NCBI RefSeq assembly: GCF_004361855.1
Contig: NZ_SNWQ01000025.1
Coordinates: 1 to 64,000 of the forward strand
Origin: Kribbella caucasensis
Lineage (GTDB): Bacteria > Actinomycetota > Actinomycetes > Propionibacteriales > Kribbellaceae
DNA: 64,000 nt
Direction of reading: 5' to 3'
This document shows, in pieces, positions 1-64,000 of the stretch. Both the position numbers and the translations under genes were made by a program. The notes below the pieces were generated by a model. It was not told the origin of the DNA. It worked only from the letters and a program-made list of their open reading frames with translations, and searched no databases. Position 1 is the stretch's first letter. Each line of letters begins with the position of its first letter.

Positions 1-87
1 GCCGCCAAACACGGCAAGCACTTCTTCGACACCCTCGTCATGCTCGCCGAGGGCCGACCCTGGCTGCCCACACTTTCAACAACCTGA
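1..87 (+). CDS. C-terminal end of an unidentified protein (cut by window edge)
   Basis: Frame 1 is open from the window edge and stops with TGA at 85-87. It gives 28 residues with a clean coding look (AAKHGKHFFDTLVMLAEG, then a Trp-Leu-Pro tail). The family cannot be identified from so little; a transposase C-terminus is possible because the gene on the other side of the junction appears truncated. Low confidence in any function. Confidence 0.4.
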   Translation, partial: AAKHGKHFFDTLVMLAEGRPWLPTLSTT

Positions 88-200
88 CCAGTTACCTCGA
101 AGAAAAACCTCGATGCCGAGCCCAGCACTCCGCCGATGAATCCCGACACGAGAAGCCAGGCCACGCTGTACTGCTCGAACGAACTCGTTAGCCAATCCAT
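88..200 (-). pseudogene. Truncated small membrane protein
   Basis: On the minus strand an ATG at 200 opens MDWLTSSFEQYSVAWLLVSG, followed by a glycine-rich hydrophobic stretch and RFFFEV. This looks like the N-terminus of a small actinobacterial membrane protein with one predicted membrane helix. The reading frame runs on into the opposite-strand ORF that ends at position 87, with no membrane character there, so I read it as a gene cut off at about 88. The ATG has no clear ribosome binding site. The family is not recognised. Confidence 0.3.
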
Positions 201-573
201 GGTGGAAAAGTGACCGATGAGCAACTCCGCACCCCAGCCGGGTGAAATCGCGACCGGGCATGCCTAACAGCCGGACACTACTCCCGCGTGTAGCCCGGCG
301 ACAATGCCGAGGCCATGAGTTGGTTTGCCGCCGCACTCAGCCCGTGTCGGTCTTGGGCACCGCGACCAGGCTGGCAACTTGTTCACCGGTCCAAAAACCA
401 CATCCTGTGCCGCCTGCATCGTCCGCGGCTATGCGCGGGTTACCGGAGCATGGTGCGGCCGGCGCGACCGAACCGATAGCCGTGGCCGACCGCCGGGGCG
501 AACGGAGCCGTCGTCCCCCCGGCTGGTGCGGTGGCGTCAGCTCCGCAGTCCCGAGTTGAGATAGCTCGCCACG
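201..573. other. No gene seen
   Basis: About 370 bases between the truncated membrane gene and the HxlR regulator. Several frames are open but they have no ribosome binding sites, no recognisable domains and unnatural composition. No tRNA, repeat or strong hairpin was noticed. Confidence 0.4.
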
Positions 574-951
574 CTACCCGCCCTCGCGCAGGCCGGCTGC
601 GACTCCGTCTCGATCGGCTCTATAGGCATCGACGAGCTCGGGCGGGGCGATAGCGCCCGCGTCGTGTCGGTCGCTCCAGCTCATCAGTTCCAGCAGTACC
701 GGGATCAGGTCGCGGCCCTTGTCGGTGGGGTGGTAGGTCTGCTTGCCCGAGCGTGGGTCGTCGGTGGTCTTCTCGATGATGCCGCACGATTCGAGCCGGT
801 CGGCCAGGACGTTCGTGGCGATGCGCTCCTCCGATGCGAGAAACTCGCGGGAGTGCCGCTTGCCCACGAGCAGCAGATCGCGCATCACCAGCAGGGTCCA
901 CCTGTCGCCGAGGACGTCGAGCGCCGAACTGATCGGGCAGGTCGAGCCCAT
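574..951 (-). CDS. HxlR-family winged-helix transcriptional regulator
   Basis: The 125-residue product begins MGSTCPISSALDVLGDRWTL, the hallmark HxlR start in which an N-terminal cysteine precedes the LDVLGDRWTLL helix. The winged helix-turn-helix follows (REFLASEERIATNVLADRLE) with a wing around DPRSGKQTYHPTDKG. HxlR proteins are dimeric DNA-binding regulators that often respond to electrophiles or redox stress through that cysteine. The frame stays open upstream to 1095, but this overlaps the divergent VOC gene, so the ATG at 951 is preferred although its ribosome binding site is weak. It is divergent from the glyoxalase-like gene at 1049 and probably controls it. Confidence 0.85.
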   Translation of the reverse strand: MGSTCPISSALDVLGDRWTLLVMRDLLLVGKRHSREFLASEERIATNVLADRLESCGIIEKTTDDPRSGKQTYHPTDKGRDLIPVLLELMSWSDRHDAGAIAPPELVDAYRADRDGVAAGLREGG

Positions 952-1048
952 GAGTCGCTGCGTGGCGCGGTTACTCGGCGCTCGCGCACGGTCGGTGACG
1001 CGTGGGAGGACAATTGACACCAGCTGAAGCGACCGGTAGGAGGAACCA

Positions 1049-1468
1049 GTGAATCCCGACGACTTCCCCGCTCCCAAAGAGGGGTTCGTGCTCACCCATT
1101 TCCTGGTGGTGTCCGACCAGGAACGTTCCCGCGAGTTCTATCGCTCGCTCTTCGACGCGCAGGTGCTGGTCGAGCGTGATCCGGTCATCATGAAGGTCGC
1201 CAACAGTTGGCTGATCCTGAACGCAGGTGGCGGCCCGACGGACGACAAGCCCACCGTCACGCTTGAGACTCCGGCCGACCCCGACCGTACGAGCGCCTTC
1301 CTCAACGTCCGGGTGGCCGACATCGAGCAGATCTACGCGGACTGGACGGCGAAGGGGGCCGAGTTCCTCACCGAGCCCAAGGACCACGGGCGCGAGATCC
1401 GGGCGTACGTGCGCGATCCGGACGGTCACCTGATCGAGGTCGGCCAGACAACGGGTCTGCTCGCCTGA
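1049..1468 (+). CDS. VOC-family (glyoxalase/bleomycin-resistance-like) protein
   Basis: A 139-residue protein starting at GTG 1049 behind a good ribosome binding site (GGAGGAACCA). One vicinal-oxygen-chelate domain spans nearly all of it, from THFLVVSDQERSREFYRSLF to the closing AYVRDPDGHLIEVGQ. The last motif carries the conserved Glu metal ligand and the His lies near the N-terminus. Family members are metal-dependent isomerases, dioxygenases or resistance proteins, and the substrate cannot be told here. The divergent HxlR gene suggests an inducible stress or detoxification pair. Confidence 0.85.
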   Translation: MNPDDFPAPKEGFVLTHFLVVSDQERSREFYRSLFDAQVLVERDPVIMKVANSWLILNAGGGPTDDKPTVTLETPADPDRTSAFLNVRVADIEQIYADWTAKGAEFLTEPKDHGREIRAYVRDPDGHLIEVGQTTGLLA

Positions 1469-1620
1469 GCCGCCCCGGAGAGTCCCGAGGCTTCGTTCGG
1501 TGACAGCCTGTTCAGGCGAGGCCGGGAATCGCCGGTCGGTCAGCCGTTGCCCGTTGCCCGCAGCAACAACCTGCTCCGGAGACAACAACAGGCGGCACCA
1601 CCGGCGGCGCATGCCTGAGT

Positions 1621-1689
1621 TGAAACGACTGTTCCAGTGTCCGAGGAGGGACACGCACCTTAACCACACGCTTTGAGCTCAACGTCTGA
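1621..1689. repeat. Hairpin repeat, copy 1
   Basis: A short stem GAAAC/GTTCC (1622-1635) is followed by the perfect hairpin GTGTCC-GAGGAG-GGACAC (1637-1654), then GCACCTTAACCACACG and a CTCAACGTCTGA tail. The same order of elements occurs near 24915 in the closely related copy 3, and the second hairpin also occurs near 8698 and 44622. It lies in the 360-base gap between the VOC gene and uidA, which holds nothing else recognisable. Confidence 0.75.
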
Positions 1690-1828
1690 GCGGCCACGAG
1701 TTTGCTCAGACGAGCTCCGAATCGGCTGGCTCCGGCTTAGGGGAGCGGCCGTCGACAGCACGGCCTGATGCTTCTGCTCCCGCATGCTCAACTCCCAGCA
1801 GATCAGTCGTGGCCGGGCTTGATGGAGT

Positions 1829-3619
1829 TCACTCGCCTTTGCGCCAGCGGGCGCGCAGCTGGAAGGCCGCGGTCTTGGGCCGGCGGTCGCGGGTGAAAAC
1901 GCCCTTCTTGTTGCCGTCGACGCGGAAAACGCCCGGCATGGTGGCGAAGTCGGCGAAGCTCCAGACGTGTTCGCCCACCACCGCGTCGACCCGGTCGAAG
2001 ACACGGTGATACACGTCGAGCAGGTCGGTCTGGTACTCCTCCGTCCATGGGCTGGGCAGGATGCTGCGCAGACCGGGATAGGTGTCGGCACCGTACTCGG
2101 TGATGATGATGGGTTTGTCGTGCATCTCTGCCCACTGGCGCAGTTCGGCCTCCAGCGCGGTCTCGGCCGTTTCCAGGTCGCCGGTATCCCAGTACCAGCC
2201 GTAGTAGCGGTTGAGCAGGACGACGTCGAACAGCTCGGTGATCACGCACTGGTCCGGCGTCGCAAGCAGTGCGTTGGCGTAGGCCACGGGCCGGGTCGGG
2301 TCGAGGCGGCGGGTTTCTGCGGCCAGTGGCGCGAAGTAGTCGCGCGCTTCTGGTTGGACGTCGTCGGGCTCGTTGGCAACGCACCACAGCACGACGCTGG
2401 GACGATTCTTGTCGCGGGCGACCAGCTCCTGGATCGCCTGCAGATGGACGCGCTGGGTGTCGTCGCCGACCCTGTCCGGGGAGAATGTCGGCACGCGTTT
2501 GCCGGAGTTGAAGACACCTCCTCCGATGTTGAGGTTGAGGCCGACGGCTGGCGTCTCGCCGATGACGACCACGCCGTGCCGGTCGGCGTAGTCGAGAACC
2601 TCCTCCGCGTAGGGGTAGTGCGAGGTACGAAAGGAGTTGGCGCCGATCCACTCCAGCAGCGCGAAGTCATGCACCATCAGCACGTCGTCGTGCCCCTTGC
2701 CGCGCACCGCCGCGTCCTCGTGCTTGCCGAACCCCCTGAAGTAGAAGGGAGTTCCGTTGATCAGGAACTGCCTGCCGCGTACGTCCACCGTGCGCACGCC
2801 GACCGGCTGTTGGTAGCTGTCGATGACCTCCCCGGATGTGTTGAGCAGCGAGGCCTCGAGTTCGTAGAGGTAGCCGTCGCCGGGCGCCCACGGATGTACG
2901 TCGGGAACCCGCAGGGTGCCGACCGCGCCGCCGGCGGCGGCCACCTCGGCGCCTGAAGCGTCGCGCAGTACCACGCGGAGTGAGGCCGCCTCCCCGGTGC
3001 TGCTCTCCACCCGGTAGTCGATCACGCCGGTGCTGTCGTCGAAGGTCGTAGCCACGGTGATGTCGCTGATATGCGCCGCGGGCGTGGTGTAGAGCCAGAC
3101 CGGCCGATGCAAGCCCGCGTAGTTGAAGAAGTCGTGGAAGTAGCGCTGCACCCGACGGCCGTCGGGACGTTGCTCGATGGTGCCCGGTGGGATCGTCGAC
3201 CAGCTCAGCTCGTTGTTGACCACGAGGGTGACACGGTTCTCGGCGTTCGGTCGCAGGTGTGCCGTGACGTCCGCTTCGAAAGGGGTGTAGCCGCCCTCGT
3301 GCTCGGCAACCTCGGTGTCATTGACCCAGACGGTCGCGCGGTGGGTCGCGGCGTCGAAGCGCAGGACGATGCGCTGCCCGGCCCACCGAGCCGGTACCCA
3401 CACGCTCGTCTGATACCAGGCGTCGCCAACGTGGTCCCGAACTGTCGCGTCGGGGTAGATGTCGTTGTAGCTGGCCGGTACTGGGATGTCCACGCCCCTC
3501 GTGAGCGGCGAGCGCCACCAGCCTCCGGTGCGGCCGGCTCCCTCGGCGTCCAGCCGGAACCTCCACAAGCCAGCCAGAGAGCGGCGTTCGCGAGTAGGTC
3601 CGTCCTGCGGGCGAAGCAT
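1829..3619 (-). CDS. uidA: Beta-glucuronidase (GH2)
   Basis: This 596-residue cytoplasmic enzyme hydrolyses beta-D-glucuronides to glucuronate plus aglycone. It has an N-terminal GH2 sugar-binding sandwich domain, an immunoglobulin-like domain and a TIM barrel. The acid/base Glu is in CVANEPDD near residue 416 and the nucleophile Glu in IITEYGADT near 507. The glucuronate-selecting motif NKKG lies near residue 569, almost the same positions as in E. coli GUS (413, 504, 566-568). The C-terminal third is strikingly similar to the E. coli enzyme. The start is ATG 3619 behind a GGAG; the frame is open further upstream but overlaps the permease. It is the last gene of the SBP-permease-permease-uidA operon. 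Confidence 0.95.
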   Translation of the reverse strand: MLRPQDGPTRERRSLAGLWRFRLDAEGAGRTGGWWRSPLTRGVDIPVPASYNDIYPDATVRDHVGDAWYQTSVWVPARWAGQRIVLRFDAATHRATVWVNDTEVAEHEGGYTPFEADVTAHLRPNAENRVTLVVNNELSWSTIPPGTIEQRPDGRRVQRYFHDFFNYAGLHRPVWLYTTPAAHISDITVATTFDDSTGVIDYRVESSTGEAASLRVVLRDASGAEVAAAGGAVGTLRVPDVHPWAPGDGYLYELEASLLNTSGEVIDSYQQPVGVRTVDVRGRQFLINGTPFYFRGFGKHEDAAVRGKGHDDVLMVHDFALLEWIGANSFRTSHYPYAEEVLDYADRHGVVVIGETPAVGLNLNIGGGVFNSGKRVPTFSPDRVGDDTQRVHLQAIQELVARDKNRPSVVLWCVANEPDDVQPEARDYFAPLAAETRRLDPTRPVAYANALLATPDQCVITELFDVVLLNRYYGWYWDTGDLETAETALEAELRQWAEMHDKPIIITEYGADTYPGLRSILPSPWTEEYQTDLLDVYHRVFDRVDAVVGEHVWSFADFATMPGVFRVDGNKKGVFTRDRRPKTAAFQLRARWRKGE

Positions 3620-3705
3620 CTTCGGTTCTCCATTTCTCCGCGAGGTGGTCACGCGGTGGTCGAGTCGTCGAGCGTCGGGCCGCTCGCTGCGATGGGTGTT
3701 CCGCC

Positions 3706-4578
3706 CTATTTCATGCCGGTGTTGGCGATGCCCTGGATGAACTGTTTCTGGAGGGCCAGAAAGAGCAGCACGATTGGGGTGACGACGGTGACCGCACCGG
3801 CGAGCAGCAGACCGTAGTTGGTGCCGTTGGCGCCCACCGAGAAGAGGGCGAGCGCGACCGGCAGCGTGTAATGATCTTCGGTCTGCGCGATCACCAGCGG
3901 CCACAGGAAGTTGTTCCACTGGGCGAGGAAGGTCAGGATCGCAAGTGTCGCCAGAGGGGGTCGACAGAGCGGGACGATGACTCTGAGAAAGATGCCAGTC
4001 TCACCGGCGCCGTCAAGGCGAGCAGCTTCGACGAGAGAATCCGGAATGTCCTGGATGAACTGGCGCATGAGAAACACACCCAGCGGTGTCACAAGGAAGG
4101 GGAGAATCAACCCGAGATAGGAGTTGCTCAGTCCCATGTTGCTGACGAGGACGAAGAGCGGCACGAAGGTGGTGACGCCGGGGATGATCAGCATCGTGAG
4201 GACGAGGCCGAACAAGAGCCGTTTTCCGGCGAACTCCAGCTTCGCGAAGGCGTACCCGGCCATGGAGCTGAAGAGCAGGTTCCCCGCGACGCACGTCACG
4301 GCGACCAGCGTGCTGTTGAAGAAGTACACGCCGAAGTTCTGCTTCGACAGCAACTGTTCGAAGTTTCCGAGCGTCGGGGAGCGGGGCAGCCAGACGCTCG
4401 GATTCGCGACGATTTCCCCGGTCGGCTTGACCGATCCCAGGAACATCCACGCGAACGGGGCAAGGGTCGCGAGCAGGCCCAGCGAGAGGGCGCCGTACAG
4501 CAGGATGCGGGCGGGCCGGATGGGACGGGATGCGCTGCGGGCGGACGTGGCCGCGGCGGTGCTCGCGATCGTCGTCAT
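3706..4578 (-). CDS. Carbohydrate ABC transporter permease (MalG type)
   Basis: An inner-membrane permease of 290 residues from ATG 4578, with a basic N-terminus and six predicted membrane helices. The cytoplasmic EAA loop that docks the ATPase is clear (EAARLDGAGETGIFLRVIVP). It belongs to the CUT1 family, which imports oligosaccharides and glycosides. It starts one base after the stop of the upstream permease, so the two are translationally coupled. The neighbouring uidA suggests a glucuronide substrate. No ATPase gene is nearby, so a shared MsiK-type ATPase is likely, as is common for actinobacterial CUT1 systems. Confidence 0.92.
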   Translation of the reverse strand: MTTIASTAAATSARSASRPIRPARILLYGALSLGLLATLAPFAWMFLGSVKPTGEIVANPSVWLPRSPTLGNFEQLLSKQNFGVYFFNSTLVAVTCVAGNLLFSSMAGYAFAKLEFAGKRLLFGLVLTMLIIPGVTTFVPLFVLVSNMGLSNSYLGLILPFLVTPLGVFLMRQFIQDIPDSLVEAARLDGAGETGIFLRVIVPLCRPPLATLAILTFLAQWNNFLWPLVIAQTEDHYTLPVALALFSVGANGTNYGLLLAGAVTVVTPIVLLFLALQKQFIQGIANTGMK

Positions 4579-4579
4579 G

Positions 4580-5530
4580 TCATGCCTTCGCTCGGAAGAT
4601 ACGGAACTGCAGGAGGCTGAGCAGCGCGATCGCAGCCACCAGCACGTACGAGGCGGCGGAGGCCATACCGTAGTTGCCGAAGCCGAATTGCTCGTAGGCG
4701 TAGTAACTGATCGATGTAGTGCTGCCCAGCGGGCCACCGCTCGTCATCACGAACGGCTCCTCGAAGAACTGCAGGTAACCGATGCTCAGCAGCACCGCGA
4801 CCACCAGCGTCGTCGGCCTGAGCAGCGGCAGCGTGATGCTGCGGAAGGCTTGCCAGCGGGTGGCGCCGTCAACGCGAGCCGCCTCGAGCAGATCCGCTGG
4901 AATGGACTGCAGACCGGCCAGGAAGATCACCATAGGAATGCCGAAGTGGCGCCAGACCGCCATCAGGATGAGCGCCGGCATGGACCAGTTCGGGTCGTTC
5001 AACCAGTCCGGCCCGTGGATCCCGACGACGGCCAGGATCGAGTTGATCATTCCATCCGGCTCGTACAGGTACCTCCACACCACCGCTATCGCCACGACGC
5101 TTGTCACGACTGGAGCGAAGTAGGCGACCCGGAAGAGTCCCTTCGCGCGATGGATCCCGGAATTGAGTGCGACGGCGAGGGCCAAGGCGATGCCCATCGT
5201 CAGCGGGATTCCCACGGCGACGAAGTACAGCGTGTTGGCGGCCGCGCGTAGGAAAGTCGGATCTCCGAAGAGCGCGGTGTAGTGCGCCAGGCCGACGAAG
5301 TTGACACTGAAGGGGGTCCGTATGTCCCGGGCCGTGATGTCCGTGACGCTCATCGACAGCGACGAGATGACCGGCCACACACCGAAGGTGGCGAACAGCG
5401 CGATGAAGGGTCCGCAGAAGGCCCACGCGATCAAGGTGCGCCGGGCATGGCCTCCAGCTCGCGGTGGCCTCATTCGCTCCGGTCCAGCGCCCAGGCTCGA
5501 TGCGGGTTGGGCGGATGCAAGCGAGGTCAT
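4580..5530 (-). CDS. Carbohydrate ABC transporter permease (MalF/UgpA type)
   Basis: A 316-residue permease from ATG 5530 with a good GGAGAGTAGGA ribosome binding site. It has six predicted helices and the EAA loop EAARVDGATRWQAFRSITLP. It is the heterodimer partner of the MalG-type permease downstream. It begins three bases after the binding-protein gene ends, which supports a single transcript and one importer for a glycoside, probably a glucuronide. Confidence 0.92.
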   Translation of the reverse strand: MTSLASAQPASSLGAGPERMRPPRAGGHARRTLIAWAFCGPFIALFATFGVWPVISSLSMSVTDITARDIRTPFSVNFVGLAHYTALFGDPTFLRAAANTLYFVAVGIPLTMGIALALAVALNSGIHRAKGLFRVAYFAPVVTSVVAIAVVWRYLYEPDGMINSILAVVGIHGPDWLNDPNWSMPALILMAVWRHFGIPMVIFLAGLQSIPADLLEAARVDGATRWQAFRSITLPLLRPTTLVVAVLLSIGYLQFFEEPFVMTSGGPLGSTTSISYYAYEQFGFGNYGMASAASYVLVAAIALLSLLQFRIFRAKA

Positions 5531-5532
5531 TC

Positions 5533-6819
5533 CTACTCTCCGGTTCCGATCGCAGACGCCCTCTTCTGGATTTCCCGCAGGGCCGCTTCCGGCGACGAGA
5601 CGCCCTTTGCGACCTTCTCGAACTCGGCATCCAGCACGGCCGTGACCTGCCGCCATGTCGTGGTGTTGGGTCCGGACTGTGCCGTCTTCAGCTGGGTACG
5701 GAAGACAGCCAGAGTCGCGTCGGTCGCGAGCTTCCCCTCGTTCCAAGCCGACTGGACGGCGGGCAGGTCTCCGGATAGGGCGTACCAGGTCTTTTGGACC
5801 TCAGGAGTGGCCACCCACCGGATGAACTTCCATGCCCCTTCCCGGTTCTTCGCGTCCTTGAACACCGACCACTGGCCGCCGCCGATGTAGCTGGCATTGG
5901 ACTTCGGTCCCGACGGGAGCGGTGCGATGCCCACCTTGTCGTCGACGAAGGCTGCGCCGCCAGCCGATTTCAGTAGGTTCTCCTCCCAGGGGCCGGAGAT
6001 GAGCGCGGCAGTAGACCCGGCGACGAACTGCGGCTCGATCTCTCCCAGGCTCACCGGGCCGTTCGGACTGGAGATCTTCGAGGTGATGAACTGCTGATAG
6101 AACTCGAGCCCATCGAGCGCCTCAGGCGTGTCGAAGGTGAACTTGGTCCCGTCCGCACTCATGATTTCGGCTCCCGCCTGCCACATGAACGGCACAACGG
6201 CCTGCCAAGTCCCGGTGGCGCCGGTAGGCAAGGAAAGACCCCACTTGGCTCCTTGCTTCTGGAGGGCCGTGAGGAACGGGCCGTACTCGTCCCAGGTCTT
6301 GGGTGCGGAGACCCCGGCGGCCTGTGCCAGGTCCTTGCGGTAGAACAGGGAGCGGGTTTCGACGTACCAGGGGACGCCGTACTCGGCTCCCTCGAAGGTG
6401 GTGCTCTGGACGGCGCCGGGGTAGAACGAGCTGGTGTCGACGAGGTCGGACGGGACCTTGTCCAGCCCGCCCGTGGACGCGAACGCCGCGAGGTCCACCG
6501 CACCCACCATGGTGGCGTCAGGCGTGTCTCCCGAGGCGATCGCGGTCTGCACCTTCTTGGCGTAGTCCTGCCAGGGAACAGCTGTCACCTCGACCTTCGC
6601 GTCAGGATTTTCCTTGCTGAACTGGGCGGCCAGCTTGGGCAAGAGTTCGCCCTCGGTTCCCATCGCCCACACGGTGATGGTGCCGCTGGCGGGCTTGGTG
6701 TCGATGGGCGCGCCCGCCGCGGCCTGCGCCGGCCGGGCGTCGGACCGGCCGCAGCCGGCCAGGAGCAGTGCGACAGCCATACCGCCGACGAGTGTCTTCG
6801 CAACGCTTGAGGTGAACAT
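5533..6819 (-). CDS. Extracellular sugar-binding lipoprotein (CUT1 ABC importer)
   Basis: The 428-residue protein opens with a lipoprotein signal peptide (KTLVGGMAVALLLAGCGRSD) whose lipobox LLAGC places the acylated Cys near residue 23. The mature part is a family 1 solute-binding protein: an ITVWAMGTEGELLPKLAAQF start and a C-terminal WKFIRWVATPEVQ helix. It captures the sugar outside the membrane for the two permeases. It is first in the uidA operon and divergent from the TetR regulator at 6979. Confidence 0.93.
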   Translation of the reverse strand: MFTSSVAKTLVGGMAVALLLAGCGRSDARPAQAAAGAPIDTKPASGTITVWAMGTEGELLPKLAAQFSKENPDAKVEVTAVPWQDYAKKVQTAIASGDTPDATMVGAVDLAAFASTGGLDKVPSDLVDTSSFYPGAVQSTTFEGAEYGVPWYVETRSLFYRKDLAQAAGVSAPKTWDEYGPFLTALQKQGAKWGLSLPTGATGTWQAVVPFMWQAGAEIMSADGTKFTFDTPEALDGLEFYQQFITSKISSPNGPVSLGEIEPQFVAGSTAALISGPWEENLLKSAGGAAFVDDKVGIAPLPSGPKSNASYIGGGQWSVFKDAKNREGAWKFIRWVATPEVQKTWYALSGDLPAVQSAWNEGKLATDATLAVFRTQLKTAQSGPNTTTWRQVTAVLDAEFEKVAKGVSSPEAALREIQKRASAIGTGE

Positions 6820-6978
6820 CGAGGTCCCGTTCCTCTCGCCCGGGTCGAAGCGTCGCCGCTTCTTCCGTACGTCGTGTTGTGGGTGAGCAGGACCCTACCG
6901 CGAAAACCGAACAGGTGCCATAGTTTCGATCGGATGGATTCACCGGCGACGCGCGCACGGGCACATAGGGTTGGTTCC

Positions 6979-7605
6979 ATGAGCGATGAGACAGCGAGTC
7001 GACCAGGCACTCGGCGCGGGCCCTACGCCAAAAGCGCGCACCGCCGGGCCGAGATTGTCGCCTCCGCGACGTCCGTCTTCTCGACGCGCGGTTACCGAGG
7101 CGGGTCACTGCGTGAGATCGCTAAGCAGCTCGACCTCAGTCTGACCACTGTCGTTCACCACTTCCCAAGCAAGAGCGCTCTCCTCGTGGCCGTCCTCGAG
7201 AGCGCCGATTCCGCGCACACCGACTCGTTCCAAGTGGATAGCCAGAAGGAGGGCGTGGCGTACGCCGTGCTGCAGTACGTGCGCCGGAACGTCGACCGAC
7301 CCGAAATGCTGAGGCTGCTTGCTCTCATGGCCGCAGAGTCGTCAGCTTCGGACCATCCGGCGCATGAGTGGTTCCGTCACAGGTATGAGCTGACGATCGG
7401 CATGCTGGCGATCGCCGTCCGCCGAGACCAGGAGGAGGGTCGTATTTCCAACGCCCGGGACTCGCGGGGCATCGCCGAGTCCCTTGTGGCCCTATGGGAC
7501 GGACTCCAACTCCAGTGGCTCATCGACCCGCACCGCGACATCGTCGCGACGATGACGGCCGCGCTGAAAGATCTGCTCGGACCCCACGCCCTCCCCGACG
7601 CGTAG
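6979..7605 (+). CDS. TetR-family regulator, probably of the glucuronide operon
   Basis: A 208-residue protein with an N-terminal TetR helix-turn-helix: RRAEIVASATSVFSTRGYRG, then SLREIAKQLDLSLTTVVHHF. The ligand domain (about residues 75-205) is not diagnostic. ATG 6979 was chosen for the usual TetR N-terminal spacing; an in-frame ATG at 6934 is possible. It is divergent from the binding-protein gene and shares a 159-base promoter region with it. Enteric UidR is also a TetR-type repressor, so local glucuronide-responsive control is reasonable but inferred. Confidence 0.85.
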   Translation: MSDETASRPGTRRGPYAKSAHRRAEIVASATSVFSTRGYRGGSLREIAKQLDLSLTTVVHHFPSKSALLVAVLESADSAHTDSFQVDSQKEGVAYAVLQYVRRNVDRPEMLRLLALMAAESSASDHPAHEWFRHRYELTIGMLAIAVRRDQEEGRISNARDSRGIAESLVALWDGLQLQWLIDPHRDIVATMTAALKDLLGPHALPDA

Positions 7606-7839
7606 ACGCCGGGCGTCCCAAGGGAAGTAGCCCCAGAACGCCACCCGCGGCGGGGCCGGCCACGGTCTTCGTCGGAACCGCGGGGGATGGACGACGCCTC
7701 GGCCGCAGCAGCTGGCGGGGGAATCGGGCCGCCCGAGTAGAAAGCCCAGTGATCCGCAGCTCGCCACCGCGCAGCAAAGCCTGCAACCGCCCGAGCCTCG
7801 CAGCTGCTGCAAGTTGGCGGAGTGTCGAAGCACACCGCG

Positions 7840-8085
7840 TCAGCAGCCGGGGTTCGAGTTGAGGACGGTGTGTCGTACGGCAGGAATGGGCGCGACGCCG
7901 CCTTCCGCCAGGGCGTCGAGGACGGTTCCGAGGATCGGGATCGCGTGCTGGGTGACGACGTTCACCTGTGGGACCTTGCAGGGCAGCTCGCGCAGGATGG
8001 CTTCGCGGAGGATGTTGTCGGCGGCAACCACGGAGCTGCCGAGCGTGACCGTGAACTGGTCGTCCGATCGTAGGCCGGCTGCCAT
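7840..8085 (-). pseudogene. Fragment, possibly C-terminus of a BadF/NAGK-type sugar kinase
   Basis: The minus strand encodes about 80 residues with genuine coding character, including DQFTVTLGSSVVAADN, then PILGTVLDALAEGGV and a short tail. The TLGSSVV...PxLGxxLxAL pattern resembles the C-terminal part of BadF/BadG/BcrA-type ATPases such as N-acetylglucosamine kinase. There is no N-terminal ATPase domain and no ribosome binding site, so it looks like a decayed end. The assignment is tentative. Confidence 0.35.
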
Positions 8086-8294
8086 TCATGATCTCGCCCG
8101 AGTGCAGCTTCACGACTGGGGCCACCTATCTCCGCGAACCCGGCGTGATCGGCGGCGGCCCAGCAGAGGTGACGATGCTGGTGGCGGCGTCAGCACGGTG
8201 CTCTCGATCGAGTCGTTGCTGTGGATCCCGAGCAGATGAGGTAGCGCGTGCGGCGGTGGGGAGATCCCCATCTGGGCAGACACACTGCACGCGT

Positions 8295-8520
8295 TCATGG
8301 ATGAGGTCCCTGGCGGCGGCGCGGGAGGAACATGCCGCGTTCGTCCAGCCCGGCGAGCAGCGTGTCGGCGCGGCCGTCGACCCAGTCACGCCCAGCGCGA
8401 GCCGTCGAGGTTCCGGAGCATCTGTCGACACCCCCACGAATGGTGCGCGAGCCGGAAGACATGACCGCTGTCCGTGGCCATGAAATAGTCCTCCGCCGCC
8501 TTGGACGAGCCGAGCAGGGG
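8295..8520 (-). pseudogene. Frameshifted remnant of an unknown gene
   Basis: One minus frame reads AAEDYFMATDSGHVFRLAHH then stops, and a neighbouring frame continues DGRADTLLAGLDERGMFLPR. The two segments look like one protein broken by a frameshift. The family is not recognised. It lies in the 1.4 kb gene-poor stretch (7606-9039) between the TetR gene and the box cluster. Confidence 0.3.
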
Positions 8521-8549
8521 TCATCGAGGCCCGCTCCGAGGCCTTGCAC

Positions 8550-8737
8550 AGTTCCAGGAGTCCGGGATCGCTGTACCGGGTTGAGACCTGCTCGGCGTAC
8601 GGCGAGATTTGGTGAGAGAGACCACTACCGCCTGGCGACGATGAGACGACGAGAGATGAGGAAAGGGTTCGTATCCCCAGGAACATGAACCCCCACAGTG
8701 TCCGAGGAGGGACACGCACCCTGACCACACGCCTGGA
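8550..8737. repeat. Hairpin repeat, copy 2 (long form)
   Basis: It carries GTGTCC-GAGGAG-GGACAC (8698-8715) followed by GCACCCTGACCACACG. Upstream is an imperfect hairpin GGGTTCGTATCC...GAACATGAACCC. Further upstream GTTCCAGGAGTCCGGGATC (8551-8569) recurs in copy 4 at about the same distance. Similarity between the two long copies therefore extends over about 190 bases. The element does not overlap an intact gene. Confidence 0.75.
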
Positions 8738-8950
8738 GGTCCGAGCGTAACGTGCGTGTCGACGGGCAGTCGGCCTGCTGAGGAGGTGCTGGCCAGTGAG
8801 GCGATCATGTGCTGGTTCAGTTGAGGGTGTGGACTGCCAGTACTGGACGCACACCTGTCGAATCGAGGCGAACGTGTCACGCGCTTGCGTTCGAGACAAC
8901 TGAGGTATGCCTGTTTCTGGGCCCAAACCGGCCTGACATGCTACAAAGTA

Positions 8951-8978
8951 TTGACGGACCGCCAGAACTGCGTAGGGT
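8951..8978 (+). promoter_or_regulatory. Putative promoter of the box ligase operon
   Basis: TTGACG (8951-8956), a 16-base spacer and TAGGGT (8973-8978) form a plausible -35/-10 pair about 60 bases before the ligase ATG. The overlapping AACTGCGTAG (8966-8975) matches a motif upstream of three other genes in this cluster. Confidence 0.45.
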
Positions 8979-9039
8979 AATCGGCAACTTGGGTGCCCAT
9001 GCGGCCCGCTGATGTTCCGCCCTTCGGAGAGGTGGTCCC

Positions 9040-10611
9040 ATGACGGACGAGAAATTCAACGCGGCCACCTACTTGGTTGATCGGCATCAGTCGATCGGCG
9101 CCGGTGATCGGGTCGCCGTGCGTGGTTCGCGGGCGTTGACCTACCGCGAGCTCGGTGAGCTGACCGGTCGGGTGGCCGCGGCGTACCGTCGTCTGGGCCT
9201 GCGCCGTGACGATCGGGTGATGTTCCTGATGGCCGACGATGTGGAGCTGCTGGCCGGGATCCTCGGCGCGTTCCGGGCGGGCCTGGTCGCGGTCCCGGTG
9301 TCGACGATGCTCACCGGCGCAGAACTTGGGAGGCTGCTGGCCGACTCCGGGGCGCGGATGCTGGTCGCCGGCCACGAGTTTGATGGGGCGGCAGCGGCGG
9401 CGATCGCGGCCGCACCGGACGTGGAGCACGCCGTACTGTGCGGTCCGGGCGAGCTGCCGACTCCGTCGGGCGTCAGCTCCCGTTCCTGGGACGAGCTGAT
9501 TGCCCTCGGCAACGATGCGCCGGCGGAGCTGCGCATCGCGGCACCGACGACGGACGACTCCTGGGCCCTGTGGTTGTACACCTCGGGCACGACAGGCCAC
9601 CCCAAGGCGGCGATGCACCGGCACGCGAACATCCGCCACGTCTACGAGACCTACGGCGCTCAGGTACTGGGCATCGGACCGGACGACCGGTGTCTGTCGG
9701 TGGCGAAGCTCTTCTTCGCCTACGGAATCGGCAACTCGGCGTTCTTCCCGCTGGCGGCCGGTGCGACCACCCTGCTCGAGCCACGCAGGCCAACAGCGGC
9801 CGTGATCGCAGAGCGGCTGCTTGCCGATCGGCCGACGCTGTTCTTCGGCGTGCCGACCTTCTTCGCCGCGCTACTCGCCAGCGAATTGCCGGACGACGCG
9901 TTCTCCTCGGTTCGTCTGGCGACCTCGGCTGGTGAGCCGTTGCCGGCCGCCCTGCAAGCGCGGTTCACCGCGCGGTTCGGGGTCGAGATCATCGACGGCC
10001 TCGGCTCGACCGAGGCGCTGCACATCTTCCTGTCCAACCGGCCGAACGACATCCGGCCGGGCACTACCGGGCGGCCGGTTCCGGGGTACGACGTGGAGTT
10101 GCGCGACGCGGCCGGAGTCGTCGTACCGGTGGGTGTGCCCGGTTCGCTTTATGTGCGTGGCGCTTCGATGGCGCTGGGGTACTGGCGTCGTACCGAGGCA
10201 TCCCGGGACGCGTTCCAAGGTGAGTGGCTGAGCAGCGGGGACACGTACGTCGAGACCGCCGACGGCTACTACACGTGCCTGGGGCGCAGCAACGACATGC
10301 TCAAGGCGGGCGGTATCTGGGTCTCGCCCGCCGAAGTCGAGGCGCGGCTGCTGGAACATCCGGCTGTGGCGCAGGTGGCCGTCATCGGCGTGCCCGACGA
10401 GAACGGTCTCGACAAGCCGGTCGCGGTCGTGGTGGCCGCCGAACCAGTGACAGAGGACGCCCTGGTCGGGTGGTGCCGCGAAGGCCTCGCGGCGTTCAAG
10501 CGCCCCCGCCGGGTGCTCTTCGTCGACGAGTTGCCGAAGACGGCGACCGGCAAGATCCAGCGCTTCAAGGTGCGCGACCTGGTGGCGACCGAGTCCGGCG
10601 TACGGGCCTGA
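9040..10611 (+). CDS. Benzoate-CoA ligase family protein
   Basis: A 523-residue adenylate-forming enzyme that would convert benzoate, ATP and CoA to benzoyl-CoA, the entry step of the box pathway. It has the AMP-binding P-loop LYTSGTTGHPKAAMHRH (about residues 180-196), the A5 motif GLGSTEALHIFLSNRP, and the C-terminal GRSNDMLKAGGIWVSP hinge. The catalytic lysine is in PKTATGKIQRFK near the end. Length and motifs fit the benzoate-CoA ligase subfamily; hydroxy- or aminobenzoates cannot be excluded as substrates. The ferredoxin gene follows after 11 bases. Confidence 0.92.
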   Translation: MTDEKFNAATYLVDRHQSIGAGDRVAVRGSRALTYRELGELTGRVAAAYRRLGLRRDDRVMFLMADDVELLAGILGAFRAGLVAVPVSTMLTGAELGRLLADSGARMLVAGHEFDGAAAAAIAAAPDVEHAVLCGPGELPTPSGVSSRSWDELIALGNDAPAELRIAAPTTDDSWALWLYTSGTTGHPKAAMHRHANIRHVYETYGAQVLGIGPDDRCLSVAKLFFAYGIGNSAFFPLAAGATTLLEPRRPTAAVIAERLLADRPTLFFGVPTFFAALLASELPDDAFSSVRLATSAGEPLPAALQARFTARFGVEIIDGLGSTEALHIFLSNRPNDIRPGTTGRPVPGYDVELRDAAGVVVPVGVPGSLYVRGASMALGYWRRTEASRDAFQGEWLSSGDTYVETADGYYTCLGRSNDMLKAGGIWVSPAEVEARLLEHPAVAQVAVIGVPDENGLDKPVAVVVAAEPVTEDALVGWCREGLAAFKRPRRVLFVDELPKTATGKIQRFKVRDLVATESGVRA

Positions 10612-10622
10612 GGAGGAGTTGC

Positions 10623-10952
10623 ATGCCGTACGTGATCGCGAGTCCGTGCATCGACGTTATGGACAAGTCCTGCACGGAGGAGTGCCCGGTCGACTGCATC
10701 TACGAGGGGGAGCGCAAGCTCTACATCAACCCCAAGGAGTGCATCGACTGTGGTGCCTGCGAGCCGGTCTGTCCGGTCGAGGCGATCAGCCAGGACCGCC
10801 GGGTGCCGGCGGACGACCACGCGTTCGTCGAGGACAACCGGAGTTTCTTCGTCGCCGTCCTGCCCGGCCGCGACGAGCCACTGGGCGCGCCGGGCGGTTC
10901 GAACAAGGTCGGCCCGGTCGGGATCGACACTCCGTTGGTCGCGGACCGGTAG
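10623..10952 (+). CDS. Ferredoxin with two Fe-S cluster motifs (7Fe/8Fe type)
   Basis: A 109-residue ferredoxin from ATG 10623 with ribosome binding site GAGGAG. The first cysteine set C-X7-C-X3-CP-X2-C (CIDVMDKSCTEECPVDC) is typical of 7Fe ferredoxins. The second, CIDCGACEPVCPVEAI, is a classic [4Fe-4S] motif. In BoxA the same kind of module is fused to a reductase; here it is a separate gene between the CoA ligase and the amidohydrolase. It most likely passes electrons to BoxB, with the flavoprotein at 17693 as its reductase. That role is inferred from context. Confidence 0.92.
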   Translation: MPYVIASPCIDVMDKSCTEECPVDCIYEGERKLYINPKECIDCGACEPVCPVEAISQDRRVPADDHAFVEDNRSFFVAVLPGRDEPLGAPGGSNKVGPVGIDTPLVADR

Positions 10953-10960
10953 GACGCGTC

Positions 10961-11818
10961 GTGCTCGACGGCAATGTACTGGTGGATGCACACGTGCACG
11001 TCCCGGTGCTCGGGACGCTGCGCCCGGCCTGGCTCGACTGGGCGCGAGACTTCGGACCGGCGGGACAGCTGGAGACGCTGTGGGACATCGCCGGCCGACC
11101 GCGGCCCGAGCGGCTTGATGCCGTCTTCGAGGAGCAGGGTGTCGACGTCGCACTGCTCTTCTGCGAGTACAGCCCGAAGGCGACCGGCCTGCAGATCTTC
11201 GACGACCTGCTTCCGCTCGTCGAGCACAATCCGCGCCGGTTCCGGCCGGTGGCGAACGTGAACCCGCATCTGCACTTCCCGATCGCCGACGAACTGGAGC
11301 GGCAGCTCGACCACGGTGCGGCCGCACTCAAGTTGCATCCGGTGCACGGTGGGTTCCGCTGCGACGATCGCGCGCTCTATCCGGTGTACGACGTACTGGC
11401 CGGGCGCGGTGTACCGCTGGTCGTGCACTGTGGCACCAGCTCCTTCCCGGGGTCGATGAACGAGCTCGCCGATCCACAGCTGCTCCTCTCGGTGCTCCGC
11501 GACTTCCCCACCCTTGACGTGGTTCTCGCGCATGGTGGCCGGGGCTGGTGGTACGACGCGGCCGCCTTCCTCGCGCTGTCGAACGAGCGGGTGTGGATCG
11601 AGCTGTCCGGGCTGCCGCCGAAACGCCTCCCGGAGTACTACGCCCGGTTCGATCTGGCCAGGCTGGCCCGGAAGTGGATCTTCGGCACCGACTGGCCGGG
11701 TGTGCCCGGGACCGCGCAGAACGCCCGCGCGGTTGCCGGGTTGGGGCTTCCCGACGAGGTCGTAGCGGCGGTCCTCGGTGGCAACGCGCTGTCCGTCTAC
11801 GCTGGAATCGAGGTCTGA
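10961..11818 (+). CDS. Amidohydrolase-2 family metal-dependent hydrolase
   Basis: A 285-residue TIM-barrel hydrolase starting at GTG 10961, just after GGTAGGAC. It shows the N-terminal VDAHVHVPVLG (HxH metal ligands), VVHCG and VLAHGG histidines, and the late Asp in FGTDWPG. These are the features of the PF04909 group, which hydrolyses or decarboxylates cyclic and aromatic acids. It has no defined role in the published box pathway. It could hydrolyse a side product or an aromatic precursor. It lies 8 bases after the ferredoxin stop and 3 before the next gene. Confidence 0.88.
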   Translation: MLDGNVLVDAHVHVPVLGTLRPAWLDWARDFGPAGQLETLWDIAGRPRPERLDAVFEEQGVDVALLFCEYSPKATGLQIFDDLLPLVEHNPRRFRPVANVNPHLHFPIADELERQLDHGAAALKLHPVHGGFRCDDRALYPVYDVLAGRGVPLVVHCGTSSFPGSMNELADPQLLLSVLRDFPTLDVVLAHGGRGWWYDAAAFLALSNERVWIELSGLPPKRLPEYYARFDLARLARKWIFGTDWPGVPGTAQNARAVAGLGLPDEVVAAVLGGNALSVYAGIEV

Positions 11819-11821
11819 ACC

Positions 11822-12346
11822 GTGCCTGTCTACGCCCTCGGAGATCTCACCCCCGAGATCCATCCGGAGGCCTACGTCCACCCTGACGCGGTGGTGATCG
11901 GGGCGGTCACGATCGGCTCCGAGGCCTCGATCTGGCCGGGCGCCGTACTCCGGGCCGACTTCGGCCGGATCGCGATCGGGGCGCGCACCTCGATCCAGGA
12001 CGGCACAGTGCTGCACACCACGGAGGAGTGGCCGACGCTGATTGGTGCCGACTGCGTCGTCGGCCACAACGCCCACCTTGAAGGCTGTACGGTCGAGGTC
12101 CGTTGTCTCATCGGGTCGGGATCTGTGGTCCTCAACCGGGTGCTGGTACGGGCCGGCAGCGTGGTCGGCGCCGGCGCACTCATCCCCGAAGACACCGAGA
12201 TACCGGCCGGCAGCATGGCGCTCGGCGTACCGGCCCGGCTCCGTCCACTTGATCCGGGGCAGCAGAAGAAGTGGATCGACTTCGCCGTGCGCGAGTACCG
12301 CGACAACGCCCGGCGCTACCGCCGCGAGCTCAGGCTCATGGACTGA
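11822..12346 (+). CDS. Gamma-carbonic-anhydrase-like hexapeptide protein (PaaY-like)
   Basis: A 174-residue left-handed beta-helix protein from GTG 11822. It has repeated hexapeptide turns (VIGAVTIGSEASIWPGAVLR onward). The three metal-ligand histidines of the family are at VLHTTEE, VVGH and NAHLEG. Such proteins are trimeric and bind Zn or Fe at subunit interfaces. The PaaY branch hydrolyses dead-end CoA thioesters in phenylacetate degradation, which would suit this setting. Carbonic anhydrase activity cannot be excluded. Confidence 0.88.
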   Translation: MPVYALGDLTPEIHPEAYVHPDAVVIGAVTIGSEASIWPGAVLRADFGRIAIGARTSIQDGTVLHTTEEWPTLIGADCVVGHNAHLEGCTVEVRCLIGSGSVVLNRVLVRAGSVVGAGALIPEDTEIPAGSMALGVPARLRPLDPGQQKKWIDFAVREYRDNARRYRRELRLMD

Positions 12347-12357
12347 GGAGCACGCCA

Positions 12358-12798
12358 ATGACCACACCCGATCACCTCGGCAGGCCGGCGGCCGAACTGA
12401 CCGACGCGGAGCTGGAGCAGCAGGGTACGAACGCCCACGCCACCCGCAACTGGGTCTTCCTCCACGGAACGGCCGAGCAGTTCGCCACCCACACGGCACG
12501 GATGCTCGAGCTCGAGCAGGAGTATCTCCGGCGGTACCCCAAACGCACCTGGCAGGGATCCGGCGCCGCAGACGGGAGTCCGTCGTACGACGATCCCGCG
12601 GCTGAGTTGCTCCGTCGCCTGGCGGCCGCTCCGGGCGGTCGCCTGCACAAGCTGGAGGTGCACCAGCTGGCCCGCGAGGTCGGATTGGACCGCGCGACGC
12701 TCGCGAAGCTGTACACCGCCGACCCGCCGCTGCTGACCACCGAGCAGCAGGATCGCGTCGTCACCGACGCCGGCCAGGAGTGGCTCGCCACGCACTGA
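12358..12798 (+). CDS. DUF6158-like protein of unknown function
   Basis: A 146-residue soluble protein from ATG 12358 after GAGGAG. The N-terminal half is predicted helical and has the pattern LTDAELEQQGTNAHATRN...FLHGTAEQFATHTARMLELEQE, which I recognise as DUF6158. The C-terminal half is Asp/Glu/Leu-rich (PAAELLRRLAAAPGGRLHKL). No catalytic motif is visible. Its position as last gene of the ligase-ferredoxin-amidohydrolase-hexapeptide set suggests an accessory role in aromatic-CoA metabolism, but this is only context. Confidence 0.75.
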   Translation: MTTPDHLGRPAAELTDAELEQQGTNAHATRNWVFLHGTAEQFATHTARMLELEQEYLRRYPKRTWQGSGAADGSPSYDDPAAELLRRLAAAPGGRLHKLEVHQLAREVGLDRATLAKLYTADPPLLTTEQQDRVVTDAGQEWLATH

Positions 12799-12840
12799 GC
12801 CGTGGCGCTGATAGTCGACGGAGATCTACCAAATCACTGA

Positions 12841-12850
12841 AGTTGTGTAG
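12841..12850 (+). promoter_or_regulatory. Shared box-cluster motif upstream of boxD
   Basis: AGTTGTGTAG lies about 50 bases before the boxD start and matches AACTGCGTAG, GGAAGTGTAG and GACTGTGTAG before the other transcription units of this cluster. It may be a -10-like element (TGTAGA) or a regulator site. No good -35 is visible. Confidence 0.35.
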
Positions 12851-12900
12851 ACCATTGGTTAGCGCCGGAGGCTCGCGTAGCCCTGGATCGAGGAGTGTCG

Positions 12901-14451
12901 ATGGTGCTGGAGAGCTTTGTCGAAGGCCGGTGGAAAGCTGGTGTGGGGGACGGGCAGGTGGTTCGCGATGCCGTCACCGGTGACGAGGTCGTCCGGGTCA
13001 GCAGCGACGGGCTCGACCTCGAGGGCGTGGCCCGGTATGCCCGCCAGGTCGGTGGGCCGACGCTGCGGGCGATGAACTTCGGGCAGCGTGCGGCCGTGCT
13101 GAAGCAGGTCGCGGCAGCACTCGATGCGCGCAAGGACGAGCTGTATCTGCTGTCGGCGCGAGCCGGCTCGACTCGCCGCGATGCCACCGTCGACGTCGAT
13201 GGCGGTATCGGTACGACCTCCGTCTACGCGAGCCTCGGCCGCAAGGGGCTGCCTGTCGGCTCGGTCGTGGTGGAGGATTCGCAGGAGCCCTTGGGTAAAG
13301 GCGGAACTTTCGCGGCGCAGCATGTGCTGACCTCGCCGCATGGGCTCGCGCTGCAGATCAACGCGTTCAACTTCCCCGTCTGGGGCATGCTCGAGAAGTT
13401 GGCCCCTGCGCTGCTGGCTGGTGTCCCGACAGTGGTGAAGCCGGCCACCCAGACGGCGTACATCACGGCGCACGCAGTGCGGATCCTCGATGAGGCCGAG
13501 GTGCTTCCCGAGGGCGCGCTCCAGTTGATCAACGGATCACTCGGTGACTTCCTCGACCTGCTCGGCGGGCAGGATCATGTCGGTTTCACCGGCTCGGCGA
13601 GCACCGCGGAGTTGCTGCGCGGCGATCCGGCGGTGACGGCCAGATCGGTCCGGTTCAACGCCGAAGCGGATTCGCTGAACTGCTCGGTGCTCGGCCCGGA
13701 CGCCGTACCGGGAACGCCTGAGTTCGACCTGTTCGTCACCGAGCTGGTCCGGGAGATGACGGTTAAGGCGGGGCAGAAGTGCACCGCGATCCGGCGGGCC
13801 TTCGTGCCGGCCGCGGGCCGGTCCGACGTCGCCGAGGCGTTGGTGGATCGCCTGTCGAAGATAGTCGTCGGCGCACCGGGCGTCGAAGGCGTGACGATGG
13901 GAGCGCTCGTCAGCACCGGCCAGCGAGACGACGTCCGCCGGGCTGTGGATTCGCTCGCGGCCGCCGGGCGGATCGTGTCCGGCGACCCGCGCCGGGTCGA
14001 GGTGGTCGGGGCAGACGCCGAGGTCGGTGCGTTCATGGCGCCGGTGCTGCTCGAGGTGATCGATTCCGCGCGGCCGGAACCGCACGAGATCGAGGCGTTC
14101 GGCCCGGTGAGCACGTTGCTTCCGTACGACGACACCGCCGGACTGCTCGACCAGATCGCGCGGGGCGAAGGCTCGCTGGCCGGCTCGGTCGTGACTCACG
14201 ATCGTGGGTTCGCGCGAGACGTCGTACTCGGCGCTGCGCCGTACCACGGACGTTTGCTGGTGCTGGACCGCGACGACGCGGGGGAGTCGACCGGGCATGG
14301 GACACCCATGCCGCAACTGGTCCATGGCGGTCCTGGCCGGGCCGGCGGTGGCGAGGAGGAGGGCGGCCTGCGGGCGGTCTACGGCCATCTCCAGCGGACC
14401 GCGGTGCAGGCCGGCCCGGACCTGCTGGGTGAGTTGTTCGGCGACAAATAG
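12901..14451 (+). CDS. boxD: 3,4-dehydroadipyl-CoA semialdehyde dehydrogenase
   Basis: A 516-residue aldehyde dehydrogenase-superfamily enzyme that oxidises the BoxC product to 3,4-dehydroadipyl-CoA with NADP+. Motifs include [20 protein letters not shown] (cofactor-binding loop), VGFTGSAST, and the catalytic cysteine region [19 protein letters not shown] near residue 296. That context and [17 protein letters not shown] are typical of the BoxD/PaaN branch; PaaN was considered, but the adjacent boxB and boxC decide for BoxD. ATG 12901 is preferred over GTG 12895 because AGGAG then sits at normal spacing. Confidence 0.92.
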
Positions 14452-14461
14452 TCGACAGCAA

Positions 14462-14488
14462 CTTGGCAAGATCGCCAAGGAAGTGTAG
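14462..14488 (+). promoter_or_regulatory. Inverted repeat and putative promoter before boxB
   Basis: CTTGGC (14462-14467) and GCCAAG (14474-14479) form a perfect inverted repeat with a six-base centre. It partly overlaps a possible TTGGCA -35 and is followed by TGTAGA (14484-14489) and the shared motif GGAAGTGTAG (14479-14488). It could be a repressor operator, for example for the PaaX-type protein. Confidence 0.45.
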
Positions 14489-14530
14489 AACGTAGAGAGT
14501 TCAGAACTCACCCATCCGAGGAGACCCGCG

Positions 14531-16008
<1,478 letters not shown>

Positions 16009-16009
<1 letters not shown>

Positions 16010-17691
16010 TGACGTTGACCACCACCGAAGGGGCCGCCGTCGACTTCGACGCGGCGCCCGACCGTTACAAGCACTGGCGGCTGGACCTCGACGGCGAGAT
16101 CGCCACCGTCAACCTGCTGGTCGACGAGGCGGGCGGCCTGGTGCCCGGCTACCAGCTGAAGATGAACTCCTACGACCTCGGCGTCGACATCGAGCTCTAC
16201 GACATAGTGCAGCGGTTGCGGTTCGAGCACCCCGAGGTCCGGTCCGTCGTGATGACCGGCGGCCTGGAGCGGATGTTCTGCGCGGGTGCCAACATCCGGA
16301 TGCTGGCCCAGTCCTCGCACGCGTGGAAGGTGAACTTCTGCAAGTTCACCAACGAGACCCGCAACGGGATCGAGGACGCCACCCAGAACTCCGGCCAGAC
16401 GTGGATCGCCGCGCTGAACGGCACCGCCGCCGGCGGTGGTTACGAGCTGGCCCTGGCGTGTGACCAGATCGTGCTGGTCGATGACGGCTCGTCGACCGTA
16501 TCGCTGCCCGAGGTCCCGCTGCTCGGCGTACTGCCGGGTACCGGCGGACTGACCCGGGTGGTGGACAAGCGGCATGTGCGCAAGGACCGGGCCGACCTGT
16601 TCGCCACCAAGTCGGAGGGGTATCGCGGTGCGACCGCGGTCGAGTGGGGACTGATCGACGAGACCGTCCCGCGAGCCCGCTTCGACGAGGTGGTCCGCGG
16701 CCGAGCCCAGGCGGCTGCGGCGAACTCTCGGCGGCCACGGCAGGCGACCGGCGTCGTGCTGACGCCGCTCGCACGAACCGAGGACCGCGACTCGATCAGC
16801 TACTCGCATGTGACGGCGCGGATCGACCGCGATGCCCGGCGGGTCGACATCACTGTGCAGGCGCCCGCCGAGCGGCCGCCGGCTGATGCCGCGGCCGTGC
16901 TGGCGCTGGGCGTCGACTACTGGCCGCTCGCTGTGACTCGTCAACTGGACGACCTGATCCTGCGCCTGCGGACCAACGAGCACCTGATCGGTACGTGGGT
17001 CCTGCGCACCGCCGGCGACAGCGGAACAGTCCTCGCGTACGACGAGCAGCTCGCCGAACTGGCCGACGACTGGTTCGTCAACGAGGTGCGGCATTACTTC
17101 AAGCGGACCCTCAAGCGTCTCGACGTGAGCAGCCGGAGCCTGATCGCCGTGATCGAGCCGGGCAGCTGCTTCGCCGGGCTGCTGCTCGAGCTGGCGTTGG
17201 CGGCCGACCGGCAGTACATGCTCGCAGGCGTGTACGAGGATGTCGACCCGGACGCCGAGCCGGCGACGATCGTTGTTGCCGCGAGCAACGATGGGGCGTA
17301 CCCGATGGGAAACGGCCTGTCCCGGCTGGAGTCTCGTTTCTGGGGACACGGCGACGGGCTGGCCGCCGTACGGGCCGAGCTCGGCAAGCCGCTCGATGCC
17401 GAGGCGGCGGATCGGTTCGGCCTGGTGACGGTGGCACTGGACGACATCGACTTCGCCGACGAACTGCGGATCGTGCTGGAGGAGCGGGCGTCGTTGTCGC
17501 CGGACGCGCTGACCGGGATGGAGGCCAACCACCGGTTCGTCGGACCGGAGACGATCGAGACCAAGATCTTCGGCCGGCTGACCGCCTGGCAGAACTGGAT
17601 CTTCATCCGGCCCAACGCATCCGGGCCCGACGGCGCCTTGCGACGCTTCGGCACCGGGCAGCGTGGTGACTACGACCTCAACCGGGTGTGA
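16009..17691 (+). CDS. boxC: 2,3-epoxybenzoyl-CoA dihydrolase BoxC
   Basis: A 560-residue crotonase-superfamily enzyme that opens the epoxybenzoyl-CoA ring, giving 3,4-dehydroadipyl-CoA semialdehyde and formate. The N-terminal crotonase domain has GGLERMFCAGANIRMLAQSS and NGTAAGGGYELALACDQI (oxyanion-hole regions). The C-terminal half is a second, diverged crotonase domain (IEPGSCFAGLLLELALAADR). Length matches BoxC. The ATG overlaps the boxB stop, so the two are translationally coupled. The reductase gene follows after one base. Confidence 0.96.
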
Positions 17692-17692
17692 C

Positions 17693-18688
17693 ATGAATGC
17701 CATCGAAGTCGATGTGCTGATCGTCGGCGCGGGCCCGGTCGGTCTGTTCGGCGCCTACTACGCGGGGGTGCGCGGTCTGCGGGTGGCTGTCGTCGACTCG
17801 CTGAGCCAGGTCGGCGGCCAGGTGAGTGCCATGTACCCGGAGAAGCAGATCTTCGACATCGCCGGATTCCCTGCGGTGTCCGGTCGCCGGCTGGTGGAGA
17901 ACCTGGTGCGGCAGGCGTCGCGGTACAAGCCGATCTACCTGCTCGGCCAGGAGGCGCAGCAGCTGGATCGGGTCGCTCAGGACAGGTTGTTCGTCGTCAA
18001 GACCAGTGCTGGTACGGAGATCGCCGCCGGCGCCATTGTGGTGACCGGCGGGATCGGCACCTTCACGCCGCGCCCGTTGCCCGCCGGCGAGAGCTTCCTC
18101 GGCCGTGGCCTGGAGTACTTCGTCCCTTCCAGCGACGAGTACGCCGGACGCGACGTGGTCGTCGTCGGCGGTGGAGACAGCGCGGTCGACTGGGCCCTCA
18201 TGCTCCACCCGGTCGCGGCCAGCGTCACCTTGGTCCACCGGCGCGAGGCATTCCGGGCGCACCATGGATCGGTCGAGCTCCTGCGCACGTCGCCAGTCGA
18301 GATCATCACCAACGCGCAGGTGACCGCGGCCTCGGGCAACGGGGAACTCGCCAGCATCGATGTCGCGGTCACCGGTGAGCCCGCGCCGAGGACCATCCGG
18401 TGCCAGCGACTGGTCGCCGCACTCGGCTTCACCGCAAACCTCGGGCCTTTGCGCGACTGGGGGTTCGAGCTGCACGACAACCGCCATCTGGTGGTCGACG
18501 CGGCGATGCGAACCAACGTTCCGGGCATCTTCGCCGCCGGCGACATCAGCGAGTACGACGGCAAGGTACGGCTGATCGCCGTCGGGTTCGGCGAAGTGGC
18601 GACGGCGGTCAACAACGCCGCGGTGCACCTCGATCCGGACGCGCAACTCTTCCCGGGTCACTCGACGGACAACCCGATGCCGGTCTGA
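17693..18688 (+). CDS. Ferredoxin-NAD(P)+ reductase-like flavoprotein
   Basis: A 331-residue two-dinucleotide-binding flavoprotein of the thioredoxin-reductase-like FNR type. It has an N-terminal FAD motif (LIVGAGPVGLFGAYYAGVRG), an NAD(P) motif (VVVGGGDSAVDWAL) and a closing FAD motif (GIFAAGDISEYDG). The CxxC of true thioredoxin reductase is absent. It starts one base after boxC stops and ends convergent to the PaaX-type gene. With the ferredoxin at 10623 it probably forms the electron chain to BoxB, replacing the fused BoxA. That pairing is inferred. Confidence 0.88.
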   Translation: MNAIEVDVLIVGAGPVGLFGAYYAGVRGLRVAVVDSLSQVGGQVSAMYPEKQIFDIAGFPAVSGRRLVENLVRQASRYKPIYLLGQEAQQLDRVAQDRLFVVKTSAGTEIAAGAIVVTGGIGTFTPRPLPAGESFLGRGLEYFVPSSDEYAGRDVVVVGGGDSAVDWALMLHPVAASVTLVHRREAFRAHHGSVELLRTSPVEIITNAQVTAASGNGELASIDVAVTGEPAPRTIRCQRLVAALGFTANLGPLRDWGFELHDNRHLVVDAAMRTNVPGIFAAGDISEYDGKVRLIAVGFGEVATAVNNAAVHLDPDAQLFPGHSTDNPMPV

Positions 18689-18690
18689 GC

Positions 18691-19566
18691 CTAGGGCTTT
18701 GGGCCGCCCTCGGTGTCGAACGTGGACCAGGCCGACTGGGCGGCGCGATGCCAGCGGGCGTGCCGGTCGTGGAACGCCGCTGCCGCACGGGGGCCCGGCC
18801 AGTCGTGATCGAGTAGCTCGGCGGGCAGATCGGGATCCAGGAATGGGAAGCGTCGCCATTCGTGAACCATCTCGACCTGAGCGATGAACGCCTCGAGCGT
18901 GCCGTCGGCACGCCGGTCCTCGAAGTCGGCCAGGAACTGGAGGTACCGGTTCTCCACTTCTTCCAGATCCCACGCGTCGGCGAGCAGTCGGGCCTCGTCA
19001 CCGATGCCGCCGGCTGGCCCGACCCAGGAGAACGCCTGCTTCTCCAGGCCGAGTTCGCGGATCACGGTCTGGACGTCGTCGTGTTTGCCGGCGTCCGGGC
19101 TGATCCAGAGCCCGGAGCCGGGGGAGCCGAGACCGAGCCAGGTCAGCCGGGTGCGCAGCCGGTGTCTGAGCTGTCGTTGTGTCTCCGGGATCGCGACCGT
19201 CACGACCAGCCAGCGACCGTCCCAAGGATGCCGCTCCCGCATGAACCCGTAGATCCGGCGGGTGCCCTCCTCGAGCAGGGTGCGGCCCTCGGTGGTGAGC
19301 TCCCACAGCACACGGCGGCCGTGCCTCGAGGACTCCAGCAACCCCTCCGCCGCGGTCCGGGTCAGGGCCTGCCGGGCCGCCTTCTCCTCCACGCCGAAGG
19401 CTGCCAGCGCTTCGACCAGCGTCGCGGTCCAGACCGAGTCACCGCGCGGGTGCACGAACTCGCCCAGCAAGGTCAGCAGCAGTGACCTGGCGCTGGCGGA
19501 CCCGAGCTGGCGGCGCCTGTTCGGCGGCGCGGTCTGGGGCACTCCCGCGCTGCGCTGTGCGGGCAC
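18691..19566 (-). CDS. PaaX-family transcriptional repressor
   Basis: About 291 residues. An N-terminal winged helix (ARSLLLTLLGEFVHPRGDSV, then ALAAFGVEEKAARQALTRTA) is followed by the PaaX central domain (RRIYGFMRERHPWDGRWLVV) and a C-terminal domain. PaaX proteins repress aromatic-CoA pathways and are released by an aryl-CoA. The frame is open to an ATG at 19623, but GTG 19566 has GGAGG at ideal spacing, so I choose it. It is convergent with the reductase gene, three bases apart, and is the best candidate for benzoyl-CoA-responsive control of the box genes. Confidence 0.88.
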   Translation of the reverse strand: MPAQRSAGVPQTAPPNRRRQLGSASARSLLLTLLGEFVHPRGDSVWTATLVEALAAFGVEEKAARQALTRTAAEGLLESSRHGRRVLWELTTEGRTLLEEGTRRIYGFMRERHPWDGRWLVVTVAIPETQRQLRHRLRTRLTWLGLGSPGSGLWISPDAGKHDDVQTVIRELGLEKQAFSWVGPAGGIGDEARLLADAWDLEEVENRYLQFLADFEDRRADGTLEAFIAQVEMVHEWRRFPFLDPDLPAELLDHDWPGPRAAAAFHDRHARWHRAAQSAWSTFDTEGGPKP

Positions 19567-19644
19567 ACGGACCTCCGATAGGTATACGACATGAGGCTGG
19601 CGGTACGGAACCGATTGTGTCATGCGTGGAGGTCCGCGGGCTGC

Positions 19645-20592
19645 TCATTCCTCCGGTTCGTGACCTCGCAGCGTCCGTGAGCGGGACGGGGTCATTCCGA
19701 AGCGAGCGCGGAACGCGCGGGTGAAGTGTGCCTGGTCGGTGAAGCACCAGCGGGCCGCGAGCGCGGCGATGCTGCGATTGGCCAGCAGTGGGTCCGCGAG
19801 ATCGCGGTGGACCGCTTCCAGGCGGAGTGACCTGATCTGGTCGGTCACCGTCCGTGGCTCGTGCTCGAACAGCCGGTGGAGGGTACGTGGGCCCAGGTGG
19901 TGGGCGGCCGCGACCTGGTTGTGTGACAGGCCGGAATCGGCGAGATGGTTCCGGATGTATCCGAGGATCTGCAGCCGGAGTGCGTCCGCGGTGTCCTCGT
20001 GCGCCATCAGGGCCGACTCGCTCAGGGTCGCGGCGACCAGGTGAAGGCCCGCCTCGCCGAGCCGCTCGGCCGCTGCCTGATGAACCGTGCCACCTGCCAC
20101 GGCCGATGCCACGAAGCCGGCCAGGACCGTTCCGGGCCCCTCGTTCAAGGCGTAGGCGTGATGCATCGCCGCCGCGACGATCGGCTCGGGCAGGCCCAGT
20201 GCGTACCGTGGGAACGCCATCACCGCGCAGGTCCAGGTTTGCTCCAGCCGCAGCTCGTACGGCTTACCGGTGTCGTAGATGGCCATTTGCCCGGGTTCGA
20301 GAACCACCTCCCGGTCGCCCTGGCGAACCGTCGCCCGCCCGGCCTGTTGCACGCAGAGCTTGTAGAGGTCGATCGGCACGGCCCGGATCGCGGTGGGTGT
20401 CCGGCGGACGATCTGCGGGGTGCCGCTCACCTGGTAGGCGGCCACCGAGCCAAGGTGCTGCCCGGCGAACCGGCCGTCCAGGGACCGCTCGCCGATCGCC
20501 ACCGGCGTCAGTTGCCCGAACGCGCCGCCGAGTTCCGCCCGCCATGCCTCCGCGCGGCCCGACAGGGCCGAGTGGGGCATGTCGACCGGCAT
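19645..20592 (-). CDS. AraC-family transcriptional regulator
   Basis: A 315-residue protein with an N-terminal ligand/dimerisation domain of the AraC_binding_2 kind (about residues 30-190). A C-terminal pair of helix-turn-helices follows (LSHNQVAAAHHLGPRTLHRL and FTDQAHFTRAFRARFGMTPS). ATG 20592 is chosen for its strong GGGAGGAACGG ribosome binding site; an upstream in-frame ATG at 20628 lacks one. Relatives activate aromatic or alkyl-acid oxidation genes. It is divergent from the GMC-benzaldehyde dehydrogenase operon and probably activates it. Confidence 0.9.
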   Translation of the reverse strand: MPVDMPHSALSGRAEAWRAELGGAFGQLTPVAIGERSLDGRFAGQHLGSVAAYQVSGTPQIVRRTPTAIRAVPIDLYKLCVQQAGRATVRQGDREVVLEPGQMAIYDTGKPYELRLEQTWTCAVMAFPRYALGLPEPIVAAAMHHAYALNEGPGTVLAGFVASAVAGGTVHQAAAERLGEAGLHLVAATLSESALMAHEDTADALRLQILGYIRNHLADSGLSHNQVAAAHHLGPRTLHRLFEHEPRTVTDQIRSLRLEAVHRDLADPLLANRSIAALAARWCFTDQAHFTRAFRARFGMTPSRSRTLRGHEPEE

Positions 20593-20680
20593 CCGTTCCT
20601 CCCGACAGAGGGGATGACGTGTCGTCATCCGGCAAGAACCGTGGCGCGAAAAGTCAACACCAACGTAACAGATCTGACAA

Positions 20681-20690
20681 GACTGTGTAG
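20681..20690 (+). promoter_or_regulatory. Shared box-cluster motif upstream of the GMC gene
   Basis: GACTGTGTAG sits 45 bases before the GMC oxidoreductase ATG in the AraC/GMC divergent region and matches the motif before the ligase, boxD and boxB. CAGATCTG and a repeated CAGATC flank it, a possible AraC-type binding region. Confidence 0.35.
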
Positions 20691-20734
20691 CAGATCAAGG
20701 CTGTGTTGCCCTTCAAGGACTGCGGAGGTACCTG

Positions 20735-22279
20735 ATGTCCACCCACTACGACTACGTGGTGATCGGGGCGGGCTCGGCCGGCTGCGTACTCGCCGCAAGG
20801 CTGTCGGAGGACGGCGACGCGCGAGTTCTGCTGCTGGAATCGGGACCGCCCGATGTCAAACCGGAGATCTCCGTGCCGCCCGCCTGGCCGGCGCTGTGGG
20901 GAACCGAGGTCGACTACTCGTACGACACCGTCGCGCAACCAGGTACCGGAGGTGCCGTCCACAACTGGCCGCGCGGCCGGACCCTCGGCGGTTCGAGCAG
21001 CATCAACGCGATGGTCTACCTGCGGGGCCATCCGGCCGACTTCGACGCGTGGGCCAAGGCCGGCTGCGTCGGTTGGGACTACGACTCGCTGGTGCCGTAC
21101 TTCCGACGTATGGAGACTGTCAGCGGCCGGAACGCCCAGTTCCGTGGCGACAGCGGCCCGATGTTCCCGGCGCCGTCGGCCCAGCCGAATCCGCTGTCCC
21201 AGGTCTTCCTCGACGCGGCGGCCGCGGCCGGTTACCCCCTGACCGAAGACTTCAACGGTGCGGTGGCCGAAGGCGCCGGCTGGCACGACCTGTCGATCTC
21301 GGGCGGTCAACGGCAGAGTACGGCGGCCGCGTACCTCGCCCCGATCCGGGGCAGCCGTCCGAACCTCACCATCTCGACGGAGTCCCGTGCCCGGCGGCTG
21401 CTGTTCAGCGGCACCCGCTGTACCGGAGTCGAGTTCGAGCGGGGCGGACAACTGGTGACCGCCAACGCCGACGTCGAGGTCATCGTCAGTAGCGGGGCCG
21501 TGGACTCACCTCGGCTGCTCTTGCTGTCGGGTATCGGTCCGGCCGACGACCTCGACCGGGCCGACGTCTCGGTGGTCCACGATCTGCCCGGTGTCGGCCG
21601 CAACCTGCACGACCACCCGTTGTGCGGAGTGGTGTACGAGGCGAGCCAGGAGATTCCGGCCGGCCTGACCAACCATGCCGAGGTGTCGATGCAATGGCGG
21701 AGCGATCCGACACTGCCAGGGCCCGACATGCAGCTGATGTTCATCCACGTGCCGTTTCATCCGCCGACCCTGCAGGCGCCACCGAACAGCTTCACCTTCG
21801 GCATCGCGACGGTGCCCGAAGCCCGCGGGTCCGTCCGAATCAGTGGCCCGGATCCGGAGACACCGCCGCTCATCGACCCGAACTACCTCGGCGCGGAGTC
21901 CGACGTACGGCGGATCGTGCACGGCATCGAGGTCGCCCGGGAGCTGGCGGCGACCGAGCCTTTCGCCGCGTGGCGCGGTCGTGAGGTGCTGCCCGGCTCC
22001 GACGTGTCGGATCTGCGCGACTTCGCAGCCCGGGGGACCGGTACCTACTACCACCCGGTCGGCACCTGCGCGATGGGCATCGGGGCCGACGCCGTCGTGT
22101 CCCCCGATCTGCGGGTGCACGGCCTCGACGGCCTCAGAGTGGCCGACGCCTCGGTGATGCCGAGGATCGTCTCGGTCAACACCAACGCCGCCACGATCAT
22201 GATCGCCGAGAAGGCCGCGGACCTGATCCGCACATCCACAGTGCAGAAGCAGACAGATCAGATGGAGAGTGCGCGATGA
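20735..22279 (+). CDS. GMC-family FAD-dependent alcohol oxidoreductase
   Basis: A 514-residue choline-dehydrogenase-like flavoprotein. It has the N-terminal ADP-binding motif [20 protein letters not shown], the GMC signature [19 protein letters not shown] (about residues 80-100) and the C-terminal active-site region [11 protein letters not shown] with the catalytic His. It probably oxidises an aryl or benzylic alcohol to the aldehyde, because the next gene encodes a benzaldehyde-type dehydrogenase and overlaps it by four bases. The ribosome binding site GGAGG is strong. The exact alcohol is unknown. Confidence 0.9.
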
Positions 22280-23739
22280 CCGAACTCCTCGACCAGGTCG
22301 ACTGGCAGGGCAAGCTCTACAGCAATGGATGGCGGGACGCGAGCGGCGGCGTACTCGACAGCACCGAGCCGGCCACTGGCGCCGTACTCGGGCAGGTCGG
22401 TCAGGCCGACGCCGCGGATGTGGCTGCCGCGACCGCACGCGCGGCGGAGGCACAGCCTTCCTGGGCAGAACAGACCGGGCCGGCTCGTGCCGCACTGATC
22501 CGCAGGGCGGCCGCGATTCTGAGCGACAACCGCGCGGAGTTCGAACGATGGTTGGTGCGCGAGGGTGGCGCCGTACCGGGCAAGGCGGCCTTCGAGGTCG
22601 AGCTTGTGCTCGGGGAGCTGTGGGAAGCCGCCGCGCTGCCGACGCAGCCGTGGGGGCATTTGCTGCCGACGAGCGAGCCGGGTCGCGAGAGCATCGCGCG
22701 CCGAGTGCCTCTTGGTGTGGTCGGCGTCATCAGTCCGTGGAACTTCCCGCAGATCCTGTCGGTGCGGGCCATCGCGCCCGCGCTCGCCCTCGGCAATGCG
22801 GTGGTCCTGAAGCCGGACGCTCAGACCGCCATCTCCGGCGGCGCTCTGGTGGCAAGACTCTTCGAGGCTGCCGGTCTGCCGGACGGCCTGCTGCACGTGC
22901 TACCGGGTGACGCCGAGCCCGGTGCGGCGCTGGCCGCCGATCCGAGCGTTGCCATGATCGCCTTCACCGGTTCGACCGCGGTTGGTCGCGAGGTCGGGGC
23001 TGTCGCGGGCCGGACGCTGAAGCGGGTCTCGCTCGAGCTCGGCGGCAACAACGCGCTCATCGTTCTCGACGACGCGGACCTCGAAGTGGCGAGTTCGGCC
23101 GGTGCCTGGGGCGCCTTCCTGCACCAGGGCCAGGTCTGCATGACGGCAGGACGCCACATCGTTCTCGAGTCGATCGCGGACGAGTACCTCGAGCGGCTCG
23201 CGAAGCGTGCGGCGAACCTGCCGGTCGGCGATCCGCACACCGAGCAGGTCGCCCTCGGCCCGCTCATCAACGAGCGTCAACTGGCCAACGTGGACCGCAT
23301 CGTCACCGAAACCGTTGCCGCGGGCGCCGAGATCCGTGCCGGGGGCAACTACGAGCGGCTGTTCTACCAGCCGACCGTGCTCGCCGGCGTCACGACCACC
23401 ATGCCGGCCTTTCGCGAAGAGATCTTCGGTCCGGTCGCTCCGGTCGTCGTCGTTCGCGACGAGGCCGAGGCCGTGCGGGTTGCCAACGACACCGAGTACG
23501 GACTCGTCGCTGCCATCCAGACCGGCTCGGTCGACCGCGGCCTGGACCTCGCCCGCGGGCTCCGGACCGGGATCGTCCACGTGAACGACCAGACCCTGAA
23601 CAACGACGCCTACGCACCCTTCGGCGGTACCGGTGCCTCGGGCAACGGAAGCCGGTTCGGCTCACAAAGCAGCTGGGACGAGTTCACCCAGTGGCAGTGG
23701 GTCACTTCTCGCAAGGAGGCGCACGGCTTCCCGTTCTGA
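22276..23739 (+). CDS. Benzaldehyde dehydrogenase-like aldehyde dehydrogenase
   Basis: A 487-residue NAD(P)-dependent aldehyde dehydrogenase. It has [20 protein letters not shown] (cofactor loop), [12 protein letters not shown], the general-base region [19 protein letters not shown], and the catalytic Cys in [14 protein letters not shown] near residue 290. The HQGQVCM context is typical of benzaldehyde/vanillin dehydrogenases. It would produce benzoate for the CoA ligase. Its ATG overlaps the GMC stop, so the two enzymes are coupled. Confidence 0.9.
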
Positions 23740-23778
23740 CGCCGTACCGTCCATCCCCTGTGAAACCGAGGAGGCCCT

Positions 23779-24606
23779 GTGCCCGCCCTTGAGGTGCCCG
23801 GAGCAACGTTGAGTTACCGCATGGCGGGCCAGGGTCCTCCGCTCGTTCTTGTCCACGGCTCAGGAACGGACCGGACGACCTGGGACGGCGTCGTCGGGGA
23901 ACTCGCTCGTGACCGCCGTGTGGTGACCTATGACCGTCGTGGCTATGGGCAGTCCCGGCACAAGCCGGTTCGTGATCACCGCGTCCACGCACGCGATCTG
24001 ACAGCGGTCCTCGAGAAGGTGGCCGGGGAACCCGCCGCGGTCGTGGCATGGAGTTCGGGCGGGAACATCGCCCTGGCGGCTGCGGCCCGGCACCCCGAAC
24101 TGTTCTCTGCGCTGATCGTCGTCGAGGCGCCCTTTCACGGAATCCGCCACGCCGACCGATCGGTGCTCGCCACAGCGTTGCGACTCAAGTTCACTCAGCT
24201 GCGCGGCAGACGGCTGGAGGCAGCAGAAACCTTCTTCCGCTTCGGATCCGCCCTGCGGTCCGGCGGCAACAGCTATGACGATGCCCCTGAAGACGTCCGC
24301 GAGAACCTGCGGGCGAACGCCGAGCCCGTGCTCGCGGAATGGGATCCGCATCCCTTCGGCGTCATGCACGAGCACCTGCCGCTGCGCTCGGTGGTCCGAT
24401 TGCCGTTGCCCGTGACATGGATCCTCGGCACGGAGAGTTCGCCGTGGATCGCCGGCTTGCACGATCGCGTCGTACGGCGTCGACCGGACATCCGCACGGT
24501 CTTGGTTCCAGGAGCGGGGCACCTCGTTCACCTCGACCGGCCGAACGAGTTCATCGCGGCCGTACGAGAGAGCTGGGCGCCGCTAGCTTCGGCCCCACCG
24601 CGCTGA
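23779..24606 (+). CDS. Alpha/beta hydrolase
   Basis: A 275-residue cytoplasmic hydrolase from GTG 23779 with ribosome binding site GAGGAGG. It has the oxyanion-hole segment PLVLVHGSGTDRTTW, nucleophile elbow VVAWSSGGNIAL (Ser near residue 94) and C-terminal catalytic His in GAGHLVHLDRP. It lies 39 bases after the benzaldehyde dehydrogenase and may release an aromatic alcohol or acid from an ester feeding the pathway. Family members also act in unrelated reactions, so the substrate is unknown. Confidence 0.88.
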   Translation: MPALEVPGATLSYRMAGQGPPLVLVHGSGTDRTTWDGVVGELARDRRVVTYDRRGYGQSRHKPVRDHRVHARDLTAVLEKVAGEPAAVVAWSSGGNIALAAAARHPELFSALIVVEAPFHGIRHADRSVLATALRLKFTQLRGRRLEAAETFFRFGSALRSGGNSYDDAPEDVRENLRANAEPVLAEWDPHPFGVMHEHLPLRSVVRLPLPVTWILGTESSPWIAGLHDRVVRRRPDIRTVLVPGAGHLVHLDRPNEFIAAVRESWAPLASAPPR

Positions 24607-24914
24607 GATGCAGCGGCATGGCATCGGCAGAGTCAGGCGTCGTCGCTGGAGCTCGTTTCCCGGAGCCCGGGCGAGCGCTCCAATGCGACGGCGAGCGCCA
24701 GAGGGTGCTGTTGACGACCAGGCCTGATGATGCCAATCTTCATGCCCGTGGGTAGAGCCTGACCTGCCGCCGGAGCTCGGCCCTAGCTCAAGGAGTTCGT
24801 GGTGGCGTAGTCGGCCTGGTGATTACCGTTGCTGACGGCAATCCCTGATTGCTCATTCGTCGTCTGCCTGCCACGAGCAGCACCGGGCGGCCACATCAGT
24901 GCCGCCCGGAAGGC

Positions 24915-24983
24915 TGAAACAATTGTTTCAGTGTCCGAGGAGGAACACGCACCTTGACCACATCCATATAGCTCAACGCCTGA
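24915..24983. repeat. Hairpin repeat, copy 3
   Basis: A perfect palindrome GAAACAATTGTTTC (24916-24929) is followed by GTGTCC-GAGGAG-GAACAC (24931-24948, one base off a perfect stem), then GCACCTTGACCACA and CTCAACGCCTGA. It follows the same layout as copy 1. The rest of 24607-25315 shows no gene except a possible fragment at 25040-25231. Confidence 0.75.
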
Positions 24984-25039
24984 CTGAGAGTCGGATGCGT
25001 CATTAGGTGCATTGGGCACTGGCGATCGGACGTGCTGCT

Positions 25040-25231
25040 TTAGGCGGTGTGGTTGGTGATGGTTGTGGTGAGGACGTCGCTGACGGTGTCGAGGGGGTCC
25101 AGGGTGACCCATTCGGTGGTGGCGCGCTCCGGCTCCTGACCTCGGCGAATCCGGAGGGCGATGGGTTGTGTGTTCGTACCCGACTGCAGGAAGATCTGGC
25201 CGTAGGTGTTTGCGACATGCTGCCTCCGCAC
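25040..25231 (-). pseudogene. Unidentified coding fragment
   Basis: The minus strand encodes about 60 residues with natural composition, including VANTYGQIFLQSGTNTQPIA, ALRIRRGQEPER and TEWVTLDPLDTVSDVLTT. There is no ribosome binding site, and the end is clean (TAA-type stop after NHTA). It looks like the C-terminus of a lost larger protein. The family is not recognised. Confidence 0.25.
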
Positions 25232-25315
25232 TCGACACCGGTCACGAGCTGCTGTCTTGCGGCGCGGCGGCCAGCAGCTCGTGACCAGTCTTGAAGGGTC
25301 GCGGCGGTGTCGCCT

Positions 25316-26926
25316 TCAGTCGACGCGCAGCTCGCGGATCGTGAGGTCGCGGAAGGTCGCCTCTCCGTCGTTGACGAACAGCCGGATGCGGTCATCGCCT
25401 GGCAGTGGGAAGGCACGATGGGAGTGCACGTCACGGCCGTCGTCGATGAAGTACTCGACGCTCGATTGGTCGACGAGTACGCGGATCGCCAGTCGACCCG
25501 CCTTGGGGTCGATGGGCGTCTGCGACTCGCCGCCAGTCGGGTTCACGGTCGGGCGCCGATTGACGTAGGCGTAGGGTCCGTTGAGGAAGGCGCCGACTGC
25601 AACGTGGCGGCCGCCTTCCGGTCCGCGACGCAGCTCGAAGCCGATGTTCGATGGCGCCGACGCAGGATCCCACTCGAGCTCGCACGACAGCTCGTATGCG
25701 GTGGCTCGGACGTCGATGTCGCGCACACCGGAGAGCCGTACGTCGCCGATCCGGTGCGTGCGAGTCACATAGTCGTGCAGTGCTGCCGTGGGCGACGAGG
25801 CGAGCGCGTAGCCTGCGCCGGTCCGCAGCAGCCGGACGTCCCGCGTGATCATGTCGTCGCCGTTGTAGCCGTCGGTTACGAGCGAGGGGGTGTTGTGCGG
25901 GTAGTCCCAGAAGTTGGCCCAGCCGATCGCGTGCCGGAGCGCTGGGTCCTCGTTCCCGTCTGCGTCATGCTGCGGATAGGTGACGGCACCGTAGAAGTCG
26001 AAGCCGCGGTCGAGCCACTGCGGTTCGTCGGCGTCGGGTACGAAGGACGTGCCGTCGAATGTTCCCGTCCAGTACGCGTATGTAGCGGGTAGACCGCGAG
26101 CCTTGCCGTTCGCGCTGACGCCGAGCACCCAGTGCTGCGTGCCGTCGTCCGCGGTCATCTTGAACAGGTCGGGGCACTCCAGCAGGCCGATGTCCGTGCG
26201 CACGAACTCGCCTACAGACTGCCATGAGTGCAGGTCGGGCGAGGCATAGAAGCCGATGCGTTGCCCCTCGGCGTTGGCGAGGATCCAGCGCGAGCGGTCG
26301 GTATCCCAGATGATCTTCGGGTCGCGGAAGTCGCGAACGCCGGGATTCGGCAGCACCGGGTCGGTCGGACCGGGCTGGAAGGTGCGGCCGCCGTCTGTCG
26401 AGTACCACAGGTACTGCGCCTGCACGCCCTTTGGCGCCTGCGTGACGAGCGCGATGACCGCGCCGCGCCCGTAGCCGGCCGTACCGTGCTCGTCGACGAC
26501 GAGGCTGCCCGACCAGCAGTCGCCGTTGCCGTCGCTGCTCTTCGGGATTGCGATGCCGCGGTCGCGGAACCGCACGTGGTCGCGCGTCGTCGCGAGCCGC
26601 CAGGCGGTGCCTGGCCCGCCGTCGATGTAGTCGGCGTTGTACAGGTAGTAGTACAGGTATTCGCCATTGAGGTAGATGGGCCGCTGGGGGTCGTTCTTCC
26701 AGTTGTCGGGCACACTGAAGTGGAACGCCGGGCGGTAGCTTGGCCCGCCGGCTCTACCGGGTGCGCCCGCTGGTTCGCCCGGTCTGCCGGGTGCGCCCGC
26801 CGGTCCGCTCGGTCCGGGCGCGGCGTTTGCCGGCGCGCTGAAGAACACTGCGGCCGCGCCGCCCAGCGCGAGGCCGCCGACGCTTGCCACCACGCCGCGG
26901 CGGGAAATGTGCTGGGGATGGGTCAT
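25316..26926 (-). CDS. Secreted GH32 fructan-active enzyme (Tat signal)
   Basis: A 536-residue exported protein. A twin-arginine signal (SRRGVVASVGGLALGGAAAV) is followed by a Gly-Pro-Ala linker of collagen-like triplets (about residues 35-60) and a GH32 five-bladed propeller plus beta-sandwich. Catalytic landmarks are the nucleophile region NWKNDPQRPIY, the transition-state motif FRDPKIIWD and the acid/base motif LECPDLFKM. The NDPQRP variant instead of NDPNG recalls levan fructotransferases and fructan hydrolases rather than invertases. The product (fructose, a disaccharide or a difructose anhydride) cannot be told. It probably feeds the transporter encoded upstream. Confidence 0.88.
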   Translation of the reverse strand: MTHPQHISRRGVVASVGGLALGGAAAVFFSAPANAAPGPSGPAGAPGRPGEPAGAPGRAGGPSYRPAFHFSVPDNWKNDPQRPIYLNGEYLYYYLYNADYIDGGPGTAWRLATTRDHVRFRDRGIAIPKSSDGNGDCWSGSLVVDEHGTAGYGRGAVIALVTQAPKGVQAQYLWYSTDGGRTFQPGPTDPVLPNPGVRDFRDPKIIWDTDRSRWILANAEGQRIGFYASPDLHSWQSVGEFVRTDIGLLECPDLFKMTADDGTQHWVLGVSANGKARGLPATYAYWTGTFDGTSFVPDADEPQWLDRGFDFYGAVTYPQHDADGNEDPALRHAIGWANFWDYPHNTPSLVTDGYNGDDMITRDVRLLRTGAGYALASSPTAALHDYVTRTHRIGDVRLSGVRDIDVRATAYELSCELEWDPASAPSNIGFELRRGPEGGRHVAVGAFLNGPYAYVNRRPTVNPTGGESQTPIDPKAGRLAIRVLVDQSSVEYFIDDGRDVHSHRAFPLPGDDRIRLFVNDGEATFRDLTIRELRVD

Positions 26927-27206
26927 CGGATCGCCTTTCGGGTTGCTTGCACTGCGTGGGTGTTGCGGCGCGGCTCACGGGTCAGATGCCGCGCCGTACC
27001 TGCTTGACGCACTCCAGGCGCCGGTCTCGAGCCGCGTGACACCGGACCGCCGAGCGCACCAACCGCGACATTCAGTGGTGGCCGCCTTCCCCACGCAGCG
27101 GCGCTGGTGGTAGTCGGCGCTGTGTAGGCAGTAGAAATCCCGTACCTGGCGTCTCTGCGGATTGTTTGTTCGGCGGTGAAGTGATGTCTGCTGCGCTTGC
27201 CGTCGG
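26927..27206. other. Intergenic region upstream of the secreted GH32 gene
   Basis: 280 bases separate the secreted GH32 gene from the GH172 gene. No gene and no clear terminator hairpin are seen. It must hold the promoter of the secreted enzyme if that is transcribed separately. The ATTTAGTAAAT operator found near 35.7 kb was not seen here. Confidence 0.35.
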
Positions 27207-28295
27207 TCAGCGTGGCCTCCGCTCGTTTCTGCTGGGGAATGGTGGGAACGGCGCATGTGGCTCGATCTGGTACCAGTAGGCGACGGACGAGACGTCGTCG
27301 CTGCGCTCGAACAGGTCCGGTCCGACCTGGCCGATCTGCTGGATGGTGACGCGCAGATCGTGCTCGAAGTGGATCGGGTCCGGGAGGTGCCACCGGTACA
27401 TGCCATGCACGGGCGCCATCGCGGTCGCGTACACCGCCTGTTTCGAGGTGTCGCGGGTGGCGTATTGCGGGTACCCGGAGAAGGGTGCGCTGAAGGTGAG
27501 GACGTGGGGCTCGACGGTGGAGCTCAGCTGATCTTGGAAGGCCCAGGCGCCGCCGGCGTAGTCCTCGGTGCCCGTTCCGCAGATCGTGGGGTGCTCATCG
27601 TCGCCGTCGATATAGAACTTCACCTCGCCCTCGCCCCACCAATAGCGCTCGAGGGCGGTGATGCTGAGAAAGGTGCCGACGTAGGCTCCGCGGCCGCGGA
27701 CGCCGTCCAGGATGGTGTAGTCGATACCCGGTTGGGTGGCGTTTTGCCGTCGCCATTGGGCATGAAACCGACCGGTGTCGGCGGGCAAGGACTCGCCGAG
27801 CTGATAGTCGATCTGGAAGAAGAATCCGCCGATTTCTACCGGATGTTCGTTGGTGATCGTGATCCGCGCGGAGGTCCCGAACGGCATGGGGAAGTAGCAG
27901 TTCATGCCGCCGGTCGGCGCGACTGTGATCGGCGCCGATGTGACTAGCGCCCGGGTTCCCGCGCCACAGCAGAAGAAGTCGCCGATGGGGACCTCGACCG
28001 ACGGGGTGTCTTCGCCGTCCCAGTAGGCGCGCAGGACGAGGTCGCGGAGGACGAAACCGACCGCGTCGGTGTGGTCGGGCAGGGTGAACCAGAGGTGGGT
28101 GATCCGGCCGCTGCCCTCGATCTGGGCGAGCTCGGTTGTTTCGCCCGCGGGCAGGGTCAGGCACGGCCTGCCCTTCCGCCCGGCGCCGAGCTGTGAAGTT
28201 GCCTGGCCGCCGGCGCCTTTGGATCCGGTCGGGTTCTCGGCGGTGATCGAGCGGCTGACCACGCCCGGCCGGATGAGTGGTGCGAACTCGTACAA
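27207..28295 (-). CDS. DUF2961/GH172 family glycoside hydrolase
   Basis: A 362-residue cytoplasmic protein (no signal peptide) starting at TTG 28295, eight bases after AAGGAG. The DUF2961 pattern is clear: SRSITAENPTGSKGAGG near the start, then ITHLWFTLPD, VPIGDFFCCG, and GEGEVKFYIDGDDEHPTICG followed by TGTEDYAGGAWAF. This family is now GH172, whose characterised members act on difructose dianhydride I or D-arabinofuranosides. With GH32 enzymes and a fructokinase around it, a role in splitting difructose anhydrides is a reasonable inference. It lies 15 bases after the upstream GH32 gene. Confidence 0.88.
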   Translation of the reverse strand: MYEFAPLIRPGVVSRSITAENPTGSKGAGGQATSQLGAGRKGRPCLTLPAGETTELAQIEGSGRITHLWFTLPDHTDAVGFVLRDLVLRAYWDGEDTPSVEVPIGDFFCCGAGTRALVTSAPITVAPTGGMNCYFPMPFGTSARITITNEHPVEIGGFFFQIDYQLGESLPADTGRFHAQWRRQNATQPGIDYTILDGVRGRGAYVGTFLSITALERYWWGEGEVKFYIDGDDEHPTICGTGTEDYAGGAWAFQDQLSSTVEPHVLTFSAPFSGYPQYATRDTSKQAVYATAMAPVHGMYRWHLPDPIHFEHDLRVTIQQIGQVGPDLFERSDDVSSVAYWYQIEPHAPFPPFPSRNERRPR

Positions 28296-28310
28296 GTCGT
28301 TGTCTCCTTG

Positions 28311-29792
28311 TCAGGGCCGCAGTGGGCGCGGGCCGGTCCAGATGTCGGCCATGGTCCAGGCGTCGAGTTGCTCAAGCCGGACAGGGCCGCCCGAAACGAG
28401 CAGGGATACGCCTGTGGCGTCCGACCGGGTGGGATAGATCCGCGCGGTGAGAGCCCGGCCGTTGGCGAAGATCTCCAGCACTGAGTGGTCGATGATGATC
28501 CGGACTTCCACTTGCCCGTCGACCGGGATCGGTAGTGCGCCTGCAAGCGGTGTCCGGTCGACGTCGGGATCCTGGCTGCTGTTCGCGCGGTCGAGATGAA
28601 GTTCGCCGGCTGTTCGGTCCAGGGAGATGACCGTGCGTTCGGAGCCGTCCGGTGAGCAGCGAATCGCGATTTCGGCGCGCGCGCCGTCGGGAATGACGAG
28701 CCTTGCATGGATGTCTAGTTGGTCGCCTGCGATGTCGTGTAGGTCGATGGCTGGTCCGGGCTCGAGCGTCTGCGGCTGCACGGGCACGTGGTCGCGTCGT
28801 AGCGCCGTGATCTCCGTGACGGGTGCCTGAACGAGTTGGCCGTCGCTGCCGATGGTCAGCTGTCTTGGAAGCGACATCGCGCCGGACCAGCCAGCCCGCT
28901 GGGTGGCGGCCTCGGTCCGGCCTTCCTGGATCCAGCCAAAGGCAATCCGGCGCCCGTTGGAGTCCGTCATCGACTGCGGGGCGTAGAAGTGGCGCAGGCC
29001 GTAGTCGAGCTGGTGCAGCGAGGCGGCGATGAATTTGCCGTCGGCGTAGTCGCCGACGTAGTAGGCCGGGTAGTGCGTCGTCTCGTTGTCCCAGACCGAG
29101 AAGAGCAGGATGTGACGCTCGCCGAGCGCGAATAGATCGACGCATTCCCACATGGTTCCGGTCCACAGCGTGCCCGGCACGTCGACATCGGCGGAGTGCA
29201 GCGGGCCCTCGTATTGCCAGTCGCGCAGGTCGGGGGAGGTGTAGTGCAACGCCGCCCCTCCGCGCCCGGTGATGCCGGCGCCGATGAGCTGGTGCCACTG
29301 GCCGCCTTCGTACCAGACGCAGTGGTCACGGTAGGCGACCAGGTCGAGGTCGCTCGGAGTTTCGGGAATCACCGGGTTGCCGGGCTCTTTGCGCCAGCTG
29401 CGTAGGGTTGGATCACCGGTGGCCAGGCAGGCGCGTTCTGCGCCGTCGCGGCGGCCTGAGTAGATCAGGGTGGGGACGCCGCCGTCGTTCACGAGGACGC
29501 CGGACCAGCAGCCGTCCGCGTCGGGTCCATCCTCTGGGGCGAGGGCGATTGGTTCGTCGTGCCAATGCACGAGATCTTTGCTCACGGCGTGGCCCCAGTG
29601 GATGCGCTCGTGCCGCGTGGAGTCGGGGTTGTATTGGTAGAAGAGGTGGTACGTGTCGCCCCACTGGGTGACGCCGTTGGGGTCGTTCAGCCAGCCGCCG
29701 GGCGACACGAAGTGGAACCGCGGCCGGTGGGGGTCCAGCCAGGCCAGCTCGCCGAGGTCGGCAGCCTTCGGGAGCTCGGTCTCGTGCGTCAT
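28311..29792 (-). CDS. Intracellular GH32 beta-fructosidase
   Basis: A 493-residue enzyme without a signal peptide. The nucleophile motif is canonical (GGWLNDPNGVTQWGDTYHLF, about residues 31-50), and the acid/base Glu is in WTGTMWECVDLF. The usual RDP motif reads RDH (AYRDHCVWYE). A C-terminal beta-sandwich is present (EVRIIIDHSVLEIFANGRAL). It likely releases fructose from sucrose-like or fructo-oligosaccharides in the cytoplasm. The ATG overlaps the preceding gene's stop by four bases. Confidence 0.92.
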   Translation of the reverse strand: MTHETELPKAADLGELAWLDPHRPRFHFVSPGGWLNDPNGVTQWGDTYHLFYQYNPDSTRHERIHWGHAVSKDLVHWHDEPIALAPEDGPDADGCWSGVLVNDGGVPTLIYSGRRDGAERACLATGDPTLRSWRKEPGNPVIPETPSDLDLVAYRDHCVWYEGGQWHQLIGAGITGRGGAALHYTSPDLRDWQYEGPLHSADVDVPGTLWTGTMWECVDLFALGERHILLFSVWDNETTHYPAYYVGDYADGKFIAASLHQLDYGLRHFYAPQSMTDSNGRRIAFGWIQEGRTEAATQRAGWSGAMSLPRQLTIGSDGQLVQAPVTEITALRRDHVPVQPQTLEPGPAIDLHDIAGDQLDIHARLVIPDGARAEIAIRCSPDGSERTVISLDRTAGELHLDRANSSQDPDVDRTPLAGALPIPVDGQVEVRIIIDHSVLEIFANGRALTARIYPTRSDATGVSLLVSGGPVRLEQLDAWTMADIWTGPRPLRP

Positions 29793-31222
29793 CGCACTCC
29801 TCGCCGCAGGCTCGGAGCGGTGGCGGTGACGGTGGCGCCATCTGCGTACAACCCGACCCGTCCTGGTCGTGAGGTGTAGAGCCGTCCGCTGAGCGCGACC
29901 TGGTCGTCGACGTAGGCGACCAGGGCAGTTCCGTCGACGACGATGCGGTACCGGATTGGGATGCCTGGCTGGATGTGGAGTGGCCGGTCGAGTTCGGGCA
30001 TGTGGTCGACGTACCAGTCGCGGTAGCCGCCGATCTTCCCGAATTGGACAGCCTGTCGGTCGGGATTGAAGCGCAGGAAGTATCCGGTGTCGCCGGTGGC
30101 ATCGACTCGTAGGAGGACACCCGCTTCGCCAGCGTTCTTGTTGAAGGTGAGTTCCCCCTCGATGAGGCAGCTCGCCGGCATGTCTTCGCCATAGGCCGCC
30201 GTGTAGGCATGGGGGGAGTCCGCGCGGTAGCCCTGTGGTGTGGAGACCCAGTTTGAGCCATTCAGCTGAAGTTCCTGCCGGCTCGGCTGCCAGAACGCAG
30301 CCGCCAGGGTCTGGGGCATCCGGACACCTAGGGTTCCGTCGTCGTTCTGCACGATCTCGTGCACAGTGAGGTTGCCGCCCCACTGCCAGTCGCCGCCGTC
30401 GGCGTCGCCCACCTTGCTTGGGTTCCAGCCGAACAGGTATCTGCGGCCTTGCTCGTCCCCGGCGGATTTCGCGGCGTAGAAGGCACGGTTGTCGAACAGG
30501 TTGTCGAACGGCGTGAGCCATGGTCCTTGCAGTGAACGGCTCATCGCGTACCGGGTGGCGGTGCGTGTGGTGTATTCGGAGAACACCAGGTAGTACCAAT
30601 CGCCCATCCGGAAGAGGTCCGGGCACTCGTGACCGTGATACCGGCCCGGAGCGTAGAACGGCTTCTCGACAGTCCAGTTCGTCAGATCATCGCTGGTGAG
30701 GAGCGCTGTGCAGCCTCGGCGGGAGACAGGACCGCTCGCCGTACGTGCAGCGATCAGCATGTTGTAACGACCGGTGTCGGGGTCCTGGTAGACGAACGGG
30801 TCGCGCCAGTCGTGGCGCTCGTAGAGCGTCTCGTCGGCGTAGGACACTTCGCCAGCCACCTTGGTCCAGCTGATCAGGTCCTTGCTGGTGGCGTGGAGGA
30901 TGGCCTGCTCGCGGTGGACGGCGTCGCGAAAGTATGGGTTGATTCCGGTGTAGAAGATGTGATGCAGCCCGTCGTCATCGGTGATGACCGACCCGGTGGC
31001 GACGGTGAGGTCCTGGTCGTCGATGGTCTCCTTCGACAGCGCTTCGCCGTGGTCGGTGAAGGTGACGAAGTCGTCGGTCGAGACGTGATGCCACGGGCTG
31101 CCGATGCCGTAGGAGTCCTTGTCTCGATAGTCCCTGAGGTAGAACACGTGGTAGCGACCGTCGGCGTAGAAAGGGATGCAGTCGCCGACGACACCGGGGA
31201 CGGGCTTGTGAAAGATCTGCAT
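29789..31222 (-). CDS. GH32-like family protein with atypical N-terminus
   Basis: 477 residues from ATG 31222. The propeller begins GDCIPFYADGRYHVFYLRDY, so the usual W-x-NDPNG is missing and the aspartate of GDCIPF takes its place. The later motifs are regular: HDWRDPFVYQDPDTG and GHECPDLFRMGDWYYL. A C-terminal lectin-like sandwich follows. It is probably cytoplasmic and active on a fructoside, but the changed nucleophile loop implies a different substrate or mechanism from its neighbour. It is coupled to the downstream GH32 gene. Confidence 0.8.
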   Translation of the reverse strand: MQIFHKPVPGVVGDCIPFYADGRYHVFYLRDYRDKDSYGIGSPWHHVSTDDFVTFTDHGEALSKETIDDQDLTVATGSVITDDDGLHHIFYTGINPYFRDAVHREQAILHATSKDLISWTKVAGEVSYADETLYERHDWRDPFVYQDPDTGRYNMLIAARTASGPVSRRGCTALLTSDDLTNWTVEKPFYAPGRYHGHECPDLFRMGDWYYLVFSEYTTRTATRYAMSRSLQGPWLTPFDNLFDNRAFYAAKSAGDEQGRRYLFGWNPSKVGDADGGDWQWGGNLTVHEIVQNDDGTLGVRMPQTLAAAFWQPSRQELQLNGSNWVSTPQGYRADSPHAYTAAYGEDMPASCLIEGELTFNKNAGEAGVLLRVDATGDTGYFLRFNPDRQAVQFGKIGGYRDWYVDHMPELDRPLHIQPGIPIRYRIVVDGTALVAYVDDQVALSGRLYTSRPGRVGLYADGATVTATAPSLRRGVR

Positions 31223-31247
31223 GGAGGTTTCCCAACCGTTCGAGGGC

Positions 31248-32489
31248 TCAGCGTGAGTACGGGTCGGCGGCGTCGCGGAGGCCGTCGCCGACGAAGTTGA
31301 ACAAGACGACGGCGAACACCAGGAAGGCGGCCGGCGCGAGGAGCCAGGGGTAGTTCGCCACGACGGTGACATCCTGGGCTTGCTGCAGCAGGGTTCCCCA
31401 ACTGACGTCCGGGGCGCTGATGCCTAGCCCAAGGAAGCTCAGCGTGGTCTCGCCGAGGATCATGCCCGGGATCGCGAGGGTGACGTGGACGACGAGGAAG
31501 CTGGTCACACCCGGCAGCAGGTGTCTGCGGATGATGGACAGGTGCCCGGCCGAGGAGATTCGTGCGGCCGTCACGTAGTCCTCTTCGCGCAGCGACATCA
31601 CTTTGCCGCGCACCACGCGCGCCAGCCCGGTCCAGCCGACCAGGGAAAGGATCAAGGTGATCGCGAAGTAGGTCTGGATTCCTGACCAGCCCTGTGGGAT
31701 CGCCGCGGACAACGCCATCCACAGAGGGATCAACGGGATGCTGATGAGGAAGTCGATCAGCCGCTGGATCACAGAGTCGGCCAGCCCTCCGAAGTACCCC
31801 GAGATCCCACCGAGCACGACGCCCAGCACGAAACTGAGCGCTACACCGCCAAGGCCGATCAGCAGTGAAACCCGGGAGGCATGGACCAACCGGGAGAACA
31901 GATCCCGGCCCAAGTGGTCACTGCCCAGCAGGAACACCGGTCGCCCTTCGGTGCCGAAGAGCCGGTGCTCCATTGACACCACGCCGGCGAGCTTGTACGG
32001 CTCCGTCTTCACGAACAGCTTGATCGGATAACGCTGCGCTTCCTCGGGCACCTTCTGCTCGTACTGGAACGTTTCCTGGTTCAGCTCGTTCCGCGTCTCG
32101 TAGATGAAGGGCCGGTGCCAATTGCCCTGCTGGTCCATCAGGTGCACACGGGTGGGCGCGGTGTACTGCGCGTCGTCGAACCGCTGGAGCTTGTCGTAGG
32201 GCGCGACGAAGTCGGCGAACAGCGCGATGCCGTACAAGGCTGCGAGCAGGATCAGACTCGCGGTCGCGAGGCGGTGCTTGGTGAACCTCGCGCGCACCAG
32301 TCGCGCTTGCGATGCCTCCCTCAGCCGCTCTTCGATCCGCCGCTGACGCCGACCGCGTGCCGACCTCTGCTCCTTGAGCAGTTCAGCGCCACGGCGGTTG
32401 ACGTAGTGCCGGTCGGCTCGGCTTCTGGTCTGCCTTTTGCCGGAGCCCCCGGATGGGGGTTGGGGTTTGTGAGTTGCTGTCTCGGTCAT
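31248..32489 (-). CDS. Opp/Dpp-type ABC transporter permease (DppC-like) with large external loop
   Basis: A 413-residue permease from ATG 32489. A long basic N-terminal arm (about 70 residues) precedes the first helix (TASLILLAALYGIALFADFV). An unusually long extracytoplasmic insert of about 90 residues follows before LLGSDHLGRDLFSRLVHASR. The core has the BPD signature region SLREEDYVTAARISSAGHLS. DppC proteins are usually about 300 residues, so the arm and loop are extra. It is the partner of the permease at 32500. Confidence 0.9.
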   Translation of the reverse strand: MTETATHKPQPPSGGSGKRQTRSRADRHYVNRRGAELLKEQRSARGRRQRRIEERLREASQARLVRARFTKHRLATASLILLAALYGIALFADFVAPYDKLQRFDDAQYTAPTRVHLMDQQGNWHRPFIYETRNELNQETFQYEQKVPEEAQRYPIKLFVKTEPYKLAGVVSMEHRLFGTEGRPVFLLGSDHLGRDLFSRLVHASRVSLLIGLGGVALSFVLGVVLGGISGYFGGLADSVIQRLIDFLISIPLIPLWMALSAAIPQGWSGIQTYFAITLILSLVGWTGLARVVRGKVMSLREEDYVTAARISSAGHLSIIRRHLLPGVTSFLVVHVTLAIPGMILGETTLSFLGLGISAPDVSWGTLLQQAQDVTVVANYPWLLAPAAFLVFAVVLFNFVGDGLRDAADPYSR

Positions 32490-32499
32490 CGCGTGCACC

Positions 32500-33483
32500 T
32501 CACTCGTACCGGATGCGCGGATCGACGACGGCCAGAAGGACGTCGGATGCCAGCGTCCCGATGACCGTGAGCGCGCTCAGGATCATCACCAGCGCCCCGG
32601 TGAGGTACATGTCTTGGGACAGGATGGCCTCGAGAAGCACCGGCCCGGTTGTCGGGATATTGAGGACCTTCGAGACGACGACCTCGCCGCCCACCAAGGC
32701 CGGCAGCATCCACCCGATCGTGGAGATCAGGGGGTTGATAGCGATCCTCACTGGGTAGCGCATGACCAGCTTCCATTCCGGCATGCCCTTTGACCGCGCC
32801 GTGGTGACGTACTGCTTCTTGACCTCGTCCAGCAGTGACGCCCGCAGCACCCGGATCACCCCTGCCGCGCTGGTCACTGCCAGAACCAGCAGCGGCAGCC
32901 ACAGGTTCTTGAGCATGTCGACGAACTTCGCCACCGACCACGGCGCGGCCCGGTACTCCGGCGAGAACATGCCGGTCACAAGCCACCCGGTCTTCTCGTA
33001 GACCACGTACATCAGCACCAGGGCGAGGAGGAATCCGGGGACGGCCAGCCCGACGAAGCTGATGAAAGTGAACAGGTGATCCCAGACCGAGTACTGCCGC
33101 AGCGCGGAGTAGATGCCTATCGGGACGGCGATCACCCAGGTCAGCAGCATCGCGGCCAAGGCGATGCCGACGGTGCGCGGTACTCGCTCCTTCAAGATGT
33201 CGCCGACCGGGCGGTCGTAGAGGAACGAGTTGCCGAAGTCGCCCTGGGCGATGTGCTTGACCCAGATGCCGTACTGGATGTACACGGGCCTGTCCAGGCC
33301 GTACTGGGCTTCGATCGCGGCACGCTGCCCCTGGTTGACCGTGCCGCCCTGAACCTCCAGGTTGCGCACGTAGGTATCGACGAAGTCGCCCGGGGGGAGC
33401 TGGATCACCGCGAACGACACGACCGAGATCAGGAACAGGAACGGGATGAGCATCAGCAGACGGCGGAGCACGAACCGAGCCAT
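32500..33483 (-). CDS. Opp/Dpp-type ABC transporter permease (DppB-like)
   Basis: A 327-residue permease beginning MARFVLRRLLMLIPFLFLIS, the usual DppB first helix. It has an external domain after it, then QGDFGNSFLYDRPVGDILKE and the cytoplasmic coupling loop (EVKKQYVTTARSKGMPEWKL). It forms the membrane channel with the DppC-like partner. It lies between the binding-protein gene and the second permease in the minus-strand operon. Confidence 0.92.
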   Translation of the reverse strand: MARFVLRRLLMLIPFLFLISVVSFAVIQLPPGDFVDTYVRNLEVQGGTVNQGQRAAIEAQYGLDRPVYIQYGIWVKHIAQGDFGNSFLYDRPVGDILKERVPRTVGIALAAMLLTWVIAVPIGIYSALRQYSVWDHLFTFISFVGLAVPGFLLALVLMYVVYEKTGWLVTGMFSPEYRAAPWSVAKFVDMLKNLWLPLLVLAVTSAAGVIRVLRASLLDEVKKQYVTTARSKGMPEWKLVMRYPVRIAINPLISTIGWMLPALVGGEVVVSKVLNIPTTGPVLLEAILSQDMYLTGALVMILSALTVIGTLASDVLLAVVDPRIRYE

Positions 33484-33513
33484 CAGAGTGCCTCCCTTCC
33501 GGGTTGGTCTGAC

Positions 33514-35487
33514 TCACTCATCGGCGAACCACAACGCCTCGGCGTTGATGTAGGTGTCCAGCTCGTACGGCGAGCCCTCTTTCGGCACGTTCCGCAGCCG
33601 GGTATCGACGATGTTCGGCGTGACCCGCACGCCCGCTGTGGGGATGAAGGCGTAGTTCTCGCGCAGCCAGGTCACCAATTCCTCGTACAGCTTCTTGCCC
33701 TCGGGCGACTCCGGCGGGAACGCCTTGCGCGCGGTCGCCAACTCGTAGAACTTCTGCATGTTCGCCGGCGGCTTGCGGCCCTCTTTGCCGTTGGAGGTGA
33801 AGTACGTCCAGGTAGCGGGCGACCAGGGGCCCTTGCTGGCCGGCAGGTAGTCCTCAGAGATGCCCGACGCCCAGGCCGGGCCGTCGTTCCAGGCCATCGA
33901 CGCCATGATCTGGTTGGCCGCCTTGCGCTGGTCGAATAGGGTGCCCTCGACTCGTTCGATCTCGACCTTGATACCGACCTGCTCCAGTTGTTCCTTCAGC
34001 AGTTCTGCGACCGGGTCGAAGTCGGGGGATCCTGCCGCGTGGGTCAGCCGCAGGACGAAGGGCTTGCCGTCCGGGCCGAGCCGGAACCCCTTGCCGTCCG
34101 TGCGATTCATACCCGCCTCGTCGAGTAGCTGCTTCGCCAGTCCGGGGTCGTGCCCTTGCCACTCGGGGCCCAACTTTTCGTACAGCCCGAAGTACACCGA
34201 CTTGCTGATGCCTTCGGTATCCACCGCGGCCGCGACAGCCTTGCTGAACCGGTGGGCTGGATCGGCCATCAGCTTCTGCCAGGCGCCAGCCGGGTTCTGG
34301 TACTGGTAGTCCTGGTTCAGGAACAACAGCAGCGGGTTGTTGAACGACTTGCTGGTAAAGACCCGGAACTTTGAGCGTTCGGCGTTCTGCTTGTAGACCG
34401 GCATCTTGTTCAGGCTCACCTCGCCGCCCGAGGCGAGGGACACCTGTCCTGCCAGAACTGCGTTGGTCAAGGCATCGGGGTCGACCACCCGGTCGATGAC
34501 GACCTGGTCGACGTACGGGAGCTGATGCCCAGACTTGTCGACGTGCCAGAAGTACGGGTTGCGATCGTAGACGCTGCGGTTCTCCGTCGACTGGCTCAGC
34601 ACCCACGCGTTCAGCGTCGGCAGCCCGAGCGCCTGGGGAGCACCGACGTCCCAATGAGGCACATCCTTGTAGGTGATGAGCTGCACCCAGTTGGCCCGCC
34701 GGTTCTTCTTCACCAGGGCGGCCAGCGCATCGGGCTTGGCGTACTTCTGGTGGAACTGCTTCAGGTAGTGGGCCGGCTTGAAGAGCATGTTGTAGTACGG
34801 GATCCAGGAGTTCAGGTTGGCGATGAAGTAGCCGTAGGGCTTGGAGAACTCGAGCTCGAAGCTGTACTTGTCAACCACTTTGAGCTTGGCCGGACCAAGC
34901 CTGGCGTCGCCCTGTGTGAAGAGCTCGGTCGGCCACGGCAGCTGCACCTCCTTGTCCTGATACATGTCCTCGAACGCGAACCGCACGTCATCAGTCGTAA
35001 GCGGGACGCCGTCGGACCAGCGCAGTCCCTTGCGAATGGTGAACTTGAACGTCTTGTAGTCATCGGTGTAGGAGAACTCGCTGACGATGTTCGGAGCGCT
35101 GACTCCGGTCGACTGACTCGGCGATCTTAAGATGGTCGCGCCACCGGCGATGTTCACCCAGCCGGTCGGGAACGTCGCGGCTCCCTTGAACGTCCCGCCG
35201 TACTTACCGTCCTGCCAGTCCATGTGCTCCTTCTGCAGGAGCGTTCCATCCCCGACAGCAAAGGGTTGCTCCGGCAACCGCTGGTCGATCGGCGGCAGCT
35301 TGCCGGCGGCCACCTTCGCCGCCAGCGCCGGCGGCTCGAGGAATCCGCGCGCCGACTTCGGTCCTTCATTCACTGCGCTGGCGCCCGCCGGTTCGTCATC
35401 CCCCGTCGACTGGCGTACCACCACGAAGGCGAGCACGAGCGCCACGAGTACACCTGGCGCGATGAAGCGCCTCAGCTTTCGGTTCAT
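33514..35487 (-). CDS. Opp-type family 5 solute-binding protein, membrane anchored
   Basis: A 657-residue SBP_bac_5 protein. A single N-terminal hydrophobic helix (RRFIAPGVLVALVLAFVVVR) is followed by an Asp/Glu/Ala linker, with no lipobox cysteine and no obvious cleavage site, so it is probably held by an uncleaved anchor. Family landmarks are FTIRKGLRWSDGVPLTTDDV and LTHAAGSPDFDPVAELLKEQ. It is longer than typical peptide-binding relatives (about 540). With GH32/GH172 neighbours the ligand is more likely a fructo-oligosaccharide or cyclic difructose than a peptide. ATG 35487 is preceded by AAGGAG. Confidence 0.88.
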   Translation of the reverse strand: MNRKLRRFIAPGVLVALVLAFVVVRQSTGDDEPAGASAVNEGPKSARGFLEPPALAAKVAAGKLPPIDQRLPEQPFAVGDGTLLQKEHMDWQDGKYGGTFKGAATFPTGWVNIAGGATILRSPSQSTGVSAPNIVSEFSYTDDYKTFKFTIRKGLRWSDGVPLTTDDVRFAFEDMYQDKEVQLPWPTELFTQGDARLGPAKLKVVDKYSFELEFSKPYGYFIANLNSWIPYYNMLFKPAHYLKQFHQKYAKPDALAALVKKNRRANWVQLITYKDVPHWDVGAPQALGLPTLNAWVLSQSTENRSVYDRNPYFWHVDKSGHQLPYVDQVVIDRVVDPDALTNAVLAGQVSLASGGEVSLNKMPVYKQNAERSKFRVFTSKSFNNPLLLFLNQDYQYQNPAGAWQKLMADPAHRFSKAVAAAVDTEGISKSVYFGLYEKLGPEWQGHDPGLAKQLLDEAGMNRTDGKGFRLGPDGKPFVLRLTHAAGSPDFDPVAELLKEQLEQVGIKVEIERVEGTLFDQRKAANQIMASMAWNDGPAWASGISEDYLPASKGPWSPATWTYFTSNGKEGRKPPANMQKFYELATARKAFPPESPEGKKLYEELVTWLRENYAFIPTAGVRVTPNIVDTRLRNVPKEGSPYELDTYINAEALWFADE

Positions 35488-35662
35488 CTGCGATGCAACT
35501 CCTTGATGATCAGCGCCTGCGCCGGCGGCTGTCAGAGAACGGCGGACCACGACGGTCCTCTCCCGAGAGGCCCGACCTGCGCGCCTTCGAGGTCGCCCGC
35601 AACGGGGGTGGTGGCGGGCGAAGTCAGCTCCGCAAGGGTCCTGCGGGGTGAGCTAGGTGTTA

Positions 35663-35703
35663 CGATTTAGTAAATTGATACAGTGGCTTGCTCAGCTCGT
35701 CAA
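35663..35703 (-). promoter_or_regulatory. Promoter and operator 1 of the fructan transporter operon
   Basis: On the minus strand TTGACG (35703-35698), a 17-base spacer and TATCAA (35680-35675) form a strong -35/-10 pair. Immediately downstream, around the likely start of transcription, is the palindrome ATTTAGTAAAT (35665-35675) within CGATTTAGTAAA. The same 12-mer occurs inverted at 35783, before the LacI gene, so this is very probably the LacI-type operator. Confidence 0.7.
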
Positions 35704-35753
35704 GAGCTGGACACGTCTGGGTTATCTGAGTGACACATGTCGGTGCCCAGCGC

Positions 35754-35794
35754 TTGACACCGGTGCTGCCTGGCTGAATCCTTTTACTAAATCG
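35754..35794 (+). promoter_or_regulatory. Promoter and operator 2 upstream of the LacI-type gene
   Basis: TTGACA (35754-35759) is a good -35; a weak -10 follows (TGAATC or a neighbour). TTTACTAAATCG (35783-35794) is the exact reverse complement of the CGATTTAGTAAA operator at 35663. It ends 16 bases before the LacI ATG, so the regulator likely represses itself and the operon starting at 36864. Confidence 0.6.
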
Positions 35795-35810
35795 CATTAG
35801 AGGAGCTGGC

Positions 35811-36848
35811 ATGGTGTCACAGAAGACCCCGCGGCCCACGATGGCTCAGGTGGCCAAGCTGGCTGGAGTGTCGCCGACCACGGTTTCGATGGTGATCAAC
35901 GATGATCCACGCGCCACCAGCATCTCCGCGCCTACCCGTGATCGGGTCGCCGAGGCGATCAGGACGCTCGGCTACCGGCCGAACTACGCGGCACGTGGGC
36001 TGCGGACGCAGAAGTCCGAGACGCTGGGGTTCATCACCGACGAGATCGCCACGACGCCGTTCGCCGGTGACACGATCCGTGGCGCTCAAGAGTATGCATG
36101 GAAACGCAACCATCTGCTCACTGTGTTCAACACCGGCGGCGACCCATCGGTGCAGGAGGCCGCTATCGAGATGATGCTGGGGCGCCAGGTCGACGGGATC
36201 ATCTTCGGTGCGATGTACACCCGTGAGGTGTCACCACCACCACGAAGCTTGGAGCGAAGCCACGCTGTCCTGCTGAACTGCTACGCGCCCGGAACCGACT
36301 ACATCTCAGTCATACCGGCTGAGCAGGAGGGGGCACGCACCGCCACGCAGATCTTGACCGACGCTGGCCATCGCAGGATCGGTTTCATCAACGGACCCGC
36401 TGGTTACGCTGCCAAGGAGCGCCTCAAGGGTCACCGTCGGGCGCTTAAGGAGTTTGGCATCCGCTACGACCCGAGCCTGGTGCGGCAAGGCAACTATCAA
36501 TCGGACGGCGGTTACGAGCAGGCGTTGACGCTTCTTCGTAGGGATGACGCGCCAACAGCGTTGTTCTGCGCAAACGATCGCACAGCGGTTGGCGCCTACT
36601 ACGCGATCATGCAGCTCGGTCTCTCGATCCCAGGTGATGTTTCTGTTGTCGGCTACGACAATCAGCTCGAATTGGCCGCCTACGCCAGCCCGCCGCTGAC
36701 GACGATCCAGCTGCCTCACTACGAAATGGGCTACGCGGCGGCCCAGTACCTGCTCGAAGGAGCACCCTCGAACGGACAGGCCAGCACCGTCCACGAGATC
36801 GACTGCCCGGCCGTCCTTCGCGACTCCGTGGGACCGCCACCCAACTGA
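35811..36848 (+). CDS. LacI-family repressor of the fructan locus
   Basis: 345 residues. An N-terminal LacI helix-turn-helix with hinge (PTMAQVAKLAGVSPTTVSMV, to YRPNYAARGL) is followed by a periplasmic-binding-protein-like sugar-sensing domain (ETLGFITDEIATTPFAGDTI onward). The ribosome binding site GAGGAG precedes ATG 35811. It lies between the minus-strand binding-protein/permease/GH operon and the plus-strand ATPase/kinase/GH operon. With an operator copy in front of each side, it likely controls both. The inducer is probably a fructose-containing sugar. Confidence 0.92.
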   Translation: MVSQKTPRPTMAQVAKLAGVSPTTVSMVINDDPRATSISAPTRDRVAEAIRTLGYRPNYAARGLRTQKSETLGFITDEIATTPFAGDTIRGAQEYAWKRNHLLTVFNTGGDPSVQEAAIEMMLGRQVDGIIFGAMYTREVSPPPRSLERSHAVLLNCYAPGTDYISVIPAEQEGARTATQILTDAGHRRIGFINGPAGYAAKERLKGHRRALKEFGIRYDPSLVRQGNYQSDGGYEQALTLLRRDDAPTALFCANDRTAVGAYYAIMQLGLSIPGDVSVVGYDNQLELAAYASPPLTTIQLPHYEMGYAAAQYLLEGAPSNGQASTVHEIDCPAVLRDSVGPPPN

Positions 36849-36863
36849 CGGGAACGACGACTT

Positions 36864-37883
36864 ATGAACCTACTCGAGCTCCAGGATCTCAAGACGTACT
36901 TCTTCACCGACGAAGGTGTGGTCAAGGCAGTCGACGGGGTCAGTCTGAGCGTCGGCGAACGCGAAATCGTCGGTGTGATCGGCGAGTCTGGCTGCGGCAA
37001 GAGCACGATGGCACATTCACTGCTGCGCCTCATCGTTCCGCCAGGGGAAGTAGTCCAAGGCAGCGCGGTACTCAGCCGCAAGGACGGCGGAACCACCGAC
37101 GTGTTCTCCCTCGAGCCGGACTCCGCTGAGCTCCGCTCGATCCGGGGCAATGAGATCTCGATGATCTTCCAGGAGCCGATGACCAGTTTCTCCCCGGTGC
37201 ACACCATCGGCTTCCAAATCAGTGAGATGATCGGCCTGCACACCGATCTGAAACCTGCAGAGATCCGTGACCGGGTGCTCGAACTGCTCGCGCGAGTGGG
37301 GATCTCGAGTCCCGAGCAGCGCTACGACGAGTACCCGCATCAGCTGTCCGGTGGCATGCGGCAGCGCGCGATGATCGCCATGGCACTCGGATGCAAGCCT
37401 CGGATCGTCGTCGCGGACGAACCGACCACGGCCCTCGACGTCACCATCCAGGCGCAGATCCTGGAGCTGCTGAAGGACCTACAGGAGCAGGAGGAGCTGT
37501 CTGCGATCTACATCACCCACAACCTGGGCGTCGTGGCCGAGTACGTCGACCGCGTGTACGTCATGTACCTGGGTCGGGTGGTCGAAAGCGCCAGCACCGA
37601 GCAACTCTTCGAAAAGCCCCTCCACCCCTACACCCAAAAACTGCTCAGATCGGTCCCCCGGCCAGGAAAGCGCGTCGACAGGCTGGATGTCATCGAGGGG
37701 TCGGTGCCCACCCCGATCGGCTTGCCGCCGCAGTGCGGTTTCGTCTCACGCTGCCCCAGTGCACTCGAAGGCATCTGCGACGGCGCCGTCCCAGCGTTGA
37801 CCGAGGTCGAAGAAGGCCACTTCGTGCGGTGCTTCCTCTACGACGAACAGCAGGAGCCGAAGGATGACTGGGCAGATGTCTGA
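36864..37883 (+). CDS. Opp/Dpp-type ABC transporter ATPase (DppD-like)
   Basis: A 339-residue ATPase with Walker [17 protein letters not shown], signature [15 protein letters not shown], Walker [14 protein letters not shown] and the C-terminal oligopeptide-ATPase extension ([20 protein letters not shown], then cysteine-containing [15 protein letters not shown]). It powers the importer whose permeases and binding protein lie on the other side of the LacI gene. It starts 15 bases after lacI and overlaps the next ATPase by 20 bases. Confidence 0.93.
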
Positions 37884-38934
37884 CGAAACCGATGACCGGC
37901 GCGTGCTCGCCGTCGACGAGCTCACCAAGTTCTTCCCGATCCGGAAGGGTCTATGGCGCCGCCATTCCGCGGTGGTCCGAGCAGTCGATCGAGTGAACCT
38001 GCACGTCGACAAGGGCGAAACGCTCGCACTGGTAGGAGAGTCCGGATCCGGCAAGACGACGCTGGGCCGAATGATCGTCCGGGCGATCGAACCCACCAGC
38101 GGCCGGGTCAAGCTGCGTGGTGACGATGAAGACTGGCTGGACCTGACGGCCGCCGAGGGCGACCAGCTCAGGGCAGCGAGGCGCAACTTCCACATGATTT
38201 TCCAGGACCCCTACTCCTCCCTGGATCCCCGGATGACAGTTCAGGACATCGTGCTGGAGCCACTCATCCACAACCATCTCGCCCGCGGCGCCGTCGCCCG
38301 AAAACGCGTCCTGGAAACCCTTGAGCTCGTCGGTCTGAGCAGCCAGCACCTGCACCGCTACCCGCACGCATTCAGTGGTGGCCAGCGGCAACGGATCGGC
38401 ATCGCCCGCTCATTGGTCTGCGATCCAAAGCTGATCGTCTGCGATGAGGCCGTTTCCGCGCTCGACGTGTCGATCCAGGCCCAGATCCTCAATCTCCTGA
38501 AAGACCTCCAGGCGCGGCTCGGCATCTCCTACCTATTCATCGCCCACGACCTAGCCGTCGTCGAACACATCGCCCATCGCGTCGCGGTGATGTACGTCGG
38601 CCAGCTCGTCGAGCAAGCACCAACCGACGAACTCTTCAGCCGGCCACGGCACCCCTACACAGAGGCCCTGCTGTCGGCAGCGCCTATTCCCGAGCCCAAC
38701 CGGCACCGCGAGCGGATTGTGCTGCGTGGTGAGGTTGCCAGCCCGTCCGCACCACCGAGCGGCTGCTACTTCCACCCCCGCTGTCCCTATGCAATCGACC
38801 GCTGCCGAGTCGAAGCACCTGTATGGCGAGAGATATCACCGGCACATCACGTGGCATGCCACCGCGCCGACGAACTGACTCTTACCAGCGGATGGACAGA
38901 CCCCGAACCCCACGCGACCAAGGTGCCGGTCTGA
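37864..38934 (+). CDS. Opp/Dpp-type ABC transporter ATPase (DppF-like)
   Basis: A 356-residue ATPase with Walker A VGESGSGKTTLGRM, signature [15 protein letters not shown] and Walker B LIVCDEAVSALD (DEA in place of the commoner DEP). It has the family C-terminal domain (HPYTEALLSAAPIPEPNRHR and a CYFHPRCPYAIDRC cysteine cluster). It is the second ATPase of the fructan-locus transporter. ATG 37864, inside the previous gene, has a fair ribosome binding site; ATG 37876 is an alternative. Confidence 0.93.
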   Translation: MTGQMSDETDDRRVLAVDELTKFFPIRKGLWRRHSAVVRAVDRVNLHVDKGETLALVGESGSGKTTLGRMIVRAIEPTSGRVKLRGDDEDWLDLTAAEGDQLRAARRNFHMIFQDPYSSLDPRMTVQDIVLEPLIHNHLARGAVARKRVLETLELVGLSSQHLHRYPHAFSGGQRQRIGIARSLVCDPKLIVCDEAVSALDVSIQAQILNLLKDLQARLGISYLFIAHDLAVVEHIAHRVAVMYVGQLVEQAPTDELFSRPRHPYTEALLSAAPIPEPNRHRERIVLRGEVASPSAPPSGCYFHPRCPYAIDRCRVEAPVWREISPAHHVACHRADELTLTSGWTDPEPHATKVPV

Positions 38935-38937
38935 GCG

Positions 38938-39912
38938 ATGGCACAGGGCGACCTGCACACCTCAACGGGCTCATCCGCCTCAGTAGCGCCACTTGCGCTC
39001 ATCGTCGGCGAGGCACTGGTCGATATCGTTGGTTCAGGTAAGTTCGACGACGGGCCCCAGGCAACGCCGGGCGGATCTCCAGCCAATGTGGCCGTAGGGC
39101 TAGCCCGACTCGGCATCCCCACCGAATTGGTCACCCGCCTCGGAACCGACCCACACGGCAACCAGCTCGCCGCGCACCTGCTCTGCAACGGCGTCCACCT
39201 CGCGGCCGGATCGGTCGAGCCGGGCGTCCGGACCAGCACGGCGACGGCGACACTCGACCCGGCGGGCATCGCATCGTATGAGTTCGACATCGTCTGGGAG
39301 CCGCCGACGCCCATCCTGAAGCCCGGATGCCGGGTCGTCCACACAGGTTCGATCGCAAGTCTGCTCGAACCGGGTGCCAAAGCAGTCCGCGAGTTCGTCC
39401 GCGGACTGACGGAACAACCCGTTACAGTCACCCTGGATCCGAACGCACGCCCGACGATCACCCCAGACCCCGCGGCCGCCTGGTCGGCAATCCAGACGCT
39501 TGCCGCAGCGTCAGATCTGATCAAGCTCAGCGATGAGGATTGTGCATTCCTCTTGCCCGGGGCTTCGCTCGGAGAAGTCGCAGCGGAGTTCCTTATGGCG
39601 GACCGAACCAAATGTGTGGTGATCACCCGCGGCGGTGAAGGCGCGATCGGTCACACTCGAACGCTTCGCGTTGAGGTCGACGCACCGCCGGTCGAGGTGG
39701 TTGATACCGTCGGTGCGGGCGACTCCTTCATGGCCGCACTGATCGCTGGCCTCCTCTCGCGTGGACTGCTCGGCGGTACCCGGCTAAACGGCATCGACGA
39801 GTCTGCGCTGCGCGAGGTCATCGCCTACGCGGTCAAGGCCGCCGCGATCACGTGCACACGACACGGCGCCGACCCGCCAACAGGCACCGAACACACAACC
39901 ACCCGGATGTGA
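38938..39912 (+). CDS. PfkB-family sugar kinase, probably fructokinase
   Basis: A 324-residue ribokinase-family protein. It has the N-terminal substrate motif GGSPANVAVGLARLG (about residues 43-57) and the C-terminal catalytic motif VDTVGAGDSFMAALIAGL with the base Asp. The GGSPANVA context is typical of bacterial fructokinases. It would phosphorylate fructose released by the GH32/GH172 enzymes. It begins three bases after the ATPase stop. Confidence 0.9.
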   Translation: MAQGDLHTSTGSSASVAPLALIVGEALVDIVGSGKFDDGPQATPGGSPANVAVGLARLGIPTELVTRLGTDPHGNQLAAHLLCNGVHLAAGSVEPGVRTSTATATLDPAGIASYEFDIVWEPPTPILKPGCRVVHTGSIASLLEPGAKAVREFVRGLTEQPVTVTLDPNARPTITPDPAAAWSAIQTLAAASDLIKLSDEDCAFLLPGASLGEVAAEFLMADRTKCVVITRGGEGAIGHTRTLRVEVDAPPVEVVDTVGAGDSFMAALIAGLLSRGLLGGTRLNGIDESALREVIAYAVKAAAITCTRHGADPPTGTEHTTTRM

Positions 39913-39921
39913 GCACCGGGG

Positions 39922-41391
39922 GTGAAGGGGGTGACCGAAAACATCGACGCAACGGCGGGGCGGCAGCTGCTGCTTGACGACCACGTGTTCCGCAGCCACA
40001 ACCTGGTCAGGACCTGGCACCCGGTCGAGGTCAACGCCACGAACCCAGTTCTTCATCCGAGTTCGGACTCCGATCTCAACGGCGGGCGCTGCCCCATTGC
40101 CGCGCCGTTCGACGACGGCATCGCGTTCGATCGCAGTACCGGTCTCTGGAAGGTCTGGTACATGTCTGGATGGTTCGACCGTACGCATCTGCGTGAATCC
40201 GTCGACGGTGTCGACTGGTTCGCCGATGAACCGGTCGACCTGCTCGGACTGCCGTATCGCCGCGACGGTGGCCTGCTGCAACGAGATGGTGTCAGCGTCT
40301 GCGTCGACTACACCGGAGCCCGCAGAGAATATCGGCTGCTCCGCTACGTCCGCCAACGCCCGTCCGACTTCGCGGTCGACACCCTGCCCCATCACGCTTC
40401 GCCGGTCGTAGCCGAAGGAGCAGACCTCTACGGCAGCTCCGATGGCGTCAACTGGAATCATCTGACCGCGGTCGGGCCGTGTGGGGACAACACCACGTTC
40501 TTCTACGACCCGTTCAGAAAGGAATGGGTCTTCAGCATTCGCACCCATCTCGGTCGCTTCGGCCGTGGCCGCGGCTGGCACTCGGACTCCGACTTGGCCA
40601 CAGCGGCCACGTGGTCGCCAGAAGAGGTCGTCCCCTGGGTGGCTAGTCACGGCGCTGGTCACGAGAACACCGTCGAGGACCTGCCGTCGCCAGAGATCTA
40701 CAAGGTCACTTGTATGCCCTACGAGAGCCAGATGCTGGGGTTCTTCGCGATCTATCGGGGACCCAGCAACGACTGGGCCGAGGAGCGAGGTACGCCCAAG
40801 ATCATCGACCTGTATCTCGGCTCATCCCGCGATGGGTACCACTACAGCCTGAGTCCCCGCCCGCTTCTGGTGTCGTCGCGTCGTCCCGGTAGCTGGGACC
40901 GGGGCTACCTGCACATGGTGAACGGCGGCCTGATTCCCGTCGACGACCTGGTGCGGATCTACTACACGGCCTTTTCCGGTGTTTCGCCGTCGCTCGGTGA
41001 GCACATGTACGCCGGCGGCTCGATGGGACTCGCGCAGCTCCGGCGTGACGGGTTCGCCTCGCTGGGAGCCGATGCGACCGGTCATGGTGGCGCGGAGTCC
41101 AAACGCCTCCGCGTTCGAGGAGAGCACTTGTTCGTGAACGCGACGACGGGTCGCGGCGGAATCGGCGTCTCCGTGCTCGATCACCGCTCGTCGACCCATC
41201 ACACCGTCACGCTCGGACCTGGAACCGACTCCACCGCGTTCGGTCTGCCGGTCGGGCTCGACGGCGCATACTCGGAGCATGACGTCACCCTGGAGTTCGA
41301 GCTCACTGGTGACGCCAGGCTCTACTCGTTCTGGTTCAGCGATCGCTCGGGCATCAGCGGGGGATTCTGTGCGAGCGGCCCGATCGACTGA
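39922..41391 (+). CDS. Beta-propeller glycosidase-like protein of unknown specificity
   Basis: 489 residues, no signal peptide, GTG start at 39922 (GTG 39931 is an alternative). Propeller-like repeats are visible: IAFDRSTGLWKVWYMSGW, NTTFFYDPFRKEWVFSIR and KIIDLYLGSSRDGYHYSLSP. A C-terminal beta-sandwich follows (YSEHDVTLEFELTGDARLYS). It resembles the GH32/GH43/GH130 five-bladed propeller clan, but standard GH32 catalytic motifs are absent. It follows the fructokinase by 9 bases, so a role in processing imported sugars is likely. The 3' end overlaps remnants on the other strand. Confidence 0.75.
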   Translation: MKGVTENIDATAGRQLLLDDHVFRSHNLVRTWHPVEVNATNPVLHPSSDSDLNGGRCPIAAPFDDGIAFDRSTGLWKVWYMSGWFDRTHLRESVDGVDWFADEPVDLLGLPYRRDGGLLQRDGVSVCVDYTGARREYRLLRYVRQRPSDFAVDTLPHHASPVVAEGADLYGSSDGVNWNHLTAVGPCGDNTTFFYDPFRKEWVFSIRTHLGRFGRGRGWHSDSDLATAATWSPEEVVPWVASHGAGHENTVEDLPSPEIYKVTCMPYESQMLGFFAIYRGPSNDWAEERGTPKIIDLYLGSSRDGYHYSLSPRPLLVSSRRPGSWDRGYLHMVNGGLIPVDDLVRIYYTAFSGVSPSLGEHMYAGGSMGLAQLRRDGFASLGADATGHGGAESKRLRVRGEHLFVNATTGRGGIGVSVLDHRSSTHHTVTLGPGTDSTAFGLPVGLDGAYSEHDVTLEFELTGDARLYSFWFSDRSGISGGFCASGPID

Positions 41392-42271
41392 AGCCTTCCC
41401 TGCTCCTTGCCCGATCCGGCAGGCGATGACTCGACGCCCGCGAGGTGCAGTTCAGCGCCGCGATGGCACGCGATCAGGTGGCCAGGAGCTGACGCTCGAA
41501 GCGGCGGTGGCTCGTGACGACAACGTTCCTGGACGTACGGGCAGCGGGTCTGGAACGGGCAGCCAGGCGACGGGTTGGCCGGCGAGACGCTGCCCTGGAG
41601 AACGATGCGCTGAGGTCGAACATCGGGATCCGGAGTCGGAATCGCGGAGGGCAGCGCTTCGGTGTAGGGATGGAGTGGGCGTCCATAGACGTCCGGTACC
41701 TCACCGAGCTCCACGACGTGGCCGAGGTAGATGACCGCGACCCGATCCGCGAGGTGCTCGACGACGCCGAGGTAGTAGGAGACGAACAGATAGGTCAGGT
41801 CGAACCGCACCTGCAGGACGGTCATGAGGTTCAGCAACTGGCCACGGACCGAGACGTCCAGGCCGGACACGGGTTCGTCGGCGACGATCAGCCGTGGCGA
41901 GAGGGCCAGCGCGGGCGATGCCGATCCGCTGGCGCTGCCCGCCGCTGAACTCGTGCGGGAACCGCCTTCGCTGCTCGGGCCGGAGGCCGACGATCTGCAG
42001 TAGGTAGGACACCCGTTCCTCGACCTCGGCCCTGCTACCCAGCCGATGGATGGCGACGATCATCTGCGGCACGGCGAGGCTGCCGACAACGGTCAGGTGG
42101 CTGGCGATGTTCGGCATCAGGTAGCGGCGCACGATGCGGGAATGTCTGCTCCGAGCGTCTGGGCTGCGACGACGAAGTCCCTGTCCCGTAACGACAGCAC
42201 CACGCCGCGGACCTGTCGCGCCAGGCCTCCCCAGGAGACGACGGCCAGGAACCGCGATCATGAAGTAGATA
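41322..42271 (-). pseudogene. Decayed Opp-type transporter: permease fragment joined to ATPase
   Basis: Reading 5' to 3' on the minus strand, a DppC-type fragment ([29 protein letters not shown]) shifts frame into [20 protein letters not shown]. It then passes abruptly into an ATPase middle ([38 protein letters not shown]). After another frameshift the ATPase end is recognisable ([41 protein letters not shown]). A deletion therefore fused two genes and several frameshifts followed. It differs from the intact DppF next door, so it was a separate paralogous system. Confidence 0.8.
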
Positions 42272-42515
42272 AGCAGCGGCGACCAGTTCTTTGGCGTGGG
42301 CCCAGCGGATGAGCCGGCCTGCTTCCTCGCGGTAGGTGGCTGACTCGTCGGTGAGCCAGCGACCGAGGTCGGCTTGCTGGCAGTCGCCGAGGGTGAGGTC
42401 TTGCGCATGAAGCCAGTCCAGGAACGCGATGGCACCACGGGCGAGCGCCTGCATCTGGGTTGCGTCCAGCAGAGTGGTGTACGACGAGGTGGCCGGCCCA
42501 GGCGTGGACGTGGGT
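42272..42515 (-). pseudogene. Fragment of a tyrosine-recombinase-like protein
   Basis: The minus strand encodes [35 protein letters not shown] and [17 protein letters not shown]. This resembles the core-binding region of a family of actinobacterial XerC-like recombinases (ALTQADLDxWL...FIRWAxxR). The catalytic domain is missing, and the fragment abuts the permease remnant at about 42271. It is a remnant, not a working integrase. Confidence 0.5.
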
Positions 42516-42578
42516 GCGGTCACCGCGTGATTCTTCGAGGAATCTCTCACAACCCACTCGAAGCGAAGAGCACTGCGA

Positions 42579-42665
42579 TGATCGCACGGCCCAGTATCGA
42601 CCCTGCCGAGTTCTTGCACGAGCATCTGGACCAGGCCAGCCCGGAGTGGCGGTCCGGGTGCTGGT
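42579..42665 (+). pseudogene. Possible N-terminal remnant of an IS256-type transposase
   Basis: ATG 42579 opens MIARPSIDPAEFLHEHLDQA followed by SPE, which resembles the conserved start of some IS256-family transposases (DPAxLLxEHLEQASPD). The frame then loses similarity. The sequence from here to the IS701 element at 42972 shows coding-like scraps (LSVELTEAATVEQVSQLEAV; STSIRDLPFLVEIVVWFQFF) that I cannot identify. Confidence 0.3.
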
Positions 42666-42971
42666 CGAGGACGGCTCGCTGACCAACCTGTCAGTGGAGC
42701 TGACCGAGGCGGCGACCGTCGAGCAGGTGAGCCAGCTCGAAGCTGTGGTTTGTCTGGATGGTCGGAATGTGGGTGGCGTTCTTCGTCCTGACGCGCCGAC
42801 CGGTTCGAGGAGTTGTCGACCTCGATCCGAGACCTGCCGTTCCTCGTGGAGATCGTCGTCTGGTTCCAATTCTTCCGAGGGGTTCTGGGCACAGCCGTCT
42901 ATACCGGGAACCGGGAGCTGCACCCGAGGCGAGGGCCAGCGGGTGCGGTCTCCGCCGTCGCAGCCCACTAG

Positions 42972-44392
42972 TAGTACTTTGTTAGGTCGGCGTGTTTGCG
43001 TTGCTGTGCAGGGATTTGGTGTTGGATCGGGGTGTGGATGCTGCTGGGTTCGCCGCGGTGGGGGATCGCCTGGATTCCTTTGTGGAGCAGGTGTTCTCGT
43101 CGTTCGCGCGGTCGGATCAGCGGGCCGTGGGTGGGTTGTATCTTCGCGGGCTGATGCTGGACGGGCGTCGTAAGTCGATGCAGCCGATGGCGGCGCGGCT
43201 GGGGGTGGATCATCAGCGGTTGCAGCAGTTCATCACCGATTCGCCGTGGGACGTGACCCCGGTGCGCAGGGCGCTGGTGGGTCTGGCGACCGCGGTGGTT
43301 CACCCGGACGCGTGGGTGATCGATGACACCGGGCACGCCAAGGACGGTGATTCCTCGGCCTGCGTGGCCAGGCAGTACTCCGGCACGTTGGGCAAGGTCG
43401 GGAATTGCCAGGTCGCGGTCAGCGTCCATGCCGTCACCGACGCCGCGTCGGCGCCGCTGGACTGGCGGCTGTTCATGCCGGAGAGCTGGGACGACAAGCT
43501 CGCCGCCACGCCGGAAGAGGCCGAGGCGGTACGCAGGCGCAGAAGCAAGTGCCGGATCCCCGAGACCGAGCGGCACCGCCGGAAATGGCAACTGGCGCTG
43601 GAGATGCTCGACGAGCTTGGGCAGTGGGGGCACCGCCCGCCGGTCGTGGTCGCCGACGCCGGCTACGGCGACGCCACCGCGTTCCGGCTCGGCCTGGAAG
43701 AACGCGGCATCGGCTACGTCCTGGCGATCAAGGGCACCACCAGCGCCTACCCGGCGGCCGCCGAGCCGGTCACCGCGCCCTACTCCGGCCGGGGCCGCCC
43801 ACCCACAGCCCGCTACCCCGACCCGCCGGTCAACTGCAAGGACATCGTCGTCGCTGCCGGCCGAAACGCACTGCGGCAGGTGACCTGGCGCCACGGCACC
43901 AAGACGACCCCCGGCAACCGGACCGCGGCAATGCGCTCGAAGTTCACCGCCGTGCGGATCCGGCCCGCCAACCGCGACATCGACCGCGCCGCCGACGGAT
44001 CACTGCCCGAACGGTGGCTGATCGCCGAATGGCCACCCGGCAAGACCGAACCCACCGACTACTGGATCTCCAACCTGCCCGCCGACACCCCGATCGCCAC
44101 CCTGGTCCGCCTGGCCAAGATCCGCTGGCGCATCGAACATGACTACCGGGAACTCAAAACCGGCGTCGGCCTGGACCACTTCGAAGGCCGCAGTTGGACC
44201 GGCTGGCACCACCACGCCACCATCGCTACCGCCGCCCACATCTTCCTGACCACCCTGCGACTATCCCGCCCAAAAGAGGCTGGGCAGGCCTGACCTTCTA
44301 CGCCCTACTGCACAAACTGCAGCAACTCCTGGCGTACTGGATCGGCGCCTGCCCCACCTGCCACCAGCACTACCCAACCTAACAAAGTACTA
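42972..44392. mobile_element. IS701-family insertion sequence, complete
   Basis: 1421 bp bounded by inverted repeats TAGTACTTTGTTAGGTYGG (42972-42990 and, reversed, 44374-44392; one mismatch). A four-base direct repeat CTAG lies on both sides (42968-42971 and 44393-44396), matching the YTAR target duplications known for IS701 relatives. It holds one intact transposase gene. The clean ends and duplication point to a fairly recent insertion into an already decayed region. Confidence 0.9.
42992..44293 (+). CDS. IS701-family DDE transposase
   Basis: A 433-residue transposase starting at GTG 42992, two bases inside the left inverted repeat's end. It has the N-terminal QRAVGGLYLRGLMLDGRRKS, and catalytic acidic residues in WVIDDTGHAKDGDSS and VVVADAGYGDATAF. 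The closing Glu is in IRWRIEHDYRELKTGVGLDH (YREK-like motif). The gene is full length, so the element may be active. Confidence 0.93.
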   Translation: MFALLCRDLVLDRGVDAAGFAAVGDRLDSFVEQVFSSFARSDQRAVGGLYLRGLMLDGRRKSMQPMAARLGVDHQRLQQFITDSPWDVTPVRRALVGLATAVVHPDAWVIDDTGHAKDGDSSACVARQYSGTLGKVGNCQVAVSVHAVTDAASAPLDWRLFMPESWDDKLAATPEEAEAVRRRRSKCRIPETERHRRKWQLALEMLDELGQWGHRPPVVVADAGYGDATAFRLGLEERGIGYVLAIKGTTSAYPAAAEPVTAPYSGRGRPPTARYPDPPVNCKDIVVAAGRNALRQVTWRHGTKTTPGNRTAAMRSKFTAVRIRPANRDIDRAADGSLPERWLIAEWPPGKTEPTDYWISNLPADTPIATLVRLAKIRWRIEHDYRELKTGVGLDHFEGRSWTGWHHHATIATAAHIFLTTLRLSRPKEAGQA

Positions 44393-44454
44393 CTAGGGGT
44401 GTGGAGGCAGTCGATGGTGAACGCGCGTTGAGCCTCTGCGCTCTGATTTCGGCT

Positions 44455-44664
44455 GTTCCAGGAGTCCGGGATCTCCGTTTCCGGGTTCGGAGCCGTGCGG
44501 CGTCCGGCGATAGTGGTGCCGTAAACAAGCAGCGGAGTGCGGTAGGCGTGGTGCAGCCGCAGCGACGAAGGTGCGCTGAGAGATGAGAAAGGGTTCATGT
44601 CTCTAGGGACATGAACCCCAAGTGTCCGAGGAGGGACACGCACGCTAACCACACGTTTGGAGCT
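44455..44664. repeat. Hairpin repeat, copy 4 (long form)
   Basis: It contains GTTCCAGGAGTCCGGGATC (44455-44473), then the perfect hairpin GGGTTCATGTC/GACATGAACCC (44591-44601 and 44608-44618, loop TCTAGG). The hairpin GTGTCC-GAGGAG-GGACAC (44622-44639) and GCACGCTAACCACACG follow. It is the best preserved of the four copies. It lies 60 bases outside the IS701 element and is not part of it. Confidence 0.8.
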
Positions 44665-44961
44665 AGGCCAGATATTCGGCGGCTTCAGGTGATGCGGGCG
44701 CCGGCGAAGGCTGCGCAGGGCCGTCCAGCGCCACGGCGAGCATCGGGACGTCGACCTCCGCCGCCGCGTGCAGCTGCTGCCGGGTGTGCTCGAAGAGCGT
44801 AGGTCGGCGTCTGCGGAGCTCAAACCTGGCTGTCACTGCCGCCTTGTCACCGAAGGAGGCAGGAACGACAGCGCAGTCGAAATCCAGCTTGAGTACGAGG
44901 TACGGCTTTGGCGCGTCGTCGTACTGGTAGCAGTTCGTGCGGACAACGGCGCTTACCACGC
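44663..44961 (-). pseudogene. Short unidentified ORF, probably a remnant
   Basis: Ends with TAG at 44665-44663. About 100 residues of good coding character include TNCYQYDDAPKPYLVLKLDF, PASFGDKAAVTARFELRRRR and LFEHTRQQLHAAAEVDVPML. A GTG at about 44961 could start it, but no ribosome binding site is evident. No domain is recognised. Its stop touches the end of hairpin-repeat copy 4. Confidence 0.35.
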
Positions 44962-45067
44962 CGCTGGCGACCCCAGCCGCTCCCAGCTGAGCTGATTGCT
45001 CCGGGCCACGATCGGGCGCCGGGCGAGTATCGTGACAGAGCGTGGCGGGAGCAGTGGAGGTCGGGTC

Positions 45068-45838
45068 GTGGAGCTGGGCGGCGCGGTGGTGTTGGTGACC
45101 GGCGGGTCGGCCGGGATCGGGCGTGCTGTTTGTCTGGAGCTCGCGGTGGCGGGGGCTGCGGTCGTGGTGCATGGGCGCGACGGGCGGCGTACGCAGGATG
45201 TTGCGGACCAGGTGAACGGCGTCGCGGTGCTGGCCGACCTGCGTCAGAACGACGCTGTGCAGGCTCTCGCCGGGCAGGCTCTGGCTGCGCATGGTCGGGT
45301 GGATGTGCTGGTGGCAAACGCCGGGCTCGGGTGGTCCGGGCCGTTCGTTGAGATGAGCGACCAGGAGATCGCGGAGTTGATCACCGTGGATCTCGTCGCC
45401 ACCATGCGACTGGCTCGGTTGCTGTTGCCGGGGATGGTCGAACGTCGTACCGGCTGTCTCCTGCTGGTGGCCTCGGTCGCGGGGCGAACCGGCGTTGCGG
45501 GGGAGGCGGTCTACGCGGCGGCGAAGGCGGGCCTGGATGCGTTCGCGGAGAGTCTGCGGCTGGAGCTGACTGGTAGGGGTGTCCAGGTCGGCGTCGTCGT
45601 TCCCGCTGCGGTCTCGACCGGCTTCTTCGACCGGCGCGGTCGCGCCTACGACCGGCGCGTACCCCGACCTGTGAAGCCTGAGACGGTCGCGCGTGCCATC
45701 GTCCGGGCGATCGAACAGGACCGGGCCGAGACCTGGATACCGCGCTGGATCCGGCTCGCTGCCGTCGTACGGGTGGTGTTCCCGGGCGGTTACCGGCGGC
45801 TTGCCGCCCGCTTCGGAGAGTCGATCCGGTCTGGGTGA
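45068..45838 (+). CDS. Short-chain dehydrogenase/reductase
   Basis: A 256-residue classical SDR from GTG 45068 with GGAGG seven bases upstream. It has the cofactor motif VLVTGGSAGIGRAVCLEL, structural VLVANAGLG, and catalytic Ser (LLLVASVAGRTG) with YAAAK (Tyr near residue 161). The C-terminal RRLAARFGESI tail suits acyl- or lipid-linked substrates. It lies 12 bases before the PAP2-acyltransferase gene, suggesting a joint role in lipid metabolism. The substrate is unknown. Confidence 0.9.
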   Translation: MELGGAVVLVTGGSAGIGRAVCLELAVAGAAVVVHGRDGRRTQDVADQVNGVAVLADLRQNDAVQALAGQALAAHGRVDVLVANAGLGWSGPFVEMSDQEIAELITVDLVATMRLARLLLPGMVERRTGCLLLVASVAGRTGVAGEAVYAAAKAGLDAFAESLRLELTGRGVQVGVVVPAAVSTGFFDRRGRAYDRRVPRPVKPETVARAIVRAIEQDRAETWIPRWIRLAAVVRVVFPGGYRRLAARFGESIRSG

Positions 45839-45850
45839 TCCGGATCCAGG

Positions 45851-47842
45851 GTGTGCTATGAAAAGTGCGTGGCCGTCGACGACGGAGGATCGATACAAAG
45901 GTTCAGGGTTTGGCGCCAGGTGGTGCTCGGTCTGGCGCTGTTCGGCGTCTACCTGCTCGTCGACCGGCCCGGATCGACCAGGCAGGCGACGGCAGACCGT
46001 CACGGACGCGACCTCTACGCGCTGGAGCAGCGCCTCCACCTGGACATCGAGCGGCCGCTGAACGACTGGCTCGCTCCGCACAAGGTTCTGTCCACGCTCG
46101 CGAACTACGGGTACGCCTTCACCTACATCATCGGCGCGTTCGCCCTGCTCGTCTGGATCCTGGTACGGCGCCCCGACGCCTTCCGCCAAGCCCGCGACTC
46201 GTTCGTCGTCCTCAACGTGATCGCCATCGCCTGCTTTGTACTCTACCCTGTGACGCCGCCCCGTCTGCTGCCCGAGCTCGGGCTCGTCGATACCGTTGCC
46301 CAGGGCAATGCATGGTGGTCGGAGCTGGTCGACCACGCCAACCAGTTGGCGGCGATGCCATCCCTGCACGTCAGCTGGGCGGTGTGGGTCAGCATGGTCC
46401 TGTTCCGGCTGGGGCGCGCCTGGGTGCAGGTGGTGAGCGGCATCCATGTGATAGTGACCGTTCTGGTCGTCTTTGCGACGGCCAACCACTACGTGCTGGA
46501 TGTCGTTGCCGCCGTCGTACTGGTCGCGCTGTCAGTCGTGATGGCGAATGGTTGGCACGATCGCGTCGCCCGCCCGGGGGTGGTTGTCCCGTCGCATGAC
46601 GCCTTCTTCCTCCATGTCGAGACCGCTGCCGCGCCTCAGCATGTCGGTGGGCTGGTCGTGTTCGAGCCGAGTGATGGCGATGCGTTGTCGGTCGAGCGCG
46701 TGACAGAGCTGGTGAAAGGTGAGCTCGACCTATTGCCCCGGTTCCGCCAGCGGCTGGGGCCTGCGTCGCGCTGGCGCCGTCAGCGCTGGATCGACGTCGC
46801 CGAGATCGACTGGCCGCTACACATCAGCGATCGTCACTCGGCGGACGGCCCGGCCGGCCTACGGCGGATCGTCGCAGAGTTGGCCGAGACGCCGATGGCA
46901 AGGGATCGCCCGATGTGGCGGATCGTGATGGTCCGCGAGGTGGCGCCCGGGGTGTCGGCGATGATCCTGCTCCTGCACCATGCCGTCGCGGACGGTATCG
47001 GCACCGTGATCCAGGCGCTGAACCTGCTCCGTCCGCGGATCGAGCTGCTCGGCGTGCGCGGTCCGGCGCCGCGCCGCGCACAGTTGCTTGGAGCAACGAT
47101 CACGGGGCTGGCCCAGCTGGCCACCGACGGCGGAGCGGGCGCGCATCTCGACTGCGCGTCGACGCGACGGGAGTTCGCCACCGCCGATCTAGAGCTGGCC
47201 GCCGTACGACGTGCCGCGTCCAGCCGGGGTGTCCGGGTGACCGATCTCGTCCTCGGCCTGATCGCGGACGCGGTCGCCGCTACCCATCCTGACGTCGCCA
47301 CCCGGCTTCGCGGCCGGATGCGGGTCGCGGTGCCGCTGATGGTGCGCGACCCCGGTGCGGCCGCGGAGACCAACGCGACCGCGGCCGTGATGGTCGACAT
47401 ACCGCTGGACGGCCGCCCGTTCGAGGAGTTGCTCGCCGAGATCAGCCGTCGCACCGCGCGCCTGAGGACGCCGAGCCGGGCCGTGGCCTCGCGGTTCGTG
47501 ATGGCGACCGGGCTGCGCGCGTTGCCGGAGCCGTCGGCCGGATGGTTCGCGCGGACCGTCTACGGACGCCGCTTCTTCCACGCCATCGTGTCGAACATGC
47601 CCGGCTCGACGCAGTCCCTGTCGATGGACGGGGTCCCGATTGCGTCCGTTTACCCGATCTTGCCGCTGGCGCCCGGGTCGCCGCTCGCGGTGGGCGCCCT
47701 GAGCTGGGCCGGCTCGCTCGGGATCGGTCTGGCCACCGATCCCGCGGTATTGGACGCAGGTGTTCTGGCCGCGCGGATCGAACAGGTCCTCGGCGTCTCA
47801 CCGGAACGGCCACACGAGCGCGAGGAAGAGTCGCGCGCGTGA
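45851..47842 (+). CDS. Fusion of PAP2-type membrane phosphatase and WS/DGAT acyltransferase
   Basis: 663 residues. The N-terminal part (about 1-230) has several membrane helices and the PAP2_3 (inositol phosphorylceramide-synthase-like) catalytic motifs MPSLHVSWAVWVSM near residue 170 and ANHYVLDVVAAVVL near 211. The C-terminal part (about 245-655) is a wax-ester synthase/diacylglycerol acyltransferase with active site LLLHHAVADGIGTV near residue 375. It could dephosphorylate a lipid phosphate and acylate the product in one chain. The GTG at 45851 is uncertain; GTG 45869 is an alternative. The 3' end overlaps the convergent regulator by 45 bases. Confidence 0.85.
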   Translation: MCYEKCVAVDDGGSIQRFRVWRQVVLGLALFGVYLLVDRPGSTRQATADRHGRDLYALEQRLHLDIERPLNDWLAPHKVLSTLANYGYAFTYIIGAFALLVWILVRRPDAFRQARDSFVVLNVIAIACFVLYPVTPPRLLPELGLVDTVAQGNAWWSELVDHANQLAAMPSLHVSWAVWVSMVLFRLGRAWVQVVSGIHVIVTVLVVFATANHYVLDVVAAVVLVALSVVMANGWHDRVARPGVVVPSHDAFFLHVETAAAPQHVGGLVVFEPSDGDALSVERVTELVKGELDLLPRFRQRLGPASRWRRQRWIDVAEIDWPLHISDRHSADGPAGLRRIVAELAETPMARDRPMWRIVMVREVAPGVSAMILLLHHAVADGIGTVIQALNLLRPRIELLGVRGPAPRRAQLLGATITGLAQLATDGGAGAHLDCASTRREFATADLELAAVRRAASSRGVRVTDLVLGLIADAVAATHPDVATRLRGRMRVAVPLMVRDPGAAAETNATAAVMVDIPLDGRPFEELLAEISRRTARLRTPSRAVASRFVMATGLRALPEPSAGWFARTVYGRRFFHAIVSNMPGSTQSLSMDGVPIASVYPILPLAPGSPLAVGALSWAGSLGIGLATDPAVLDAGVLAARIEQVLGVSPERPHEREEESRA

Positions 47843-48982
47843 CCGCGGCGAGTCCAGCTGATCGCCGTACCGTTCCCGCAGCTGGGCGACCCGGTAGCGC
47901 ACGGTCTGCGGGTGGATGTGCAGCTCCTCGGCGATCGCCGTACGGTCGCCCATGTGCCGCAGCCACGCGGTCAGCGTCTCGATCAGCCGCGCCCGCGCTC
48001 CGGTCGGGAGGTCGTCGAGCGGCGCGAGCAGCTGGTCGCGCAGGAACCCCATCAGGCGCTCGTCGCGATAGACGATGATCGTGTCGAGATGCTCGTCGGC
48101 GAACACCGGTTCGTCGGTCAGGATGCCCTGTTGCTTGAGCCGTACGGCGATCTGCGCGATCGCGACGCTTCGCGGCAGGTGCTCCAGGGCCACGGTGTGG
48201 CCGACCACGGCATTGGCGCCCCGGAGTGCGCGGCGGAGCTGGTCCCGGCGGCCCGGCAGCCCGGGGTCGGGGACGATGGTGCCGGACAGTTGCTCGTGCC
48301 GCACGGGCAGGGATCCCGCATCCACGTGGGCCAGCACGCGCCGGGCGACGTCGGTGTTTGCGTCCACCAGTACGACAGCCCCGGTCGCGGGGATCGGCCA
48401 GTTGGCCCGGGCGGCGGCCTCGCGGATCGCGTTCATGCTCGAGCGATCTGAGAGCAGCAGCTCGGCCAGCTCCTCACGGTTGCGCTCCCGAGCCGACGCG
48501 TCCTCGCTCTGCTCCAGGACATAGCCGCGCGCGGATGCCGAGGAGAGCTGGTTGACGAAGTCGAACACCGCCTCGGCGAGCGCCGCCAGGACACCTGGCC
48601 GGACCCCGAGTGCCAGCGCCGTGTCCGAGACGTGCCGCCAGGCGGTGCGGGCGCCGAGCTGGTACGCGGTCAGCAGGCGGGTGAGGTCCTGACCGGCCTG
48701 CCACTGGCGGCGGCCGATCTGCTCGAACACGATCTGGATCGTCTGCGCGCCCTCGAGACTGTCGTCTCGCGACGCCGACCGGCCGTGCTCGGCCATGTCG
48801 AGGAGTCGGTGTATGAACAGCTCGGCGGCTTCCCGCATACCGTGCGGATTGTGTTCGAGGAACGCGGCGTACTCGGGCATACCGTCGGCGAGCAGGTCCC
48901 GGACCTCGGCCAGCAGCTCCGGCAGACGGTTGTCGAGGGCAAGCTCCAGTCTCGCCCGGCCCTGCGCCGCGTCGGTGCCCAT
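47798..48982 (-). CDS. PucR-family transcriptional regulator with RsbRD_N-like N-terminus
   Basis: 394 residues. A helical N-terminal domain resembles RsbRD_N (LLAEVRDLLADGMPEYAAFL onward), a central region resembles the degenerate GGDEF of CdaR/PucR proteins, and the C-terminal PucR helix-turn-helix is clear (TAIAEELHIHPQTVRYRVAQ). ATG 48982 follows a G-rich ribosome binding site. It is divergent from the hopanoid operon (176-base gap) and convergent with the fusion acyltransferase, so it may regulate either. This is inference. Confidence 0.85.
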   Translation of the reverse strand: MGTDAAQGRARLELALDNRLPELLAEVRDLLADGMPEYAAFLEHNPHGMREAAELFIHRLLDMAEHGRSASRDDSLEGAQTIQIVFEQIGRRQWQAGQDLTRLLTAYQLGARTAWRHVSDTALALGVRPGVLAALAEAVFDFVNQLSSASARGYVLEQSEDASARERNREELAELLLSDRSSMNAIREAAARANWPIPATGAVVLVDANTDVARRVLAHVDAGSLPVRHEQLSGTIVPDPGLPGRRDQLRRALRGANAVVGHTVALEHLPRSVAIAQIAVRLKQQGILTDEPVFADEHLDTIIVYRDERLMGFLRDQLLAPLDDLPTGARARLIETLTAWLRHMGDRTAIAEELHIHPQTVRYRVAQLRERYGDQLDSPRSRARLFLALVWPFR

Positions 48983-49158
48983 CGCCCGCCCCCCGTAGTG
49001 CTCTAGACAGCCCTGTCGCGCCCTGGGACGTCCTGCCGCTCGTCCAGCTCTGAACGCCCAGCCGCGCTCTGGATTGTACGGTCGTGACAATTTTCGGGTC
49101 CAGGAATCACTCCGGCAGCGGCAGACCTGGCGATTGGGACGGACCGAAGATTGCTGAC

Positions 49159-50037
49159 ATGGCCAGCTCGCGTCACCGGCCGCCCAGAACTGCTCCCTCG
49201 TCAATCGACGAGGGAGCGTTGCGCACCCGCGAGAACGCCGAGAATTTCCCCGTCGCGCTGCGATTCCTGCCGCGTCAGCATCGCGACGACCTGCACGCGA
49301 TCTACGCCTACGCCCGGATGGTCGACGAGATCGGCGACGCGTACACCGGCGACCGCACGGCCCGGCTGCGTGAGGTGGCGGCGGACCTCGGCACGATCTG
49401 GTCAGGCGGTCAGCCGTCGGACGCCATAGTCCGGAAGCTGGCCCTGACAGTGCGCGAGCGGGGGATGTCAGCCGAGCCGTTCGAGCGGCTGATCGAGGCG
49501 AACCTGCTGGACCAGGTGGTGTCGCGGTACGAGACCTTCGACGACCTGCGCGGGTACTGCGCTCTGTCCGCCGACCCGGTCGGCCGGATGGTGCTGGAGA
49601 TCTTTGGACAGGCAACCCCGGAGGCCATCGCGCGATCCGACCAGGTCTGCACGGCGTTGCAACTGCTCGAACACTGGCAGGACGTCGGCGAGGACCGGCG
49701 CGCCGGTCGCGTGTACCTACCGCAGGAAGATCTCCGTCGGTACGGCGTCAGTGAGCGTGACCTGGATCAGTCGAGCGCGGGCCGACGGCTCCGCGAGTTG
49801 ATGCGGTTCGAGATCGAACGGGCCGCCGGACTGCTCGGTGAAGGGACGGCGATCGTGCAGCACCTGCAGGGATGGGGGCGGATCAGCGTGGCCGGCTTCG
49901 TCGCCGGGGGACAGGCGACTGTGTCGGCGTTGAGGCGCGCCGACGGCGATGTGCTTGACCGGTCCGCCCGGCCGTCGCAGTTGACCACAGCGATCCGGAT
50001 CCTCGGCCTGCTGGCGAGCCGGCGGTCGGTGCGATGA
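49159..50037 (+). CDS. hpnC: Hydroxysqualene synthase HpnC
   Basis: A 292-residue trans-isoprenyl synthase that converts presqualene diphosphate to hydroxysqualene. The [20 protein letters not shown] start, the first acidic motif [10 protein letters not shown] and the second [14 protein letters not shown] are characteristic. GTG 49084 is an alternative start; neither candidate has a strong ribosome binding site, and ATG 49159 better fits family length. It is first in an eight-gene overlapping operon; its stop overlaps hpnD (ATGA). Confidence 0.9.
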
Positions 50038-50894
50038 GCACGATCGAGCAGGCGTACGCCACCTGCGAGCAGATCACCCGGACCGAGGCAGGCAACTTCT
50101 ACTACGGCATCCGCCTGCTGCCGCCATCCAAACGATCCGCCCTGTGCGCGGTCTACGCGCTTGCGCGCCGGATCGACGACATCGGCGACGGCGATGGCGC
50201 GACCGCTGACAAGGAGACGGCCCTCGCCGCGGTCCGCAAGGACCTCGGCAGGCTGGACGAGAGCAGCGACCCGGTGTTCACCGCGGTGAACGACGCCGCA
50301 CGCCGGTTCCCGGTGCCGCTCACCGCGTTCGAGGAGCTCATCGACGGTGTCCAGATGGACCTGGGCGAGGTCAGGATCGCCGACTTCGACGAGCTTGTCG
50401 TGTACTGCCGCCACGTCGCCGGCTCCGTAGGCCGCCTGTGCCTGTCGATCTTCGGCAGCAGCACAACGGACGCGAGGACTTCGCTGTACGCCGACCAACT
50501 CGGGGTCGCCCTGCAGCAGACCAACATCCTGCGCGACATCCGCGAAGACCTCGGCAACGGCCGCGTCTACCTCCCACAGGACGAGCTCGACCGGTACGGC
50601 GTGGAACTGCGTGTCGACGACCTCGGCGCGCTGGACGACCCAGCGGGCAGGCTGGCCGCCTACATCCGGTACGCCGCCGGGCGCGCGGGCGACTGGTATT
50701 CGCTCGGCCTGCGGCTCGTCCCACACCTCGACCGGCGCAGCGCGGCATGCTGCCGGGCAATGGCCGGGATCTACCACCATCTGCTCGACCGTATCGCTGC
50801 CGACCCGGTCCTCGTCTACGACCAAAGGTTGTCGCTCAGCGTCGCCCAGAAGGCGCGCGTCGCCGTGACCGCCCTGGCCGGGGGAGGACGATGA
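50034..50894 (+). CDS. hpnD: Presqualene diphosphate synthase HpnD
   Basis: A 286-residue enzyme that joins two farnesyl diphosphates into presqualene diphosphate. Acidic motifs [15 protein letters not shown] (near residue 40) and [18 protein letters not shown] (near residue 165) bind the Mg-diphosphates. Its ATG overlaps the hpnC stop and its stop overlaps hpnE, so translation is coupled on both sides. Confidence 0.94.
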
Positions 50895-52231
50895 CCGCCC
50901 GGCGCGTCGCAGTCGTCGGGGGTGGCCTGGCCGGCCTCACCGCGGCACTGCGATGCGCCGACGAAGGCTGTGCTGTCACGCTGTTCGAAGCACGACCCCG
51001 GCTCGGTGGGCTCACTCACTCGTTCCAGCGCGACGGACTGTGGATCGACAACGGCCAACATGTGTTCCTGCGGTGCTGCACGGCGTATCAGGGATTTCTG
51101 GAGCGGCTGGGCGTCGCTGACCGGGTCACCGTGCAGGACCGGCTCGACGTACCGGTCCGCAGTGAGCTCGATGCGCGAGCCGGGCGACTTCGCCGTACGG
51201 GATTGCCGGCGCCACTCCACCTCGGGTCTACCTTGGCGCGCTATCGATGGTTGAGCCCGACGGCTCAGGCGCGAGTGGTGCGCGCCGCTTTGGCGCTTGG
51301 TCGGGTGGATCGCACAGATCCCGAGGTCGACCGTCGGTCCTTCGGTGATTGGCTCACCGCGCACGGTCAGGATCGGCGGGCCATCGAGGCCGTCTGGGAC
51401 CTGATCGGCATCGCGACGCTGAACGCTCCGGCTGAGCGTGCGTCCCTGGCACTCGCCGCGACGGTCTTCCAGGTCGGCCTGCTGGAGTCAGCCGCCGCAG
51501 CCGACATCGGTTGGTCCCTGGTACCGCTCCAGGAGTTGCACGGCGACGCGGCCTTCCGTGCGCTGACCGCGGCGGGGGTGACCGTGCGAACCCGGTGCAA
51601 GGTCCGTGACGTCGTACCGGCCGGTGAGGGCTGGACGGTGGACGGTGGCGCCTTCAACGACGTCGTACTCGCCGTTCCTCCAGCGGCCGTGGAGACACTC
51701 ACCCCGCCAGGCGCGATTGAGCTGGAGCCGGGCTGGGCAGAGGAGCTCGGTAGCACGCCGATCGTCAACCTCCACGTCATCTACGACCGGGTCGTGCTCG
51801 ACGAGCCGTTCTTCGCGGCGGTCGACAGCCCGCTGCAGTGGGTGTTCGACCGCTCCAGCCAGGCTGGACTCAGTCAGGGGCAGTACATCGCGGTGTCGCT
51901 GTCGGCGGCGGACGACATCGTCGATACACCGGTCTCGGCGCTGCGCGACCGGTTCCTTCCACACCTGGAACGTCTGCTGCGGGTCTCCGCCGAGACCCGT
52001 GTACTGGAGTTCTTCGTCACCCGGGAACGGCAGGCCACCTTCCGGCAGCGGCCGGGCACCGTCGGCCTGCGTGCGTCGGCGCGTACGGCGCTACCCGGGC
52101 TCTACCTGGCCGGTGCTTGGACCGACACCGGCTGGCCCGCAACCATGGAGGGCGCTGTCCGCAGCGGAGCGGCCGCAGTGGCCGCGCTGCTCCAACGGTG
52201 CCCAGCTGAACGTCGGGAGGCAGTGGTATGA
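50891..52231 (+). CDS. hpnE: Hydroxysqualene dehydroxylase HpnE
   Basis: A 446-residue FAD-dependent amine-oxidase-fold enzyme that reduces hydroxysqualene to squalene. It has the N-terminal dinucleotide motif [20 protein letters not shown] followed by LGGLTHSF, the conserved [14 protein letters not shown], and the C-terminal FAD contact [20 protein letters not shown]. It completes the HpnC-HpnD-HpnE route to squalene. It overlaps both neighbours by four bases. Confidence 0.94.
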
Positions 52232-53241
52232 CGATCACCGCGGAAACCCTCGACCGCAGTCGCGGCCTGGTCGCGCCGGCCCTGCGCCAGGCCGTCGAGC
52301 GCCTCGATCCCTTCACTCGGCTGGTCGTTTCGTACCACCTCGGCTGGTCGGACGAGCACGGGAGGCCGACCGAGGCCAACCCGGGCAAGAGCCTGCGACC
52401 CGCGCTCGCCCTGCTCGCGGCCGAAGCGGTCACGGGCGTGCCCGAACCGGGATTGCCGGGCGCAGTGGCGGTCGAGCTCGTCCACAACTTCTCCCTGCTG
52501 CACGACGATCTGATGGATCGCGACACCGAGCGCCGCCACCGCCGGACCGTCTGGGCTGTCTGGGGCGACGCGACCGCCGTACTGGCTGGTGACGCGCTCC
52601 TTTCCCTTGCCCACGAGGTGTTGACCGAGAGCGAATCGCCGTACCGGCAAGCAGCCGGCCAGGCAGTGGCGATCGCCACTCGGGAGCTGATTCGCGGGCA
52701 GGTGCTGGATCTCGCCTTCGAGCAGCGGAACGACGTGACGCTGGACGAGTGCCTCGAGATGGCGGCCGGCAAGACCGGCGCCCTGCTCGGGGTCAGCGCG
52801 GCGATCGGCGCGATTCTGGCCGGGGCGCCGCAGGCGGTGGTCGCCGGGCTGTCCAGGTTCGGTGCCGAGCTGGGGATGGCGTTCCAGCTCGTCGACGACC
52901 TGCTCGGGATCTGGGGATCACCTGTGGTCACGGGCAAGCCGGTGTTCGCCGATCTGGTCGCGCGAAAGAAGACGTTGCCGGTGACCTGGTCGCTCGATCA
53001 CGGTGGCGAGGCCGGGCGGGAGCTGGCCGCGTGGCTGCGCCGCGACGGCGGTCTGACGGAGGACGAGCTCCGGTACGCCGCTCAGCTGATCGAGCGTGCC
53101 GGTGGTCGGGACTGGGCAACTCAGGAAGCGCGGGACCGCATCGGCCTGGCCGAGCATGCTCTCGACCAAGCAGGGCTCGACGACGTCGTCCGGAACCGGC
53201 TCGGTCAGGTCGCCCGCTTCGTGATCGAGAGGCAGTCATGA
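52228..53241 (+). CDS. Polyprenyl (farnesyl-type) diphosphate synthase
   Basis: A 337-residue E-type prenyltransferase. The first aspartate-rich motif is LLHDDLMDRD (near residue 92) and the second is FQLVDDLLGIWG, ending DDLLG rather than the canonical DDxxD. GKSLRPALALLAAEA near residue 52 binds isopentenyl diphosphate. It probably supplies farnesyl diphosphate for hpnD. It is coupled to hpnE upstream and shc downstream by four-base overlaps. Confidence 0.9.
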   Translation: MTITAETLDRSRGLVAPALRQAVERLDPFTRLVVSYHLGWSDEHGRPTEANPGKSLRPALALLAAEAVTGVPEPGLPGAVAVELVHNFSLLHDDLMDRDTERRHRRTVWAVWGDATAVLAGDALLSLAHEVLTESESPYRQAAGQAVAIATRELIRGQVLDLAFEQRNDVTLDECLEMAAGKTGALLGVSAAIGAILAGAPQAVVAGLSRFGAELGMAFQLVDDLLGIWGSPVVTGKPVFADLVARKKTLPVTWSLDHGGEAGRELAAWLRRDGGLTEDELRYAAQLIERAGGRDWATQEARDRIGLAEHALDQAGLDDVVRNRLGQVARFVIERQS

Positions 53242-55172
53242 CGGCTGGGGAACGCATCGACCCACCTGCCGCAATCGGTACGGCGCCTGACGCGGTTGGT
53301 GCGGCGGCCGACGCGCGGGCGGCCCTGGGCGCGGCGGTGGAACACCTGCGGGGGCAGCAGCACGAGGACGGCTGGTGGAAGGGTCTGCTGGCCACCAACG
53401 TGACGATGGACGCCGAGGACCTGATGCTCCGGGCGTTCCTCGGCATCGCGACGCAGCGGACGAACGAGGAGACGGCCCGCTGGATCCGTTCCCAGCAACG
53501 GGTGGACGGGTCATGGGCGACGTTCCATGGTGGGCCAGGCGACCTGTCGACCACTGTCGAGGCGTGGGTCGCCCTGCGGTTCGCCGGTGATCAGCCCGAT
53601 GCGCGGCACATGCGCCAGGCCGCCGAGTTCGTCCGGTCCAAGGGTGGGGTCGAGCGGGCTCGCGTGTTCAGCCATATCTGGCTCGCGCTGTTCGGGCTGT
53701 GGAGCTGGGACGACTGTCCTGCGCTGCCGCCGGAGATCATGTACCTGCCGGCGTGGGCGCCTCTCAACATCTACAACTGGGGTTGCTGGGCTCGTCAGAC
53801 CATCGTGCCGCTCACCATCGTCAGCGCCCTCGAGCCCGTGCATCCCGTGGAGTTCGGCATTGCAGAGCTGAAGACCGGGGCACCGCCGCCGCCACGACGA
53901 CCGGCGTACAGCATCGCTGGGTTCTTCCAGCGGCTCGACCCTGTGCTGCACAGCTACGGGCGTCGGCCGCTCAAACACCTGCGGCAGAAGGCGATGCGCC
54001 TCGCCGTCGAGTGGATCCTGGCGCGTCAGGAAGCCGACGGCGGCTGGGGCGGCATCCAGCCGCCGTGGGTGTATTCGCTCATCGCGCTGCACCGGATGGG
54101 GTACTCGCTCGACCACCCGGCGATGCGTGCCGGGATCGAAGGGCTCGAAGGCTTCACTGTCCAGGCCTCCTCGTCCGACGGACCTGTGCGGTGGCTGGAG
54201 GCGTGCCAGTCGCCGGTGTGGGACACCGGGCTCGCACTCGCCGCCCTGCTCGACGCAGGCGTTCCGGCGGACGATCCGGCCGTCCTCAGAGCGACCGACT
54301 GGTTGCTGGACGAGCAGATTCTGGCCGGTGGTGACTTGCAAGTGCGCCGTCCCAGGCTGCCGCCGGGCGGGTGGGCCTTCGAGTTTGCCAACGACAACTA
54401 TCCCGACACCGACGACACCGCCGAGATCGTGTTGGCCCTGCGCCGGGTGGATCACCCGGATGCCGCGCGGGTGCGGGCGGCGATCGATCGTGCGGTCGTG
54501 TGGACGACCGGGATGCAGTCCGGTGACGGCGGGTGGGGCGCGTTTGACGCGGACAACACCCACACGCTGGCGAACGCGTTGCCGTTCTGCGATTTCGGTG
54601 CCGTCATCGATCCACCGTCGGCCGACGTCACCGCACATGTGGTCGAAATGCTCGCCGCCGAAGGCCGTACGGCCGAGGAGCCGTGCCGGCACGGCGTACG
54701 GTGGCTGCTCGACGCGCAGGAGGCTGACGGATCGTGGTTCGGTCGCTGGGGTGCCAATCACGTCTATGGCACCGGCGCTGTCGTGCCGGCGCTGATTGCG
54801 GTGGGGATACCGGCCGGCGCGCCGGCGGTGCGAGCAGCCGTGAGGTGGCTCGAGGATCACCAGAACGATGACGGAGGTTGGGGCGAGGACCTGCGCTCGT
54901 ACGACGATCCGGCCTGGATCGGTCGAGGTGAGTCGACCGCCTCACAGACCGCCTGGGCGCTGCTCGCTCTGCTTGCCGCCGGTGAAGACACCGCCTCGGT
55001 CGACCAGGGTGTGGAGTACCTCGTCCGCACTCAGCTGGCGGACGGCGGCTGGGACGAGGAGCTGTACACCGGCACGGGCTTTCCGGGCGACTTCTACATC
55101 AACTACGAGATCTACCGGCTCGTCTTCCCGATCTGGGCGCTCGGCCGCTTCGTCGCGCGGAGTACCCGATGA
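53238..55172 (+). CDS. shc: Squalene-hopene cyclase
   Basis: A 644-residue membrane-associated triterpene cyclase that folds squalene into hopene/hopanol. The catalytic DxDD motif is in YPDTDDTAEIVLAL near residue 391. Several QW repeats are visible (ARQEADGGWGGI, GMQSGDGGWGAF, DHQNDDGGWGED, TQLADGGWDEE). Length matches bacterial SHC. Start ATG 53238 overlaps the prenyl synthase stop, and the stop overlaps the next ATG. Confidence 0.96.
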   Translation: MTAGERIDPPAAIGTAPDAVGAAADARAALGAAVEHLRGQQHEDGWWKGLLATNVTMDAEDLMLRAFLGIATQRTNEETARWIRSQQRVDGSWATFHGGPGDLSTTVEAWVALRFAGDQPDARHMRQAAEFVRSKGGVERARVFSHIWLALFGLWSWDDCPALPPEIMYLPAWAPLNIYNWGCWARQTIVPLTIVSALEPVHPVEFGIAELKTGAPPPPRRPAYSIAGFFQRLDPVLHSYGRRPLKHLRQKAMRLAVEWILARQEADGGWGGIQPPWVYSLIALHRMGYSLDHPAMRAGIEGLEGFTVQASSSDGPVRWLEACQSPVWDTGLALAALLDAGVPADDPAVLRATDWLLDEQILAGGDLQVRRPRLPPGGWAFEFANDNYPDTDDTAEIVLALRRVDHPDAARVRAAIDRAVVWTTGMQSGDGGWGAFDADNTHTLANALPFCDFGAVIDPPSADVTAHVVEMLAAEGRTAEEPCRHGVRWLLDAQEADGSWFGRWGANHVYGTGAVVPALIAVGIPAGAPAVRAAVRWLEDHQNDDGGWGEDLRSYDDPAWIGRGESTASQTAWALLALLAAGEDTASVDQGVEYLVRTQLADGGWDEELYTGTGFPGDFYINYEIYRLVFPIWALGRFVARSTR

Positions 55173-56686
55173 CCGGAATCGTCAGTACGCCGTTGCTGTC
55201 CGAGTGGCTCGCACTCCGCGACCGGCTCACGGCCGACGTTCTCCGCACCGGACGCTCCTCGGACGGCGGACTCGGGCAGACCGGAGAACCGGAGGAGAAG
55301 GGTGAGGCGGAGCTGGCCGGACCGCCCGGCAGGCGGCCGGTGCTGGTGGCCGGGGTGGCCGGTGGTCTCGGCAACGAACTCCGGCCCGGCGACCTGGTCG
55401 TCGCGGACGAGATCCGGGGTGGCGCCGAGCCGATTCCAAGCTATGCGTCCCCGTTCCTCGTGGGTTCGTTGCGGCGTGCCGGCCTGCGGGTACACCACGG
55501 GCCCGTCGAGACGACCCCGCGGATCGTCGATGCGCCGGATGCCCGCCGTACGCTCGGAGTGACCGGCGCTCTCGCTGTCGACACGGAGTCGGCCCTGCTG
55601 GCCGCTGCCGCACCACCAGGACAGGCAGCCGTGATCCGCGCCGTCGTCGACACGGCGGGCCACCGGCTACTCCGTCCAGGGACGCTGGTTCGCGGGCCGA
55701 AAGCCTTGTGGGCCTTGCGTCGCGCGGCGCCGGTTATCGATGCCTGGGCCGCCGCGACCGATGATCGCGAGGTCGTCCTCGCGGGTCCGCGGTCCTTCTG
55801 CGCGGGCGTCGAGCGCGCCATCGAGATCGTGGAACGTGCGCTGGCGAAGTTCGGGCCGCCGGTCTACGTACGCCGTCAGATCGTGCACAACATCCACGTT
55901 GTCAGTGAGCTGGAGCGGCGCGGCGCAGTCTTCGTCGAGGAGGTCGCAGAGGTGCCCGAGGGCAGCATCACCGTGCTCGCCGCCCACGGCGTCGCCCCGC
56001 AGGTCCGTACCGACGCCGCCGCACGCAACCTCCGGCTGATCGACGCCACCTGCCCGCTGGTCGCCAAGGTGCACAGCGAAGTACGCCGCTTTGTTGCTCG
56101 CGGCAACACCGTGTTCCTGATCGGTCATCGCGACCACGAGGAGGTCGTCGGCACTCAAGGTGAGGCGCCCGGTCAGGTGATCGTCGTGACCGATCCCGAC
56201 GAGGCCGGGCGGGTGAGCGTCGCCGATCCGCGACGAGTCTCCTACGTCATGCAAACCACCCTCGCCGTCGACGAGGCCGAGCAGACGGCGACCGTTCTGC
56301 GTGACCGGTTCCCCGCGCTGACCGGTCCGCGCAGCGACGACATCTGCTACGCCACCACGAACCGGCAGCAGGCGGTCCGCGCCGTCGCGCGAGACACCGA
56401 CCTTGTCCTCGTGCTTGGATCTGCGAACTCGTCCAACTCCCATCGGCTCGCGGAGGTCGCCGTGGCCGAGGGGGTCAAGGCGCATCTCGTCGACGACGCG
56501 AGCGCCGTAGACCTGCACTGGCTGCGCGGCGTACGACGTATCGGCGTCACCGCCGGAGCATCCGCACCACCCCGGCTCGTTGACGACCTGGTGCGGTGTC
56601 TGTCCGGCCTCGGCCAGGTGACTGTCACCGAGATCAGCGTCGTCGACGAGCACATCCGATTCACTCTGCCCCGGGAGGTGAGCTGA
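55169..56686 (+). CDS. Fusion of HpnG-like nucleoside phosphorylase and IspH (HMBPP reductase)
   Basis: 505 residues. The first about 185 resemble HpnG/purine nucleoside phosphorylases (VLVAGVAGGLGNELRPGDLV; AVDTESALLAAA). HpnG is assigned to adenosylhopane side-chain processing. From about residue 190 onward it is a full IspH, the 4Fe-4S enzyme making IPP/DMAPP from HMBPP. The three cluster cysteines are in SFCAGVERAIEI (about 210), DATCPLVAKVH (about 294) and DDICYATTNRQ (about 391). IspH substrate motifs AAHGVAPQV and GHRDHEEVVG are present. There is no frameshift at the junction. It overlaps the shc stop and is followed by hpnH. Confidence 0.9.
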   Translation: MTGIVSTPLLSEWLALRDRLTADVLRTGRSSDGGLGQTGEPEEKGEAELAGPPGRRPVLVAGVAGGLGNELRPGDLVVADEIRGGAEPIPSYASPFLVGSLRRAGLRVHHGPVETTPRIVDAPDARRTLGVTGALAVDTESALLAAAAPPGQAAVIRAVVDTAGHRLLRPGTLVRGPKALWALRRAAPVIDAWAAATDDREVVLAGPRSFCAGVERAIEIVERALAKFGPPVYVRRQIVHNIHVVSELERRGAVFVEEVAEVPEGSITVLAAHGVAPQVRTDAAARNLRLIDATCPLVAKVHSEVRRFVARGNTVFLIGHRDHEEVVGTQGEAPGQVIVVTDPDEAGRVSVADPRRVSYVMQTTLAVDEAEQTATVLRDRFPALTGPRSDDICYATTNRQQAVRAVARDTDLVLVLGSANSSNSHRLAEVAVAEGVKAHLVDDASAVDLHWLRGVRRIGVTAGASAPPRLVDDLVRCLSGLGQVTVTEISVVDEHIRFTLPREVS

Positions 56687-56688
56687 CC

Positions 56689-57693
56689 GTGGCCATGCCG
56701 CTGCGTCAGTCGATCCGCCTCGGTAGTTTTCTGCTCAAGCAGAAGCTGCTGCGACGGGAGAAGTTCGCACTGCTGGTCGAACTCGAGCCGCTGTTCGCCT
56801 GCAATCTCGCCTGCGCCGGCTGCGGCAAGATCCAGCACCCCGCCTCGATCCTGAAGCAGCGGATGCCGGTCGAGCAGGCGGTCGCCGCGATCGAGGAGAG
56901 CGGCGCCCCGATGGTGTCGATCGCCGGCGGCGAGCCGTTGATGCACCAGCAGATCGACGAGATCGTCCGGCAACTGCTGGCCCGGCGGAAGATCGTCTTC
57001 CTGTGCACCAACGCGTTGCTGCTGCCCAAGCATCTGCACAAGTTCACGCCGCACCGCAACTTCGCCTGGATGGTGCACATCGACGGGTTGCGCGAGCGCC
57101 ACGACGCGTCGGTGTGCAAGGACGGTGTCTTCGACCAGGCTGTCGCCGCCATCAAACAGGCCCAGGCCGCCGGGTTCCGGGTGATGACCAACACCACCTT
57201 CTTCGACACCGACACGCCGCAGGACGTCATCGACGTACTGGACTATCTCAACGACGAGCTCGGCGTCGACAACATGCAGATCTCGCCCGGGTTCGCGTAC
57301 GAGAAGGCGCCGGACCAGGAGCACTGGCTCGGTCCCGAGGAGACCCGGCAGCTGTTCGCGAAGGCCTTCGCCGGTGGGCGCCGGAAGAAGTGGCGGCTGA
57401 ACCACTCGCCGCTGTTCCTGGACTTCCTCGAGGGCAAGGTCGACTTCTCCTGCACGGCGTGGGCGATTCCGTCGTACTCGCTCAAGGGCTGGCAGCGGCC
57501 GTGCTACCTGATGGATGACGAGTACGTCGCGACGTACAAGGAACTGCTCGAGGACACGGACTGGAACGCGTACGGTCGCGGCAAGGATCCGCGGTGCGCG
57601 AACTGTATGGCGCACTGCGGCTACGAGCCGACGGCTGTGGTGGCGACCATGCGGTCACTGCGGGAGACCATCCGCGCCGCGGTCGGATCATGA
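56689..57693 (+). CDS. hpnH: Adenosyl-hopene transferase HpnH (radical SAM)
   Basis: A 334-residue radical SAM enzyme that adds the adenosyl group to the hopene side chain. The cluster motif is FACNLACAGCGK (CX3CX2C, near residue 40), followed by VSIAGGEPLMHQQIDE (SAM contacts) and a C-terminal DUF3463 cysteine region (RCANCMAHCGYEPTAV). GTG 56689 gives the usual MAMPLRQSIRLG start with GGGAGG at workable spacing; ATG 56695 is an alternative. Two bases separate it from the fusion gene, and it overlaps dxs. Confidence 0.95.
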   Translation: MAMPLRQSIRLGSFLLKQKLLRREKFALLVELEPLFACNLACAGCGKIQHPASILKQRMPVEQAVAAIEESGAPMVSIAGGEPLMHQQIDEIVRQLLARRKIVFLCTNALLLPKHLHKFTPHRNFAWMVHIDGLRERHDASVCKDGVFDQAVAAIKQAQAAGFRVMTNTTFFDTDTPQDVIDVLDYLNDELGVDNMQISPGFAYEKAPDQEHWLGPEETRQLFAKAFAGGRRKKWRLNHSPLFLDFLEGKVDFSCTAWAIPSYSLKGWQRPCYLMDDEYVATYKELLEDTDWNAYGRGKDPRCANCMAHCGYEPTAVVATMRSLRETIRAAVGS

Positions 57694-59471
57694 ACCGGTC
57701 GCGCGGGAGCGTCGACGATCGCCCCCGCCCGGAGACCCGGCTGGACACTCTGGCCTCACCGGCCGATCTCCAGCGGTTGCCGGCTGCTGCTCTGCCGGGC
57801 CTGGCCGACGAGATCCGTGCACAGCTCGTCAGCCGGGTCACGCGGACAGGCGGGCATCTGGGGCCGAACCTGGGCGTCGTCGAGCTGACGATCGCACTGC
57901 ATCGGGTCTTCAGCTCGCCGCGAGACGTGATCGTCTGGGACACCGGGCACCAGGCGTACGTGCACAAGATGCTCACCGGTCGGCTTGATCGCTTCGACAC
58001 CTTGCGACAGGCGAGCGGGCTCTCCGGGTACCCGAGCCGAGCCGAGAGTGAGCACGACGTCATCGAGAACTCGCACGCCTCGACCGCGCTCTCGTACGCC
58101 GACGGTCTGGCGAAGGGGTTCCAGCTCACCGGCTCTCTCGAGCGACGGGTTGTCGCGGTCGTGGGTGATGGTGCGATGACCGGTGGGATGTGCTGGGAGG
58201 CGCTCAACAACATCGCGGCGGCGCCGGACCGGCCGGTCGTCATCGTGCTCAACGACAACGGGCGATCGTACGAACCGACCGTCGGATCGCTGGCCGTCCA
58301 GCTGCGGGCGTTGCGGACAGGGACGGCATGGGGCAACGTCTTCGAGCAGCTCGGTTTGGCATACCTCGGCCCTGTCGACGGCCACGACACCATGGCCCTG
58401 GAGACGGCGTTGCGGACTGCCGCTCTGCTCCAGCACCCGGTCGTCGTCCATTGCATCACCCGCAAAGGTGCCGGCCATACCCCCGCCGAGCTGGATGAAG
58501 CCGACCACCTCCACACCGTCAACCCGACCCCTACGGCGGCCATGAGCCAGGCGCACGGACCCGCCTGGACGGACGTGTTCGGCGATGAGTTGGTCGCGAT
58601 CGCAGGTGAGCGGACGGATGTAGTCGCGGTGACGGCAGCGATGATGCGGCCGACCGGGCTGTTTCCGTTGGCCTGCCGGTATCCGGAGCGCGTGTACGAC
58701 GTCGGGATCGCCGAGCAGCACGCGGTGACGTCAGCTGTCGGGTTGGCGGCTGCGGGGCTGCATCCTGTGGTGGCGATCTACTCGACATTCCTCAACCGCG
58801 CTTTCGACCAGGTACTGATGGACGCGGCGCTCCACCGGGCGCCGATCACCTTCGTGCTCGACCGTGCCGGTATCACCGGTCCGGACGGGCCGTCTCACCA
58901 TGGAATGTGGGATTTGGCTCTGTTCGGGTTGGTTCCCGGCATGCGGGTCGCGGCGCCTCGGGACGCGCAGCAGTTACGTGTGTTGCTACGCGCCTGCATC
59001 GCTCACGAGGTTGGGCCTACCATGCTTCGGTTTCCACGAGGGCGTAGCGGAGTTGGCATCCGCGCCCGGGGAACCGTCGGCGCCGCAGAGTTGCTGACGG
59101 AGGGCCGGTCCAAGGTGCTGCTCGTGCCGGTCGGTCCGCTGGCGGGCGCCGCGCTGGAGGCTTCCCGTCGCCTCCGCGAGCTGGGAATCCGCGCGACGGT
59201 CGTCGATCCCCGCTGGATCAACCCAGTCGATCCCGAGCTTCTCCGCTACGCCGGCGAGCACCGCCTGGTAGTGACGATCGAGGACAGCGCACTGCCGGGA
59301 GGGTTCGGGGACGCCCTGGCGCGGGCGCTTCGCCGCACGACGTCACGCCCTCAGCTCATCACCCTCGGCCTGCCCGGCGACTTCATCGCGGCGGGGGAGC
59401 GCGCGGACCTTCTCCACGCGCACGGACTCGATGCCGAAGGCATCACCGAGGCCGTCGTCGCCGGTGTGTGA
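57690..59471 (+). CDS. dxs: 1-deoxy-D-xylulose-5-phosphate synthase
   Basis: A 593-residue thiamine-diphosphate enzyme that makes DXP from pyruvate and glyceraldehyde-3-phosphate, the first MEP-pathway step. It has the N-terminal HLGPNLGVVELTIALHRVF, the TPP motif VVGDGAMTGGMCWEALNN, and the pyrimidine-domain catalytic Glu in YDVGIAEQHAVTSA. The loop normally reading MSISPNVG here reads RSYEPTVG, suggesting an isozyme dedicated to this operon. It is slightly shorter than housekeeping DXS. It is last in the hopanoid operon and coupled to hpnH. Confidence 0.95.
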   Translation: MNRSRGSVDDRPRPETRLDTLASPADLQRLPAAALPGLADEIRAQLVSRVTRTGGHLGPNLGVVELTIALHRVFSSPRDVIVWDTGHQAYVHKMLTGRLDRFDTLRQASGLSGYPSRAESEHDVIENSHASTALSYADGLAKGFQLTGSLERRVVAVVGDGAMTGGMCWEALNNIAAAPDRPVVIVLNDNGRSYEPTVGSLAVQLRALRTGTAWGNVFEQLGLAYLGPVDGHDTMALETALRTAALLQHPVVVHCITRKGAGHTPAELDEADHLHTVNPTPTAAMSQAHGPAWTDVFGDELVAIAGERTDVVAVTAAMMRPTGLFPLACRYPERVYDVGIAEQHAVTSAVGLAAAGLHPVVAIYSTFLNRAFDQVLMDAALHRAPITFVLDRAGITGPDGPSHHGMWDLALFGLVPGMRVAAPRDAQQLRVLLRACIAHEVGPTMLRFPRGRSGVGIRARGTVGAAELLTEGRSKVLLVPVGPLAGAALEASRRLRELGIRATVVDPRWINPVDPELLRYAGEHRLVVTIEDSALPGGFGDALARALRRTTSRPQLITLGLPGDFIAAGERADLLHAHGLDAEGITEAVVAGV

Positions 59472-59621
59472 GTCCAACGCATGCCCTCGACGCCTCCGCG
59501 ACCGGCCTTGCCGCACCTGATGTGCCGGTGCGAGACCTACTGTCAGCGCAGCCAGCCCGAGTGGGCTGTACCGCCCAGCCTGCGCGTCCTCCGTCGGGCA
59601 ACCATCTCTTCCCCCGGTTGG

Positions 59622-59649
59622 CTTGTGCGCGCCTCTCGGCGCGCACAAG
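59622..59649. terminator. Perfect hairpin, likely bidirectional terminator
   Basis: CTTGTGCGCGCC (59622-59633), loop TCTC and GGCGCGCACAAG (59638-59649) form a perfect 12-bp stem. It lies between the end of dxs and the end of the convergent AMIN-like gene. There is no U-run, which is common for actinobacterial terminators. The remaining gap 59472-59853 shows no gene. Confidence 0.6.
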
Positions 59650-59853
59650 TGGTGTGCTTCTACTGAGCTTGATGCGCCGGCAGCGACGGAAGTTGCGTCC
59701 TTCGCCGAAGAGCATCGGCGGTGGTCGGTTCAAGGGATGACTCCCGCTACCAACAGAGCAGCCGCCATCGCTACTCGCGCACTTCGCTGCCGAGTGGACA
59801 TGCCGAACCTCTCGTTGGCCCGACTGGTGCGCAGTGCTTTCACGGCGCCGCCC

Positions 59854-60459
59854 TTACCAACGGTGGGCGACGTCGACGACGACGCGGCTCGTGGTGCCTG
59901 GGCCGGTGAGGGTGAAGACGCGGAACGGGAGTCGGGCGCGGACGCCGAGTCCGATCGTGGTCTCGCCCTCGAAGCTGCCTGCGCTGACGACTTGCCGGAA
60001 GGTCCGGTAGCCGCGCACGTCGGTCAGTTCGTCGTAGTTCGCCGGGTCATAGGTATAGCGGTTGGTGTCGTCGTAGGACGGTGCCAGCAGGACGATCTCC
60101 AGCTTGGCGCCGCCGCGGAGCGGAATGAGCTTGCCCTCTCCCACGGTGGAGATGTCCTGCACGTACTGCACGCGGAACCAGGACGGCTTGCCGTCGATGT
60201 CGAACACGACCCGGTCGAAACAGGCGTGCTGTCCGGTCCGGACGTTGGTCAGGTGACCTACGCCCTGGAATGTGCTTGCCTCAGGCAACGAACCCCAGCC
60301 GGTCGGGCACGTGGCGGCAGCGGTCGTGACTGCTGCTGCCTTGGACGGGCCGGCGAGCGCCGGTACAGCGACCGCTCCCGCCGGTACTGCGGCTACTGCG
60401 AGCACCGCGAGTGCGGTGCGGATCGGTCTGCGGATGTTGATGGTGGGAATACATTTCAC
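59854..60459 (-). CDS. Secreted AMIN-like domain protein
   Basis: A 201-residue exported protein. The signal peptide (RTALAVLAVAAVPAGAVAVP) probably ends at an ALA-G site near residue 36. The mature domain has CPTGWGSLPEAS, HACFDRVVFDIDGKPSWFRV, VQYVQDISTVGEG and a closing TLTGPGTTSRVVVDVAHRW. This pattern fits the actinobacterial AMIN-like family, often cell-surface proteins. Two cysteines may form a disulfide. No enzymatic motif is present. It is convergent with the hopanoid operon. Confidence 0.75.
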   Translation of the reverse strand: MKCIPTINIRRPIRTALAVLAVAAVPAGAVAVPALAGPSKAAAVTTAAATCPTGWGSLPEASTFQGVGHLTNVRTGQHACFDRVVFDIDGKPSWFRVQYVQDISTVGEGKLIPLRGGAKLEIVLLAPSYDDTNRYTYDPANYDELTDVRGYRTFRQVVSAGSFEGETTIGLGVRARLPFRVFTLTGPGTTSRVVVDVAHRW

Positions 60460-60558
60460 GATGCCCCCCTTAAGGACACCTGTTAGATGCGCCCCGCAGG
60501 CCCGAAGTTGTCGATCGGCGTACTGAACTCGGTCAGGAGGACGGCGGGCACCAGTTGT

Positions 60559-61512
60559 CTAGGTGACCGGGAGGACGCGGCGCCAGCCCTCGAAGACGAG
60601 GGTGGGATTCATGCCGACCGACAGGTAGAGGCCGAGGGCCGGAGTCGGGTTGTTGGTGTCGACGAGCAGGATCGTGCCCGCCCGTCCCGCGGCTGCGTCC
60701 AGGGCGAAGGCGTCGCGCAGCAGGAACTTCGCCAGACCACGCCCCCGGTACTCCTCGAGGACACCGAGCATGGCGATGTGGCCGCAATTGTCGGACTGGA
60801 TGAACGAGTCGCTGCAGTCACGCAACGCGACCGCCTTTCCGTCGACCTCGAGCAGCGTGAGCTGGGACCAATCGATGGTGGACCGAGCGTCGCGCTCCGC
60901 GATCCATTCGTCGTGCGGGCGAGGGACGAAGCCGAACTGGCCTCGGAAGGAACCGAGCAGGACTTCGTGAGCAGTCGATCGGGTGGCATCATCGAAGGCG
61001 CCGCGACGGACCACCACGCCCCGGGGTGTCTGCGGAGCGGCGACTGGCTCGGAGTGGTCGATCCACATCCGGTTGTACGTCGTACGGGCGGCGAAGGCGT
61101 GGTCGGCCAGCAGAGCGCGTAGTGGCCCGTCGGCGTGGTAGGCAAAGGCATCCACGGTGATCTCGGCGTGGCCGCCCAGGCGTCCCATCTCCAGTGCGCG
61201 CTGCATCGTCCGCTCGTACAGCCAGGCGGCGACCGACGGATGCTGAGAGGTCACTTCGATGCCGATCATCTCGCGATCGCCCTTGCCGAACGTGGTCCCA
61301 TACCCGACCGGCAGGCCGTCCGCGGCGAGCACCAACCAGCCGTCGGTCATCCGGTCAAAGCCGGGCTCGACGATGCAGTCGGCGACGTCGCCCAGCGTGC
61401 AGTCGGCGAAACCGACCATCGCTGTGTTGTAGGCCGAGATGAGATCGAAGATCCCCTCGGCATCTGTCGGCTCAGGACGCCGGACGGTGTAGCGATCCGC
61501 CAGAGAATCCAG
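60559..61512 (-). CDS. Tandem GNAT-family acetyltransferase
   Basis: About 317 residues with two GNAT domains. The first starts at YTVRRPEPTDAEGIFDLISA and is degenerate. The second has the acetyl-CoA loop LGVLEEYRGRGLAKFLLRDA and a typical GLYLSVGMNPTLVFEGWRRV end. No ATG, GTG or TTG fits before the first domain. CTG 61512 has GGAGG at ideal spacing and would start directly before the domain. A more distant ATG at 61734 would overlap the TetR gene by 86 bases, so CTG is preferred. The substrate is unknown. Confidence 0.75.
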   Translation of the reverse strand: MDSLADRYTVRRPEPTDAEGIFDLISAYNTAMVGFADCTLGDVADCIVEPGFDRMTDGWLVLAADGLPVGYGTTFGKGDREMIGIEVTSQHPSVAAWLYERTMQRALEMGRLGGHAEITVDAFAYHADGPLRALLADHAFAARTTYNRMWIDHSEPVAAPQTPRGVVVRRGAFDDATRSTAHEVLLGSFRGQFGFVPRPHDEWIAERDARSTIDWSQLTLLEVDGKAVALRDCSDSFIQSDNCGHIAMLGVLEEYRGRGLAKFLLRDAFALDAAAGRAGTILLVDTNNPTPALGLYLSVGMNPTLVFEGWRRVLPVT

Positions 61513-61648
61513 CGCTCGCCTCCGTTGCTGACGCGGCGCATCGTTCGCGGACGTTGCCAGCCAGTGCCAACAACTGTTGTCGCTGTGCGAACCAATCCAT
61601 CGGAATGCGCTCCGCCGTCCCGGCAATAGCCCACGAGCCGGTGCCGCA

Positions 61649-62374
61649 CTACTCTTGGCGCGCCGAGCCCTCGCGGTCGCGATCGGCGGAGGGATGCCGG
61701 GTGGCCGATGCTGCCGGTGTCGTGAGAGCGTCAAGGATGAGGTTGAGTCCCCACGCGAACTCGTCGCCGAAGTCGTACCCGGGCTGGAGGTAGTAGTCGG
61801 TCGCCATCTCCACGAGGTGGGGGTACTCGCCGGTGGAGAATCTCTCCATGATCGGCTCGGCGACGTCGGCGACGGTGTCCGAGCCGTCGAAGGGCAGACC
61901 GACCTCTTGGAGCGCGAAGCCGTACGTGTAGCTGTCGAGCAGGGCGTAGGCGTGGGCGGTCAACTCGGGGGAGAAGCCAGCGGTTCGCAGGGTGGCGATG
62001 ACCGCGTCGTGGTGCCGCAGAGTCGCCGGGCCCGGACTGGTGCGCGATTCCATCAGCCCGATCGCCCACGGGTGGGCACGCAGTACCCGGCGGGCCGAGT
62101 CAGCTCGTCGGCGGATCTCCGTACGCCATTCACCGCCGGCCGTGGGCAGCTCGATCTCGCTGAACACGAGGTCGACGATGCCGTCGAGGATCTCGTCCTT
62201 GCTGGCGACGTAGTAGTAGACCGACATCGGCTTCACGCCCAGGCTCTGGGACAGGGATCGGATCGTCAGGGAATCGATGCCGCCTGCATCGGCCACTGCG
62301 ACGGCGGCCCGCAGGACGCGTTCCCGGCTGAGTCGGGGGCGTTCCTCGCGGTTGTCGTCCGAGCGTTCAGACAT
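61649..62374 (-). CDS. TetR-family regulator (tetracycline-repressor-like C-terminus)
   Basis: A 241-residue protein with helix-turn-helix [20 protein letters not shown] after [20 protein letters not shown]. The ligand domain is of the TetR_C type ([40 protein letters not shown]). ATG 62374 is chosen because GGGAG sits just upstream; ATG 62392 is an alternative. It is divergent from the DUF4386/MDR operon, with palindromic sites between, and probably represses that operon and itself. Confidence 0.9.
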
Positions 62375-62431
62375 CTCACTCCCAATCGTCACCAGTCACG
62401 GTTCGTCTGATCAGCCGAGCCATAGTGCTTT

Positions 62432-62466
62432 CGTACTTTGTACTGTACCGTCCCGTACTAAGTACG
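62432..62466. promoter_or_regulatory. Palindromic operator region of the TetR/DUF4386 pair
   Basis: CGTACTAAGTACG (62454-62466) is a perfect odd palindrome. CGTACTTTGTAC (62432-62443) and the intervening TGTACCG repeat the GTAC theme. Both lie in the divergent promoter region, 26-58 bases before the DUF4386 ATG, where a TetR repressor would be expected to bind. Confidence 0.6.
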
Positions 62467-62491
62467 ACTACCACCGAGGCGAGGACACCCC

Positions 62492-63253
62492 ATGAGCAGC
62501 ACCACCATCGAGGGCCACTCGGCTCCCGTCCCATCGACGACGCGCGAACGGGCGGCCGGAGGTCCGTCGATCCGGCAGGCCGGCCTCATCGCCGGGGTCG
62601 GGATCCTGGCCATGGCCGCCCTGTCGGGCTTCGGGATCTTCTACGTCGGCGAAGGGCTGGTGACGCAGGGCGATGCAGCCAGGACCGTCGAGGACATCGC
62701 GGCCTCCGAGGGCCTGTTCCGCTGGGGGACCGCGAGCCTGTACGCAGTGGTGGTGCTCGACGTCGTGGTCGCGTGGGCACTGTTCCGGTTCTTCAGTCCG
62801 GTGAGCAGCGGGCTCGCGAGGCTGGCGGCCTGGTTCCGGCTCGCCTACGCGGGAGTCTTCATGCTGGCCATCGGCCAGCTAACCGGCATCCCCGACCTGG
62901 TCGCCTCCGACGAATACTCGGGCGTCTTCACCGCCGAACAGATCCAGGGCCAGACCCTGCTGAAGATCGATGCGTTCGAAGACCTCTGGATGGCCGGGCT
63001 GATCCTCTTCGGGATCCATCTGGCGCTCGTCGGCTACCTGACCTACCGCTCGGACTATGTCCCGAAATTGCTGGGCGTCCTACTCATGATCGCCGGGGCC
63101 GGCTACCTGTTCGACAGCGTCGTCTCGACAGTCCTCGCGAGTCCTCCGGGCAGCGTCGCCACGGTCACCTTCCTCGGTGAGTTCCTCCTGGCGCTCTGGC
63201 TCGTTGCCCGCGGTCGCCGTATCTCACTGGAAGCAGATGATCATGGTCTCTGA
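62492..63253 (+). CDS. DUF4386 membrane protein
   Basis: A 253-residue integral membrane protein with six predicted helices, starting near QAGLIAGVGILAMAALSGFG. FRLAYAGVFMLAIGQL and LLGVLLMIAGAGYLFDSVVS are characteristic of DUF4386. Its function is unknown; these proteins are common next to TetR regulators and oxidoreductases in actinobacteria. It overlaps the start of the downstream dehydrogenase by 11 bases, so the pair is probably co-translated. Confidence 0.88.
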   Translation: MSSTTIEGHSAPVPSTTRERAAGGPSIRQAGLIAGVGILAMAALSGFGIFYVGEGLVTQGDAARTVEDIAASEGLFRWGTASLYAVVVLDVVVAWALFRFFSPVSSGLARLAAWFRLAYAGVFMLAIGQLTGIPDLVASDEYSGVFTAEQIQGQTLLKIDAFEDLWMAGLILFGIHLALVGYLTYRSDYVPKLLGVLLMIAGAGYLFDSVVSTVLASPPGSVATVTFLGEFLLALWLVARGRRISLEADDHGL

Positions 63254-64000
63254 GCAGCTGGGCCAAGTAACCGCCCACATGCGCGCAATTGTTCAGGATG
63301 CGTACGGCGACGCCGGCGTGCTGCGCCACGAGCGCATCGGCCGTCCTGAGGTCGCCGACAACGAGGTCCTGGTCCGGGTGCACGCGGCGGGTCTGGACCG
63401 TGGCACCTGGCACCTGATGACAGGCAAGCCGTATCTGATGCGGATCGCGGGCCTGGGCTTCCGCGGCCCGAAGGACCGGGTACCGGGGCGTGATCTCGCC
63501 GGAACGGTCGAGGCCATCGGGTCCGCGGTGACCAGGTTTGCCGTCGGCGACGAGGTGTACGGCGTCGGGCGTGGCTCGTTCGCCGAGTACGCCGTGGCCG
63601 TCGAGGGCAAGCTGGCCCACAAGCCGGTGAGCCTCTCGTTCGAGCAGGCCGCCGTGGTCCCGATCTCAGCCGGGACAGCACTCCAGGCCCTGACCGACCA
63701 CGGCCGGATCGAGACGGGTCAGCAGGTGCTGGTCATCGGCGCGTCCGGCGGAGTCGGCAGCTACGCCGTGCAGCTGGCCAAGGCCTTCGGGGCAGAAGTC
63801 ACCGGCGTGGCCAGCACAGCGAAGCTGGACCTCGTGCGCTCCCTCGGCGCCGACCGGGTCCTCGACTACACCCGCGACGACTACGCCGGCGGCAGCCACC
63901 ACTACGACCTGATCCTCGACATCGCCGGGAACCCCAAGCTGTCCCGTCTGCGCCGCGCACTCACGCCCAAGGGGACGGCCGTGCTCGTCGGCGGCGAGGA
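63243..64000 (+). CDS. MDR-family NAD(P)-dependent oxidoreductase (cut by window edge)
   Basis: The first 252 residues of a medium-chain dehydrogenase/quinone-oxidoreductase-like protein. The catalytic domain has VLVRVHAAGLDRGTWHLMTG, RDLAGTVEAIGSAV and VGDEVYGVGRGSFAEYA. The cofactor motif is VLVIGASGGVGSYAVQLAKA. Zinc-ligand cysteines are absent, so it is a zinc-independent reductase. ATG 63243 has GGAAG upstream; ATG 63279 (MRAIVQDAYG) is an alternative. The 3' end lies beyond the window. Confidence 0.88.
   Translation, partial: MVSEQLGQVTAHMRAIVQDAYGDAGVLRHERIGRPEVADNEVLVRVHAAGLDRGTWHLMTGKPYLMRIAGLGFRGPKDRVPGRDLAGTVEAIGSAVTRFAVGDEVYGVGRGSFAEYAVAVEGKLAHKPVSLSFEQAAVVPISAGTALQALTDHGRIETGQQVLVIGASGGVGSYAVQLAKAFGAEVTGVASTAKLDLVRSLGADRVLDYTRDDYAGGSHHYDLILDIAGNPKLSRLRRALTPKGTAVLVGGE

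Follow-up and report, generated by a model that had tools for sequence, protein, structure and literature searches.

An HpnG-like domain fused to IspH in the hopanoid operon of Kribbella caucasensis

Introduction

The two halves of the protein described here each resemble a known enzyme. HpnG (hopanoid-associated phosphorylase, TIGR03468) occurs as a standalone protein in Streptomyces-like operons, where its gene lies between those for squalene-hopene cyclase (SHC) and HpnH. IspH/LytB (TIGR00216) is the HMBPP reductase of the MEP pathway. Proteins that combine a MEP-pathway enzyme with another activity have been described, namely the fusion of IspH with ribosomal protein S1 (NF000907) and the IspDF fusions. 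The latter join nonconsecutive steps, according to PMC13001223. In the literature searched, we found no description of an HpnG-IspH fusion. Here we analyze such a protein from K. caucasensis, encoded in a window of 64,000 nucleotides (the whole stretch of DNA that was analyzed, contig NZ_SNWQ01000025.1).

Results and Discussion

Gene and operon organization

Translation of positions 55169-56686 on the forward strand yields a single uninterrupted open reading frame of 505 residues with one terminal stop. Pfam matches the protein to PNP_UDP_1 (PF01048) at residues 58-164 (33.1 bits, cut-off 25.1) and to LYTB (PF02401) at residues 202-478 (294.2 bits, cut-off 24.5). Among the NCBIfam models, the IspH model TIGR00216 scores 291.1 bits, above its cut-off of 187.85, and the HpnG model TIGR03468 scores 62.1 bits, below its cut-off of 187.1. 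A preliminary description of this DNA had reported a 505-residue protein with HpnG-like and IspH domains, and these matches bear it out. The name "HpnG-like domain" was chosen because the TIGR03468 cut-off is missed. In the class as a whole, 394 genomes were sampled and none attains that cut-off, including those with standalone HpnG; the shortfall is therefore an apparent limit of the model for this class. Decay of the domain was rejected as the cause of the weak score, given that standalone actinobacterial HpnG also falls below the cut-off and that the residues are conserved.

The gene and its neighbors are as follows:

49084..50037, forward strand: HpnC, squalene synthase (TIGR03464, 280.5 bits, cut-off 250.45)
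50034..50894, forward strand: HpnD, presqualene diphosphate synthase (TIGR03465, 294.3 bits, cut-off 278.6)
50891..52231, forward strand: HpnE, hydroxysqualene dehydroxylase (TIGR03467, 406 bits, cut-off 283.05; ATG start)
52228..53241, forward strand: polyprenyl diphosphate synthase (passes the Pfam cut-off only, not NCBIfam)
53238..55172, forward strand: SHC (TIGR01507, 733.7 bits, cut-off 431.1; ATG start)
55169..56686, forward strand: HpnG-IspH fusion gene (505 residues; ATGA overlap with SHC)
55169..55759, forward strand: HpnG-like (MTAN-fold) nucleosidase domain, residues 1-197 (E12, E140, D161; low-confidence insert at residues 33-53)
55766..56686, forward strand: IspH domain, residues 200-505 (C211, C295, C393 and HMBPP-binding residues)
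56689..57693, forward strand: HpnH, adenosylhopane synthase (TIGR03470, 505.4 bits, cut-off 225.05; start GTG 56689 or ATG 56695)
57690..59471, forward strand: DXS paralogue, first MEP-pathway enzyme (TIGR00204, 542.5 bits, cut-off 465.95; ATG at 57690)

The fusion gene sits between SHC and HpnH. Its ATG overlaps the SHC stop (ATGA, 55169-55172), and its own stop (56684-56686) is followed 2 or 8 bases on by the HpnH start, depending on which start codon is used. Architecture and neighbors thus agree with the earlier claim that two pathway steps share one polypeptide within a hopanoid operon. The prenyl synthase falls a little short of the cut-off for NF041169, a model for family 2 encapsulin cargo (427.5 bits, cut-off 450). 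A second DXS of the genome lies on contig C13 (615.1 bits); the DXS of the operon, like its IspH, is an additional copy. Rfam at gathering thresholds gave no matches between positions 42500 and 61000.

N-terminal HpnG-like domain

In structure comparison, residues 1-197 match the MTAN fold (Z about 20). The closest solved relatives by both sequence and fold are MTA/SAH nucleosidases, with phosphorylases also listed. E140 and D161 align with the "ME" and "RA-SD" motifs of MTAN; E12 is presumably the equivalent glutamate, assigned solely by motif spacing against MTAN numbering. Across 77 fused domains, E12 is kept in 75, E140 in 75 and D161 in 76, and all three are present in five of five standalone HpnG. 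Four rows deviate: L021 and L024 read alanine at position 12, L045 carries aspartate in place of E140, and L046 is gapped at both 140 and 161. The domain had previously been termed a phosphorylase. Its PNP_UDP_1 match and fold place it in the phosphorylase/nucleosidase superfamily. The nucleosidase relatives, and the retention of the Glu12 that these enzymes use, leave the label unsecured.

Both halves of the protein are under purifying selection. Omega is 0.10-0.15 (YN00) or 0.15-0.20 (NG86) for the N-terminal domain and 0.05-0.08 or 0.12-0.17, respectively, for the IspH domain; the former exceeds the latter about twofold by YN00 and 1.1-1.5-fold by NG86. Elsewhere in the genome, the HpnG model finds nothing better than 37.9 and 33.7 bits, and a profile of the fused domains nothing better than 36.9 bits. 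In addition, every full domain in the loci examined lay in a hopanoid operon. The conserved catalytic residues, the purifying selection, the absence of any other HpnG-like match above 38 bits and the hopanoid-only context favor a catalytically active domain rather than a merely structural one, judged from sequence. Of the two roles left open in the preliminary description, activity or assembly alone, the evidence thus favors the first.

It is improbable that the domain is enzymatically dead and acts as an adaptor or scaffold that places IspH beside terpene enzymes, with HpnG activity supplied from elsewhere. A non-catalytic role is made plausible by the encapsulin-linked relatives described below, whose shortened extension has lost the catalytic stretch but retains invariant positions and a confident predicted fold, and by the loss of the TGMGP loop in Kribbella copies. 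The near-invariance of the catalytic residues in full-length domains, their confinement to hopanoid operons among the loci examined and the want of another HpnG-like match above 38 bits all speak against it. The conserved TGMGP loop is replaced by TGRSS in the three Kribbella copies, and residues 33-53 of this protein form a low-confidence insert; substrate contacts may therefore differ. In an HpnG tree of 42 rows (the five standalone sequences and every thinned-set row for which a domain slice was available), two standalone HpnG (L130, L147) nest within the fused ones, which indicates that HpnG does not require fusion.

C-terminal IspH domain

Residues 200-505 superimpose on an IspH-HMBPP complex (Z 41, rmsd 1.4). 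Of 17 pocket and cluster positions checked, which were identified through E. coli numbering, 15 do not vary across the 78 fused IspH, among them C211, C295, C393, H240, H273, H323, E325, T363, T364, S421, N423 and S465. Part of the E. coli numbering is given in PMC8837944. V214 is kept in 77 of the 78 sequences and S422, a serine in this protein, in 63, with alanine in the other 15. The earlier claim of a complete IspH with all three cluster cysteines is therefore upheld. HMBPP-binding residues are about equally conserved in fused and housekeeping IspH, and only S422 varies notably. The genome also encodes a separate IspH, so activity of the fused copy is not obligatory.

Sugar-aldehyde reduction is unlike reductive dehydroxylation. 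This counts against the reading that the fused IspH, with a new substrate, is the missing reductase that converts ribosylhopane to bacteriohopanetetrol directly after HpnG. Such a role would link consecutive steps and would draw on a known reductase, and the enzyme for this step was still not established in 2025, according to PMC12583986. However, the HMBPP pocket is nearly unchanged, the same IspH clade serves encapsulin/terpene loci that lack SHC, and the three standalone-HpnG operons opened (L144, L145, L146) have no IspH there. With its pocket conserved and its clade used without hopanoids, the domain is most unlikely to be this reductase, and the candidate was rejected.

Distribution of the fusion

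The preliminary description had proposed a check of domain architecture and genomic context, and this recovered full fusions in 44 of 80 loci (42 by BLAST, plus L045 and L046 by HMM). They come from other assemblies and nine named families. With 44 other fused loci, chance or an artificial joining of two genes through sequencing or assembly is ruled out for practical purposes. One locus, L052, appears unfused, but its reading frame begins at a contig edge. Of 394 genomes sampled from the class, 35 contain full fusions; every one of these has HpnH and an additional IspH match, and a separate count gave the additional match in 15 of 15. There are 83 HpnH-positive genomes: 35 with the fusion and, without it, 43 of one Streptomyces-like genus and five others. 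The fusion is thus real, but it is not peculiar to this DNA, being present in 35 of the 40 HpnH-positive genomes outside that genus.

IspH phylogeny and shortened relatives

Thinning at 90% identity reduced 127 rows to the 85 used for the careful IspH tree. Fused, stub-bearing and terpene-linked IspH form one clade in it (100/100), separate from housekeeping IspH. A quick midpoint-rooted tree of 128 rows was distorted by L066, a highly divergent minus-strand copy, which was dropped; when 345 genomes were searched for this divergent paralogue, the best matches had about 39-43% identity. One branch of the clade, whose members lie for the most part in family 2B encapsulin/terpene operons, has the HpnG domain either missing or shortened to a stub without the catalytic stretch. 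SHC is present in 46 of 47 full-fusion loci of at least 9 kb and encapsulin in none, whereas the 17 stub loci include none with SHC and 13 with encapsulin. This split acts as a natural control and supports a bifunctional fusion. The graded series, from full domain to stub or nothing, points to a shared ancestry of encapsulin terpene operons and hopanoid operons.

Stub positions V17, A18, C31, A33 and R43 (L044 numbering) are invariant in 15 of 15 rows, and the L044 stub has a confidently predicted fold (block pLDDT 89-97, residues 11-110). A VIA structure search with a stub-bearing model placed IspH at ranks 1-8, with no nucleosidase among the 50 rows listed, a result that does not argue for a new fold. 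We tentatively raise the possibility, itself rather doubtful, that the HpnG half has a second, non-catalytic docking role. A folded mini-domain would dock IspH onto a terpene assembly, at its polyprenyl synthase or its shell; it would coexist with nucleosidase catalysis in hopanoid operons, and only this docking part (about 90 residues, no active site) would be kept in encapsulin operons. If so, family 2B encapsulin terpene operons took IspH, and perhaps the prenyl synthase, from a hopanoid operon.

Proposed role and origin

On the basis of architecture, context, conservation, selection and phylogeny, the fusion is probably bifunctional, combining an HpnG nucleosidase with a hopanoid-dedicated IspH paralogue, both reactions being ascribed from their families. 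The N-terminal domain would be an actinobacterial HpnG, probably a nucleosidase of the MTAN type, that takes adenine off adenosylhopane, the HpnH product, and leaves ribosylhopane. The C-terminal domain would be an active 4Fe-4S HMBPP reductase, a second IspH copy dedicated to the operon. Together with the adjacent DXS paralogue, it may raise IPP/DMAPP supply during squalene and hopanoid synthesis, and fusion could fix the co-expression and dosage of both activities. The two reactions are not consecutive, and there is no sign of intermediates passing between the domains. The fusion most likely goes back to a single event in an ancestral hopanoid operon of actinobacteria; this single origin is likely rather than proved, as the deepest branches of the fused IspH clade could not be ordered in the tree.

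This is a widespread two-enzyme protein, present in many actinobacteria of soil, that the NCBIfam models applied here score as IspH, with the HpnG half below cut-off. As a result, hopanoid surveys that use the TIGR03468 cut-off could call HpnG absent in actinobacteria. The fusion would link the supply of C5 units with formation of the hopanoid side chain, and the series of full domain, stub and nothing makes a natural test case for why enzymes fuse and come apart.

Comparison with known systems

The N-terminal half shares its domain, catalytic residues and position between SHC and HpnH with standalone HpnG of Streptomyces-like operons, and differs in being fused to IspH. Likewise, the C-terminal half has the fold, three cysteines and HMBPP pocket of IspH/LytB and passes the curated cut-off. 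Unlike the housekeeping enzyme, it is a second genome copy, N-terminally fused and in a separate clade. In contrast to NF000907 and the IspDF fusions, the partner here is a different one that acts late in one lipid pathway. The IspH of family 2B encapsulin/terpene operons belongs to the same clade, and many of its members carry a homologous, reduced N-terminal extension. Those proteins have lost the catalytic HpnG part and their loci lack SHC.

Fusion gene and genomic setting

The preliminary description had reported one 505-residue protein joining an HpnG-like domain to a complete IspH. Translation confirms that 55169-56686 is continuous and the fusion real; Pfam and NCBIfam both place a phosphorylase-superfamily/HpnG-like domain in the N-terminal half, with IspH complete behind it. 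The operon reads HpnC-HpnD-HpnE-prenyl synthase-SHC-fusion-HpnH-DXS, its genes overlapping or almost touching (SHC, squalene-hopene cyclase; HpnH, adenosylhopane synthase). Features in and near it are:

42992-44293 (+), DDE_5 transposase, with the hopanoid operon about 5 kb downstream
45851-47842 (+), single 663-residue ORF with a PAP2 phosphatase-like domain (54-230) and wax ester synthase/DGAT domains (249-647)
52228-53241 (+), prenyl synthase of the operon, 427.5 bits against the family 2 encapsulin cargo polyprenyl transferase model (cut-off 450)
55169-56686 (+), HpnG-IspH fusion, 505 residues

The transposase is in line with a mobile history. The 663-residue ORF possibly places successive reactions of triacylglycerol synthesis in a single polypeptide.

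The genome (9.46 Mb, 89 contigs) has a standalone second IspH and a second DXS on two other contigs (C14 and C13, respectively), and a single IspG away from the hopanoid operon. The HpnG model scores 64.8 bits on the fused domain, with two further places at 37.9 and 33.7 bits; the fused-domain profile finds the fused domain (222.7 bits) and a single other place (36.9 bits). No protein in the genome exceeds the cut-off of the 2B encapsulin shell model.

Distribution

Among the matches listed, spanning at least 80 homologous loci, the full fusion occurs in 44 of 80 (42 by BLAST, with L045 and L046 added by HMM); the nearest loci belong to two Kribbella species (84% and 86% identity over the best segment). 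Genera with the fusion include Kribbella, Nocardia, Rhodococcus, Aldersonia, Amycolatopsis, Pseudonocardia, Prauserella, Microtetraspora, Microbispora, Actinomadura, Micromonospora, Dactylosporangium, Modestobacter, and Actinopolymorpha. Within Kribbella it is present in 15 of 38 genomes, each with a further IspH place. Across the class, 35 of 394 sampled genomes at least 95% complete carry it, that of K. caucasensis counted (match of at least 450 bits starting at or before residue 60), and all 35 have a second IspH match. HpnH is found in 83 of the 394, including every fusion genome; the 48 HpnH-positive genomes lacking the fusion comprise 43 of one large-genome genus, which we take to be Streptomyces, and five others. 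In all three standalone-HpnG operons inspected (L144, L145, L146), HpnG adjoins HpnH and IspH is absent from that position.

Signs of function in each half

The AlphaFold model of the fusion scores pLDDT 88.9 and pTM 0.86, with pLDDT below 50 confined to residues 33-53. In this predicted model, residues 200-505 resemble structures of HMBPP-bound E. coli IspH (Z 41, rmsd 1.4) and residues 1-197 resemble MTA/SAH nucleosidases (Z about 20), which also rank first in sequence profiles of the N-terminal domain. Among fused domains, E12 and E140 are each kept in 75 of 77 and D161 in 76 of 77; the exceptions are alanine at 12 in L021 and L024, aspartate at 140 in L045, and gaps at 140 and 161 in L046. 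All five standalone HpnG proteins compared keep the three residues. Seventeen IspH positions were checked across the 78 fused rows: 15 show no variation, V214 is kept in 77, and S422 in 63. Among three Kribbella copies, omega is 0.10-0.15 (YN00) or 0.15-0.20 (NG86) for the N-terminal domain and 0.05-0.08 or 0.12-0.17 for the IspH domain. The TGMGP loop reads TGRSS in these copies, which speaks against activity of this particular protein.

Hopanoid and encapsulin contexts

Some IspH proteins of the clade that holds the fused copies carry only a stub, a short N-terminal remnant without the catalytic stretch of HpnG. In 16 encapsulin-subclade proteins this extension retains a partial match to the HpnG profile (14.7-31.8 bits, against a best score of 10.6 in 3200 shuffles), and profile-profile comparison gives a probability of 97.7 (E 1.6e-12 over 44 columns). 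Among loci of at least 9 kb, SHC occurs in 46 of 47 with the full fusion, 0 of 17 with a stub, and 0 of 23 unfused; encapsulin shells are present in 0, 13, and 13, respectively. L066, with two copies, was entered as a stub locus, and L071, L080, and eight outgroup loci account for ten of the 23 unfused loci. Among full-fusion loci only L021 lacks SHC, and it has HpnH; the four shell-less stub loci (L049, L060, L062, L066) instead contain DXS and IspG. The full HpnG domain is thus retained in loci that make its substrate and cut back in those that do not, as one would expect of a domain with a catalytic role in hopanoid operons.

Family 2B shells are among the neighbours in the three loci examined (L044, L054, L152). 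L044 also has a cargo prenyl transferase (476.9 bits, cut-off 450), and L152, whose IspH has no stub, a cargo-like terpene cyclase (1175 bits, slightly below the cut-off of 1200). For the L044 stub, structure prediction gives a compact fold with high confidence, so this remnant is more than debris.

Two further observations concern this clade. Five Kribbella genomes (L152-L156) contain another terpene operon, with two 2B-type shells, a terpene cyclase, a prenyl synthase, an unfused IspH belonging to this clade and, in four of five, IspG. L066 encodes a very divergent, stub-bearing IspH paralogue (1189-2604, -) that keeps the three cysteines; several of its HMBPP-binding residues are lost (H41 to D, H124 to D, E126 to A, T168 to G, N227 to D; MAFFT alignment, E. 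coli numbering), and it is possibly a 4Fe-4S enzyme acting on another substrate.

Phylogeny and origin

In an 85-row tree, one clade (100/100) unites all fused, all retained stub-bearing, and the terpene-linked unfused IspH; housekeeping IspH, including the second copy of K. caucasensis, fall outside it. The base of the clade branches without resolution; encapsulin-linked IspH form a subclade of 25 rows (92/75). The Kribbella fusion clusters with Nocardia, Rhodococcus, and Aldersonia (100/98), and this grouping suggests horizontal transfer. Several of these groups recur in the HpnG-domain tree, where many forks are weak. Standalone HpnG proteins L130 and L147 are nested there in a fused Streptosporangiales group; some fusions have thus probably also lost IspH.

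Comparison with known systems

No description of the fusion or its stub was found in the literature searched, a collection mostly without subscription journals, nor was the fusion found by the terms searched in the accessible portions of PMC4447401 and PMC10745605. PMC12583986 describes HpnG as a putative phosphorylase and the enzyme converting ribosylhopane to bacteriohopanetetrol as not established. Family 2B encapsulin cargo includes prenyl transferases, according to the portion consulted of PMC8346489, in which “diphosphate reductase”, “MEP”, and “hopanoid” do not occur. For Acidobacteria, one passage of PMC5462960 names ispH as clustered with shc and hpnH, while another names ispA instead in the same cluster. 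In Frankia alni, PMC10252897 tabulates FRAAL1433 (annotated HMBPP reductase) and FRAAL1432 (squalene-hopene cyclase) among the proteins most strongly up-regulated when nitrogen is being fixed.
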